42,143 bases of DNA, taken from a virus. Below, one piece after another: positions 1 to 42,143 of this stretch (positions are counted from its first letter, which is position 1; each line of letters begins with the position of its first letter). The position numbers and the translations under genes were made by a program. Where the stretch lies: positions 1 through 42,143 of IMG/VR virus record IMGVR_UViG_3300048589_000350; one strand, given 5' to 3'. A model generated the notes under the pieces. It ran no database searches. It was not told the origin of the DNA and worked only from the letters and a program-made list of their open reading frames with translations.

Positions 1-21
1 GTCCGCAGGGTGCACCAATGA
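1..21 (+). CDS. 3' end of the gene that begins at 41766 (if the molecule is circular)
   Basis: Reading bases 1-21 in the frame that continues from the right edge gives six codons (VRRVHQ) and a TGA stop at 19-21. This would finish the open gene that starts at 41766, giving a protein of 132 residues. The stop lies 25 bases before the next start codon, which matches the tight packing elsewhere. It depends on the two window ends being adjacent, which the sequence cannot prove. Confidence 0.45.
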   Translation, partial: VRRVHQ

Positions 22-46
22 GTATTATTACCACAAAGGAGCGTAC

Positions 47-949
47 ATGAAATCCTGGTTCAAGCACGACTACGCCGCCCGCAACGACGACAAAGTTCTG
101 GAGCTCCGTGCCGAGTTCGGATGGGAGGGCTACGGTATCTTCTGGGCTATCATCGAGTACATGGCCGAGACGAATGGGGGCATCGACACCCGAAAGATCG
201 GAGCTGTGAGCATCGGACTGGGTGTCGACAAGACCCTTCTAACCCGAATCATCGAGTTTTGCCGCAAGGTGGAACTGTTTGAATCCGACGGAAAAATCGT
301 CAGAAACCGCCGTCTTTCGAGTCATCTTTCGGAGATAGAAGCCAAACGGGAAGGGGGTTCACAAGGGGGTAAAAGGTCAGCCCAAAAGAGGGGTTCAAAC
401 AATAGGGCTTCAAGGAATCCTTCAAGCATACCTAACACCACTCCTTCAAGCATACCTTCAAGCATACCTTCAAGGAGTGCTTCAACAGATAAGATAGATA
501 AGATAGATAAGATAGAGAGAGAGTCAGACGCGCGCACGCGCGCGGGGCGCTCTCTCTCGGATTTCGCTTCGCTCATACAGGCCCCGGAGATAGCCGAGAT
601 GATGACCGACATCGCCTCCGAGCACCCCCGATTCCCGGCAGCCGCCGAGAGCTGGTATGGGCACCTGTCGGAGAAGATGGGCAAGCCTCCGACCAAGGCC
701 ATGTACCAGTCCCACATGCACACCCTGTCAAAGATCGCCGACCCCGTGGGCGCTATCGACTACTCGATCACCAACGGCCACAAGTCCATCTACTCCGACT
801 GGGACGACAAGCCCACGCGCCCCAACCGCCAGACAACCACAACCACCGCCGACGAGGCCTCGGGATGGAAACCCTTTGACGACAGCCCCAAGCCGCCCGG
901 ACCCAACCACCCCGACTACCACCGCGTCCAAACCCCGCCCCGAGCCTAA
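47..949 (+). CDS. Replication initiator-like protein (Lin1244/DUF4373 N-terminal domain)
   Basis: This 300-residue protein probably starts phage DNA replication and recruits the helicase encoded just downstream. Residues 1 to about 95 match the Lin1244/Lin1753 (DUF4373) winged-helix type: KHDYAARND near the start and FGWEGYGIFWAI soon after are typical. Residues about 105-165 form a low-complexity linker with PSSI and KID repeats, encoded by iteron-like DNA. A second folded region follows from about residue 170, like the helicase-loading part of DnaD- or O-type proteins, though I cannot assign it to a family. The ATG at 47 has a clear Shine-Dalgarno (AAAGGAG), one of the best in the window. 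Initiator beside dnaB is the lambda O/P or DnaD/DnaB layout. The role is inferred from domain and position. Confidence 0.75.
   Translation: MKSWFKHDYAARNDDKVLELRAEFGWEGYGIFWAIIEYMAETNGGIDTRKIGAVSIGLGVDKTLLTRIIEFCRKVELFESDGKIVRNRRLSSHLSEIEAKREGGSQGGKRSAQKRGSNNRASRNPSSIPNTTPSSIPSSIPSRSASTDKIDKIDKIERESDARTRAGRSLSDFASLIQAPEIAEMMTDIASEHPRFPAAAESWYGHLSEKMGKPPTKAMYQSHMHTLSKIADPVGAIDYSITNGHKSIYSDWDDKPTRPNRQTTTTTADEASGWKPFDDSPKPPGPNHPDYHRVQTPPRA
408..486 (+). repeat. 12-bp iteron-like direct repeats inside the initiator gene
   Basis: Units begin every 12 bases at 408, 420, 432 (degenerate), 444, 456, 468 and 480 (partial). The core is CTTCAAGCATAC; three units (420, 444, 456) are identical, while 408 and 468 differ in the last bases. 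Evenly spaced repeats like this are typical binding sites for a replication initiator. They also encode PSSI tetrapeptides in the protein linker. Confidence 0.7.
488..514 (+). repeat. Three tandem 9-bp AT-rich repeats (GATAAGATA)
   Basis: GATAAGATA occurs at 488-496, 497-505 and 506-514 without interruption, encoding KID three times. Directly beside the 12-bp repeats, this is where a DNA-unwinding element would be expected in an iteron origin. Confidence 0.75.
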
Positions 950-988
950 CCACCAAACGCCAACCGACCACCCACCACCCACCACGCC

Positions 989-2365
989 ATGAACACCGAC
1001 CTATCGGCTGAGTTCGCCCTGCTCGCCCTGATGATGACCGATGAGGACGCGCGCAACTACGCCGTCGAAGCGGGTGTCACGCCCGACTGGTTCGCGCGCC
1101 CCGCCAACGCCGTCATCTTCCGCCTGGTCGTATCCCTGCACGAACGACGCGCCGTGCCCTCCGACGAGACCGTGGCCGTGGAGGTCACCCGCACGCCCGA
1201 GTTCCGCGACAAGCTCGTGGCAGCCTCCGACGTGCACCACGCCGCCAGCTTCATCGGCTACGGCCACAACGCCGAGTTCCTCGTGGCCGAGATCGCCGAC
1301 ACCTACCGCCGACGGCAACTCCGCGAGATGGCCCATCGCATCCTCACCGCCGCCGCCGACCCGTCCGAGCCCTCCGCCGACACCGCCGCCGCCGCCGACG
1401 AGGCCCTGCTCGCCATCACCACCACCGACACCGGCCAATCACCGACCGACTTCGCCTCCGCCGTGGCCGCAGCCCTCGACCCGTCGCAGTTCGGGCAGGG
1501 GATAACGACCGGACTCGCTGACCTGGACAAGGCGACGACCGGACTGCACCCCGGCGAATACTCCATCATCGGCGCGCGCCCGTCCATGGGCAAGACCGCC
1601 CTGCTCACCACCATGGCCCACAACATGGCCCGAGCCGGCATCAGCGTGGGCATCTTCTCGCTGGAGATGAGCCGTGGGGCCCTCGCACAGCGCATCATCG
1701 CCTCCGTGGCCGGCGTTCGCGTGATCGACATCCGCAAGGGTGAGCTCTCCGAGGCCAAGCTGTCCAAGCTCCACGCCACCGCCACCAACATCTCCGGGCT
1801 TCCCATCGTCATCGACGACCGCGCCGAGAGCCGTTCATCGCAGATGAGGGCAACGCTTCGGCGCTGGCTTCGATCGCCATCCCCGCCTCAGGTCATCTTC
1901 GTCGACTACCTGCAAATGGTCCAGCCCGACACCACCTCCCGAAGCGACAACCGCGAGCGTGAGATGTCCCGCGTGTCCGCCTCCCTCAAGGCCATGGCCA
2001 AGACCTACGGCGTGCACGTATGCGCCCTGGCGCAGCTCTCCCGCAAGAACGAGCAACGCCCCGACAAGCGGCCCGTTATGTCCGACCTGCGCGACTCCGG
2101 GCAGATCGAGCAGGATGCAGACATGATCCTGCTGCTGCACCGACCCGAGTACTACGGCGGCAAGACGCTCTCAGGGATCGCGCCAGAGGGCATCGCAGAG
2201 GTCAACGTGGCCAAAGCCCGCAACGGCGTGACCGGCACCGTCGAGCTCTTCTTCGACGCTGACATGACCACGTTCCGAAACCTGTACCGGGAAACGCCGT
2301 CGCTGTCACAAGCCACCACCAGCCACCACGAGCTCACCGAGGCCGACAGCTACAGCCCGTTCTGA
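989..2365 (+). CDS. dnaB: Replicative DNA helicase, DnaB type
   Basis: This 458-residue protein is an SF4 hexameric helicase that unwinds DNA ahead of the phage fork. The N-terminal primase-interaction domain covers about residues 1-120. The RecA-like core carries Walker A GARPSMGKT (195-203), Walker B VIFVDYLQM (about 302-310), and a DLRDSGQIEQDAD stretch near residue 370 typical of DnaB. Length is normal for the family. The ATG at 989 has no Shine-Dalgarno but lies 26 bases after one copy of the CCAAACGCCAA leader motif (953-963). It follows the initiator gene by 39 bases, so the two are probably co-transcribed. No primase was recognised, so host primase may be used. Confidence 0.95.
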   Translation: MNTDLSAEFALLALMMTDEDARNYAVEAGVTPDWFARPANAVIFRLVVSLHERRAVPSDETVAVEVTRTPEFRDKLVAASDVHHAASFIGYGHNAEFLVAEIADTYRRRQLREMAHRILTAAADPSEPSADTAAAADEALLAITTTDTGQSPTDFASAVAAALDPSQFGQGITTGLADLDKATTGLHPGEYSIIGARPSMGKTALLTTMAHNMARAGISVGIFSLEMSRGALAQRIIASVAGVRVIDIRKGELSEAKLSKLHATATNISGLPIVIDDRAESRSSQMRATLRRWLRSPSPPQVIFVDYLQMVQPDTTSRSDNREREMSRVSASLKAMAKTYGVHVCALAQLSRKNEQRPDKRPVMSDLRDSGQIEQDADMILLLHRPEYYGGKTLSGIAPEGIAEVNVAKARNGVTGTVELFFDADMTTFRNLYRETPSLSQATTSHHELTEADSYSPF

Positions 2366-2381
2366 CACCACCGACCCCTCC

Positions 2382-2398
2382 CTGACGCATTCCGTCAG
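2382..2398 (+). other. Hairpin after dnaB
   Basis: CTGACG (2382-2387) and CGTCAG (2393-2398) form a perfect 6-bp stem with a 5-base loop. No T-run follows, so it is a weak terminator candidate or RNA-processing structure closing the replication module before the late promoter. Confidence 0.35.
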
Positions 2399-2413
2399 AA
2401 CCCGAACATAAGC

Positions 2414-2445
2414 ACTTGCGCAAGTCCCCAGACTTTGCCTATCTT
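2414..2445 (+). promoter_or_regulatory. Putative late promoter with palindromic operator upstream of terminase
   Basis: TTGCGC (2416-2421) and TATCTT (2440-2445) are 18 bases apart, 65 bases before the small terminase start. A perfect 12-base palindrome, ACTTGCGCAAGT (2414-2425), overlaps the -35 element. The half-site ACTTGC also recurs at the early promoter by the repressor gene, so this may be a repressor- or activator-controlled late promoter. Sequence-based inference only. Confidence 0.5.
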
Positions 2446-2509
2446 CGTCACACCCCCCCGAAGATCACCCCGCCGACCCGGTTAATCCCAACACCAACCG
2501 GAGCGGCAC

Positions 2510-2977
2510 ATGGCCCAGAAGGCCACACAGAAGGCCACGACAGTCCGCTCCACCAAGCGAAAAGGGAGCGGCGAATACAAAGACGAATCGGCAACCATCG
2601 ACGCTATCGTCTCCGAAATCGCGGAGATGATCGTTATGGGACATGGCCGGAGTGCCATTCTGCGATATTCCGCAGAGAAGTGGGGATACAAGTCCCGATG
2701 GACCGAAGAGCTTGTTGCAAGAGCCCGCGAACTCATCGCCGCCGACACCGCCGAAGAGCGCAAGGACTCCATCGTCAAGGGCATCGCACGCATGGAGATG
2801 CTGTTCCTCAAGAACATCCAGCGAGGGGCCTACGCCGAAGCCCGAAAGGTGCAAGAGACCCTGAACAAGCTCATGGGCCTCAACGCCGAAGCGAGCGAGC
2901 GCGAAGACGGCGACGCGAACATCATCGCCGACGCTATCGGTGGTCTCAAGTACGACACCCAGCAGGAGGAACCCTGA
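2510..2977 (+). CDS. Terminase small subunit (putative)
   Basis: This 155-residue protein should recognise the packaging site and hand DNA to the large terminase. Evidence is mainly position: it directly precedes the large subunit gene with an ATGA-type overlap (2975-2979). Its character fits too: a basic N-terminus, a helix-turn-helix-like segment around residues 25-65 (GHGRSAILRYSAEKWGYKSR), a long helical middle for oligomerisation, and an acidic C-terminus. GGAGCGG lies before the ATG. No signature motif is decisive. Confidence 0.75.
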   Translation: MAQKATQKATTVRSTKRKGSGEYKDESATIDAIVSEIAEMIVMGHGRSAILRYSAEKWGYKSRWTEELVARARELIAADTAEERKDSIVKGIARMEMLFLKNIQRGAYAEARKVQETLNKLMGLNAEASEREDGDANIIADAIGGLKYDTQQEEP

Positions 2978-4275
2978 TGGGTGTCCCGCGTTTAGATACC
3001 TTCCCCATCCCGAGCCCCAAGCAGGTGGCTTGCATACGCGCATCGGGACCGGGCGTGAACCTTTGGGAGGGCTCCGTCCGTTCGGGCAAGACCGTTGGAA
3101 GCCTGCTCGACCTGATCGCAACGCTCAAACACGGACCACCCGGCGACGCTATTCTGATCGGCAAGACCGAGCGGACGATCATCCAGAACGTCATCAACCC
3201 GATACGCGCCTACACCGGCGCTAAGATGCGTCTGGGCTCTGGTGTTACCCGCCTTTTCGGACGCACGATCTACGTCGTTGGAGCCAACGACGAGCGCTCC
3301 GAGTCGAAGATACGCGGAGGCACCTACGCCGTTGCCTACGGCGACGAGGTGACGCTTTGGCCCGAGAGCTTCTTCAACATGCTCATGAGTCGCCTATCGG
3401 TCGAAGGGGCTACCTTCATCGGCACCACCAACCCCGACGGCCCGCGCCACTGGCTCAAGGTCAACTTCCTCGACCGCATCGGCGAGCTTCCCGGCTGGCG
3501 CGTGTTCAAGTTCTGCATCGACGACAACCCACACCTCACGCCCGCGTTCGTCGAGGGTCTGCGCAAGATGTACACCGGCATGTGGTACGCCCGCTTCATC
3601 GAAGGCAAGTGGGTAGCCGCCGAGGGCGCTATCTACGACATGTTCGACGAGGGTAGGCACACAGCCCCGATATCGGCGTTCCCTGCTCACTTCCGAGCCT
3701 ACTACGTGGCTATCGACTACGGCACCAAGAACCCCTTTGTGGCGGGTCTGTTCGGTATCGGTCGCACGGAAAAAGACCAGCCCGAGAAGCTCTGGTGCAT
3801 CGACACCTACCGTTGGGACAGTGTCAAGAAGGGCAGGCAGAAGACCGACGCAGAGTACAGCGAGGACATGCGAGCGTGGCTACGCCGCCACAAGGTCACA
3901 CCCGCCGCCGTCTATTACGACCCTTCCGCCGCGTCCTTTGCCCTCCAGATCATCCGTGACGGCGTTCGCGGCGTGGTCAAGGCCAACAACGACGTGCTCC
4001 CCGGCATCCGCAACGTGGCAACCCTGCTCGCGGACGACCGTATCGTCATCGCTGACCACCTGATCGACGACATAGGCGAGATGCAGGGATACGTCTGGGA
4101 CAAGAAGGCGCAGGACCGTGGCGAAGATTCCCCGCTCAAGGCCAACGACCACTTCGCCGACATGATCCGATACCTGGTACGCAACACATCGGCCGAATGG
4201 AAAGACTGGATCACGTACGAGGACCCGCTTGCAGGCGTGAACGTGCTTCGACCGACAGCCATGAACCGAGCCTAA
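2977..4275 (+). CDS. terL: Terminase large subunit (packaging ATPase/nuclease)
   Basis: This 432-residue motor protein pumps DNA into the prohead and cuts it. Walker A is GSVRSGKT (32-39), Walker B is VAYGDEV (119-125), and the RNase H-like nuclease domain starts near VAIDYGTKNPF (about 244, with D247). YYDPSAASF and NDHFADMIRY follow in the positions of later nuclease motifs. Length matches PBSX/SPP1-like large terminases. The ATG at 2977 overlaps the stop of the small subunit; the reading frame is open further upstream, but that part lies over the small-subunit gene and is not expected to be translated. Confidence 0.95.
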   Translation: MGVPRLDTFPIPSPKQVACIRASGPGVNLWEGSVRSGKTVGSLLDLIATLKHGPPGDAILIGKTERTIIQNVINPIRAYTGAKMRLGSGVTRLFGRTIYVVGANDERSESKIRGGTYAVAYGDEVTLWPESFFNMLMSRLSVEGATFIGTTNPDGPRHWLKVNFLDRIGELPGWRVFKFCIDDNPHLTPAFVEGLRKMYTGMWYARFIEGKWVAAEGAIYDMFDEGRHTAPISAFPAHFRAYYVAIDYGTKNPFVAGLFGIGRTEKDQPEKLWCIDTYRWDSVKKGRQKTDAEYSEDMRAWLRRHKVTPAAVYYDPSAASFALQIIRDGVRGVVKANNDVLPGIRNVATLLADDRIVIADHLIDDIGEMQGYVWDKKAQDRGEDSPLKANDHFADMIRYLVRNTSAEWKDWITYEDPLAGVNVLRPTAMNRA

Positions 4276-4303
4276 CCCAACCACCCCAACTCACCAAAGA
4301 CCC

Positions 4304-5818
4304 ATGCTTCCACAAGAGAACACAGCAATCATCGACCTGATCGACACCGACTGGCACCGCCGCGTAAGAGAGTGGGAGGTGTGGTACAGCTCGGACCCAG
4401 AGACGATCGCCAACTACTACGCCGCTCAGGCCAAGAAGGCGAGCGAGGGGCGTTTCTACACCGAATTGGGCACGGGTCAGGATACGGTCATGCACATGCC
4501 ACTCGCATCCGACATCGCCGCCGTTTCCGCTTCGCTGCTCTTCAGCGAGGCTCCCGAGTTTGATGTTCCGGCAGCCGTTCAGGAGCGCTTCACCGAGTTC
4601 GCAGAAGCCGCCAACTTGGGAGCGCTGCTGCTCGAGGCCGCCGAGCTATGCGCCGCCTTGGGAGGCGTATTCGTCAAGATCGACATCGACCCCGAAGTGA
4701 GCGAGATGCCAGTGATATCGGCTATGCCGCCGACTTCTTGCCGCGCCGTCTTCCACCGTGGGGTTGTAACGAGCTTCCTGCACTGGAAGAACGTCAAGAC
4801 CGACACCGCCAACGACGCTGTGTGGAGGCTGGTCGAATCGCGCCGCAGAGCCGATGGACAGATCATCATCGAAACGGCTTTGTACAAGGGCAGGGCCGAC
4901 AACATCGGCAAGCTCGTGTCCATGGATTCGATCGACGAGACCAAGGGCTTCTCCGCCGATCCCGTGGGCATCGTCACCGAGCGAGGCATTGGCGTGGTCT
5001 ATGTGCCCAACCGCCTGCCGAACCGCCTGCGTCCGAACTCTCCGCAGGGCGTGTCCGACTACCAGTCATGCGTGTCGCTGCTCGACGCTCTGGACGCTGC
5101 CTACACGGCATGGTGGCGGGACATTGAGGACGGTCGATCCCGCCTGATGATCGACGAGTCCCTGCTTGATGGCACCAAGTCCAAGGACGGCTCGCCGCGT
5201 TTCAACACCAACGACCGCGCCTACGTCAAGCTGGCCATGGAAGCGGCCCGCGTTGGTGAACACGGCTACAAGCCCATCGAACAGGTCCAGTTCGACATTC
5301 GCATGGAGGAGCACAAGGCATCGTGTTTGCACCTGATCGAGCAGATCGTTGACCGCGCCGGCTACAGCCCTGCGAGCTTCGGGTTCGGCCTTGAGGGCAG
5401 GGCTGAATCGGGCACAGCGCTTCGCATGAGGGAGCGTAAGAGCATGCTCACACGCAACAAGAAATCCCGCTACTGGACGGCTCGCATCAAGGACCTGCTC
5501 TGGCAGGTAGGCGAGTTCGACCGGCTTATGGGCGGGAGAGGTGGTTGGGACATCAACGTCACCCTCTCCGATTCGATCGTTCCCGACGAACTCGAGCGTG
5601 CCCAGACCGTGCAGGCCCTCGCCGCCGCAGGAGCCGTTTCGCTCGAGCGAATGGTACGCATCATCAACCCTGACTGGGACGATCCTCAGGTGCAGGCCGA
5701 AGTGGAGGCCATACGCTCCGAGACCGGACTAGCCTTACAGGGCTTCGAGGGCGACCCGGTGCCAATGGGTGCGGGCGCTAACACGGGCTCGAACACGGGC
5801 ACGGAGGATGATGAATGA
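4304..5818 (+). CDS. Portal protein (SPP1 gp6-like)
   Basis: This 504-residue protein should form the dodecameric portal through which DNA enters and leaves the head. Length, position directly after the large terminase, and the overall pattern (N-terminal WYSSDPETIANYYAAQ, central AGYSPASFGFG, C-terminal helical DELERAQTVQALAAAGAVS) fit the SPP1 Gp6-like family. The C-terminus is rich in Gly, Asn and acid residues. No Shine-Dalgarno precedes the ATG; the leader is A/C-rich. It overlaps the next gene by 4 bases. Confidence 0.88.
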   Translation: MLPQENTAIIDLIDTDWHRRVREWEVWYSSDPETIANYYAAQAKKASEGRFYTELGTGQDTVMHMPLASDIAAVSASLLFSEAPEFDVPAAVQERFTEFAEAANLGALLLEAAELCAALGGVFVKIDIDPEVSEMPVISAMPPTSCRAVFHRGVVTSFLHWKNVKTDTANDAVWRLVESRRRADGQIIIETALYKGRADNIGKLVSMDSIDETKGFSADPVGIVTERGIGVVYVPNRLPNRLRPNSPQGVSDYQSCVSLLDALDAAYTAWWRDIEDGRSRLMIDESLLDGTKSKDGSPRFNTNDRAYVKLAMEAARVGEHGYKPIEQVQFDIRMEEHKASCLHLIEQIVDRAGYSPASFGFGLEGRAESGTALRMRERKSMLTRNKKSRYWTARIKDLLWQVGEFDRLMGGRGGWDINVTLSDSIVPDELERAQTVQALAAAGAVSLERMVRIINPDWDDPQVQAEVEAIRSETGLALQGFEGDPVPMGAGANTGSNTGTEDDE

Positions 5819-7038
5819 TCTCTCCGGACAGGTACGCAGACCTCGCATCGGCCATCGTCGAGGCATCGGAGAGACTGAGCCTGTCGGTACTCGCTGCCCT
5901 TACGGCCGCAGCCCGCGAGCTGCTCGCCAACCCCGCAAGCGCGAGCGCTCGCAACCGCTTCCGTCGGCAGGTCAGGAAAAGCGCAAGCCTGTGGAGGTCG
6001 GAGATTGATAACTTCCTCGACGCAGACCTTCTCGAGACCTACATCGCGGCGGCAGGCGTGGCGGGCTCGCAGATCGCAAAAGCCGTACCGTCGGCCGTGG
6101 CAGCATCAGGCGGGCAGATACCACCCGTGGGCATCGGCACGTCAGGGGGCAAGCTGCCGCCATCTGCGTCGGCAGCCCTTCGCAAGGCGGGTCTTTCCCG
6201 GCACCTGACGGCCTTCGCCGTCATACGCGCCGCCGCCGATAACTCCCTTGGTGACACGGTTGTTCCCGTGCTTCGCTGGACGGAGGATGCGTACCGTCGC
6301 ATCGCCTCATCGGCAGCCCTTGACGCGCTGGCACCCGGCTCCGACGAAGAAGTCAGGCGCTACACCCGCAGATCGGTCACACAGTCAATGCTCGACCGCT
6401 TCGCATCGGAGGGCATCACAGCCATCACTTACGAGAATGGCCGAATGGTAGGCGTTGACACCTACGCGGAGATGGCGGCGCGAACGGCCATAGGGCAAGC
6501 CACGGTGCAGGCTTCCATGAACCGGTACGCAGAGTTTGGTTTCGACTTGGTACGCGTTTCATCACACCCGAGGCCGGCTCCCATGTGTCAGCCGTGGGAG
6601 CACAAGATACTATCCCGAACTGGCGACACGCTGGGGTATCCTACCTACGCAGAGGCGCACAACGACGGCAAGGGTTTGCACCATCCCAACTGCGGCCACT
6701 CGGTCACGGCCTACATTCCGGGCGTGTCCCTCGAAGAACTTCCGCGATTGGCAGACCCCGGCGAGAAGGCTTTATACGACAAGCACGGCAAAGAGGCGGG
6801 TGACCAGATCGCCTACAAGGCACAGCAGCGACAACGCCAGATAGAGCGAAAGATACGCGAATACAAACGCAGGCAGACCGTGGCTCTGCATGACGACGCT
6901 ATCGAAGCCGCCCAGCGCAAGGTGAACCAGTGGCGGGCACGCATGAGGGAGCACCTGAGCATCCATCCCTACCTGAGGCGCAAGCCCGAGCGCGAGCGCA
7001 GGGTTGTCAAGGCAAGCGGGGCGGAGGTGGCGCGTTGA
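5815..7038 (+). CDS. Minor head protein (phage minor capsid protein 2 type)
   Basis: This 407-residue protein is a minor head component probably needed for prohead assembly or DNA ejection. The diagnostic part lies at residues about 250-305: a PMCQPWEHKI segment with C258, then YPTYAEAHNDGKGLHHPNCGHS with C293, and YIPG. This Cys/His pattern is typical of the minor capsid 2 / Mu F-like fold. Residues about 310-370 are strongly charged and probably coiled-coil. The ATG overlaps the portal stop (ATGA). Position after the portal matches SPP1 gp7. Confidence 0.85.
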   Translation: MISPDRYADLASAIVEASERLSLSVLAALTAAARELLANPASASARNRFRRQVRKSASLWRSEIDNFLDADLLETYIAAAGVAGSQIAKAVPSAVAASGGQIPPVGIGTSGGKLPPSASAALRKAGLSRHLTAFAVIRAAADNSLGDTVVPVLRWTEDAYRRIASSAALDALAPGSDEEVRRYTRRSVTQSMLDRFASEGITAITYENGRMVGVDTYAEMAARTAIGQATVQASMNRYAEFGFDLVRVSSHPRPAPMCQPWEHKILSRTGDTLGYPTYAEAHNDGKGLHHPNCGHSVTAYIPGVSLEELPRLADPGEKALYDKHGKEAGDQIAYKAQQRQRQIERKIREYKRRQTVALHDDAIEAAQRKVNQWRARMREHLSIHPYLRRKPERERRVVKASGAEVAR

Positions 7039-7811
7039 CCCGCGTGCGCATCGTCACCGCCATCTGGGGACGGTATGGGCTCGCCAGCTCGTGCATGGCG
7101 CATTGGCAGCGCTGGGCGCGTCAGGCTGGATGGGAGGCCCAGATATTCGCCGCCGTCAGCGAAGATGCGGCAGAGGCGATCTGTGAGGCTCTGGGTGTGT
7201 ATTACGTCCGTGTTCCCAACCAGCCACTCGGAACGAAGTGGAACGAGGTCGTGAAATTGGCCATGTCTGCGCCCTGCGATTACGACTACCTGATGACGAT
7301 GGGAAGTGACGACGTGCTGTCACCCAGACTCGCCGCCGCTTACGAGCCTTACATCGCATCGGGCACCCTGCTTTTCGGTGTTCCCGACATGTACGCATGG
7401 GACACGACCTCAAGGCGGGGACTGTACTTCCAAGGCTACACCGACCCATTCCCGAAGATCGCCATCGGAGCGGGCAGGATGCTCCACCGCAGGGCAGCCG
7501 AGCACGTCGTTGGCCGCGTGGGATGGCTCTATCAGGCCGACATTACCAGGGGGCTCGACACCCAGAGCCGGAACCTCTGCGCCCATGTGGGTATCGCAGA
7601 GACGATCCTTCCACCACAAAGGGCTGTCCTCGACATCAAGGGGAGGGACAACATCAACCCCATAGGTCGCTTCTCGAGCGTAGGCGGTTGGCTGTCGTGG
7701 GAAGAAATTGGGAAAATGTTCGACATTCCCGACATAGAATCGTTCGTATCGGGCATTTCGATACCCAGCGCAATGCCCGCAGAAAAGCCCCACGAGCCAA
7801 TTCTGTCATAA
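7035..7811 (+). CDS. Glycosyltransferase-like protein in the head gene cluster
   Basis: This protein of about 258 residues resembles a GT-A (GT2-like) nucleotide-sugar transferase. It has an N-terminal RIVTAIWGRYGLASSCM strand-loop-helix, then YDYLMTMGSDDVLSP with an Asp-Asp pair at residues 92-93 where a metal-binding DXD motif is expected. The reading frame is open further upstream but overlaps the minor head gene. The most likely start is the TTG at 7035, which overlaps the preceding TGA and has GGAGG upstream; the GTG at 7044 is an alternative. A glycosyltransferase between minor head protein and scaffold is unusual. It could glycosylate virion proteins or phage DNA, or be a non-catalytic structural relative. 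Confidence 0.6.
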   Translation: MTRVRIVTAIWGRYGLASSCMAHWQRWARQAGWEAQIFAAVSEDAAEAICEALGVYYVRVPNQPLGTKWNEVVKLAMSAPCDYDYLMTMGSDDVLSPRLAAAYEPYIASGTLLFGVPDMYAWDTTSRRGLYFQGYTDPFPKIAIGAGRMLHRRAAEHVVGRVGWLYQADITRGLDTQSRNLCAHVGIAETILPPQRAVLDIKGRDNINPIGRFSSVGGWLSWEEIGKMFDIPDIESFVSGISIPSAMPAEKPHEPILS

Positions 7812-7826
7812 CCTGTCAGAACGATG

Positions 7827-7855
7827 TTGCATTAGCTTGCGATTTTGCGTACACT
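7827..7855 (+). promoter_or_regulatory. Putative promoter for scaffold and capsid genes
   Basis: TTGCAT (7827-7832) and TACACT (7850-7855) have an ideal 17-base spacer in an 80-base gap before the scaffold gene. The -10 box is preceded by TTTGCG and followed by TGC, giving TACACTTGC, very like TATACTTGC at the early promoter. A dedicated promoter would raise expression of scaffold and capsid protein. Not tested. Confidence 0.6.
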
Positions 7856-7891
7856 TGCCCATGAAGCGTAGGGAAACTGAATAATTTTATC

Positions 7892-8497
7892 ATGAGTCAA
7901 TCAGCACAACCATCTGATCCAAGCAATACTGACCCGACACCGGGCGGCGGTGGCGATCCTCAGGGGGCACCGGCGGCAGGGGCGGCGGCAACGCCTACCC
8001 CGCCTTCCGGTGGTGAACCCAATCCGGAGATTGACAAGCTGTCCAAGGCGCTGAAGGCATCCAATGCCGAAGCAGCCGCCTACCGTGTCAAGATGAAGGA
8101 GCTGATGAAGGTGTTCGGTCTCGACGAGAAGGGCAACCCCGACCCAGAGGCCGTACGCTCAGAGCTCGACCGGATCAAGTCGGAGAACCTGAACCTGCAC
8201 ACCCAGATGATCGCGGCCCAGGCGGCCACGGAAGCGGGTGTGGACGCAGAGCTGGCTCTGTCGTACTTGCAGGGCAAGGGCAAGCTATCCGACTTCGACC
8301 CCAAAGCCGACGGAGCAAAGGCCAAGCTGGCCGAGCTCTTCAAGGCTGCTGCCAAGGACAAGCCGGGTCTGGCATCCGGCCCTGCGCCTGCACAGCCCAA
8401 AGTGGGTGTCCCTCCGTCCCAGGCGGGCGGCGGCGACAAGCCCACGGTGAACGGTTGGCTCAAGAACGCCCTCAACCGGGGGCGTGTGACGATCTAA
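7892..8497 (+). CDS. Capsid scaffolding protein (putative)
   Basis: This 201-residue protein should guide major capsid assembly and then leave the prohead. Residues 1-45 are a disordered Pro/Gly/Ala tail, about 45-110 a heptad-like coiled coil (LSKALKASNAEAAAYRVKMK and onward), and the C-terminus is basic (WLKNALNRGRVTI), where scaffolds contact the capsid shell. Low sequence complexity and location directly before the major capsid gene are the main support. No Shine-Dalgarno; the promoter at 7827 lies just upstream. Confidence 0.75.
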   Translation: MSQSAQPSDPSNTDPTPGGGGDPQGAPAAGAAATPTPPSGGEPNPEIDKLSKALKASNAEAAAYRVKMKELMKVFGLDEKGNPDPEAVRSELDRIKSENLNLHTQMIAAQAATEAGVDAELALSYLQGKGKLSDFDPKADGAKAKLAELFKAAAKDKPGLASGPAPAQPKVGVPPSQAGGGDKPTVNGWLKNALNRGRVTI

Positions 8498-8638
8498 ACC
8501 CCTTTCCTCGCAGGATAGGGTCTCGCCGGGCAGGAACCGGCGGGCTGCCATGGCCGAAGGTGGTATGGCGAAAGCGAAACGACTGTCATTCGTCGGGGAG
8601 GCGATACGACAGACACTTTCACTTAATACCACCTTACA
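8498..8638 (+). other. Structured leader of the major capsid gene
   Basis: This 141-base gap contains a perfect 6-bp stem (CGCCGG 8524-8529 with CCGGCG 8537-8542) and further possible pairing around 8580-8613. There is no T-run and no clear Shine-Dalgarno before the capsid ATG. It may stabilise the capsid message or affect its translation. I see no convincing gene or promoter here. Confidence 0.35.
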
Positions 8639-9622
8639 ATGAGCCAGATTACACGCTCTAATGCCGAGGCGCTGATCCCAGAGGAGGTCACCCGCGAAAT
8701 CTTCCAGCACCTGCCGCAAAGCTCTGCTGTTCTGAACCTCGCGCGCCGCCTCCCTAACGGGACACGCAACCAAATGCGCCTACCGGTGCTATCGGCCCTT
8801 CCGCTCGCCTACTTCATCAACGGCGGGAAGACCCCAGAACAGTCCGCGGACACCAACTTCAAGAAGGTGACCAAGGCCGAGTGGGCCAACAAGTACGTCA
8901 ACTACGAGGAGATCGCCGTGATCGTACCGATTGCGGAGGCCGTCGTTGACGATGCCGACTACGACATCTGGGCAGAGATTCGCCCACACATCGCCGAAGC
9001 CTTCGGCCTTGCCGTCGATTCGGCCATCCTTTACGGCACGAACGCGCCTGGCAACTGGCCGACTTCGATCGTGTCTGCCGCCACGACGGCCGGCAACGTG
9101 GTCGCAGAGGGCACGAACGCGAACCTGTACCAAGACCTCCTTGGAAGCGCGGGCCTTGTCTCGCTGCTGGAGCAGGACGGCTACATGCCTACGGGCTACA
9201 TCGGCTCTATGAACATGCGTGGCAAGCTGCGTGGTGTTACCGGCACCGACAACCACCCGATCTTCACCAAGGCCACAAGCGGCGAGATGCAGAACCGGGC
9301 AAACTACGCCTTGGACGGCTCTCCGATCGTGTTCCCGACCAACGGTAGCGTGGTGCCTGCATCATCGCTGCTTATCGGTGCGCAGTGGGACAAGATCGTG
9401 TATTCGATCCGTCAGGACATGACCTTCAAGGTGCTCGATCAGGCGATCATCCAAGACCCTGACACCGAGGAGATCGTGTACAACCTCGCACAGCAGGACA
9501 TGGTGGCGCTTCGCATCGTCATGCGCCTTGGATGGCAGATTCCGAACCCTGTCAACCGCCTGAACTCGAACGCGGCCACACGCTACCCAGCAGCCGTGCT
9601 CACTCCTGCGGCCACGACCTAA
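8639..9622 (+). CDS. Major capsid protein (HK97 fold)
   Basis: This 327-residue protein builds the icosahedral shell. It has the HK97-type layout: an N-terminal arm beginning with IPEEVTREIFQ, an E-loop region (FKKVTKAEWANKYVNYEEI), a long P-domain helix (AEIRPHIAEAFGLAVDSAIL, then GTN), and a C-terminal A-domain with DMVALRIVMRLGW. The arm is short, so no cleaved delta domain is expected; the separate scaffold gene agrees. It starts at an ATG with no Shine-Dalgarno, striking for what should be the most abundant phage protein and a clue that the host does not depend on that signal. Confidence 0.92.
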   Translation: MSQITRSNAEALIPEEVTREIFQHLPQSSAVLNLARRLPNGTRNQMRLPVLSALPLAYFINGGKTPEQSADTNFKKVTKAEWANKYVNYEEIAVIVPIAEAVVDDADYDIWAEIRPHIAEAFGLAVDSAILYGTNAPGNWPTSIVSAATTAGNVVAEGTNANLYQDLLGSAGLVSLLEQDGYMPTGYIGSMNMRGKLRGVTGTDNHPIFTKATSGEMQNRANYALDGSPIVFPTNGSVVPASSLLIGAQWDKIVYSIRQDMTFKVLDQAIIQDPDTEEIVYNLAQQDMVALRIVMRLGWQIPNPVNRLNSNAATRYPAAVLTPAATT

Positions 9623-9639
9623 CGTGACAAATTCCCAAG

Positions 9640-9680
9640 CCCCCCGTCAGATCGTCTCCCCGACGCTTCAGGGCGGGGGG
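9640..9680 (+). other. GC-rich hairpin after the major capsid gene
   Basis: CCCCCCG (9640-9646) pairs with CGGGGGG (9674-9680), and a CGTC/GACG mini-stem can form inside the loop. No T-run follows, so an RNA-stabilising or partial terminator role is more likely than full termination. It would help keep capsid message more abundant than the downstream connector genes. Confidence 0.4.
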
Positions 9681-9714
9681 TGAGGGTATAGCCTAAAGCC
9701 ACGCAAGACAAGCC

Positions 9715-9984
9715 ATGAACCAACTCATACCCGCTCCTGAGGGAGCCATCAAGGTCGTCATCAACGTCAACTCCAACCACCCGGCATACGGCCGTCTTAG
9801 CGTTGGGCAGGTGCTCAATGTCGACGAGGTTACGGGAGGACGTTGGCTGTCGATGGGCATAGCTTCGGTTGCACCTGATGTCCCACGCTCTCAGACCAAG
9901 GCGGCAACGCTGGCAGAGCTTGAAGCAGACGCGGCAGACACCAAGCCCAAGACCAAGCGCGGGCGCAAACCAAGGGGAAGCTGA
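9715..9984 (+). CDS. Small head-associated protein of unknown function
   Basis: This 89-residue protein is not recognised by family. The N-terminal 60 residues look beta-rich (AIKVVINVNSNHPAYG, LSVGQVLNVDEVTGGRWLSMG). The C-terminus is charged and basic (KPKTKRGRKPRGS). Location between capsid and connector genes suggests a head decoration or head-tail interface protein. It has no Shine-Dalgarno and its stop touches the next start. Confidence 0.6.
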   Translation: MNQLIPAPEGAIKVVINVNSNHPAYGRLSVGQVLNVDEVTGGRWLSMGIASVAPDVPRSQTKAATLAELEADAADTKPKTKRGRKPRGS

Positions 9985-10424
9985 TGCCGTCGCAAGCCTA
10001 CATCACACCAGCCATTTACGCGGCCACGACCGGACGCGAGGCATCGGAGGCCACGGAGGCTCGTCTAAGACGCGCTTCTATGCTCCTTGATGCCCGTATC
10101 GGACCCGGCTACGCCTACGATGAGACGACCGGGCGCAAGCTCGATTTGTCGACGATATCGCTGGCGAAATCCGACGCTGTGACCGAGTGGGTGTCTTGGA
10201 TGGTGGCGGCGCTTGCGGATAACAGCGACAGCCCTGCCGTGACGGAATCGCTCATGCTTGGGCGCTTCCAGATACAGACCCCTTCGACGGGATCGCGCGA
10301 TGTGCTGACGATACCGGACAGCCTCCGGTTCGCCGACGCTGCCCTGATTGCGGCGAGTGTGATACGGCGATCGGTACGCCTTTCGCGTGGCTCCGACGAA
10401 TGTAGCGATAGGTACTCGACATGA
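9984..10424 (+). CDS. Head-tail connector / adaptor protein (putative)
   Basis: This 146-residue protein sits where SPP1 gp15 or HK97 gp6-type adaptors are encoded. It has several amphipathic helices (ASEATEARLRRASMLLDARIG; AVTEWVSWMVAALADNSD) and a central beta stretch, as expected for a ring docking under the portal. The pattern of a helical N-terminus with residues like LLDARIGPGYAYD is common in this family. Assigned mainly by order: capsid, this gene, head closure, tail completion. Confidence 0.6.
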   Translation: MPSQAYITPAIYAATTGREASEATEARLRRASMLLDARIGPGYAYDETTGRKLDLSTISLAKSDAVTEWVSWMVAALADNSDSPAVTESLMLGRFQIQTPSTGSRDVLTIPDSLRFADAALIAASVIRRSVRLSRGSDECSDRYST

Positions 10425-10762
10425 GCACACGACAGTTCAAGAGCCTGATGACTTCAACAGCCACGCTGCACCGACGTACCACGGACCCCGTGAACGGCGA
10501 CGTGACGGACGTTTCGACATCGGGAGTTCGTTGCGCCTTCGAGTACGACCGCAAGCGTTCAGTCAGCCGTGAAGGCGAGCAGGTGACGATCAACGCCGTG
10601 GTGTTCATAGAGCACCCGACGGACGGTTTCGACCCTACCCATGAGCTCTGGGAGGTGACGGACAGTCGTTTCCCGGGCAGACGTATGCAGGTCGTGAACA
10701 TACGAGTGGTCGATGACCACCGCACGGGACGCACCCATCACTATGAACTGGAGTGCATCTGA
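10421..10762 (+). CDS. Head closure protein (SPP1 gp16-like, putative)
   Basis: This 113-residue, beta-rich protein probably seals the connector after packaging. Features are an N-terminal helical segment, strands such as GVRCAFEYDRK and VTINAVVFIEH, and a C-terminal RMQVVNIRVVDDH. Size and gene order match head closure (Hc1/DUF3599-like) proteins. It overlaps its neighbours on both sides by 1-4 bases, so translation is probably coupled. Confidence 0.55.
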   Translation: MSTRQFKSLMTSTATLHRRTTDPVNGDVTDVSTSGVRCAFEYDRKRSVSREGEQVTINAVVFIEHPTDGFDPTHELWEVTDSRFPGRRMQVVNIRVVDDHRTGRTHHYELECI

Positions 10763-11133
10763 TGAGCCGTTGGATCAAATGGAACGGCGCTCAAGCTCAG
10801 GTCCGCGTTGACCGGGCATCCCGCAAGGCGCTCCTTGCCACAGGCGAGGCATTGCTCGAGATCATGCGTACGGAGGTACCACATGACGAGGGCACGCTCG
10901 AACAGTCAGGCATGGTCATTGACCAGTACGACGACAACGGATCGGTGCAAATCAGCTTCGGAGGCGGGCCGGGTACGCCTATGGCGAAGCTGGCATACGC
11001 TCTGTGGTGGCATGAGAACAGCGCGAACTTCCAGAGGGGACGCAAGCACAACTACATGAGGGACCCGATGAACCAGCACGGTCCGGGCATACTCCTGCGT
11101 GCCATGCGCAAACACCTGAGGGGGGAACTGTGA
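10762..11133 (+). CDS. Tail completion / minor capsid protein (HK97 gp10-like, putative)
   Basis: This 123-residue protein has the layout of the HK97 gp10 / minor capsid family: a helical N-terminus (ASRKALLATGEALLEIMRTEV), then P-x-D-x-G-T-L (VPHDEGTLEQSG), a beta stretch (GSVQISFGGG), and YALWWHENSANFQRG near the end, a very typical pattern. These proteins join head and tail. I use the ATG at 10762, which overlaps the preceding stop; a GTG nine bases upstream is less likely. Confidence 0.65.
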   Translation: MSRWIKWNGAQAQVRVDRASRKALLATGEALLEIMRTEVPHDEGTLEQSGMVIDQYDDNGSVQISFGGGPGTPMAKLAYALWWHENSANFQRGRKHNYMRDPMNQHGPGILLRAMRKHLRGEL

Positions 11134-11540
11134 TAGCCGCCTACGTTCATTCGATGCTTACGACGGCAGGCATCACCGGCGGGCAGTACGCGGCCATGAC
11201 CGACGACATGGAGCTTCGCTGGTGCCTGTACGACGAGAGCGCTCCGGTGAGCGACGACTCGCAGGGGTACGCCGTGGAGCAGTGGGGCGTGAAGGTGCAG
11301 GTACGCGGCGCTGCCTACGCGGCCTCAAGGGACCTGATAATGCGCATACATGCCCTGCTTTCGGGATGGAGCGGACAGTTACCGTCAGGCGGGCCATTGG
11401 TCCACCAGACATTCATCATGACCAGTCCGGCCTACATCGGACGTGACGAGAAGGAGCGGCATGAGTGGACAGCCCACTACATGGCGCGGTGTGAGGGAGC
11501 GGCGGGGAGCCCAATTACCCAAACACGAAAAGAGCGCTGA
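11130..11540 (+). CDS. Tail terminator / minor capsid protein (putative)
   Basis: This 136-residue protein lies between the HK97 gp10-like gene and the tail tube gene, the usual place of the tail terminator that stops tube growth. Predicted alternation of strands and helices (AVEQWGVKVQVRG; YAASRDLIMRIHALLSG; HQTFIMTSPAYIGRDEKERH) fits the fold. The start is a GTG overlapping the previous stop, preceded by GGGGGGAA. Confidence 0.6.
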   Translation: MIAAYVHSMLTTAGITGGQYAAMTDDMELRWCLYDESAPVSDDSQGYAVEQWGVKVQVRGAAYAASRDLIMRIHALLSGWSGQLPSGGPLVHQTFIMTSPAYIGRDEKERHEWTAHYMARCEGAAGSPITQTRKER

Positions 11541-11556
11541 GGAGGCGTAGACGACC

Positions 11557-11964
11557 ATGGCAGGCGAAAAGAAATTTGCAGGTGCCGACATCAAGATCGG
11601 CGCTACCACCATCGGACGGGTCACCACATTCACACGTCGCTCCGAAGTCCGCGAGGACGAGGCTACGGGCGTGGAGAATACCGAGGGCACGGCACCGAAC
11701 AAGATCAACCGGGGCGTGTTCGTGCCGGTGACACTCGACGAGATCGTGACCGTCGGAGGGGTTCTGCTCCAAGCCGATACCGGGCAGGCGGCGGCCATCA
11801 CTGCGGCCCGTACGGGCGCGGAGGTGACGCTTACGGCCATCTACCAAGACAGCACCACATACACGTTCACAGGCTTCTTCAGGAATTTCGAGGAGCAGGG
11901 CAACGTGAACCAGGTGATGCGATTCACCAGTGAGTTCCGCGTGAACAGCGTCGGAGCCACCTGA
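11557..11964 (+). CDS. Major tail tube protein (putative)
   Basis: This 135-residue, mostly beta protein probably stacks in rings to form the tail tube. It is Thr- and Val-rich with strands such as GADIKIGATTIGRVTTF and a C-terminal QVMRFTSEFRVNSVGA. Position before the tail chaperones and tape measure is diagnostic. GGAGG precedes the ATG by about 12 bases. No sheath gene follows, so the tail is non-contractile. Confidence 0.75.
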   Translation: MAGEKKFAGADIKIGATTIGRVTTFTRRSEVREDEATGVENTEGTAPNKINRGVFVPVTLDEIVTVGGVLLQADTGQAAAITAARTGAEVTLTAIYQDSTTYTFTGFFRNFEEQGNVNQVMRFTSEFRVNSVGAT

Positions 11965-11992
11965 TAACACATAAACTCAACGAGGCGTACCA

Positions 11993-12433
11993 ATGAGTGA
12001 AAAGACGACCGAACAGATACTTGACGAGCAGATTAGCCTTGCTGCCAGACAGCAGGAGGCAAGCCTTGTCATCGACTTCGACGCGGCCCTTGCCGAAAGG
12101 GTCAAGCGGGAATCCCCGCTACGCATAACCTTCAGGGGTAGGGAGTTCACTGTGCCACGCACGCTCCCTGCCGCCTTCCAGCTTTTCTTCTTCCGGCATT
12201 GCACCTATCGGGACACCAAGACGGGCAGAGTGTTCACGAGTGTTCCCGAAGAACGCGCCTATGAGTTCATGAGGCTCATGTTCGGCACGGAGTTCGTGGA
12301 GTTCGTTCAGGAGCATCCTGACGTTCCGTTTGACCTGATCTTTGACACGCTCGCAACGCGGGTCATGGAGGAGTGGGGGCTTTCGGTGCAGCCGGCATCT
12401 GGACAGCCGACGGGAGGCGATGGAAAGCCATGA
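11993..12433 (+). CDS. Tail assembly chaperone, first frame (lambda gpG-like)
   Basis: This 146-residue protein is in the position of the first of the two tail assembly chaperones that coat the tape measure during tail building. N-terminal residues 1-35 are helical and rich in Glu and Gln; the middle is a compact FRGREFTVPRTLPAAFQLFFF-like domain as in DUF-type tail chaperones. The C-terminus overlaps the next gene by 14 bases in another frame, the classic chaperone pair layout. AGGCG precedes the ATG. Confidence 0.65.
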   Translation: MSEKTTEQILDEQISLAARQQEASLVIDFDAALAERVKRESPLRITFRGREFTVPRTLPAAFQLFFFRHCTYRDTKTGRVFTSVPEERAYEFMRLMFGTEFVEFVQEHPDVPFDLIFDTLATRVMEEWGLSVQPASGQPTGGDGKP

Positions 12434-12692
12434 CCCGAGGATCATCGTCTGGGCATGGGCAGCCCTCGAGAGCGACTTCGAGCGCTTTTACAGGCTTGAC
12501 CTTGCCCGCGAGGTCTTCGACGGTGGCATGACCGCAAGGCGGCTGATGGTCCTTATACGGGGCCTTCCCGCCGACAGCAGCTTCGCATGGTGGCTCAAGG
12601 ACACGACCAACCGTGACTTCGCCACATTCGACCCGACCAATGTGGGGTCTTCGATGGAAGGCTACGCACTGGATAACATGACAGACAACTAA
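12420..12692 (+). CDS. Tail assembly chaperone, second frame (lambda gpT-like)
   Basis: About 90 residues from the ATG at 12420, overlapping the end of the first chaperone. The frame is open back to at least 12342, so it may also be made as a fusion by a +1 or -2 frameshift (possible slip site TGGGGGC at 12374-12380). Content fits: WAWAALESDFERFYRLDLAR and GGMTARRLMVLIRGLP are like phage proteins encoded just before tape measures. Confidence 0.6.
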   Translation: MESHDPRIIVWAWAALESDFERFYRLDLAREVFDGGMTARRLMVLIRGLPADSSFAWWLKDTTNRDFATFDPTNVGSSMEGYALDNMTDN

Positions 12693-12708
12693 AGGACAGA
12701 CCACGGCC

Positions 12709-14946
12709 ATGGCATACCTGGTAGGCGAGCTATCGACGATCATCAGCGCGGACCGACAGCCCTTCGACTCGGCCATGGGTCAGGTCAGGCAGGCCGGCGA
12801 CCGCGCGGCCACGGCCGTGGAGAGTCGCTTCCGTAGGGTTGGTGACGCAATGATGGGTATCGGTGCCCGAATGGGCGCCATGTTCACGCTGCCGGTCATG
12901 GCAGGGGCTGGAGGTGTGCTCAAACTCGCTGCCGACTTCGAGCAGGTGTCGGTGTCGCTTGAGACGATGCTGGGCTCGCAAGAGCGTGCAAAGAAGATGT
13001 TCGACGACCTCCAGCAGTTCGCGGCCCGGACACCACTCCAGTTCACCGACGTTCAGAAGGCGACGACGCTGCTGCTCAACTTCGGAGAGGAGGCTGACGC
13101 GGTAATCCCGACGCTCAAGATGCTTGGTGACGCGGCGGGAGGCGATGCGCAGAGATTCGCATCGCTATCGCTGGCCTTTGCCCAGATGTCGAGCGCGGGC
13201 AGACTCATGGGTCAGGACCTCTTGCAGATGATTAACGCGGGCTTCAACCCCTTGCAGGAGATATCCCGCAAGACGGGCCGGTCGATGCTCGACCTGAAGA
13301 AGGACATGGAGTCAGGGGCGATATCGGCTGACATGGTTCGCGCTGCCTTCGCATCCGCAACAGGCGAGGGTGGTCGTTTCAACGACCTGATGGAAAAGCA
13401 GTCCAAGACATTGGGCGGCCTTTTCTCGACGCTTCAGGACAACGTGACACTCGCGCTTGCATCCATAGGCGAGGCGCTCGTAAAGAACCTGAACCTCAAG
13501 GACGTGTTGGATAGAGCCGTTCAGGGCGTTGGCCGCTTCAAGGACGCGATCATCGACTTCACCAAGACCAACCCCGAGATGGTCAAGTGGGGCGCTGCCA
13601 TTGCAGGCGTGCTCGCCGCCTCGGGGCCGCTTCTGATGGGCATGGGGGCGCTGCTGAAGATGCTTCCGATCGTCAAGGCGGGCATGATAGCGCTGACGGG
13701 ACCCGTGGGTCTTGCCGTGGCGGCGTTGGCTGCCCTGGCGACTGCCGTAGCATCCAACCCAGAGGCGTTCCGCAAGATGGTCGACGGCCTTCAGGGACCG
13801 ATGCGCAAGCTGCTCGTTCAGTTCGCGGGTCTGTCTGACATGGTGGTGTCGACGGTCAGGGACATGTTCGCCGCCGTCAACAGGATATTCACATCCATGG
13901 GCACGTCGATAACTGAACAGCTTGGCAAGATGCTTGGCAACGCCATACGCATGCTCGAGGGGCTGACATTCGCCATACGATGGACGCTGGCAGCCTTTGA
14001 GCAGTTCCGCGACGGGCGCTGGAGCGACGGTCTGGAGACGATGCAGGAGGTCATGGCAAAGCTGTCCGACACCTTCCTTCGTATCAAACGCCCGGAGGTG
14101 TTCGAGCGTGTGGGAGCTGATGCCGATGATGCCGCGTCGAGCGTGGACAAAGTGAGCGAAGCCTTTGACAAGATGATGGCGAAGATGGGTGGTGGAGACC
14201 CGTTAGCGGGCATGCAGGGGGCAGGCGGCAAAGACAAGGACAAAGGCGCTCCGTCGTTCGTGCCGTGGAAGATGGGTCTGCCCAAGCAGCTTCAGGAGGC
14301 GGCGGACGGCTTCCGCGATCTTGCCAAAGCGCAGAAAGAGGCGGCGGACGCAGGCTCATTGGATAGGGTGCTTGATTCGCTGGATCAGATGCCGCCGCGC
14401 GTCGACAAGATGACCGTGGCAATGAGAATATTTGCTGCAAACACAAAGAAGGCAATGGATGATGCCCTTGGAACGGCTGCTATCATGGCCTTCGATGGGT
14501 TTGTACAGATGTTAGGCAACACCCTTGCAGGTGTTCAGTCTCTCAAAGATGCCTTCACGAGCTTTGGCGATCTGGTCAAGCGCATTCTGGCAGACATGAT
14601 CGCACAGTTCATCAAGATTCAAATTCTAAAGGCAGCTATTGGATTTGCAGGCGGACCATTCACTAAGATTGGTGGCATGATATGGGGCTTCGCCAACTCC
14701 GGCGGCGCTCGCATGGCCAAAGGCGGCATCGTGCCCTCAGGCTTCCCCAACGACACGTTCAACGCACAGCTCACCTCTGGGGAGGTAGTGATGCCGCTCG
14801 AGAGGCTCGAGGCCATGATGGGCAGCTCAAGGGGCGGGGCTTCGCGTGTTCAGGTAGAGGGCATCATCCGCGGCTCCGACATTGAGTTGGTCATGAGCCG
14901 AAGGGCGCGTCGCAACTACGGCTTCAACGCGGGGGCGAGGTTCTGA
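12709..14946 (+). CDS. Tape measure protein
   Basis: This 745-residue protein sets tail length. The N-terminal 270 residues are a typical tape-measure domain (FEQVSVSLETMLGSQERAKK, FAARTPLQFTDVQKA, MGQDLLQMINAGFNPLQEIS). Residues about 280-350 are hydrophobic with membrane-like helices (WGAAIAGVLAASGPLLMGMG; MIALTGPVGLAVAALAALAT), common in proteins that help DNA enter the cell. At the usual 1.5 angstroms per residue a tail near 110 nm is expected. An AT-richer patch at about 14420-14660 (residues 570-650) suggests a recombined segment. Confidence 0.92.
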   Translation: MAYLVGELSTIISADRQPFDSAMGQVRQAGDRAATAVESRFRRVGDAMMGIGARMGAMFTLPVMAGAGGVLKLAADFEQVSVSLETMLGSQERAKKMFDDLQQFAARTPLQFTDVQKATTLLLNFGEEADAVIPTLKMLGDAAGGDAQRFASLSLAFAQMSSAGRLMGQDLLQMINAGFNPLQEISRKTGRSMLDLKKDMESGAISADMVRAAFASATGEGGRFNDLMEKQSKTLGGLFSTLQDNVTLALASIGEALVKNLNLKDVLDRAVQGVGRFKDAIIDFTKTNPEMVKWGAAIAGVLAASGPLLMGMGALLKMLPIVKAGMIALTGPVGLAVAALAALATAVASNPEAFRKMVDGLQGPMRKLLVQFAGLSDMVVSTVRDMFAAVNRIFTSMGTSITEQLGKMLGNAIRMLEGLTFAIRWTLAAFEQFRDGRWSDGLETMQEVMAKLSDTFLRIKRPEVFERVGADADDAASSVDKVSEAFDKMMAKMGGGDPLAGMQGAGGKDKDKGAPSFVPWKMGLPKQLQEAADGFRDLAKAQKEAADAGSLDRVLDSLDQMPPRVDKMTVAMRIFAANTKKAMDDALGTAAIMAFDGFVQMLGNTLAGVQSLKDAFTSFGDLVKRILADMIAQFIKIQILKAAIGFAGGPFTKIGGMIWGFANSGGARMAKGGIVPSGFPNDTFNAQLTSGEVVMPLERLEAMMGSSRGGASRVQVEGIIRGSDIELVMSRRARRNYGFNAGARF

Positions 14947-17900
14947 TGAGTTTCGCATCCCGTTACGATATTAGCTTTTACGACCGAACCGATCACTTCT
15001 GGTTCGTCGAGATTCAGCAGAGGGGCTACGCTGGGCCACGGCAGGACGTGACGGCGGGCACGCCTGCGCTGCTACGGCATTTCGGGGCATCGGACACCGA
15101 GCTTGTTGGCTGGCACCGTGGATCGAGCGTAGAGATGACCATATTCGACGAGGGCGGGACGCTCTTTTCGGACATCTTCGACGCCTACGAGGACGATTGG
15201 CGCATTGCCGTCTACCGCGATTCGGTGCTCATGTTCTACGGTACGCTTTTGACCCAGAACGTGGTCGTTCCTGCCCATCAGCCGCCGTTCTTCGTGAATC
15301 TCGAAGCCGTTGACGGCCTGTACCGATTACAATCCATCCCCTTCAGCGACACCGACGACGAGGACACGGGCGATCCCCTGCCCATGGAGGGGCGGGCTAC
15401 GGTGGTCAACGTCATCACCTCCATATTGGGCCGTCTGGACTACGGCCTTGCCGTGGAGTTCAACTGCGAGTGGTACCCGTCGGAAGTGGCGGGCACGTTC
15501 GCCGACGTGGAGGTCGACCAAAGCATCTTCACCGACGACAAGGGCCGGCCTCTCGACTGCTACGTGGTGCTCGAACAGCTCATGATGCGCTTCGGCCTTG
15601 AGATATTCCAAGAGTCGGGCAAGTGGCAGGTGACCCAGCACGAGCGCTTTGCCGACGACACCTTCACCCTCTTCGAGGTCGACGGCACCGACGGCTACAC
15701 GTTCAAGCCTGCCGAGCGGGGCTTCCGTCCGCTCCTGCGCTCCGTTCAGGTCACGTACGACCACGATGTGGTCAATCTGGCCGTCGACGGCGACTTCCCA
15801 GACACGGCATTCGACCGTGACGACCTTTTGAAGCGGTGGACTGCGGCGGGCGGTGTGCTCCACGAGAAGTACGGAAAGCCCCTGTACAGCATCTACGGAC
15901 GCACGACGGGCTCGCGTGTGAGGAATGACCCACGCACGGGCGGGGGTACGGGTGTGGTGCGCAGGGCTGGTGACGGCCCTTCGAGCCGTCCCGGCAGCAG
16001 GGCGGACCTACCACCGAGCGAGGGCGTGTTCATCAAGAACGCCGACGCATCGGTGTTCGAGGGCCGCGTGGTGTCCAAGACGCTGCCCGTGGAGCTGGCG
16101 ACCACGCGCTACATCGAAAGCGAGGCCGTGCTCATCGAGGAGATCGAAGAGCGGTATCTGTCCATCGGCATCAAGCTGGGATCGTTCCTCGAGTACACGG
16201 GCGAGGACCCCGAGGGTGTAGAGACGATACGCACGGCCTTCCGCGTCAAAGTGGGCACCTACTACCTGCGTGACCAGTTCGGCGACGGCGTGTACACGTG
16301 GACGACAGATGAGAGTTTCATTACTGTCGATATCCCCCTATCCCGCGGCGGCTTCATAGAAAGCCTGTTCGAGCTCAAGATACTGACCCCTGAGCTTCCC
16401 GAGTCGGGGGAGTTCACCGTGCGCCTGTACGAGGTTTACGACAGCGAGCGTAAGTACGCGGCGGGTGAGTTCAACGAGATCGGGCAGCAGATCAAGGCAC
16501 CCGGCCCCTACAACGCGGAGCGGTTCAAGCGTCCCACGGGCGTTGTCTATGAGTCGTTCGTGGTCGAACTTGCCGACGCTGACAACAAGACGATAGGGTC
16601 GCAAATAACGACGGCTGTCAACGCCGACGGCAGGGCAACCACGACGGCGGTCATCCCTACGCTGTTCATCGGCGACGGACCAACCACAGCTCACGCCCGA
16701 AGGCTCACCGTCGACGGCGGGCAGAGCAACAACGAGTGGAACGCTACGGAGCAGAACATCGACGAGGTGCTTGCAAGGTACATGCTCCTTCGGCAAATCC
16801 GCAACGTGCAGGTGCTCTCCGCTCGCATCAGGGCTGACATACTCGCCACGAACGCGCTGGAGTTCCTGTCGAAGCGCATGCGCTGGATCAACGTCACCCA
16901 CGACGCAAGGGAGAGCGAGTGGAGCGGCGAGTTCATAGAGGTATTGGACGGCCTTGGGGGCGTTACCGTCAAGCGCGACACCGACGAGCGCTACGGCGGC
17001 TTCGTGTCGAACGCGCCCGGCGTTGGCTTCTTCGTCGACCAGTCGGGGGGCGTGCTCAACAGCTTCCTTGCAGCAGCATTCACACGCACGACGGCGCTGA
17101 TACCCGCAGGCGTAAGGGCCAACATCAAGGTCTTGCCGACGAGTTCGGGCTTGCGGGCGGGCGCTACGCTCACGCTCATACACCCGTTCAACTTCACGCC
17201 CTACAACGTCGTTCTGGCCGAAGACTTCCAAGTCGGTGACACGGAAATGGTCATCGACCCCTTCGACTTCGAGGACGACATACCCTTCCCGGCAGCCGTC
17301 TACGCCACGGCCGAGGCGATCAACTCGTGGTTCGTGCAGAACGAGAACGGCGTGGGCATCGGTGTGCGCAGGGCTTTGGCAGGCGGGGCGGTGTGCTCGC
17401 TTACGGCCGACGTGGAGGGTGTGGTGGACACGCTTTCGGTCACCCCCACACGGGTCAAGCTCCGAGAGGGGGATCCCTTGTATATCGTGCCAACCGACCC
17501 CGAAAAGGATATCGTGTACGTGGTCGTATCGGCCGACACCGACGCGGGATCGGAGGTACTACCCATCGAAGAGCAGTACGTGGACGCTTTGGAAGAGGAT
17601 CCCGTTTTGGTCGACGCGGTATACACCCGCGCCCAACTCCTTATTCAGCCCGACGCTGTGCAGGCATCGGTCGAGGACTACCGTGGCGGCTACGCCTTCA
17701 CCAGGCTTACCACCAACTACGCGGGAAGCGGCTACACGAGCCTCGCCGTTCAGGCCATCCCTTCGGCGGTCAAGGCGGGCGACAAGCTGCACCTGGCATC
17801 GGTGCGCTTCGGAACGGCCACGCTCGTCACGCTGACGGCCGACGCTTCCGTGGGGGCGACGACACTGGCGATAGCCGCCGCAGACCTGACCTACGAGGTG

Positions 17901-20453
17901 GGCGACGTGCTCAACGTGGCCGACTCGACCAACCGCGCTGCCATCATCGTCAACGCCGACCGCATCTCGCAGACGGTTGAGCGCACGAGCTTCTCGGGGG
18001 CGATCGGCTTCTTGGACGGCGACGTGTCCAACGCCACGGCATCGACGATACCGGTACGTGACGTGACCGTCGAGCTCAAGGAGGATGACATCCTGTACAT
18101 CCTGAACAAGGAGGACATGGCGCTGACGACCGTGTGGGTGGCTGCCGATTTCTCGACGACATCGGGTACGCTGTCGATCAAGGCAAATCAGATTGGGGGC
18201 ACGGTCGACGTGCAGGCTTTGGACGGCTCTGGGCTGCACATGGCTATCGGCCACGTGCGTTCGATACAGCTCCAGCAGGCCGACCTGATAACATCGGTGG
18301 TTCAGCGGTTCAGCCAGAACAACGTGATATGCACGCTGTCGAGTGCGGTTTCGGGCACGGTGACGAGCCTACCCGTGACGGGCTTGGGTGTGGATTTGAA
18401 GGACGGTGACCAGTTCGTCGTCTATGATATCGACACGCTCGAGCCCTTCTTCGTGCAGCTATCGGCTGACGTTAGCTCAGGCGCTTCGAGCCTGCCCATC
18501 GACTCTGCAACCGTCAACGCAGGGTCAGGCAGCGGCGTTCACCTTCGGGAGAGCTTCGCACGGAGCCAAATCCTGCAAACGGCCGATGAGGTACGCACGG
18601 CCGTCACACGCTTTGCGGCGGCGGGCGCTCTGGCAACGCTGACCTCTGGCGTATCGGGAACGATCACCAGTTTACCTGTGACAGCCCTACCCGTCGAGGT
18701 CGAGGACAATGACCAGCTCTACATCGTGGACGCTGACACGGGGCTTACGTACGAGGTGCAGGCCAACGGTTCTGCATCGCTGTCAGCTACGTCGGTGACC
18801 ATCGACAGCGCTTCGGTCACGGCCGCTTCGGGAAGCGGTCTGTACTTCCGAGAGGCGCTGTTCCGTTCGCTCATATCGGTGACGGCATCGTCAATCACCA
18901 ACGCCGTGGAGGCCGTGTCGCTGGGAGGGCGCATCGCCGTGCTTTCGGCTGACGCATCGGGGACGGTGACGAGCCTTTCGGTATCGGGGCTGTCCACGCC
19001 GCTTGACCCGGGCGACGATATCTATGTCATCGACATTGCCACGGGCGAGCAGTTCACGGCAACCATCGCCACGAGTGCAGCCGCAGGCAGCAGCCCCATC
19101 CAGATCAATTCCACGACCGTCAACGCCGCCACGGGTTCGGGCGTGCACATCAGCGCTGCAACCATCCGAAGCCAGACCGTGCAGACGGCGGAGGCTTTGG
19201 AGGACGTGGTGGAGGCCTTCTCGCTGGGCGGCGCTATCGCCACGACGACATCCAACTACTCGGGAAGCACGACCGGCATCAACATCACGGGGCTGTCGGT
19301 CGACGTGTACGCGGGTGACCTTTTGTACGTCGTCAACAAGGACACGGGCGCTACGTACGGCATAGAGCTGACGGCCGACCGCGAGCCGGGTGACCTGACG
19401 CTGAACATCGTCTCCGCCAACGTCGTCGCTCCTGCAGGCTCTGGCGTGCACGTGAACACGGGCTACGTGCGTACGGTCGTTCAGCAGACAGCCGACTCCA
19501 TCAGCCAGACGGTCACACGGTTCAGCGAGGCGGGAGCGTTCGCCACCATAACGAGCGTGCTAAGCGGAACGCCCACGACCAGCCTACCCGTCACGGCGCT
19601 GCCGTACGAGCTCAAGGACGGCGACATCATCTACGTGGTCAATGCCGACACGGGAGAGACCTATGAGTGCGAGGTGTCGTCAGACACGGCGGCGGCGGCC
19701 ACGGCCATACACATCCTCTCGCTGTCGGTGTTTGCAATCATCGGCTCTGGCGTGCATATCGCAGGCGGCTACATGAGGAGCCAGATTCTCCAGACCGCCG
19801 ATTCCATCCGCTTCAAGGTAGGGGACGGGAATCTGCTCTCGGAGATTTCGATTGAGCTCGACTCCATCACCATAGATACCGACCTGCTCAAGAGTAACAA
19901 CTATGTGGCGGGTACGTCGGGTTGGGCTATCGACGGGGACGGCAGCGCCGAGTTTGACGATATCAACGCAAGAGGCTCTTTTTACAGCTTTGGCACTTGG
20001 GTATCAGGCTCAAATCCTGCGAGTGTTTTTCTTGATTCAGGACAACTTCAGTTTAATGTCGTTTACAACACACTCGACCTCGAAGTGTTTGGATCAATGC
20101 AGGGATTGGGCATAGAGTTTCTTGTGGAGGAAATTTCATCTGGAGACCCTCTAAACAAACTGACTTTACACAGCCAACTACTCCAATTTGAGCAGTGGAA
20201 CGGAAGCTCATGGACGCAGATGGTACGAATCGAGAATCCATCCACGGGCAACGCCTCCATGGCCGTAAACGGAAATATCACCTCCCAGACCTACCAAGTA
20301 CCCCGCTACCGTGGCAAGGGCACCACGGCATCCCGCAACGCCCTGTCCAACCTCGTGGCTGGCGACTTCCACATCACCACCGATCTCGAGCCTGGAGGCG
20401 TGTGCATCAGCTTCTACAACGGCTCGACGTGGGACAACACCATCAACACCTAA
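14946..20453 (+). CDS. Giant tail protein with tandem beta-rich repeats (tail tip / central fibre)
   Basis: This 1835-residue protein follows the tape measure and is the largest in the genome, so it probably forms the tail tip and central fibre contacting the host. Residues 1 to about 700 hold tail hub-like sequence, including a basic Gly-rich loop near 325-355. Residues about 800-1625 contain roughly eight repeats of 100 residues, each with an SGTVTSLPVT-like strand, a DGDxLYIV strand, DTG, a GSGVH turn, and RSQILQTAD at the end. The C-terminal part has GWAIDGDGSAEFDDINARGS, a junction common in central tail proteins, then an AT-richer segment (19980-20230) and a fibre-like end. Some of the N-terminal region might correspond to a separate hub protein fused here. 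Confidence 0.8.
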   Translation: MSFASRYDISFYDRTDHFWFVEIQQRGYAGPRQDVTAGTPALLRHFGASDTELVGWHRGSSVEMTIFDEGGTLFSDIFDAYEDDWRIAVYRDSVLMFYGTLLTQNVVVPAHQPPFFVNLEAVDGLYRLQSIPFSDTDDEDTGDPLPMEGRATVVNVITSILGRLDYGLAVEFNCEWYPSEVAGTFADVEVDQSIFTDDKGRPLDCYVVLEQLMMRFGLEIFQESGKWQVTQHERFADDTFTLFEVDGTDGYTFKPAERGFRPLLRSVQVTYDHDVVNLAVDGDFPDTAFDRDDLLKRWTAAGGVLHEKYGKPLYSIYGRTTGSRVRNDPRTGGGTGVVRRAGDGPSSRPGSRADLPPSEGVFIKNADASVFEGRVVSKTLPVELATTRYIESEAVLIEEIEERYLSIGIKLGSFLEYTGEDPEGVETIRTAFRVKVGTYYLRDQFGDGVYTWTTDESFITVDIPLSRGGFIESLFELKILTPELPESGEFTVRLYEVYDSERKYAAGEFNEIGQQIKAPGPYNAERFKRPTGVVYESFVVELADADNKTIGSQITTAVNADGRATTTAVIPTLFIGDGPTTAHARRLTVDGGQSNNEWNATEQNIDEVLARYMLLRQIRNVQVLSARIRADILATNALEFLSKRMRWINVTHDARESEWSGEFIEVLDGLGGVTVKRDTDERYGGFVSNAPGVGFFVDQSGGVLNSFLAAAFTRTTALIPAGVRANIKVLPTSSGLRAGATLTLIHPFNFTPYNVVLAEDFQVGDTEMVIDPFDFEDDIPFPAAVYATAEAINSWFVQNENGVGIGVRRALAGGAVCSLTADVEGVVDTLSVTPTRVKLREGDPLYIVPTDPEKDIVYVVVSADTDAGSEVLPIEEQYVDALEEDPVLVDAVYTRAQLLIQPDAVQASVEDYRGGYAFTRLTTNYAGSGYTSLAVQAIPSAVKAGDKLHLASVRFGTATLVTLTADASVGATTLAIAAADLTYEVGDVLNVADSTNRAAIIVNADRISQTVERTSFSGAIGFLDGDVSNATASTIPVRDVTVELKEDDILYILNKEDMALTTVWVAADFSTTSGTLSIKANQIGGTVDVQALDGSGLHMAIGHVRSIQLQQADLITSVVQRFSQNNVICTLSSAVSGTVTSLPVTGLGVDLKDGDQFVVYDIDTLEPFFVQLSADVSSGASSLPIDSATVNAGSGSGVHLRESFARSQILQTADEVRTAVTRFAAAGALATLTSGVSGTITSLPVTALPVEVEDNDQLYIVDADTGLTYEVQANGSASLSATSVTIDSASVTAASGSGLYFREALFRSLISVTASSITNAVEAVSLGGRIAVLSADASGTVTSLSVSGLSTPLDPGDDIYVIDIATGEQFTATIATSAAAGSSPIQINSTTVNAATGSGVHISAATIRSQTVQTAEALEDVVEAFSLGGAIATTTSNYSGSTTGINITGLSVDVYAGDLLYVVNKDTGATYGIELTADREPGDLTLNIVSANVVAPAGSGVHVNTGYVRTVVQQTADSISQTVTRFSEAGAFATITSVLSGTPTTSLPVTALPYELKDGDIIYVVNADTGETYECEVSSDTAAAATAIHILSLSVFAIIGSGVHIAGGYMRSQILQTADSIRFKVGDGNLLSEISIELDSITIDTDLLKSNNYVAGTSGWAIDGDGSAEFDDINARGSFYSFGTWVSGSNPASVFLDSGQLQFNVVYNTLDLEVFGSMQGLGIEFLVEEISSGDPLNKLTLHSQLLQFEQWNGSSWTQMVRIENPSTGNASMAVNGNITSQTYQVPRYRGKGTTASRNALSNLVAGDFHITTDLEPGGVCISFYNGSTWDNTINT
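17350..19815 (+). repeat. About eight tandem coding repeats of ~300 bp in the tail protein gene
   Basis: At the protein level each unit runs through GAxATLTSxVSG, TSLPVTxLPV, LxDGDxLYIV, DTGxTY, SGVHxxxxYxRSQ and ILQTADxI. The last five units (from about 18310) are closest to each other; earlier units are more diverged, and one (about 17680-17990) lacks parts of the pattern. The boundaries are approximate because I set them by reading the translation. Confidence 0.75.
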
Positions 20454-20469
20454 CATGTCAAGGCGTACA

Positions 20470-20856
20470 ATGACAATGACACATTTCAAGCATCGGTTCA
20501 ACATAGGCACACGGCTTCACATCGTCGGGCTTTTGCCCAACTTCGGGAGCATCGACGAGATCAGAGACCAGCGCTCCCTTCGCTCCCTGCTCACCCTCAA
20601 GGAGGAGGAGGCGAAAGCATCGGGCTTCCACTTCAAGGGCAACGTGGCCAACTGGAACGCCGCCGCCGATCCGAACACAGAGTTCGCCCTCACACCCTCG
20701 CAAGCGGCAACCCTGCTCGCTGCCCTGCGGCTGGCCTCCGACGAACGCAAGCTACCCTCCACCGACGAGATCATCGAGCTCTACGAGGCACTTGAGGGGT
20801 ATGTGGCCACGGACGCAGACACCGACACCAATTCACCACAACCAACCAAAGGGTAA
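20470..20856 (+). CDS. Tail-region protein of unknown function
   Basis: About 128 residues from the ATG at 20470, chosen because AGGCG lies just upstream; ATG at 20455 or 20476 is possible. The N-terminal half has strands and charged helices (TRLHIVGLLPNFGSIDEI; LRSLLTLKEEEAKASGF). The C-terminus is helical and ends in a Thr/Asp-rich tail. It may be a tail-associated or chaperone protein by location, but no family is recognised. Confidence 0.6.
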   Translation: MTMTHFKHRFNIGTRLHIVGLLPNFGSIDEIRDQRSLRSLLTLKEEEAKASGFHFKGNVANWNAAADPNTEFALTPSQAATLLAALRLASDERKLPSTDEIIELYEALEGYVATDADTDTNSPQPTKG

Positions 20857-20862
20857 ACCATC

Positions 20863-21282
20863 ATGGCATCCATCCTGTATGACAAACTATACCAGCTCGC
20901 GCTAACGGCGGGCATCGACCTTGAGGACGACACCATAAACGTCCTTCTCGTCGACGACACCTACACCGCCGACAAGACCCACGACTTCGTTGCTGACGTG
21001 GTAGCCGACGAGCTCTCGGGCACTGGCTACACACGCAAGACGCTTGCCGGCAAGACCGTCACGCTCGACGGCGTGAACCACCGCGTCACCTTCGACGCTA
21101 CCGATCCCGTGTGGACAGGTCTGGACGCGGGCACCATCGGCGGAGCCGTGGTCTTCAAACAGGTCACCAACGACGCTGATTCTCCCGTGCTGTGTTTCCT
21201 CGACCCGACGAACCTGACCACCAACGGCTCTGACGTGACCCTCCAGTTCAACGCGGCGGGAATCCTTCGCCTGAACAACTAA
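20863..21282 (+). CDS. Virion-associated protein of unknown function (beta-rich)
   Basis: This 139-residue protein begins YDKLYQLALTAGIDLEDDTI followed by LLVDDTYT and continues in short strands (KTVTLDGVNHRVTFDA; GGAVVFKQVTND). Proteins with this start are found in tail gene clusters of many siphoviruses, but their role is not known to me. It follows the preceding gene by 6 bases and probably belongs to the fibre or tail tip set. Confidence 0.6.
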   Translation: MASILYDKLYQLALTAGIDLEDDTINVLLVDDTYTADKTHDFVADVVADELSGTGYTRKTLAGKTVTLDGVNHRVTFDATDPVWTGLDAGTIGGAVVFKQVTNDADSPVLCFLDPTNLTTNGSDVTLQFNAAGILRLNN

Positions 21283-21294
21283 GCCAACCCATCC

Positions 21295-22176
21295 GTGTCC
21301 AGCACCAACACATCCAGACCAAGCCGCCTCCTGCTCCGCCCATCGGGTGACGGTCTGCTGCTCCGTGCGAGCGGCGACCTGCTTGCCCTTCGGGGTACGC
21401 CCGGAGTTCAGGAGGTGGCGATGGATGACTTCGGGCAGGGATCAGGCGAGGCGTTCGATCCTGCCCTTGTGGCGGGATCACAGACACTATTGCCTGACAC
21501 GGCGCAGGGAGGCGGAGAGGCTATGGCCGTCACGCTGTCGGTCTCCGGAACGGTCTTCGTGGTCGTTTCGGACACGGCCGAAGGAAGCGGGGAGGCTTTT
21601 GGCGCATCCTTCCTGATTACCCTGCCCGTGGCTGATCTGGCCGAGGGAACAGGGGAGGCTTTAGTGGCGGCATTAGACCCTGGGGCGGTCGACGTGACGG
21701 TGGACACTGCCGAAGGCAGCGGGGAATCGTTCACGGCTACGCTGTCGGCAACGGGCACGGCTGTCATCGCTGTGGACACGGCCGAAGGCGGAGGCGCAGC
21801 GCTCGACCCAGAGCTTCGGGAGTTGACCTACGTGGTCGTTCCTGACATTGCCGAGGGCTCAGGCGAGGCCTTAGACCCAGCCCTTGCGAGGAGCGCTCCA
21901 CGCCCTCCTGTGAGCCTCAAGGCCGTGCGTTCGGTAGGGTTCGACGAAGCCGAGCTCACATGGACACCACGCGGGGGCACGGGCTTCAAGGTGTACCGAT
22001 CGGACTCGCAGCGCGGGGCATACACCCTTATCGGCTCGCCAACGGCCGCAACCTACTCCGACACCTCGCTGGCTGTGGGCAGCAACTACGCCTACAAGGT
22101 CACGGCAACAGACGGAGCCGACGAGAGCGCCCCATCAGCACCCGTGTTCACGGCGGGGGATAAGGGAACATTGTAA
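21295..22176 (+). CDS. Repeat-rich tail fibre protein with fibronectin type III domain
   Basis: This 293-residue protein starts at a GTG. Residues about 45-200 hold seven copies of a short motif close to DTAEGSGEALDPAL, spaced about 22-30 residues apart and separated by strands; a beta-solenoid or elongated fibre shaft is plausible. Residues about 200-285 fit a fibronectin type III domain (PPVSLKAVRS, AELTWTPRGGTGFKVYRS, SNYAYKVTATDG), a module frequent in phage fibres that binds surfaces weakly. Probably part of the host-contact apparatus. Confidence 0.65.
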   Translation: MSSTNTSRPSRLLLRPSGDGLLLRASGDLLALRGTPGVQEVAMDDFGQGSGEAFDPALVAGSQTLLPDTAQGGGEAMAVTLSVSGTVFVVVSDTAEGSGEAFGASFLITLPVADLAEGTGEALVAALDPGAVDVTVDTAEGSGESFTATLSATGTAVIAVDTAEGGGAALDPELRELTYVVVPDIAEGSGEALDPALARSAPRPPVSLKAVRSVGFDEAELTWTPRGGTGFKVYRSDSQRGAYTLIGSPTAATYSDTSLAVGSNYAYKVTATDGADESAPSAPVFTAGDKGTL

Positions 22177-22195
22177 CACATAGAGGAACACATAA

Positions 22196-22834
22196 ATGGC
22201 AGACCAATACATCGACGAATTGACGGCATTAACGACCCCTGACGACGCGGATTTGGTAGTCATCCAAGATGTCGACGACGGGGCCAACGGCACGACCAAG
22301 AAGATCACCGTGGCCAACCTTTTGGCGGGGGCGGGAGGCGGTGGTTCGTCCAAGAATTTCATCCTCTCAGACCAGAGCTTCTCAGGAACGACATGGACGG
22401 ACATATCGGGGATTGGGACTATCAATCTCGACCCGAGCAGCACGTATGTGATTAGGGTGAAGGTATTTGCAACGCTGATCACTGCCGCAGACAGTTACGA
22501 CAACTTTATCACTTTGAGATACATAATGACACAGCGGAGTGGGAGCGTGGTTGTAAGAGCTGAAACATTGCCATTTAACAACTTTGACGCAGGTATTGAT
22601 CTTAGGAGTGGTTACGATCAATGGACATACTACGGGTCCGCAAATGCAGACACACAAAATGTTGTATTTGTGGTGGTTAATACTGCGGAAACACTGATGT
22701 CACAAATCGAAGCAACCTACATCGTGTCCACCTCCACAGGTTCGCCCACATTCAAACTGCAAGCGAATTGCATCGCCGGCATGGATGCCGACATCCTCGC
22801 CGGCGGCTGGTACGAAGTGACGAAGGTGGCGTGA
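22196..22834 (+). CDS. Tail fibre / receptor-binding candidate
   Basis: This 212-residue protein begins YIDELTALTTPDDADLVVIQ, then a TKKITVANLLAG segment. That N-terminal motif is common in phage tail fibre proteins and usually marks attachment to the tail. Residues after about 50 are a separate beta-rich domain (SDQSFSGTTWTDISGIG; STYVIRVKVFATL) likely to be the exposed tip. The DNA for that tip (about 22480-22740) is AT-richer than its surroundings, which fits exchange of host-range modules. Confidence 0.65.
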   Translation: MADQYIDELTALTTPDDADLVVIQDVDDGANGTTKKITVANLLAGAGGGGSSKNFILSDQSFSGTTWTDISGIGTINLDPSSTYVIRVKVFATLITAADSYDNFITLRYIMTQRSGSVVVRAETLPFNNFDAGIDLRSGYDQWTYYGSANADTQNVVFVVVNTAETLMSQIEATYIVSTSTGSPTFKLQANCIAGMDADILAGGWYEVTKVA

Positions 22835-23535
22835 TGAAAAAGACCACCGATCAGCCCTCGCACATCCCCGAGGTGACCGGCCACAAACCACCCCGAACCC
22901 TGCACACCACGGAGGCACGCAAGCCCGCGCCCCACCGCAAGCGTAGTGCAACCCACACGCTTCTCTCGCAGTCCGCCTACCAGCAGACGCTTCCCAAGGG
23001 GGAGCGGGGCGTGTTGGTCATCGAAGAGTTGCCCGACGACTGGCCAGAGGGTCTGCCGCTTCCTGACAATGTGATAATGAAAAATTCTACCAATTTTCGT
23101 AAACTCAACCAACCAAACACGAAAGGCATCCTCATGGACTCGATCAAACGCAAGGCAGGACAGAAGCTCACAGAGTGGCTGCTGTCCATCGCAATGGTCA
23201 TTTTCCGCAAAATTCGCGACATCGTGATCGACAACTTCCTGAGCTTCGGCATCCACAGAAAGGACGCTGAGGGCAAGCCCATTCCCAAGCTCGTTCCCAA
23301 GCGTGACGAGGCAGGACACATCGTTCTCAACCCGGACGGAACGGTGGTCATGGTGCAGGCCGTGGACGGCAAGGGAAGGCTCAAGTATGAGATCGCTTGG
23401 GGCGCAACCTTTCTGTCCGTGCTGGCAAAATGGAGGGGCGAAATTGCCCTGCTCGGCACGTGGCTGGGTTACCAGATCGGGGGCGCAACCGTGTTCGAGT
23501 GGCTCGAGAGGCTCGTGAACCTGCTGGGGGAGTGA
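22834..23535 (+). CDS. Membrane-associated or tail-region protein of unknown function
   Basis: 233 residues from the ATG that overlaps the previous stop (ATGA). The first 70 residues are basic and Pro/His-rich. A segment near 105-135 (GQKLTEWLLSIAMVIFRKIR) and another near the C-terminus (EIALLGTWLGYQIGGATVFE) are hydrophobic or amphipathic and could be membrane-associated. It could be a holin-type or tail protein; I cannot choose. An internal ATG at about 23078 would give a shorter form without the basic leader. Confidence 0.5.
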   Translation: MKKTTDQPSHIPEVTGHKPPRTLHTTEARKPAPHRKRSATHTLLSQSAYQQTLPKGERGVLVIEELPDDWPEGLPLPDNVIMKNSTNFRKLNQPNTKGILMDSIKRKAGQKLTEWLLSIAMVIFRKIRDIVIDNFLSFGIHRKDAEGKPIPKLVPKRDEAGHIVLNPDGTVVMVQAVDGKGRLKYEIAWGATFLSVLAKWRGEIALLGTWLGYQIGGATVFEWLERLVNLLGE

Positions 23536-23538
23536 CGT

Positions 23539-23919
23539 ATGTCCATCCCTGCGCACAGCTTGGGCGAACACCGTTCGGGTGACGGATTCAAAGAGCGCAC
23601 GTTCCGCATCAATCGGGGCACGTCCGCCGCTCCCGACTACATCGACCTGACGGGGGCAAGCATCCTCGTGCAGTTCCGCTCCTCGGAGCGGTCTGGCGTG
23701 GGGCTTGAGTTCACCACCGAGGGCGATGACCCGACGATCTCCGTGTCAAACGACGGCACGGAGTTCTCGCTGCTCGAAAGGGCGGGCGCTGACATGGTTC
23801 TTCCTGCCGGGTCATACACGGCCGACGTGGACATCAAGCGTTTGGGCGAAGAGCCAAAGACGTGGTTCTACATCGACGTTGAAATTGTGACCGACTACTC
23901 GCGGAGGGCTTTCGCATGA
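23539..23919 (+). CDS. Small beta-rich structural protein
   Basis: This 126-residue protein looks like an immunoglobulin-like or baseplate-type domain: FRINRGTSAAPDYIDLTGAS, ILVQFRSSERSG, GSYTADVDIKRLG and a final WFYIDVEIVTDYSRRAFA. The pattern (nonstandard units, limits, rate of change in a property) is like proteins that sit under fibre genes in other phages. Likely a fibre adaptor. It starts 4 bases after the preceding gene. Confidence 0.5.
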   Translation: MSIPAHSLGEHRSGDGFKERTFRINRGTSAAPDYIDLTGASILVQFRSSERSGVGLEFTTEGDDPTISVSNDGTEFSLLERAGADMVLPAGSYTADVDIKRLGEEPKTWFYIDVEIVTDYSRRAFA

Positions 23920-23941
23920 AACCAACACGGAGGGCGCGCTG

Positions 23942-24445
23942 ATGCCGAGTGAAGTGATTACCATCGAAGTGGTCGATCCCGTCTATGAGACGGTGACGAT
24001 AGAGGTCATGGAGACCAACCCAGCGAGGTTGCTTCCCGACGGCGGCACGACGGGGCAGGTGCTGGCGAAGGCGAGCGACGGCGACTACGACACAGGGTGG
24101 GCGGACAACGCCGAGCCTCCCGTGACTTCGGTCAACGGGCAGACGGGCGTGGTGGTTCTGGATGCGGCGGATGTGGGCGCATATCCTGATACGAACCCCG
24201 ACGGCTTTGTGGACGCTGCTGGTGCGGCCAATGCCGCTCCTATCCAATCCGTCACGGGCGACGGCGTGGACAACACAGACCCCGCAAACCCCGTGCTCAC
24301 GTTCCCGACGGCGGGGGAGATCGGGGCGGTGCAGACAAACACAAGCGGGTCGATAGACATCACGGCGGTATGGGGAGGCACACAGGCGGAGTATGATTTG
24401 ATCGGTTCGCCATCCGCTACGACACTATACGTGATCGTGGGGTAA
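23942..24445 (+). CDS. Tail fibre shaft protein
   Basis: This 167-residue protein carries two motifs that recur in tail fibres: GGTTGQVLAKASDGDYDTGW (residues about 36-55) and VTSVNGQTGVVVLDAADVGA (about 60-80). Both are found in shaft regions that link the tail to receptor-binding domains. The C-terminal WGGTQAEYDLIGSPSATTLY is also typical of fibre proteins. It directly precedes the lectin-like gene, with which it probably forms one fibre complex. Confidence 0.7.
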   Translation: MPSEVITIEVVDPVYETVTIEVMETNPARLLPDGGTTGQVLAKASDGDYDTGWADNAEPPVTSVNGQTGVVVLDAADVGAYPDTNPDGFVDAAGAANAAPIQSVTGDGVDNTDPANPVLTFPTAGEIGAVQTNTSGSIDITAVWGGTQAEYDLIGSPSATTLYVIVG

Positions 24446-24447
24446 TT

Positions 24448-25365
24448 ATGCCGATAGCCAACAACGTGGACAACTACCTCGTCGGGGCATCGCAGGTGGA
24501 TCGCATCTATCGGGGCGGCGACATCGTGTGGGAGCGGTTCAACGGCTTGCTCGATTTGTTCCCGAACGCTGCGGTGGCGTACAGCTTGCGTCGCTTATCG
24601 AAGAACTACGCAGGTTCGGCGATACGTGTGCGTAGGGGATCGGACAACGCCGAGCAGGACATTGGCTTCGTGGACAACGAACTCGACACGGCAACTTTGG
24701 TATCGTTCATTGGCGCATCGGATGGATGGGTGACGACGTGGTACGACCAAAGCGGGCTTGGCTTGGATGCCACGCAACCGACGGCATCAGTACAACCGTT
24801 TATCGTGTTGGCGGGTGTGTTACAGGAGCTGAACGGCAAGCCTTGTGTTAGGTTTGTGGACAATTCAGGCGCTGCGGTATTGGATCGCCTTAATGTGCCT
24901 TTGTTTCACGTTAACACCGTGCCGTATTTGGCGTATTTCGCCACGTATGGGTTAAATTTGGCAGCTGTTGACCCGTATATAATTGGTGGCGCAAATAACG
25001 ATCGTGGTATGGAGTTGTTGCATTTGACGAGTACAAGACGACTACGACCCGCAACAATTCGGACGGGTGGATCAGTAGTAGCAAACGGATCAGCGTTAAC
25101 GATATCGCAACAGTATATATTAGCACAGACAGCTAACCGTGTAAGGCTTAAATTATATCTAAATAATGTGTTAGATATAGATGTTGCAGATAGGAACGAG
25201 GACTTTAATATGCCATCCCCTACATATTACATGGGTAACATGGGCGCAGCTATTTCAATAACTGCAGATTTTTCCATCTCCGAGTTTGTCGCCTATGCCC
25301 GTGACGTTGAAGCCGAAATATCGGGCATCAACACCAACACAAACGAATTCTACGGAGCGTACTGA
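24448..25365 (+). CDS. Receptor-binding protein with arabinofuranosidase-like lectin domain
   Basis: This 305-residue protein has AYSLRRLSKNYAGSAIRVRR, SDNAEQDIGFVDNELDT and WVTTWYDQSGLGLDATQ at residues about 43-110. That pattern is characteristic of the catalytic-domain fold of alpha-L-arabinofuranosidase B, a concanavalin A-like sandwich often reused in phage fibres. Residues 110-300 complete the jelly-roll (VDPYIIGGANNDRGMELLH; RVRLKLYLNNVLDIDVADR). The likely role is binding a host surface polysaccharide. Whether it is enzymatically active cannot be judged. The 3' half (24930-25260) is clearly AT-richer, suggesting transfer of the binding module. Confidence 0.75.
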   Translation: MPIANNVDNYLVGASQVDRIYRGGDIVWERFNGLLDLFPNAAVAYSLRRLSKNYAGSAIRVRRGSDNAEQDIGFVDNELDTATLVSFIGASDGWVTTWYDQSGLGLDATQPTASVQPFIVLAGVLQELNGKPCVRFVDNSGAAVLDRLNVPLFHVNTVPYLAYFATYGLNLAAVDPYIIGGANNDRGMELLHLTSTRRLRPATIRTGGSVVANGSALTISQQYILAQTANRVRLKLYLNNVLDIDVADRNEDFNMPSPTYYMGNMGAAISITADFSISEFVAYARDVEAEISGINTNTNEFYGAY

Positions 25366-25649
25366 TGCAATACTTCTATTTAATCTTCCCACAAAACGCC
25401 AACGCCCGAAGCCGTAGCGAGTCGGTGCTGAACTCCATACGCCCGAACAAGTCACCGAACGACGTTACGACGGCGTGGTTCGACACCATCGACCACCCCG
25501 CCAACAAGCCGCAGAGCGCATTGGTCGTGCCCGAAAGCGAGATGCACCGACTCACAGACAAGGAACGACAGCAGCTCAAGGACTACGACTTTATGAAAAA
25601 GGGCGGCTGGTTTCCACCCAACCCATTCCTAACCGACACCAAGCCATGA
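25365..25649 (+). CDS. Small protein next to the receptor-binding gene
   Basis: This 94-residue protein starts QYFYLIFPQNANARSRSES and contains short strands plus a charged helix (EMHRLTDKERQQLKDYDFMK). Small proteins like this often follow fibre genes as assembly factors or tips. No family is recognised. It overlaps the stop of the receptor-binding gene by one base (TGATG) and the next gene by 4 bases. Confidence 0.6.
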   Translation: MQYFYLIFPQNANARSRSESVLNSIRPNKSPNDVTTAWFDTIDHPANKPQSALVVPESEMHRLTDKERQQLKDYDFMKKGGWFPPNPFLTDTKP

Positions 25650-25750
25650 CACCCGAAGAACGTGAAATGGCCATATTCTACACCGCCCTTGCCGGCATCA
25701 TCGCAATGGTCGTGCTACACTTCATATACACCTACGCCGTAACGCCATGA
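25646..25750 (+). CDS. Very small membrane protein, possible holin
   Basis: A 34-residue protein (ATG 25646, TGA 25748-25750) with a single transmembrane helix (FYTALAGIIAMVVLHFIYTY) after a short charged N-terminus. It overlaps the genes on both sides (ATGA at each end), and the endolysin follows directly. This fits a pinholin-like or holin-accessory protein. Assignment rests on size, membrane segment and position. Confidence 0.6.
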   Translation: MTPEEREMAIFYTALAGIIAMVVLHFIYTYAVTP

Positions 25751-26502
25751 GCCTAACCCGACAGCAGTACATCGACACCGTTGCCCCGCTTGCCGTAGCC
25801 GCCCGAAGCGAATACCCCGAGCTGTTCCCGTCGCTTGCCATTGCACAGGCGATATTGGAATCCGGCAACGGTCGAAGCGAACTGGCTCGCACCTACAACA
25901 ACCATTTCGGCATCAAGGCAGGCATCGGATGGACGGGCAAGGTCGTATCGCTCAAGACCAAAGAGGTGTATGACGGCAACGATGTTATCATCACAGACGG
26001 CTTCCGTGTGTACGATTCCGTGGTGGACTCCTTCCGTGACCGCAACGCATTTCTCAAGGCCAACCCACGCTATCGCAGGCACGGCGTGTTCAGCGCTCCC
26101 ACGCCCGATCTGCAAGCCCGAGCCCTCAAGCTCGCAGGCTACGCAACCGACCCAGAGTATGCTGACAAGCTGGTCTCCATCATCAGGCGTAACGGATTGG
26201 AGCGGTATGACCGACTGCCTGACACGGCAACGAGCGGGTACGTGGAGGTCGAAGGCACGCCAAACCCCGTGACGACGGCATCGGTGACACCTACGGACAA
26301 GCCATACGTGTACTATCCACACGTAGTAAGGCCACAAGGCGAGCCGATAAAGAGGGGTATAGATTATAGGACTGTGCCTATCGACGCTCCATCTTTGGGC
26401 AACCGTCCGCCCGTCACGCCTCCACCTATCCCCATCCCCACACCGCCACCACGCAGACGCTCGTGGATCGACAGACTTATCCACTGGCTAACAACCCGAT
26501 GA
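25747..26502 (+). CDS. Endolysin, glucosaminidase family
   Basis: This 251-residue enzyme should cut the glycan chains of peptidoglycan at the end of infection. Residues 1-160 form a glucosaminidase (FlgJ/LytG-like) domain with the catalytic glutamate at E38 in AQAILESGNG, then NNHFGIKAG and VYDSVVDSFRDRNAFL. Residues 165-230 are a Pro/Thr-rich linker. The last 15 residues (RRRSWIDRLIHWLTTR) are a basic amphipathic helix that could target or disrupt membranes, as in endolysins active against Gram-negative outer membranes. No signal peptide, so a holin is needed. Confidence 0.9.
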   Translation: MSLTRQQYIDTVAPLAVAARSEYPELFPSLAIAQAILESGNGRSELARTYNNHFGIKAGIGWTGKVVSLKTKEVYDGNDVIITDGFRVYDSVVDSFRDRNAFLKANPRYRRHGVFSAPTPDLQARALKLAGYATDPEYADKLVSIIRRNGLERYDRLPDTATSGYVEVEGTPNPVTTASVTPTDKPYVYYPHVVRPQGEPIKRGIDYRTVPIDAPSLGNRPPVTPPPIPIPTPPPRRRSWIDRLIHWLTTR

Positions 26503-26503
26503 G

Positions 26504-26866
26504 ATGCCGAACATCAACGCCGTCGACGAAAGCGAGCTCGACATGACGAATCAGGATCGCAACAGGCTCGATTCGCTCGAGAAGAAGGTGGACGACCACA
26601 TAAGGGACAACCGTGGCTTCATGGAGTCCCTGAATGAGAAGTTCGACCGTTGGGACGATCTGTACTACGCCTTTACGGGTAACAAGCTCGACAACAAGGC
26701 GGGGATGATTAACCGCATCAACACCATCGAAACGAAACTACTTGACCTTGAGGGGCGCATCCTCAAGCTCGAATCGGCACATACCAAGATCATCACATAC
26801 GCCATAGGCACATCGTTTGCCGTGTCCGTAGCGTGGAAGTTCATAGGCCCACAACTGGGGCTGTAA
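26504..26866 (+). CDS. XhlA-like lysis-associated membrane protein (putative holin)
   Basis: 120 residues with a long coiled coil (NRLDSLEKKVDDHIRDNRGF and MINRINTIETKLLDLEGRIL) followed by one C-terminal transmembrane helix (IITYAIGTSFAVSVAWKFIG). This is the layout of haemolysin XhlA proteins, which sit at the membrane and work with holins. It starts one base after the endolysin stop; an internal ATG at 26543 is also possible. Together with the 34-residue protein it probably completes the lysis cassette. Confidence 0.65.
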   Translation: MPNINAVDESELDMTNQDRNRLDSLEKKVDDHIRDNRGFMESLNEKFDRWDDLYYAFTGNKLDNKAGMINRINTIETKLLDLEGRILKLESAHTKIITYAIGTSFAVSVAWKFIGPQLGL

Positions 26867-26871
26867 GATAC

Positions 26872-26956
26872 CCGGGAAAATCCCGGCCAGTCCGACGGTT
26901 ACGGGATGAGCGTCGGCATTCGTGGAAGCCCCTGCGGGAAACCGTAGGGGTTTTTT
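26872..26956 (+). terminator. Triple-hairpin transcription terminator of the late operon
   Basis: Three hairpins lie in a row after the last late gene. Stem 1: CCGGGA (26872-26877) with TCCCGG (26881-26886). Stem 2: CCGACG (26892-26897) with CGTCGG (26911-26916). Stem 3: CCCCTGCGG (26929-26937), GAAA loop, CCGTAGGGG (26942-26950), then six T (26951-26956). The third is a clear intrinsic terminator; the first two may protect the 3' end of the transcript. Confidence 0.9.
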
Positions 26957-27263
26957 ATTGGCACGGCAGACCGTAGCGCAGGACACCCAGTCCACGCTAA
27001 TTCCTCCTAACCCCCCAAGCGTCAGCCTGCGCCTCCAAGACCATCAGGACGTAAAAGACTCCCTCATTGTCGAGCAGGAAAAAAAGCCTATCTTTGGTCA
27101 TGGCTCAACCCCCGAAAACGACCCACTTCCGACCATACGGAAACCATTTTGGGCAAATAGTGGGAAAGCCATTTTTTGATATAGCCGTAAATTCCTACGC
27201 TCCAACGTGTTGCAAAAGCAGTACATAAAAGTTCGTATTCTATTTGCAACCTATCAAACGGCT

Positions 27264-27281
27264 CGTATTGGCCGTATTGGC
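27264..27281 (+). repeat. Tandem 9-bp repeat CGTATTGGC
   Basis: CGTATTGGC occurs at 27264-27272 and again at 27273-27281 with no spacer. It lies within the probable attachment region and may bind integrase or the excisionase. Confidence 0.6.
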
Positions 27282-27313
27282 CGAAAAGGATACGCAAGAT
27301 AGGCATGATTTTG

Positions 27314-27340
27314 TGGGAAAATGGGAAAATGTTGGGAAAG
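27314..27340 (+). repeat. Cluster of TGGGAAAA/G repeats, candidate integrase arm sites
   Basis: Three copies of TGGGAAAA or TGGGAAAG at 27314, 27322 and 27333, with a fourth at 27161. The octamer spacing of the first two is exactly 8 bases. They lie 16-42 bases from the integrase stop codon. Confidence 0.5.
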
Positions 27341-27355
27341 CTCCCATGTGGATTT

Positions 27356-28417
27356 TCATAGCGTGCGAAACCTCTCCCTGAAGCTGTCGGGCTTGCGCCT
27401 GACGATCCAGTCTGCGTAGTTAGCCTCGAGCATCGTCACGCTATGGTGACCCGTGTACTGGATGATCTCGTAGAGCTCAAAGCCTGACATGATGAGGTTG
27501 ATCGCATAGGTGTGGCGCAGGCTGTGCAGTGATATGCCCGCCCCCGCCTTGCCCAGAGCGTCACCCACGGCCTTCTTGAAGCGCTTGCGAACGATCTCAT
27601 AGGACAAAGTGGGAAAAAGCTGCCCTGATGCGTCCGTGTCCATCCTGCGCTCCAGAACGGCCACCAAAGGCGAGGGAATCGGCACGGAGCGGTTCTTGCC
27701 CGACTTGGGCCGAAAGTCCCTGTCCCCGACCGTTATCCATCCGCCCTTCATGTCCACCCACGAGCGGCGCATCGCCACGCCTTCGGCAGCCCTCATGCCG
27801 GTCAGGTACAATGTGCGTATGAAGTCGGCCATGTCGGGATCGGTTGCCGAGCACAGCGCTTCCACCTGCTCGCTGGTCAGGTGTTGTGACACCCTGCGTG
27901 CCCGCTTGCGGCTGGCCACGCCCCTGCGTACGGCCTCCGAGAGCTCCTCGCCTACGTGCCCCGCCCTCGCCGCCCATGCGAGCAGCCTGCGTACCGATGT
28001 CGCACGGTTCGACTGGTGCGTCGGGCTCACGCCTCCCATGCCCACGGCCTTGTTCCACATCTCGGGCGTGACAAGGTGCAGCGGCGTGCGCTCGAACTTG
28101 CCGAGCCTTGCCGTCACCGCTACCTGAGAGCGGTAGTTGGCGAGGTTGCGTTCGGGGCTTCCGTTCTCGTTAAGGTGAGTCAGCCACGCCTCCAGGGCTT
28201 CGGTCACCGTTGCCACGTGCTCGCCGCCTCCCTCGCCTGCCCACGGGTCCCAACCCTCCACGGCTGCCCTGCGCTGGAAGGCCGCAACCTCCCGCTTGAC
28301 CTCCCTTTCCGACACGTAGTCGGCAGGGTACGTGCGCACGATCTCCTTGCGCCCACGGCTACGGAAGCGTACGTGCCACTTGCTGCCCACCTTGCGGTAT
28401 GTGACGGAGAGGGTCAT
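27356..28417 (-). CDS. int: Tyrosine recombinase integrase
   Basis: This 353-residue protein inserts the phage into the host chromosome and, with a helper, excises it. Catalytic residues are all visible when numbered from the ATG at 28417: R209 in LTGMRAAEG, a lysine in DFRPKSGKNR (238 or 241), H298 and R301 in HSLRHT, a histidine in TGHH (324/325), and the nucleophile Y334 in LEANYAD. N-terminal residues 1-75 are an arm-binding-type domain (VTYRKVGSKWHVRFRSRG), and about 75-165 a SAM-like core-binding domain. The start at 28417 overlaps the stop of the lipoprotein gene (ATGA); an in-frame ATG at 28447 is less likely. Confidence 0.95.
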   Translation of the reverse strand: MTLSVTYRKVGSKWHVRFRSRGRKEIVRTYPADYVSEREVKREVAAFQRRAAVEGWDPWAGEGGGEHVATVTEALEAWLTHLNENGSPERNLANYRSQVAVTARLGKFERTPLHLVTPEMWNKAVGMGGVSPTHQSNRATSVRRLLAWAARAGHVGEELSEAVRRGVASRKRARRVSQHLTSEQVEALCSATDPDMADFIRTLYLTGMRAAEGVAMRRSWVDMKGGWITVGDRDFRPKSGKNRSVPIPSPLVAVLERRMDTDASGQLFPTLSYEIVRKRFKKAVGDALGKAGAGISLHSLRHTYAINLIMSGFELYEIIQYTGHHSVTMLEANYADWIVRRKPDSFRERFRTL

Positions 28418-28923
28418 TGCGAAAGCCTCTGTGCAAGCGACTCCCAATAGGCGGGCATGTGTCGGTAGTGGCTCCTATTTGGACGCAAGCTCTGCCACTG
28501 CACGCCGCTTGCCATTTCCATGTTCAACGTGTAAATGACACTTGTGGAATCTGTGCCAACATCTCGAACAAGGAAACTGTGCCTTATACGATAGTTGCCA
28601 GTGAGGGCAATTATAAGGATGCTACCACCTGAGTTCCATCCCGTGGAGATGAGGCCACTCTGTCGGTCTGATGTTTCCACGGTACCGCCGCTCTCGAAGA
28701 TGCCCGAAAGGATAGCGTCGTACACGGCATCCTTGCCATAAGAGAAGCTGTGTGTACGTAGCTCATCGGCTGACGGAGGTGGGGGGCGCTCCGCCGCTTC
28801 ACGGTCGATCTGTGCTTGGTTGTTGGTCGTGTAGCATCCGGTGACGGAAATTGACACCAACGAGATTGCGAGCATCGCAAGTGCTTGCAAACATGAAAAG
28901 CGTTTAATATGTTGACGGGTCAT
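28414..28923 (-). CDS. Lipoprotein in the lysogeny operon (candidate superinfection-exclusion or conversion factor)
   Basis: The protein of 169 residues begins at the ATG at 28923 (an ATG at 28995 would add 24 residues overlapping the repressor gene). It has a signal peptide: a basic start (TRQHIKRF), a hydrophobic stretch (LQALAMLAISLVSIS) and a lipobox VTGC, so it should be lipid-anchored outside the inner membrane. Mature residues 30 onward include FSYGKDAVYDAILSGIFESG and SDRQSGLIST, like small bacterial lipoproteins of unknown function. It lies between repressor and integrase in one leftward operon, so it should be made in the lysogen. Phage lipoproteins in this spot, such as Ltp of TP-J34, block entry of related phages. 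The role here is inferred. Confidence 0.7.
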   Translation of the reverse strand: MTRQHIKRFSCLQALAMLAISLVSISVTGCYTTNNQAQIDREAAERPPPPSADELRTHSFSYGKDAVYDAILSGIFESGGTVETSDRQSGLISTGWNSGGSILIIALTGNYRIRHSFLVRDVGTDSTSVIYTLNMEMASGVQWQSLRPNRSHYRHMPAYWESLAQRLSQ

Positions 28924-28960
28924 AATTACTATACTAAGACACTGCACATTAAAGGGGACG

Positions 28961-29398
28961 TTATGACGAACGATCACGGGAAAGTATCTCATCAATCTGT
29001 TTTAGAAGCTCTTGAGACTTGCTCACAATGCTTAAGCGGGTTTGTTCATCCAGTAGACCCTCCACACGTAGAGCGGTTGCATAACGTACGCTCTCTTCTA
29101 TCAGACTTAGTTTCTTCTCTATATCGTCAGAAGACGCAGCAGTTGTAACCACCGCCAACGCCGGTATCTCTGGAATTTCGGGTATAGATTGCCCCGCCGT
29201 CTTCTTGCCGCTTGCGAGCCAGTCAAGATCGACACCCCCAACGCTTGCAATTTTTTGCAGGGACTCCACATCTGGAGCGCTTTTGTCGTTCATCCACCTG
29301 CTTACCTGAGACTCATGCACGCCTACCCTTGCGGCAAAATCACGCTGGGATAGGCCTGAATGCTCAATAGTTTGCTTTATACGCAAGGAAATGGACAT
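28961..29398 (-). CDS. Prophage repressor (XRE/Cro-CI type)
   Basis: This 145-residue protein should hold the prophage silent. Residues 5-62 are an XRE helix-turn-helix domain (IKQTIEHSGLSQRDFAARVG, then VHESQVSRWMNDKSAPDVES), with LDWLASGKK at its end. The C-terminal part (about 90-145) is helical and coiled-coil-like (DDIEKKLSLIEESVRYATAL). There is no LexA/CI-type Ser-Lys peptidase domain, so induction by RecA-driven self-cleavage is unlikely; another trigger must relieve it. It is transcribed divergently from the early operon across 95 bases with ACTTGC repeats that could be its operators. Confidence 0.88.
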   Translation of the reverse strand: MSISLRIKQTIEHSGLSQRDFAARVGVHESQVSRWMNDKSAPDVESLQKIASVGGVDLDWLASGKKTAGQSIPEIPEIPALAVVTTAASSDDIEKKLSLIEESVRYATALRVEGLLDEQTRLSIVSKSQELLKQIDEILSRDRSS

Positions 29399-29410
29399 AA
29401 TTCAAAAAAA

Positions 29411-29457
29411 TTTGCATTAAAACTTGCAAGGACACCAAAAACTTGCTATACTTGCAA
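29411..29457 (+). promoter_or_regulatory. Early rightward promoter and probable repressor operators
   Basis: TTGCAA (29424-29429) and TATACT (29447-29452) are separated by an ideal 17 bases, pointing toward the first early gene. Read as a Bacteroidota-type promoter, TTG followed by TATACTTG also fits. The motif ACTTGCAA or ACTTGCTA occurs at 29422, 29441 and 29450, with TTTGCATT at 29411, overlapping both promoter elements. Repressor binding would block this promoter directly. Confidence 0.7.
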
Positions 29458-29493
29458 AAGACCACGTAAAACCGCAAAAAACGGCAACATCAC

Positions 29494-29709
29494 ATGATAA
29501 GAACAATAGACGGGAATTTCTACACCCTCAAAGAGGCCGCCGATAAGGCTGGCATGACCTATGAGGGTATCCGAAGTGCCATTAAGGCGAACCGACTTGC
29601 GGCGTTCGAGATTCGCGGCATAACTGCCATTCGTGAAGACCATCTGGAGGAATTTCTTTCCCCCGCTCCAAAGAACTTAGCAGCCACCGAGCATCAGGGG
29701 GTGCAATGA
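29494..29709 (+). CDS. Small HTH regulator / excisionase-like protein
   Basis: This 71-residue protein has a MerR/excisionase-type winged helix: FYTLKEAADKAGMTYEGIRS, then AIKANRLAAFEIRGITAIRE and HLEEFLS. It is the first gene transcribed from the early promoter, where Cro or Xis is usual. A role as Cro-like regulator or as recombination directionality factor for the tyrosine integrase is plausible. No Shine-Dalgarno. It overlaps the next gene by 4 bases. Confidence 0.65.
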   Translation: MIRTIDGNFYTLKEAADKAGMTYEGIRSAIKANRLAAFEIRGITAIREDHLEEFLSPAPKNLAATEHQGVQ

Positions 29710-30158
29710 GCGTAGAACTTTTACACATAGATTTCACCAACGCCGCCATTGGTGACTGCATCAAGAGCCTCGACGAGGCGGACGGCCTGACGGTCAAGAC
29801 TATGGCCGAATTTGCAGACCTGTCTCCGTCGATGATCTATCAGGTGATGACGGGGGAGAAGCGGATGGCCGCAGGCAACTTCGTCAAGCTCGCCCGCCGC
29901 CTTGCAGAGCTGGGCAACTTCCGCCTGATCGACTCCCTGCTGCTTCCTGCGGCCGTGAAGATGGCACCCACGGGCATGACCATGCCAGAAACGCCCGTCA
30001 ACGGCCGTCTCGACGACGAGGTGGTGGATATGGTCAAGGCTATGAGCAAGGCCGTCCACGCCTACGAGACGGGCTCCGCAAAGGCCTTCTTGGGTGTCCT
30101 CGAGGAGGTGCAAACGGTCATGACCCGCTTCGAGGCCGAGGGGAGGCTGCTCAAATGA
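29706..30158 (+). CDS. Phage regulatory protein with HTH domain (CII-like)
   Basis: This 150-residue protein has an N-terminal helix-turn-helix-like region at residues about 20-75 (LTVKTMAEFADLSPSMIYQV, then GEKRMAAGNFVKLARRLAEL) followed by a helical C-terminus (DDEVVDMVKAMSKAVHAYET). This shape is like phage regulatory proteins that control the lysis-lysogeny decision. Its place as second early gene supports a regulatory role. It overlaps the neighbours at both ends (ATGA). Confidence 0.6.
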   Translation: MSVELLHIDFTNAAIGDCIKSLDEADGLTVKTMAEFADLSPSMIYQVMTGEKRMAAGNFVKLARRLAELGNFRLIDSLLLPAAVKMAPTGMTMPETPVNGRLDDEVVDMVKAMSKAVHAYETGSAKAFLGVLEEVQTVMTRFEAEGRLLK

Positions 30159-30415
30159 CCATCCGCCTGCCCGAACACGATGAGCTTGCTCTCATGCCCT
30201 CCGACTACGTGGCGCATCTGTACGGACGCAACCCGAGGGCTGTCAGGGAATGGGTCTACGCCTACTCGCTCACACGCTTCAACGTGGACGGCAGCCGTGC
30301 CAAAGTCGGAGCCAAACGCTACTGGCTTTCCATGAGGGAGATCGTCGACAGAGTGCCCGTCGGCGTTCGGGAGCGCAAGGGCAAGGGCAGGCCGAAGCTG
30401 ATGATGAATGTATAA
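30155..30415 (+). CDS. Small DNA-binding protein (HTH)
   Basis: This 86-residue protein contains a short helix-turn-helix-like part (MPSDYVAHLYGRNPRAVREW) and a strongly basic C-terminus (RERKGKGRPKLMMN), which suggests DNA or RNA binding. It overlaps the preceding gene by 4 bases. Family not recognised; probably regulatory. Confidence 0.55.
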   Translation: MTIRLPEHDELALMPSDYVAHLYGRNPRAVREWVYAYSLTRFNVDGSRAKVGAKRYWLSMREIVDRVPVGVRERKGKGRPKLMMNV

Positions 30416-30445
30416 CACCAACCGACAACCAAACCAAACGCCAAA

Positions 30446-30664
30446 ATGATAACCTACTCACGAATCACCCAACTATCGCTGCCGGCCATAGCGATGATCG
30501 ACTCAAGGCAGCTCGAAGAGCACGCCGCAAACGCACGGCTCCACCACAGCGTCGCTTCGGCGATGGGAGCTGCTGACGAGGCTGACATTGCCACACGAAC
30601 AGAGGGGCGTATTTCCCTGGTTCTGTCCAAGCGTAATCGCCGCATCGAGCAGGAGGGTGCATAA
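30446..30664 (+). CDS. Small early protein of unknown function
   Basis: A 72-residue protein that begins right after one copy of the 11-base CCAAACGCCAA leader motif (30434-30444). It is mostly helical (SRQLEEHAANARLHHSVASA) with a basic C-terminus (SLVLSKRNRRIEQEGA). Its stop overlaps the next start (TAATG). No family recognised. Confidence 0.5.
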   Translation: MITYSRITQLSLPAIAMIDSRQLEEHAANARLHHSVASAMGAADEADIATRTEGRISLVLSKRNRRIEQEGA

Positions 30665-30804
30665 TGGACACCTTCACCTTCTGGTCTGTCATCGTGACGA
30701 TAGGCCTTGGACTGGGAGCCGTCATCGGCTACAACTTCGCCCTGAAGGACTTTGCCCGATGGATGGACGAATACGAGCAAAGCAAGCGGGAGGAAGAGTC
30801 ATGA
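30664..30804 (+). CDS. 46-residue membrane protein
   Basis: The ATG overlaps the previous stop (TAATG) and the TGA overlaps the next start (ATGA). The product has one transmembrane helix (FWSVIVTIGLGLGAVIGYN) followed by a charged tail (MDEYEQSKREEES). Small single-pass proteins in early operons can modify the host membrane or exclude other phages, but no specific role can be read from this one. Confidence 0.6.
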   Translation: MDTFTFWSVIVTIGLGLGAVIGYNFALKDFARWMDEYEQSKREEES

Positions 30805-30953
30805 GACGCAAGCGCTATGACTGGGCAAACCTCTCCGTGCAGCTCGACCCTCCCGATGGAGACGAAGAGCAAGACATCCTTGACGAGATCGATGACCATG
30901 ACCGCTACTGCGAGCAGCTTGAGAGCGAGTGGTACGGTACCGGCGAGGAATGA
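30801..30953 (+). CDS. 50-residue acidic early protein
   Basis: Starts at the ATG overlapping the previous TGA (ATGA), with GGAGGAAGAG upstream. The product begins with a basic patch (MRRKRYDWANLS) and is otherwise very acidic (GDEEQDILDEIDDHDRYCEQ). Acidic phage proteins sometimes mimic DNA, but there is no direct evidence of that. The reading frame extends upstream, but that part overlaps the membrane protein gene. Confidence 0.55.
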   Translation: MRRKRYDWANLSVQLDPPDGDEEQDILDEIDDHDRYCEQLESEWYGTGEE

Positions 30954-30966
30954 CCTAACAAAAAAC

Positions 30967-31002
30967 GCCCCGCCCGCCAAACGCCAATCTGTCAGGCGGG
31001 GC
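30967..31002 (-). terminator. GC-rich inverted repeat with one-sided T-run (leftward terminator or leader structure)
   Basis: GCCCCGCC (30967-30974) pairs perfectly with GGCGGGGC (30995-31002). On the minus strand it is followed by six T, so it should terminate leftward transcription. On the plus strand no T-run follows, and the loop holds an exact copy of CCAAACGCCAA (30977-30987), so it may instead be part of the nuclease gene's leader. Confidence 0.5.
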
Positions 31003-31031
31003 TCTAACCAACCGTGACGAAAGATACAAAA

Positions 31032-32018
31032 ATGAAAACACCTATCGAAATCAACATACTTGAACAAGGCGAGCTGATCGAACAGTTTGCCGACTTCTTC
31101 GACCCCGACGCGATACGCGTTCCGTCGTACAAGTTAAGGCGGTGGACGTGGGGGGAGAAACGCACCTACTTTGAGCTTACGCCCGACGGCGAGGTAAAGT
31201 TCTACCACGGCATCACATCCATCCTCAAGGCGCAGATGCCCACACCCTTTGCCCTCATCAAGTGGATTGCCGACAACGGCGTGGAGGGGGGCAGGGAGCT
31301 CCGTGACGAGGCAGCCGCCTACGGAACGGCCATGCACATCGTCTTCGCATCCTTCCTGACCGATGGCGTGTACGACTTTGATCGGGCTTGGGGAACCATC
31401 CCCAACTGGAAGGACGAGTGGAAGGCAAATCTTCAGTCTGACCTTCTTGCGTTTGCCGCCTTCTGCCAGGCTCACCAGGTTAAACCCCTGATGATCGAAG
31501 CCCTGCTCCGTAGCGAGCGTTACGGCTTCGCCTGCACCGTCGACCTTGTGTGCTCGATGAGGGTTGGAAGCGGAGCGAACGGAGCCATCCTCAAGAAGGA
31601 CGGCGAGGGAGAGCAGATCATCGCCGTCGTCGACTTCAAGTCGGGTAGGAAAGGTTTCTACGACAGCCACGCAGCCCAAGCCGTGGCGTGTCTGTACGCC
31701 TACAACGAGAACGGCGTTGGACCCTCTGCCACACGTGCCTTCAACTGGGCACCGAAAGATTGGGTAGGCTCAAGCCCCACATGGACGCTCAAGGAGCAGA
31801 CATCGTTCCCTCTGGCCAAAGTCGAGAACTGGCTCGAGAACCACAGCATCGACCACGACGGCAACTTTGCGCCCAAGCCCATAAGGCTGTACGAGGGCGT
31901 AGTAACGTCCGACATGGACATGAACGAGGCGTTCCGTGATGTTGACGTAGCCACCCTCATCCGCCGCAAGTACGGCCTGCCCGAAACGGCAGCGCTTGAG
32001 CTGATGGAGGTGTCGTAA
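31032..32018 (+). CDS. PD-(D/E)XK nuclease (RecB/Cas4-like)
   Basis: This 328-residue protein probably degrades or processes DNA ends in phage recombination. Motifs in order are AAYGTAMHIVFAS (H102), RYGFACTVDLV (D171), AVVDFKSG (D201 and K203, the D-x-K pair) and AQAVACLYAYN, the tyrosine/glutamine motif of RecB-type nucleases. The ATG at 31032 sits after an A-rich stretch; a GTG at 31014 would add six residues. The Gp3-like gene and SSB follow, so the block works in DNA replication or repair. Confidence 0.8.
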   Translation: MKTPIEINILEQGELIEQFADFFDPDAIRVPSYKLRRWTWGEKRTYFELTPDGEVKFYHGITSILKAQMPTPFALIKWIADNGVEGGRELRDEAAAYGTAMHIVFASFLTDGVYDFDRAWGTIPNWKDEWKANLQSDLLAFAAFCQAHQVKPLMIEALLRSERYGFACTVDLVCSMRVGSGANGAILKKDGEGEQIIAVVDFKSGRKGFYDSHAAQAVACLYAYNENGVGPSATRAFNWAPKDWVGSSPTWTLKEQTSFPLAKVENWLENHSIDHDGNFAPKPIRLYEGVVTSDMDMNEAFRDVDVATLIRRKYGLPETAALELMEVS

Positions 32019-33223
32019 TGAAACTATCTGGACGCATCGAGCGGGGAGGCGGGTCCACGGCCTCCCTGCCCATCTTAGGCAAGATCAAGACGGGCGAGAA
32101 AAGACTCTCGCAGAGCGGCAAGGAGTACCCGGCATCGCTCGACTACTTCAAGTGCACGGGCGACTACGCCGCCCTGTTCCACAAGGTGTACGGCGACAAG
32201 CCCTCCCGCATCACCGTCGTCTTCCACGACGACGACTTCTCGCAGGTCGCCAACGAGCGGCTCGAGCTTCGGGACAAAGCGGGCCGTCTGGTAGGCTCGA
32301 GCGACGGCAACGCCGTCAGGTATTACGACCCAAATGCCGACGCTTACGTGTGGGCTTCCAGGATCAACGACCCCGACATCCACGAGCGCTTGGAGCGGGG
32401 CAACAACGGGCCGAAAGGCTGGGAGGCTGTGCTGACGCTTCGAGTCATGCTACCCAAGATACCGTCGGTGTTCGGGGTGTGGGAGATATCGACCAAGGGG
32501 GAGGCATCATCCATCCCCGCCATCGTCGGAACGCTCAACACGGTCAGGGACATAGGCGGAACCATCCGTGGCGTGCCCATGGACCTGATCGTCGAGAAGG
32601 TGTCGAGCCAGAAGCCCGGCAGCAAGAGTAACTACCCGGTGCTTCGGCTCATCCCGAACCTCTCGCAGGAGAATCTTGAAGACTTGCGTGGGCTGCTTGA
32701 GAGCGGCCTTGCGGCAGCTCGCAGGCTCTCGGTCATCACACCCGAGAAGCTCGAGCAGATAGCGTCGGGGGCGGCTACATCTGGGACGGGCACATCCACC
32801 AAGCAGATCGCCGCTCCGTCTGCGCCCGAGGCCGACGTACCCGAGGCCGAAGTGGTCGTTGAAGCACCCGAGGACACACCCGAAACCGAACCAGCCGTGA
32901 AGATGAACATCAAGCAATATGACCGACTGGTGGAGCTGCTGCCAAACGTGCCCAAGGACTGGGCGAAGGCTGCCGAAGACGCGGCCAAAGACGGCAGGCT
33001 TGCCGACGACAGGGCTGCGGCTGCGCTGCTCACCAAATTCGAGCTGTGCATACAGGCATGCACCATGCTCGTCAACGCCAACGAGGCGGGGCTGATAACC
33101 AACGACGAGGCCGACGACCTGCACCGGCAGATCATCGACATAAACGTCAAGCCCTCCGAGCTCAAGAAACACATCGAAAACATCAAATCCATCCAACAAA
33201 CACCCGAGGAGGTGCAGGCATGA
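32018..33223 (+). CDS. Gp3-like protein (recombination directionality factor-like family)
   Basis: This 401-residue protein begins KLSGRIERGGG, then PILGKIKTGEK and YPASLDYFKCTGDYA, the pattern of the Gp3-like family that includes the recombination directionality factor of phiC31/phiBT1-type phages. Residues about 235-265 contain a linker, and residues 265-300 are rich in Pro, Glu and Ala. C-terminal residues 300-401 are helical. Since the integrase here is a tyrosine enzyme, a true RDF function is doubtful; many family members sit in recombination operons and are called metal-binding proteins. It overlaps both neighbours. Confidence 0.6.
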   Translation: MKLSGRIERGGGSTASLPILGKIKTGEKRLSQSGKEYPASLDYFKCTGDYAALFHKVYGDKPSRITVVFHDDDFSQVANERLELRDKAGRLVGSSDGNAVRYYDPNADAYVWASRINDPDIHERLERGNNGPKGWEAVLTLRVMLPKIPSVFGVWEISTKGEASSIPAIVGTLNTVRDIGGTIRGVPMDLIVEKVSSQKPGSKSNYPVLRLIPNLSQENLEDLRGLLESGLAAARRLSVITPEKLEQIASGAATSGTGTSTKQIAAPSAPEADVPEAEVVVEAPEDTPETEPAVKMNIKQYDRLVELLPNVPKDWAKAAEDAAKDGRLADDRAAAALLTKFELCIQACTMLVNANEAGLITNDEADDLHRQIIDINVKPSELKKHIENIKSIQQTPEEVQA

Positions 33224-33675
33224 ATGCCAACGCAACACTAACCAAACCATCACACGACGAGCTGGCTATGGCCGCTCGCTTCAAGGGGGCATCCACACCC
33301 GAGTACACGGGAGCAGAGGGCTTGCAGCGCATCTTTGAAACGGTCATGGAGTCGTTCAACCTAAGCGGCAACTACAGCCAAAGGCTTCGCTCTGTTGTCC
33401 ATAAGCGGGATGAGGAGCTTATCCATGCCCAGAACCTGATTGCCGAATGGGCTGCCGAACGCAGAGCGTCGGAGGGTGACGTGGGTATCGCCATTGAGGC
33501 CATGCACGATGTCGGCATCGCCCGACACTTCATGCTCGTGGCTCTCGACAGGCTGCCGTCGCAGGCCTTCCACGAGCTGTACAAGCTCGCAGTTGACCAT
33601 CAGGAGATATACGGTCCGTCCGTGGCCGGCATGGTCAACGACGCTGCCGAAAGACTTGAAACGGAGGCCGTCTAA
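33220..33675 (+). CDS. Early protein of unknown function
   Basis: 151 residues starting at the ATG that overlaps the previous TGA (ATGA); the frame stays open upstream but that part lies inside the previous gene. The sequence is helical throughout (EGLQRIFETVMESFNLSGNY; ELIHAQNLIAEWAAERRASE; QAFHELYKLAVDHQEIYGPS). It lies between the Gp3-like gene and ssb, so it may assist recombination or single-strand DNA handling. No family recognised. Confidence 0.6.
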   Translation: MNANATLTKPSHDELAMAARFKGASTPEYTGAEGLQRIFETVMESFNLSGNYSQRLRSVVHKRDEELIHAQNLIAEWAAERRASEGDVGIAIEAMHDVGIARHFMLVALDRLPSQAFHELYKLAVDHQEIYGPSVAGMVNDAAERLETEAV

Positions 33676-34127
33676 TGCCATCCATCAACAAAGCGATCAT
33701 CGTCGGCCACCTTGGGGCTGACCCAGACATCAAGCAGACAAAGGAGGGCAAGTCATTCGGAACGCTGTCCGTGGCAACGTCCGACACGTGGACATCGAGG
33801 GACGGGGAGAAGGTCGAGAACACCGAGTGGCACCGTGTGAAGGTCTGGGACAAGCAGGCCGAGTTTGCAGGCAAGTACCTGCGCAAGGGCTCTCTGGTCT
33901 ACGTCGAGGGCAAGATCGAGACCCGCAAGTACGACGACAAGGAGGGTGTGACCCGCTACACCACCGAGATCAAGGCTCACAGCTTGCAGGGGCTGGATAG
34001 GAGGGAGAAGGGTTCGACTGATGGGGGCGAGTCCACCGCTCCATCGGATGGCGCATCCTACCAACGCCCTGCTGGGCTGCCCTCCAAGGAGGAGCTGGAG
34101 AACATGGACGACGACCTGCCTTTCTAA
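33675..34127 (+). CDS. ssb: Single-stranded DNA-binding protein
   Basis: This 150-residue protein protects single-stranded DNA during replication. The first 110 residues are a bacterial SSB-type OB fold: INKAIIVGHLGADPDIKQT, NTEWHRVKVWDKQAEFAG, LRKGSLVYVEGKIETRKY and YTTEIKAHSLQGL. A flexible linker follows, then the acidic tip MDDDLPF, the standard docking peptide for replication and repair partners (compare DDDIPF). The ATG overlaps the preceding stop (TAATG). Confidence 0.95.
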   Translation: MPSINKAIIVGHLGADPDIKQTKEGKSFGTLSVATSDTWTSRDGEKVENTEWHRVKVWDKQAEFAGKYLRKGSLVYVEGKIETRKYDDKEGVTRYTTEIKAHSLQGLDRREKGSTDGGESTAPSDGASYQRPAGLPSKEELENMDDDLPF

Positions 34128-34145
34128 CACTAACCACCCCACACC

Positions 34146-34448
34146 ATGAATAAACTGGGAATTATTCTCTTAGTACTTGCCGTCCAAGCTACAAACATAG
34201 TGTTTGGAGGCTATGTAATGTCCATGCTCTGGTCGTGGTTTGTCAGCCCCGCCTTCGGTATTGCGGAACTGACAACGACTCAGGGCGCAGGGATTTTGGT
34301 CATGTCTTCGCTTGTGACCATCAAAATGAGGGACATTCACGAAGCGAAGCCCATAGACGACACCCAAAAAGCAATAAGCGGATTACAGCGATTGGTCATA
34401 ATTGCCTACATCCTTTTTTTGGGCTGGGTCATAAGCCTTTTAGTCTGA
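34146..34448 (+). CDS. Small multi-pass membrane protein
   Basis: A 100-residue protein with probable membrane helices at residues about 4-30 (LGIILLVLAVQATNIVFGGY), 45-60 and 80-100 (LVIIAYILFLGWVISLLV). No family is recognised. It lies after ssb and just before a structured region and terminator, so it ends the first part of the early operon. Such proteins may affect the host membrane or exclude other phages; no direct evidence here. Confidence 0.6.
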   Translation: MNKLGIILLVLAVQATNIVFGGYVMSMLWSWFVSPAFGIAELTTTQGAGILVMSSLVTIKMRDIHEAKPIDDTQKAISGLQRLVIIAYILFLGWVISLLV

Positions 34449-34641
34449 CACAAGGACACACATGGCACCCTCAGAAAGTCGCCATGGTTTACGCTCCGCC
34501 CATGCCTGACCGCTTGGGCGGTCTTCCCCGAAAGGGGTCGCAAGGTATACGAGACAACGACACAACCGACGTGTTCCGTGGGGGTCTGACAGCCCCGACG
34601 GTCTTCCCCGAAAGTCGGGGGTAAATAGCCGGTTACGACAG
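34449..34641 (+). ncRNA. Structured region, candidate small RNA or mini-ORF ending in a terminator
   Basis: The gap contains two related hairpin units sharing CGGTCTTCCCCGAAAG. The first has GACCGC/GCGGTC and CCCC-GAAA-GGGG pairings (about 34508-34540); the second has CCCCGAC/GTCGGGG pairing (about 34593-34620). A strong terminator follows at 34642, as expected for a small RNA. A 46-codon frame from ATG 34484 to TAA 34624 also spans it, so it may instead be a small gene with repeats. No promoter was found immediately upstream. Confidence 0.35.
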
Positions 34642-34668
34642 CCACCGCCACGGGGCGGTGGTGTTTTT
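34642..34668 (+). terminator. Intrinsic terminator in the early operon
   Basis: A perfect 8-bp stem, CCACCGCC (34642-34649) with GGCGGTGG (34654-34661) and an ACGG loop, is followed by TG and five T (34664-34668). This is a good intrinsic terminator. Genes continue rightward after it, so antitermination, readthrough or a further promoter must feed the downstream genes. Confidence 0.85.
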
Positions 34669-34689
34669 CCAACCTAACACCAAACGCCA

Positions 34690-35250
34690 ATGAGTTTTGT
34701 ATCAAAAATTGCATTCCCTGACGTGTCGCTTTGTGCAAGCACAGACGAATTGCGGCCAAGAATGAACTACATCCTCTATGATAAGGGGTGTTTTGTGGCA
34801 ACCGATGGCCACATACTGGTTAGGATTCCGTTTGAAATCGAACCTGATTCGGGGCTTCCAGAGGTATTCGCAATCCACAGAAAACACTTTAAGCCCCTTA
34901 CTAAGAGTGGCACGGCTCAAAACCCCGTCGAAATTTATTTTGATGACAAGTACCTGATCCGCTTCCACAAGGATGAAATAACCCACATTGTACCGGTCAA
35001 GATCGATTGCGAATATCCGAACTATGAAAAGATTTTAGAAGAATCAAAAAAAGAAGCCGAAACGCCTATCTCGGAGATCGGATTCTTCCCGTCAACCCTG
35101 AGCAGGGCGATGAAGATCGCAGAGGCTATTCTTGGTAGAAATTACGCTATTCGCATGAAGTTGTACGCACAAAACAGAGCAGTACGCATTACATGTGATT
35201 ACACAAAGGGCTTCGAGATGATCGTAATGCCCGCAACACTTAACTCCTAA
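34690..35250 (+). CDS. Short sliding-clamp-like protein (DnaN-like)
   Basis: This 186-residue protein resembles parts of the DNA polymerase III beta clamp. Near the start ELRPRMNYILYDKGCFVATDGHILVRIPFE follows the beta-clamp pattern in which a helix leads to VATDGHRL; written in pieces, ELRPRMNYILYDKG then CFVATDGHILVRIP. The C-terminus IVMPATL echoes the YVVMPMRL end of bacterial clamps. It is only half the usual clamp length of about 370 residues. It could be a reduced clamp that forms larger rings, or a decoy that competes for clamp-binding partners. The leader motif CCAAACGCCAA runs directly into the ATG. Confidence 0.55.
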   Translation: MSFVSKIAFPDVSLCASTDELRPRMNYILYDKGCFVATDGHILVRIPFEIEPDSGLPEVFAIHRKHFKPLTKSGTAQNPVEIYFDDKYLIRFHKDEITHIVPVKIDCEYPNYEKILEESKKEAETPISEIGFFPSTLSRAMKIAEAILGRNYAIRMKLYAQNRAVRITCDYTKGFEMIVMPATLNS

Positions 35251-35262
35251 CGCTAAACGCCA

Positions 35263-35442
35263 ATGTCCGAAACGCCTAAACCCTACAAAGTAGACTGCCC
35301 ACACTGCGACTACCACATGGAGTTCTCGCAAGACCAAATAGACGACTACGGAGAAGTCGGATGCGAGTACTGCCATGCCGAGCTGTATGTGGGCAATCTG
35401 TACCCGAATGTGAACACCAACGAAAGTGAGAGCCAACCATGA
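35263..35442 (+). CDS. 59-residue zinc-ribbon protein
   Basis: A small gene with ATG at 35263, joined to the leader motif variant CTAAACGCCAA (35253-35263), and TGA at 35440-35442 overlapping the next ATG. The product carries two Cys pairs, CPHC and CEYC, 17 residues apart, as in a zinc ribbon. The C-terminus is Asn/Glu-rich. Zinc-ribbon mini-proteins in phages may bind DNA, RNA polymerase or proteins; the target is unknown. Confidence 0.7.
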   Translation: MSETPKPYKVDCPHCDYHMEFSQDQIDDYGEVGCEYCHAELYVGNLYPNVNTNESESQP

Positions 35443-35672
35443 AACCCCTCAACCTCGACCCACAACCCGCTTGGGTAGGATGGGCGCTCATGCCCGCCCG
35501 CTTGCTTGTAGCCTCATTCCTGCATCTTGAGCAATCCCTCAAGCCTGACGTGCCCGATGACTTCGGCAAGGTGTTCCGCTCCAGACGACAGGCCGCCAAC
35601 CTCCAAGACGAACGAGCCATACAGCAAGCCGTTGCGAGCTTCGACGCTAAGCACATCCGGAGGCAATCATGA
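35439..35672 (+). CDS. Small early protein of unknown function
   Basis: A 77-residue protein starting at an ATG that overlaps the previous stop (ATGA). Sequence: PAWVGWALMPARLLVASFLH suggests a hydrophobic helix, followed by a charged helical part (FRSRRQAANLQDERAIQQAV). No family recognised. It is one of a run of small coupled genes. Confidence 0.5.
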   Translation: MKPLNLDPQPAWVGWALMPARLLVASFLHLEQSLKPDVPDDFGKVFRSRRQAANLQDERAIQQAVASFDAKHIRRQS

Positions 35673-35905
35673 CCATGAGCACCATCGAATTTGAGTACAG
35701 CCCAGAGCTGGATGTGGTGGATGTGGTAGCGAGCTACGTGTTCCCCAATTTCGACCTGCTGCTGTCTAACGCAACCTCCAAGGACGTGTACGCCATACAG
35801 GCCAAGCTCAAGGAGCTGTCCAAGCGCACGGGCTACATCTACGGCGTTTCGGTGAAGCCAGAGGGTGTACTGGTCGTGGTGGAAGATTTCGGAGAGGGTG
35901 TATGA
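35669..35905 (+). CDS. Small early protein of unknown function
   Basis: A 78-residue protein with an acidic N-terminal half (IEFEYSPELDVVDVVASYVF) and strands near the end (IYGVSVKPEGVLVVVEDFGE). ATG overlaps the previous stop. No family recognised; possibly a nuclease partner because the VRR-NUC gene follows with a 4-base overlap. Confidence 0.5.
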   Translation: MTMSTIEFEYSPELDVVDVVASYVFPNFDLLLSNATSKDVYAIQAKLKELSKRTGYIYGVSVKPEGVLVVVEDFGEGV

Positions 35906-36315
35906 AATACCCCACCGAGCACATGACCATTTCGGGCAAGGAGTACCCGATACGCTGTGAGGATGACCTGCAAATACACTTCGTCAGCCAGTTCAAGAAG
36001 ACGTGGCCGATGTATCGCAGGCTCATCCACCACAGCCCCAACGAGAAGGGATCGGGCACACCCACGGGCAAGAAGGACGGGGCAAAAGCTCGCAACATGG
36101 GCACGCAGAAGGGATGGCCTGACATTGAGATCATGGTTGACCCGCCTTTGTTCATCGAGCTCAAGTTCGGTGACGAGCCCGTATCCCAAGACCAGCTCGA
36201 AGTGATCGAAGCCCTGCGTATGGCAGGACACAGAGCCGTCGTATGCCGATCCTACGCCCAAGCGTGGGACGTGACCACCGAGCACATGCAGCAGGCATTG
36301 GGGCGGGATGTATGA
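35902..36315 (+). CDS. VRR-NUC domain nuclease
   Basis: This 137-residue protein is a stand-alone VRR-NUC enzyme of the PD-(D/E)XK superfamily, probably cutting branched DNA such as Holliday junctions. The catalytic residues are D74 in GWPDIEI and E86-x-K88 in FIELKFGD, followed by the Gln/helix QLEVIEALRMAGHRAVVCRS. The N-terminus (IRCEDDLQIHFVSQFKKTWP) also fits the fold. Viral VRR-NUC proteins form dimers that resolve junctions before packaging. ATGA overlap with the preceding gene. Confidence 0.88.
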   Translation: MKYPTEHMTISGKEYPIRCEDDLQIHFVSQFKKTWPMYRRLIHHSPNEKGSGTPTGKKDGAKARNMGTQKGWPDIEIMVDPPLFIELKFGDEPVSQDQLEVIEALRMAGHRAVVCRSYAQAWDVTTEHMQQALGRDV

Positions 36316-36333
36316 AAACCAACCCAACGTAGC

Positions 36334-36588
36334 ATGTCCTTCGAGCGCAAGTTCTACGCCTTCATCAGAGCCTACCACCGAACCAGGGGGATCAGCATCC
36401 CCGCCTTCGGCAGGCTCATCGGCAAGAGCGAGCGACAGACCTACCGAATCATCAACATGGAAACCAAAATCAGCATCAAAGACATGGAACAGATAATGGC
36501 GAAGCTGGGGTATGGGCTCGACTTTAGCCCGATAGCGAAGGACGGGCGGGATGGGCTGGACGGGCGGGATGTGGGGGAGCGCACATGA
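36334..36588 (+). CDS. Small HTH-containing protein
   Basis: An 84-residue protein with a helix-turn-helix-like arrangement (FIRAYHRTRGISIPAFGRLI, then GKSERQTYRIINMETKISIK) typical of XRE-like regulators, and a Gly/Asp-rich C-terminus (KDGRDGLDGRDVGERT). It could regulate the second half of the early operon. The start follows the VRR-NUC gene by 18 bases and has no Shine-Dalgarno. Confidence 0.55.
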   Translation: MSFERKFYAFIRAYHRTRGISIPAFGRLIGKSERQTYRIINMETKISIKDMEQIMAKLGYGLDFSPIAKDGRDGLDGRDVGERT

Positions 36589-36974
36589 AATCCGCACGCA
36601 CGCACCGCTCCCGGCAGCTCCGCTCGCAGCTTGCGAAGGCGAAGGCGGACGTGACCACGCTTGAGAGCAGGATGACGGCTCTGGGGGCAGATTTGAAGGC
36701 CAAACGCATAACCGTGGCAAAGCTGGAGGCGGAGCTTTCCAAGCTCGACCACAGCGCAGCGCCACGGGTCAGCGACCACGCCGTAGTCCGGTACATCGAA
36801 CGGGTCGAGGGTGTGGACATCGTGGCCATACGAAAGGCCATCCTCCACCCCAAGATCATGGAGATGGTGGCCACGCTGGGAGGCTCTGGCTCGTTCCCGC
36901 ATCCAGACGGCTACGTCATCAAGATGGCCGACGGGGTGGTGGTGACGGTGACGGTGAGCGGGGAGGAACCATGA
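36585..36974 (+). CDS. Coiled-coil protein with conserved C-terminal domain
   Basis: A 129-residue protein. Residues 8-55 form a coiled coil (QLRSQLAKAKADVTTLESRM). Residues 60-129 (VSDHAVVRYIERVEGVDIVA; GGSGSFPHPDGYVIKMADGV) look like a small beta-alpha domain seen in phage accessory proteins, with SDHAVVRYIERV as the most characteristic part. Function unknown. Both ends overlap neighbouring genes, so it is part of the coupled block. Confidence 0.55.
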   Translation: MKSARTHRSRQLRSQLAKAKADVTTLESRMTALGADLKAKRITVAKLEAELSKLDHSAAPRVSDHAVVRYIERVEGVDIVAIRKAILHPKIMEMVATLGGSGSFPHPDGYVIKMADGVVVTVTVSGEEP

Positions 36975-37174
36975 TCGGCCGTCGGTTCCGATACCCATCG
37001 GATGAGCGGGTGTTCACCGTCTGCGAGGTTCGAACCCACAGCATCCGATTCGATTGTGGGCACTGGTGCACCGACAACGTATTTCGGGATTTGATTCCCG
37101 TGGCAGAGGATGGACAGATGGATTTATTTGGAAACAATTACCTAACCAAAAATAAGCAGGGAGATAAGAGATGA
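36971..37174 (+). CDS. Small protein of unknown function
   Basis: A 67-residue protein with an ATG overlapping the previous stop (ATGA). It has beta-like segments (GRRFRYPSDERVFTVCEVRT), several Cys and His residues (CGHWC), and an AT-rich lysine-containing tail. Metal binding is possible but unproven. No family recognised. Confidence 0.5.
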   Translation: MIGRRFRYPSDERVFTVCEVRTHSIRFDCGHWCTDNVFRDLIPVAEDGQMDLFGNNYLTKNKQGDKR

Positions 37175-37446
37175 CACCACAACCAATCACGCCCGAAGTG
37201 GGCAAGCGCTACGTGACCAAAGATGGGTGGACAACACCACCTTGGAGTGATAACATGGACTATCCTTTGCACTTACTCATGGCCGAGTACGTCGAGCCTG
37301 TCGGGAATACCGACACGTTCCGACGTGACTTGATCGCGCGGATTTATTGCGAGATGCTCGACAAGCCGTTCGGATACGTCGAATTGGCACGAATGGCAGC
37401 CGAGCGTGCCGACACCCTCATCAAAGCGATGGAGGGGGAGCGATGA
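37171..37446 (+). CDS. Small protein of unknown function
   Basis: A 91-residue protein beginning TPQPITPEVGKRYVTKDGWT, with a small beta-rich first half and a helical second half (YVELARMAAERADTLIKAME). Starts and ends overlap neighbours (ATGA). The first half resembles short domains that occur in many phage early proteins, but I cannot name the family. Confidence 0.5.
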   Translation: MTPQPITPEVGKRYVTKDGWTTPPWSDNMDYPLHLLMAEYVEPVGNTDTFRRDLIARIYCEMLDKPFGYVELARMAAERADTLIKAMEGER

Positions 37447-37658
37447 TACAAGACACAATGGCGGAGGGTCTAAAATTCTTCATGTACGGCTTTGCTGTAT
37501 TGTTTGTAGTAGTAATTGTTATGACAGCCTACACCATAAATACGTTCTTTACCGAACCCGTGATTCGATCTGAAACACGTATTGAGCCACAAATTGAACT
37601 CATAATCAAAGACAACCAAGTTGATACAATTTATGTGTATCGAAAGGAGCAACCATGA
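37443..37658 (+). CDS. 71-residue single-pass membrane protein
   Basis: Starts at the ATG overlapping the previous stop at 37446. One transmembrane helix lies at residues about 11-32 (FFMYGFAVLFVVVIVMTAYT), followed by an acidic/polar tail of 38 residues. The gene is AT-richer than the flanking genes, suggesting recent acquisition. No family is recognised; a membrane-acting accessory function is possible. Confidence 0.55.
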   Translation: MIQDTMAEGLKFFMYGFAVLFVVVIVMTAYTINTFFTEPVIRSETRIEPQIELIIKDNQVDTIYVYRKEQP

Positions 37659-37891
37659 CAGCCGAATTCTTAGAATATAAATGTCAGGAAAACGACACCG
37701 TGATTCGTATATATCCAAATAAAGACGAGATTTGGGTGGGTATAGATGACGGAGAATGGACAATAATCGGTTTTTATGACATTATTGCTGTGGTAGATGT
37801 GATTGCTGATAATATGTCAACAAGTGATTGGTCTAAACTACTTGTTTCGACATTTCATCTTGGTTTCAAACTTAACAAGGAGCAACCATGA
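37655..37891 (+). CDS. AT-rich accessory protein of unknown function
   Basis: A 78-residue protein with strands in the first half (LEYKCQENDTVIRIYPNKDE; IWVGIDDGEWTIIGFYDIIA) and a helical end. Base composition is clearly AT-richer than most of the window. ATGA overlaps with both neighbours. No family recognised. Confidence 0.5.
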   Translation: MTAEFLEYKCQENDTVIRIYPNKDEIWVGIDDGEWTIIGFYDIIAVVDVIADNMSTSDWSKLLVSTFHLGFKLNKEQP

Positions 37892-38202
37892 ACATCGACC
37901 AACTATTCTGCACACCCGAACAGGGGCAACGCTTGAAGGAGCTTGGGATCGGTTATGAAGCTAAATTTATATGGCAACGTTGGCCCTACTCTACTGAATG
38001 GGTATTTCGTAATGCTATTGCTCAATCCGAACTAATGGAAGTGGTACCAGCCCTCACATTGCAGGAGTTGAGGGATGTAGCACGAACGAATGGCCTTATG
38101 CGCAGACCACACGAATTGGGTGATTGGCACTGTACTATTCTTGAAAAATACACCGCCCCCGAGCTTGCCGCTTGGGTCATCGAAAGATTGGAGGAGGAAT
38201 GA
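37888..38202 (+). CDS. Accessory protein of unknown function
   Basis: A 104-residue protein that begins NIDQLFCTPEQGQRLKELGI. It is mixed alpha/beta with an aromatic middle (KFIWQRWPYSTEWVFRNAIA) and a helical C-terminus (ELAAWVIERLEEE). ATG overlaps the previous stop. No family recognised. Confidence 0.5.
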   Translation: MNIDQLFCTPEQGQRLKELGIGYEAKFIWQRWPYSTEWVFRNAIAQSELMEVVPALTLQELRDVARTNGLMRRPHELGDWHCTILEKYTAPELAAWVIERLEEE

Positions 38203-38648
38203 TGACTGACTTGCCCAACAACCTCAAATGCCGCACATGTAGGTACATGCTCATTCTTTCCAAAAAGAGCGAGCATTACGACAATGCCATACACTACCCG
38301 TTCGGCTACGTCTGCACCCTGCCATACGCTTTGGACAACTCCGTGCCGTGCAACTTCATGGAAACCGATCAGGGTACGTGCGACATGCACACCGACGCTT
38401 GGAAGCTGTCAATGACACCCGAACGCTACAAGGAGCTTACCGAGCCGATCCTGAATAACACCGTATTCCATGAGCTTTCTGTTAGCCACGAGCGCATGGA
38501 AGAGCCTAAACTCACCGAAGAAGAGGCGAGGCAATGGTGTTTCTGTTCGGAGTTTGACGGGATGCTGATACACGTATCCGAGATTCAGTCACGTGTGTGC
38601 AACAACAACTGCAACATGCACAGAATTCAGAAGGAGCAACAATCATGA
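38199..38648 (+). CDS. Cysteine-rich protein of unknown function
   Basis: 149 residues from the ATG at 38199, overlapping the previous TGA; a second ATG follows directly at 38202. About eleven cysteines occur in groups: CRTC, later C-x6-10-C spacings, CFC, and CNNNCNMH near the end, so metal binding is likely. The frame extends upstream but that part overlaps the previous gene. GGAGG precedes the start. No family recognised. Confidence 0.55.
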   Translation: MMTDLPNNLKCRTCRYMLILSKKSEHYDNAIHYPFGYVCTLPYALDNSVPCNFMETDQGTCDMHTDAWKLSMTPERYKELTEPILNNTVFHELSVSHERMEEPKLTEEEARQWCFCSEFDGMLIHVSEIQSRVCNNNCNMHRIQKEQQS

Positions 38649-39094
38649 CCCTCTACATCGACACACGACCACAGTTGGATTGGGTGAAAACCGACAAAGA
38701 TCACATGTATGCAGTGTCAATGTTTGGCAGATACAGTATTTATTCTGAAGAAAATAATGACTGGAAGATGGTTTATTGGGTCAGGCTATATGATGAAAAA
38801 TGTGAGTATGGGGATGATCTGATGGAAGATGGAACTCCAGATTATTATACTCTTGAAGCCACCAAAGCCGCCGCCCAAGCCGACTACGAGCGGCGAACGG
38901 CGGAGAGGTTTGTTAAGGTGGATATAGAGCTTCCCGACACGTTCGATGCCGATGAGTATTTGAACACGTTGGACATCTTTCATCATCCCTACATAACCGA
39001 CAGAACCAACACCGAAGCCTATGAAGTTGCTGGACTAATGGCTCGCTTTGTTGCGCATTGGGCACAATCCGCAATCAAGGAGGTCGAGCCATGA
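38645..39094 (+). CDS. Acidic protein of unknown function
   Basis: 149 residues from the ATG overlapping the previous stop (ATGA). The N-terminal half is beta-rich and very acidic (DDLMEDGTPDYYTLEATKAA), and the C-terminus is helical (AYEVAGLMARFVAHWAQSAI). The first 60 codons lie in an AT-richer stretch (38690-38850). No family recognised. Confidence 0.5.
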   Translation: MTLYIDTRPQLDWVKTDKDHMYAVSMFGRYSIYSEENNDWKMVYWVRLYDEKCEYGDDLMEDGTPDYYTLEATKAAAQADYERRTAERFVKVDIELPDTFDADEYLNTLDIFHHPYITDRTNTEAYEVAGLMARFVAHWAQSAIKEVEP

Positions 39095-39282
39095 CCAACC
39101 ACGACAAATACGAATGCGCCCGTAGGGAATTGGCCATGCGTCAAAGGGTCTATCCCAAGTGGGTGGAGAGTGGACGCATGAGTCAAGCCACAGCAGACCA
39201 TGAAATCGCCTGCATGAAGGCCATCGTGGAGGACTACAAGGAAAAGGCCGAACCGAGTTTGTTTGGGGAGGGGCGTGTATGA
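39091..39282 (+). CDS. Small helical protein of unknown function
   Basis: 63 residues from the ATG overlapping the previous stop. Almost entirely helical and charged (YECARRELAMRQRVYPKWVE; SQATADHEIACMKAIVEDYK). AGGTCGAG lies before the start. It ends 1 base into the next ATG. No family recognised, although the pattern of MRQRVYPKWVESGRMSQATA occurs in small phage proteins of unknown function. Confidence 0.55.
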   Translation: MTNHDKYECARRELAMRQRVYPKWVESGRMSQATADHEIACMKAIVEDYKEKAEPSLFGEGRV

Positions 39283-39437
39283 AAAAACTCTTCAAAGTCC
39301 GATTGTGGAACACCCAAGGCCATTTCTTCATCTATGTCATCGCCAAAGACAAGGAGCAGGCCGAGCAGAAAGCCCTCAAGGAGTACCGATACTGCACCGT
39401 AACGTCGTGCGTGCATGAGGGGGAGGTGATACCATGA
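39279..39437 (+). CDS. 52-residue protein upstream of the SF2 helicase
   Basis: A small coupled gene: the ATG overlaps the preceding stop and the TGA at 39435-39437 overlaps the helicase ATG. The product KKLFKVRLWNTQGHFFIYVI then KDKEQAEQKALKEYRY is a compact beta-alpha mini-domain. GGGGAGGGG precedes the start. Function unknown; close coupling suggests it may act with the helicase. Confidence 0.55.
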   Translation: MKKLFKVRLWNTQGHFFIYVIAKDKEQAEQKALKEYRYCTVTSCVHEGEVIP

Positions 39438-40897
39438 CCCACGTCACCTTCCGCCCCTACCAGATCGCAGCCCGTGAGCAGATGCGCTCCGCCTTCGCAG
39501 AGGGCGTGCGTTCCCTGCTGTTCGTGCTGCCCACAGGCGGGGGCAAGACCACGGTAGCGTCCGACATGATCCTTCGGGGTCTGGAAAGGGGCAAACGCTC
39601 CGTGTTCCTGGCGCACCGAACCGAGCTGGTCGAGCAGGCCGCCGCGCGTCTGGCACACTTCGGCGTGTACGCAGGTGTCGAGCAGGCATCCCGCCGCGCC
39701 CGCAATTCCCGCGTCACCGTCGCATCCATACCGACGCTCGTTCGCCGCCCCGAGAGCCGCCTGCCCCTTGCCGACCTTGTGATCGTCGACGAGGCGCATC
39801 ACAGCACCTCCAACGGCTTCGCCAAGATCATCCGCCATTACACCGAGCGCGGGGCGTGGGTCGTGGGGCTGACGGCCACGCCGTATAGGTTAGACAACAA
39901 ACCCTTGGGCGACTTCTACCAGAGGCTCATCGCACCCGTGTCCATGTCCGACCTGATCGCGCACGGCCATCTCGTACCGCCGACCTACTACGCCGTCGAC
40001 CACCGCGATCTGTACCAAGACGTAGGCGTTATGGCAGGCGACTACAAGTCCAGCGAAGCCTTCGCCATAGCCGACAAGCCCAAGCTCTACGGGGAGGTCG
40101 TCGACAAGTACCGAAGCCACGCTGACCCCACACGCCCAGCCATCGTCTTCAACATCAACGTCGAGCACAGCCTGAAGACGGCTGCGGCGCTCGCTGAGGC
40201 AGGCATACAGGCAAGGCATCTGGACGGGGAGACCCCCAGTAGCGATCGCGAGTCCATCCTGCGCGACTTCCGAGCAGGACGCTTCCCCGTGCTGTGCAAC
40301 GTCAACATCCTCACAGAAGGCTACGACCTTCCCGAGATCGGCACGGTGATAATAAACAGGGCGACAAAATCCCGTTCCCTGTGGAAGCAGATGGTAGGAC
40401 GTGGGCTTCGACCCGCCGCCGGCAAGACCCACTGCATTGTCATCGACCACGGGGGCAACGTCTGGGAGCACGGCTTCGTGGAGGCTCCCGAGGAGTACAC
40501 GCTCTTTCCCGAGCCCAAGAAGTCCAAGGCAGGCGAGTCCAATCCGCCCGTCAAGGTCTGCCCCGTATGCGACGCGGTGGCACACCTGTCCGCCCGTGCC
40601 TGCGCCGACTGTGGCCATGAGTTCCCCGTGGGATCGATCACCGTCGACGAGGGCGCAGAGCTGGTCAACGTGACCGAGCTGCTCATGCGCTCGCTGGAGG
40701 TCGCGACAGCCCCACAGATCGCCCCAGAGCCACGATCGCGCGAGGAGCTGATACGAACCCTTCCCGCGCACCTGAAGGGCCGCAAATTCAGCGAAATGAG
40801 CGACGAAGACCTGCGGCAGTACGCCCTGCACATGGGGTACAAGCCCGGGTGGGTGTACCACCAGAGGAAGATGAGGAATAGGAGGGTGCATACATAA
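39434..40897 (+). CDS. SF2 DEAH-box helicase with C-terminal zinc ribbon
   Basis: This 487-residue protein is a superfamily 2 helicase of the DEAD/DEAH family (COG1061-like) that remodels DNA forks or branched DNA using ATP. Motif I is PTGGGKTT (33-40), motif II DEAH (119-122), motif III GLTATPYR, and motif VI QMVGRGLRP with R323 and R326. A zinc ribbon (C376-x2-C379 and C390-x2-C393) follows the helicase core, and the C-terminus ends in a basic tail. Similar helicases serve phage replication restart or recombination. ATGA overlap with the small gene upstream. Confidence 0.92.
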   Translation: MTHVTFRPYQIAAREQMRSAFAEGVRSLLFVLPTGGGKTTVASDMILRGLERGKRSVFLAHRTELVEQAAARLAHFGVYAGVEQASRRARNSRVTVASIPTLVRRPESRLPLADLVIVDEAHHSTSNGFAKIIRHYTERGAWVVGLTATPYRLDNKPLGDFYQRLIAPVSMSDLIAHGHLVPPTYYAVDHRDLYQDVGVMAGDYKSSEAFAIADKPKLYGEVVDKYRSHADPTRPAIVFNINVEHSLKTAAALAEAGIQARHLDGETPSSDRESILRDFRAGRFPVLCNVNILTEGYDLPEIGTVIINRATKSRSLWKQMVGRGLRPAAGKTHCIVIDHGGNVWEHGFVEAPEEYTLFPEPKKSKAGESNPPVKVCPVCDAVAHLSARACADCGHEFPVGSITVDEGAELVNVTELLMRSLEVATAPQIAPEPRSREELIRTLPAHLKGRKFSEMSDEDLRQYALHMGYKPGWVYHQRKMRNRRVHT

Positions 40898-40938
40898 GCG
40901 CCGATCAACAAACAACCGATAACTAAACTGATAAGAAA

Positions 40939-41328
40939 ATGATACGAGATATGTTTCGGGATATGTCAATAATAACAACTACACTTATGGTATTTGTTAT
41001 TCTATTCGCCTTTATCTCACTTGATGGATTACTGCCTACAGCAGAATACCATAGTGGGCATGTAGTCGATAAACATTACACAGCAGAAAGCAAAAGAACT
41101 GGAACTGGTTTCGGGGTGACAGGCGGAGGGCAAACAGGGGTTATAATTACCACAGAAAGAGAGCCCGAGAATTACCTATTAATGGTCAGGGCTGAAAATG
41201 GGGAAATCGTAACTGTTAAATGCGAACCTGAACTATACTACGAAAAAGAAATAGGTGAACCAGTAGAGTTTGTCGTTTACAAAGGCTGGTTTACAGGAAT
41301 GTCATGGGGCGCTCGTGGGCGCTTTTAA
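40939..41328 (+). CDS. Membrane-anchored protein of unknown function
   Basis: 129 residues with an N-terminal membrane anchor at about 10-31 (IITTTLMVFVILFAFISLDG), followed by an outer beta-rich domain (ENYLLMVRAENGEIVTVKCE; GEPVEFVVYKGWFTGMSWGA). The base composition is AT-richer than the helicase gene. The leader before the ATG is A-rich with no Shine-Dalgarno. No family recognised. Confidence 0.6.
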   Translation: MIRDMFRDMSIITTTLMVFVILFAFISLDGLLPTAEYHSGHVVDKHYTAESKRTGTGFGVTGGGQTGVIITTEREPENYLLMVRAENGEIVTVKCEPELYYEKEIGEPVEFVVYKGWFTGMSWGARGRF

Positions 41329-41388
41329 TCGGGCACACGTCGGTTCCAAGTGATAGCAACAAACCACCAACCGAAAGGAAAACGCACT

Positions 41389-41769
41389 ATGAAAAAAGAC
41401 ATAGACCTTGATTGGGATATAGTGAATAAGAAAGGGTATTGGCACGTCAATATTTTTGACAAAATCAGTGGAAAAAATCTTCATTCTGACACTTTCCCAG
41501 AGTTCTACTATTCGCAAGAAACGGCTGGACTAAGGTGTATGAGTAAGTATTTAATGAGCTTGCCTCAATTCGCATCTGATGAAGTGGTATTAGGCCCAGA
41601 CGAAACCACCCTCATCAGCTTTAACGCCAAAGGCTGGCCCGTACGCATCGTCGTTAACGGCGAACAGGTACGCCAAGCTACCTCCATCGAGCTAAAGTGG
41701 GACATCAAAGAGCAGAAGGTGGCCAAAGTCAACGTGGGTATGCTGGTTATGGGGGAGGTTAAGAAATGA
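41389..41769 (+). CDS. Early protein of unknown function
   Basis: 126 residues from the ATG at 41389, which has GAAAGGAAAA upstream; a frame-extended form from 41350 is less likely. The first half is beta-like and AT-rich (LDWDIVNKKGYWHVNIFDKI), the second half GC-richer with strands (ETTLISFNAKGWPVRIVVNG). It overlaps the next gene by 4 bases. No family recognised. Confidence 0.55.
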   Translation: MKKDIDLDWDIVNKKGYWHVNIFDKISGKNLHSDTFPEFYYSQETAGLRCMSKYLMSLPQFASDEVVLGPDETTLISFNAKGWPVRIVVNGEQVRQATSIELKWDIKEQKVAKVNVGMLVMGEVKK

Positions 41770-42143
41770 ACCCCACCAAAGCCCTAAACATCGCCATGTT
41801 CGTTGCTGAGGTATCGTCAAAATTCGATATCAAGAGAAATATGCTATTAGAAGCTAATCTTGAGGAAGCATTCAGGGAATGGCTGTCCAAGAGGATATAC
41901 GAGGGTTTTGGCCTCTACAAGGGCACGACCGTATGGTACTCTTTTCGTAAACCCACCATATCGTACTTAGGACTATGGAAATGGATGAAATTCAAGCTCG
42001 ATTCTCGCTATGGCCTAGTGAACGTCTACATACTGTCCAAAGAGGACTATGTTAAAGCCATTGAGTTTGAGAGCGGATGTGATCTGAACGAGCTCATTAG
42101 CAGCCATAGGCTAAGTCACATGTACGAACAGCTCATCATCACC
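41766..42143 (+). CDS. Unknown protein, cut by the window edge
   Basis: Starts at the ATG overlapping the previous TGA (ATGA) and stays open for exactly 126 codons to the last base. If the molecule is circular it ends at base 21, giving 132 residues. The product is mixed alpha/beta and aromatic-rich in the middle (KGTTVWYSFRKPTISYLGLW) with a helical end. No family recognised. Confidence 0.55.
   Translation, partial: MNPTKALNIAMFVAEVSSKFDIKRNMLLEANLEEAFREWLSKRIYEGFGLYKGTTVWYSFRKPTISYLGLWKWMKFKLDSRYGLVNVYILSKEDYVKAIEFESGCDLNELISSHRLSHMYEQLIIT

Follow-up and report, generated by a model that had tools for sequence, protein, structure and literature searches.

A probable iteron-type replication origin within the Lin1244_N initiator gene of a phage

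Positions 408-558 of the IMG/VR virus record IMGVR_UViG_3300048589_000350 are, with a probability of about 0.83, an intragenic iteron origin with its own unwinding element, at which the initiator would bind, the DNA would open and DnaB would be recruited. The window, here the whole record, is a linear DNA of 42,143 bases with 58% GC, and is possibly incomplete. A preliminary description had proposed a lambda-O-like origin lying within the initiator gene, and as a candidate this is now upheld by DNA constraint within the gene at 47-949 and by the behaviour of the Lin1244_N family to which its product belongs. The repeats, the DNA constraint, the family layout, the predicted winged-helix (wHTH) fold and the adjacency to dnaB were all computed here, and the features concerned are as follows.

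47-949, + strand: initiator gene, 300 aa, with a Lin1244/Lin1753-like N-terminal domain (residues 4-81), a linker and a helical C-terminal part
47-412, + strand: predicted winged-helix DNA-binding N-domain with a long C-terminal helix (residues 1-122, AlphaFold2 model)
408-431, + strand: iterons 1 and 2 (CTTCAAGGAATC, CTTCAAGCATAC)
432-443, + strand: degenerate iteron slot (CTAACACCACTC), 12-bp register maintained
444-485, + strand: iterons 3-5 (CTTCAAGCATAC twice, CTTCAAGGAGTG) and a half copy, CTTCAA, at 480
487-516, + strand: A/G-rich short-period array, GATAAGATA three times; putative DNA unwinding element
515-558, + strand: hairpin with arms at 515-523 (GAGAGAGAG) and 550-558 (CTCTCTCTC)
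989-2365, + strand: replicative DnaB-type helicase gene (PF03796, E=5.7e-85; PF00772; PHROG 19)

The gene at 47-949 is the first complete gene of the record and has AAAGGAG 5' of its ATG at 47. Its product matches the Pfam family PF14297 (Lin1244_N, DUF4373) over residues 4-81 (E=3.1e-12, 47.5 bits against a curated cut-off of 25) and PHROG 2562, a replication initiation protein (E=2e-10). The AlphaFold2 model of the N-domain has a pLDDT of about 95-98 over residues 11-110; the best Foldseek matches in the PDB are wHTH regulators (ArsR/MarR/CodY), all of them weak (E at least 0.025), and a fold search in a viral library finds resemblance to Lin1244_N, Phage replisome organiser and DUF1376 proteins, which places the product within a broad group of initiators. 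No sequence relative was found in the PDB and no RepA_N structure occurs among the 50 best PDB fold matches, nor is there a Pfam match at E<=0.01 to RepA_N (PF06970) or to Phage_rep_O, lambda O being shared as architecture only. Directly 3' of the gene lies dnaB, so that the initiator-type gene beside dnaB of the preliminary description is borne out by PF14297 and PHROG 2562 on one side and by PF03796 on the other, and this DnaB is the likely client of the initiator. Elsewhere in the record the product of 34690-35250 weakly resembles the beta clamp of DNA polymerase III (PF02767, not reaching the cut-off) and matches both PHROG 947, a processivity factor, and PHROG 3007, named RusA-like; the names conflict, and a phage sliding clamp is a possible assignment. 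The phage is probably temperate, given a Gp3-like recombination directionality factor (PF18897) at 32018-33223 and a tyrosine-recombinase-like ORF, judged by eye, at 27356-28447 on the − strand.

Within 408-486 the heptamer CTTCAAG stands at 408, 420, 444, 456 and 468 in 12-bp register, with identical 12-mers (CTTCAAGCATAC) at 420, 444 and 456, giving five iterons plus a half copy (480) and one register gap (432). The strict 12-bp repeats first reported therefore hold for positions and register, but the slot at 432 is degenerate and that at 480 is a half copy. Directly beside the iterons is the AT-rich putative unwinding element, 488-514, which consists of three perfect GATAAGATA units, as had been noted, with 22% GC as against 58% in the record; the 30-mer from 481 is among the lowest-GC 30-mers of the record. 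The inverted arms at 515-523 and 550-558 are likewise a perfect 9 bp, and as DNA the hairpin at 515-558 folds with −18.3 kcal/mol (z −2.4), though it is unexceptional under the synonymous null (z −1.1). Run over all 42,143 bases, Tandem Repeats Finder places 408-474 first (score 71) and 487-516 second (score 60, periods 9 and 5), so the two best-scoring arrays lie next to one another. Cumulative GC skew, suggested earlier as a check, leaves the site unmarked, its maximum at 407 falling at the very end of the linear record and its minimum at 9782.

Two repeat clusters might have served as a pair of origins, with 408-558 as a subsidiary origin or replication-switch site, in the manner of oriL and oriR of SPP1 (PMC6316719), and single CTTCAAG copies do occur elsewhere in the record. 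However no second cluster of the CTTCAAG iteron or of GATAAGATA is present in the 42 kb record (itself possibly incomplete), and we consider such a subsidiary role extremely unlikely.

All linker repeats of the gene are in frame (12 and 9 bp), and a repeat in the DNA is therefore a repeat in the peptide too; the key issue is then DNA repetition beyond what the peptide demands, and the argument leans heavily on the family evidence. When the peptide was re-encoded 5000 times with synonymous codons drawn at the phage's usage frequencies, and repeated 8-mer pairs were counted, the linker had 56 pairs against a resampled mean of 8.4 and maximum of 37. The stretch 407-496 draws on rare codons, TCA (7% of Ser) and GAT (16% of Asp) among them, and under the same usage its mean cost per codon is 2.86 bits, as against 1.38 +/- 0.25 for 380 background blocks, none of which exceeds 2.48. 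The iterons within the initiator reading frame exceed both chance and peptide demand. That the same bases serve as DNA element and as codons for the linker was already part of the preliminary description, and resampling, codon cost and the family tests all speak for it. Taken by itself the gene may owe its linker repeats to in-frame tandem duplication. Close relatives of the gene were absent from the viral scan, and so a family-wide Lin1244_N test was used instead, the best identity within the family being 36%; a Lin1244_N gene was absent from the 22 TerL-related records searched, and a search of DnaB relatives gave no usable initiator homologue.

The family sample comprised 84 IMG/VR loci and six phage records, leaving 61 linkers after deduplication. 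Fifty-two of these lie above a synonymous-codon shuffle null (1424 repeated 8-mer pairs against 246 expected) and nine have no significant repeat excess. Repeat pairs in different frames are significant in 39 of the 61 (613 against 71 expected), and for these repetition of the peptide is no explanation. In the flanks of these genes the counts stay close to background (N-parts 75 against 61 expected, C-parts 94 against 61), as they do in control segments from 78 neighbouring ORFs (116 against 73; 6 of 78 significant). The order of elements is constant: DNA-binding N-domain, iterons, A/G-rich short-period array, C-domain. Iterons are lineage-specific and often semi-palindromic (ATGCGAACGCA, ATAGCCACCC, TACAAATGTA, ATAGCAAATGCTA), and the array is typically AAAGG/AAAGT with autocorrelation peaks at 5, 10, 15 and 20 bases; five bases being no whole number of codons, the period-5 arrays cannot be peptide repeats. 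Strong hairpins (z<−2) occur just 3' of the array in 19 of 60 genes as against 2-7 of about 60 elsewhere, an excess to be read with the array finder being crude and the iterons supplying part of the signal. Judged at the sequence level the intragenic-origin layout appears to run through nearly all sampled Lin1244_N genes, and the earlier view of a DUF4373-type layout as a singular case gives way to a general one. A set of genes with a Pro/Ala-rich linker (L132, L136-L139, L143, L144), whose representative L132 is without repeat excess, may have its origin elsewhere.

Pairs of family members differ sharply along their length. L141 and L142 are 100% identical in the N-domain, 85% in the linker and 22% in the C-domain, L131 and L135 correspondingly 100%, 84% and 34%, and L116/L123 and L170/L177 also combine an identical or similar N-domain and linker with unrelated C-domains. 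In such pairs C-domains are swapped as modules, with a junction near the array, and N-domain and iterons stay together. Pairwise synonymous divergence is often lower in the linker than in the N-domain (0.07 against 0.15 for L159/L162, 0.22 against 0.41 for L179/L183), but as proof it was set aside, being confounded by amino-acid composition and recombination and reversed in some pairs.

IMG/VR was also scanned by DNA pattern alone, which avoids choosing genes by their protein; the counts are samples and not abundances. Among the matches listed, (AGAWW)5AGA falls within codons 100-185 of ORFs 150-360 aa long at 56 of 107 distinct sites; Lin1244_N accounts for 12 of 41 proteins scanned, Phg_2220_C and Phage_rep_org_N being found also, and many belong to PHROG replication-initiation, DnaD-like and replisome-organiser families. 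The pattern (AAAGK)5AAAG, again among the matches listed, lies at codon 100-185 in 90 of 114 cases, and 40 of the 41 proteins scanned are Lin1244_N. The planned negative control, (AGAWWW)5AGA, itself gave 71 of 109 at codon 100-185, with 23 of 43 proteins being Phage_rep_org_N among the matches listed. A strict five-base period as a general rule was consequently abandoned, as the period-6 scan also yields initiators, and the claim was widened to one in which the array word varies with the family of the initiator. Separately, a set of Phage_rep_org_N (PF09681) and DUF1376 genes (within L313-L370) has AGAWWW arrays at codon 100-185 with repeats upstream, the arrays encoding linkers of the DIDKELDIDKD type.

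Iteron-like repeats keep to one side of these arrays. Among the matches listed they number 758 5' of AGAWW arrays against 200 expected, and 158 3' against 159; for AAAGK arrays the figures are 1189 against 353 and 376 against 334. The AGAWW arrays outside ORFs behave alike, with 655 against 189 expected 5' and 254 against 176 3' among the matches listed, and an iteron-then-array layout in non-coding DNA is a strong argument against a peptide explanation. At eight loci (L193, L198, L206, L211, L220, L237, L240, L265) a cluster of iterons precedes an (AGAWW)n array that lies outside ORFs; several of these sites sit between conserved phage genes, and on this pattern they are candidate non-coding phage origins of like build. 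A rival suggestion is that the linker is simply a low-complexity protein segment whose DNA repeats arose by tandem duplication or slippage, with no role for the DNA. The repeat units in 47-949 are indeed all divisible by three in length and in frame, and Lys/Glu/Asp-rich linkers are common in Lin1244_N proteins. Such an account has to contend with the codon cost and resampling in the gene itself, the repeats that pair across reading frames in 39 of 61 relatives, the period-5 arrays, the way repeats keep to the linker and to a single side of the array, and the same layout outside ORFs, and it is quite unlikely.

A regulatory reading is that the iterons autoregulate the initiator operon, by roadblock or promoter occlusion, while replication starts elsewhere. 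Plasmid initiator iteron arrays often double as autoregulation sites, and as the sites here are within a transcribed gene their binding would affect dnaB transcription. Against this, the iterons are followed by an A/G-rich array and hairpin as in ori-lambda, it is not obvious what the array would do in repression, and the sole nearby promoter-like match (225-252) is at chance level, which leaves a purely operator function very unlikely.

Returning to an origin as the preferred reading, we infer iteron binding, to which the wHTH model and the joint inheritance of N-domain and iterons in relatives point indirectly, array opening, helicase loading and origin activity. The stretch 408-558 would act as a theta-type replication origin inside the gene of the initiator itself, with the winged-helix N-domain binding the CTTnAAG iterons and the copies in 12-bp register building a nucleoprotein complex that would bend or strain the duplex. 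The adjacent A/G-rich array, (GATAAGATA)3, would then open as the unwinding element, and the initiator may grip one strand of it sequence-specifically, as is so for TrfA and RepE. Its C-terminal part would recruit the DnaB helicase of the phage, the product of the adjacent gene. The PSSI/DKI peptide linker would be largely a by-product of the DNA element.

A broader suggestion, to which we give somewhat less than even odds, is that short-period A/G-rich arrays beside iterons are a second, sequence-specific docking site of phage wHTH initiators, with family-specific words within the initiator gene (AAAGK in Lin1244_N, AGAWWW in Phage_rep_org_N, AGAWW in a mixture of families), and that the Lys/Glu/Asp linkers are due to the DNA. 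Were this so, phage origins would be readable from sequence across thousands of genomes; to our knowledge they are experimentally known in few cases, and a limited literature search found no description of origins for DUF4373/Lin1244 initiators. A rule of initiator N-domain, iterons and A/G-rich short-period array finds candidate origins in a family annotated only as DUF4373, accounts for the odd repetitive linkers of Lin1244_N proteins and provides numerous clear examples of DNA on which two kinds of selection act at once. The association of array word with initiator family also yields a testable hypothesis, that of strand-specific initiator binding in the unwinding element.

Set beside known systems, the proposed origin at 408-558 is of a familiar type, but its initiator is from another family. 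That the architecture had arisen independently, as first put, is unsupported as worded, since intragenic origins extend beyond lambdoids (SPP1 oriL, TP901-1 rep) and the predicted fold is replisome-organiser/DUF1376-like; it is rejected as a claim, with the evidence settling neither way, and on the fold comparisons common descent with other intragenic-origin initiators may apply. In ori-lambda the origin is proven to lie inside gene O (PMC7466680). Four iterons are present in the gene O sequence, followed by an A/G-rich AT tract and then an inverted repeat, and ori-lambda shares with 47-949 the placing of the iterons in the linker, the tract, the inverted repeat and a helicase-recruiting gene directly downstream. 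In contrast the initiator is Phage_rep_O in lambda and Lin1244_N here, the lambda iterons are 18-19 bp inverted repeats about 20-24 bp apart rather than a 7-bp core at 12-bp spacing, the downstream neighbour is the loader P rather than DnaB itself, and the array is an exact tandem only in 47-949. SPP1 oriL, a proven origin, has direct repeats and an AT-rich DNA unwinding element (DUE) inside initiator gene 38, which sits in a replication operon with a loader and a DnaB-type helicase, the phage having a second origin, oriR (PMC6316719); the likeness to 47-949, of repeats and AT-rich DUE inside the initiator gene, is one of description only. TP901-1 rep (orf13) has TTTTCCAGATGTGG twice at codons of about 105-115 and then AT-rich DNA, and with the phage replisome organisers has the same layout and a similar predicted fold in a different N-domain family; Phage_rep_org_N genes have A/G-rich arrays in a codon range like that of Lin1244_N, the period commonly being 6 (AGAWWW) there, 5 in Lin1244_N and 9 in 47-949. 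With iteron plasmids 47-949 shares a wHTH initiator (predicted here), direct-repeat iterons and a repeated DUE, and for RK2 TrfA and F RepE the wHTH Rep binds one DUE strand at the DUE repeats (PMC4081077). In the RepA_N initiators of PLE the N-domain covaries with the origin and the C-domain is exchanged independently (PMC8263062), and RepA_N thus resembles Lin1244_N, in the absence of a sequence match, in having an N-domain tied to origin repeats and an exchanged C-domain. The RK2, F and PLE origins lie outside the rep gene, unlike that proposed in 47-949, which lies within it.
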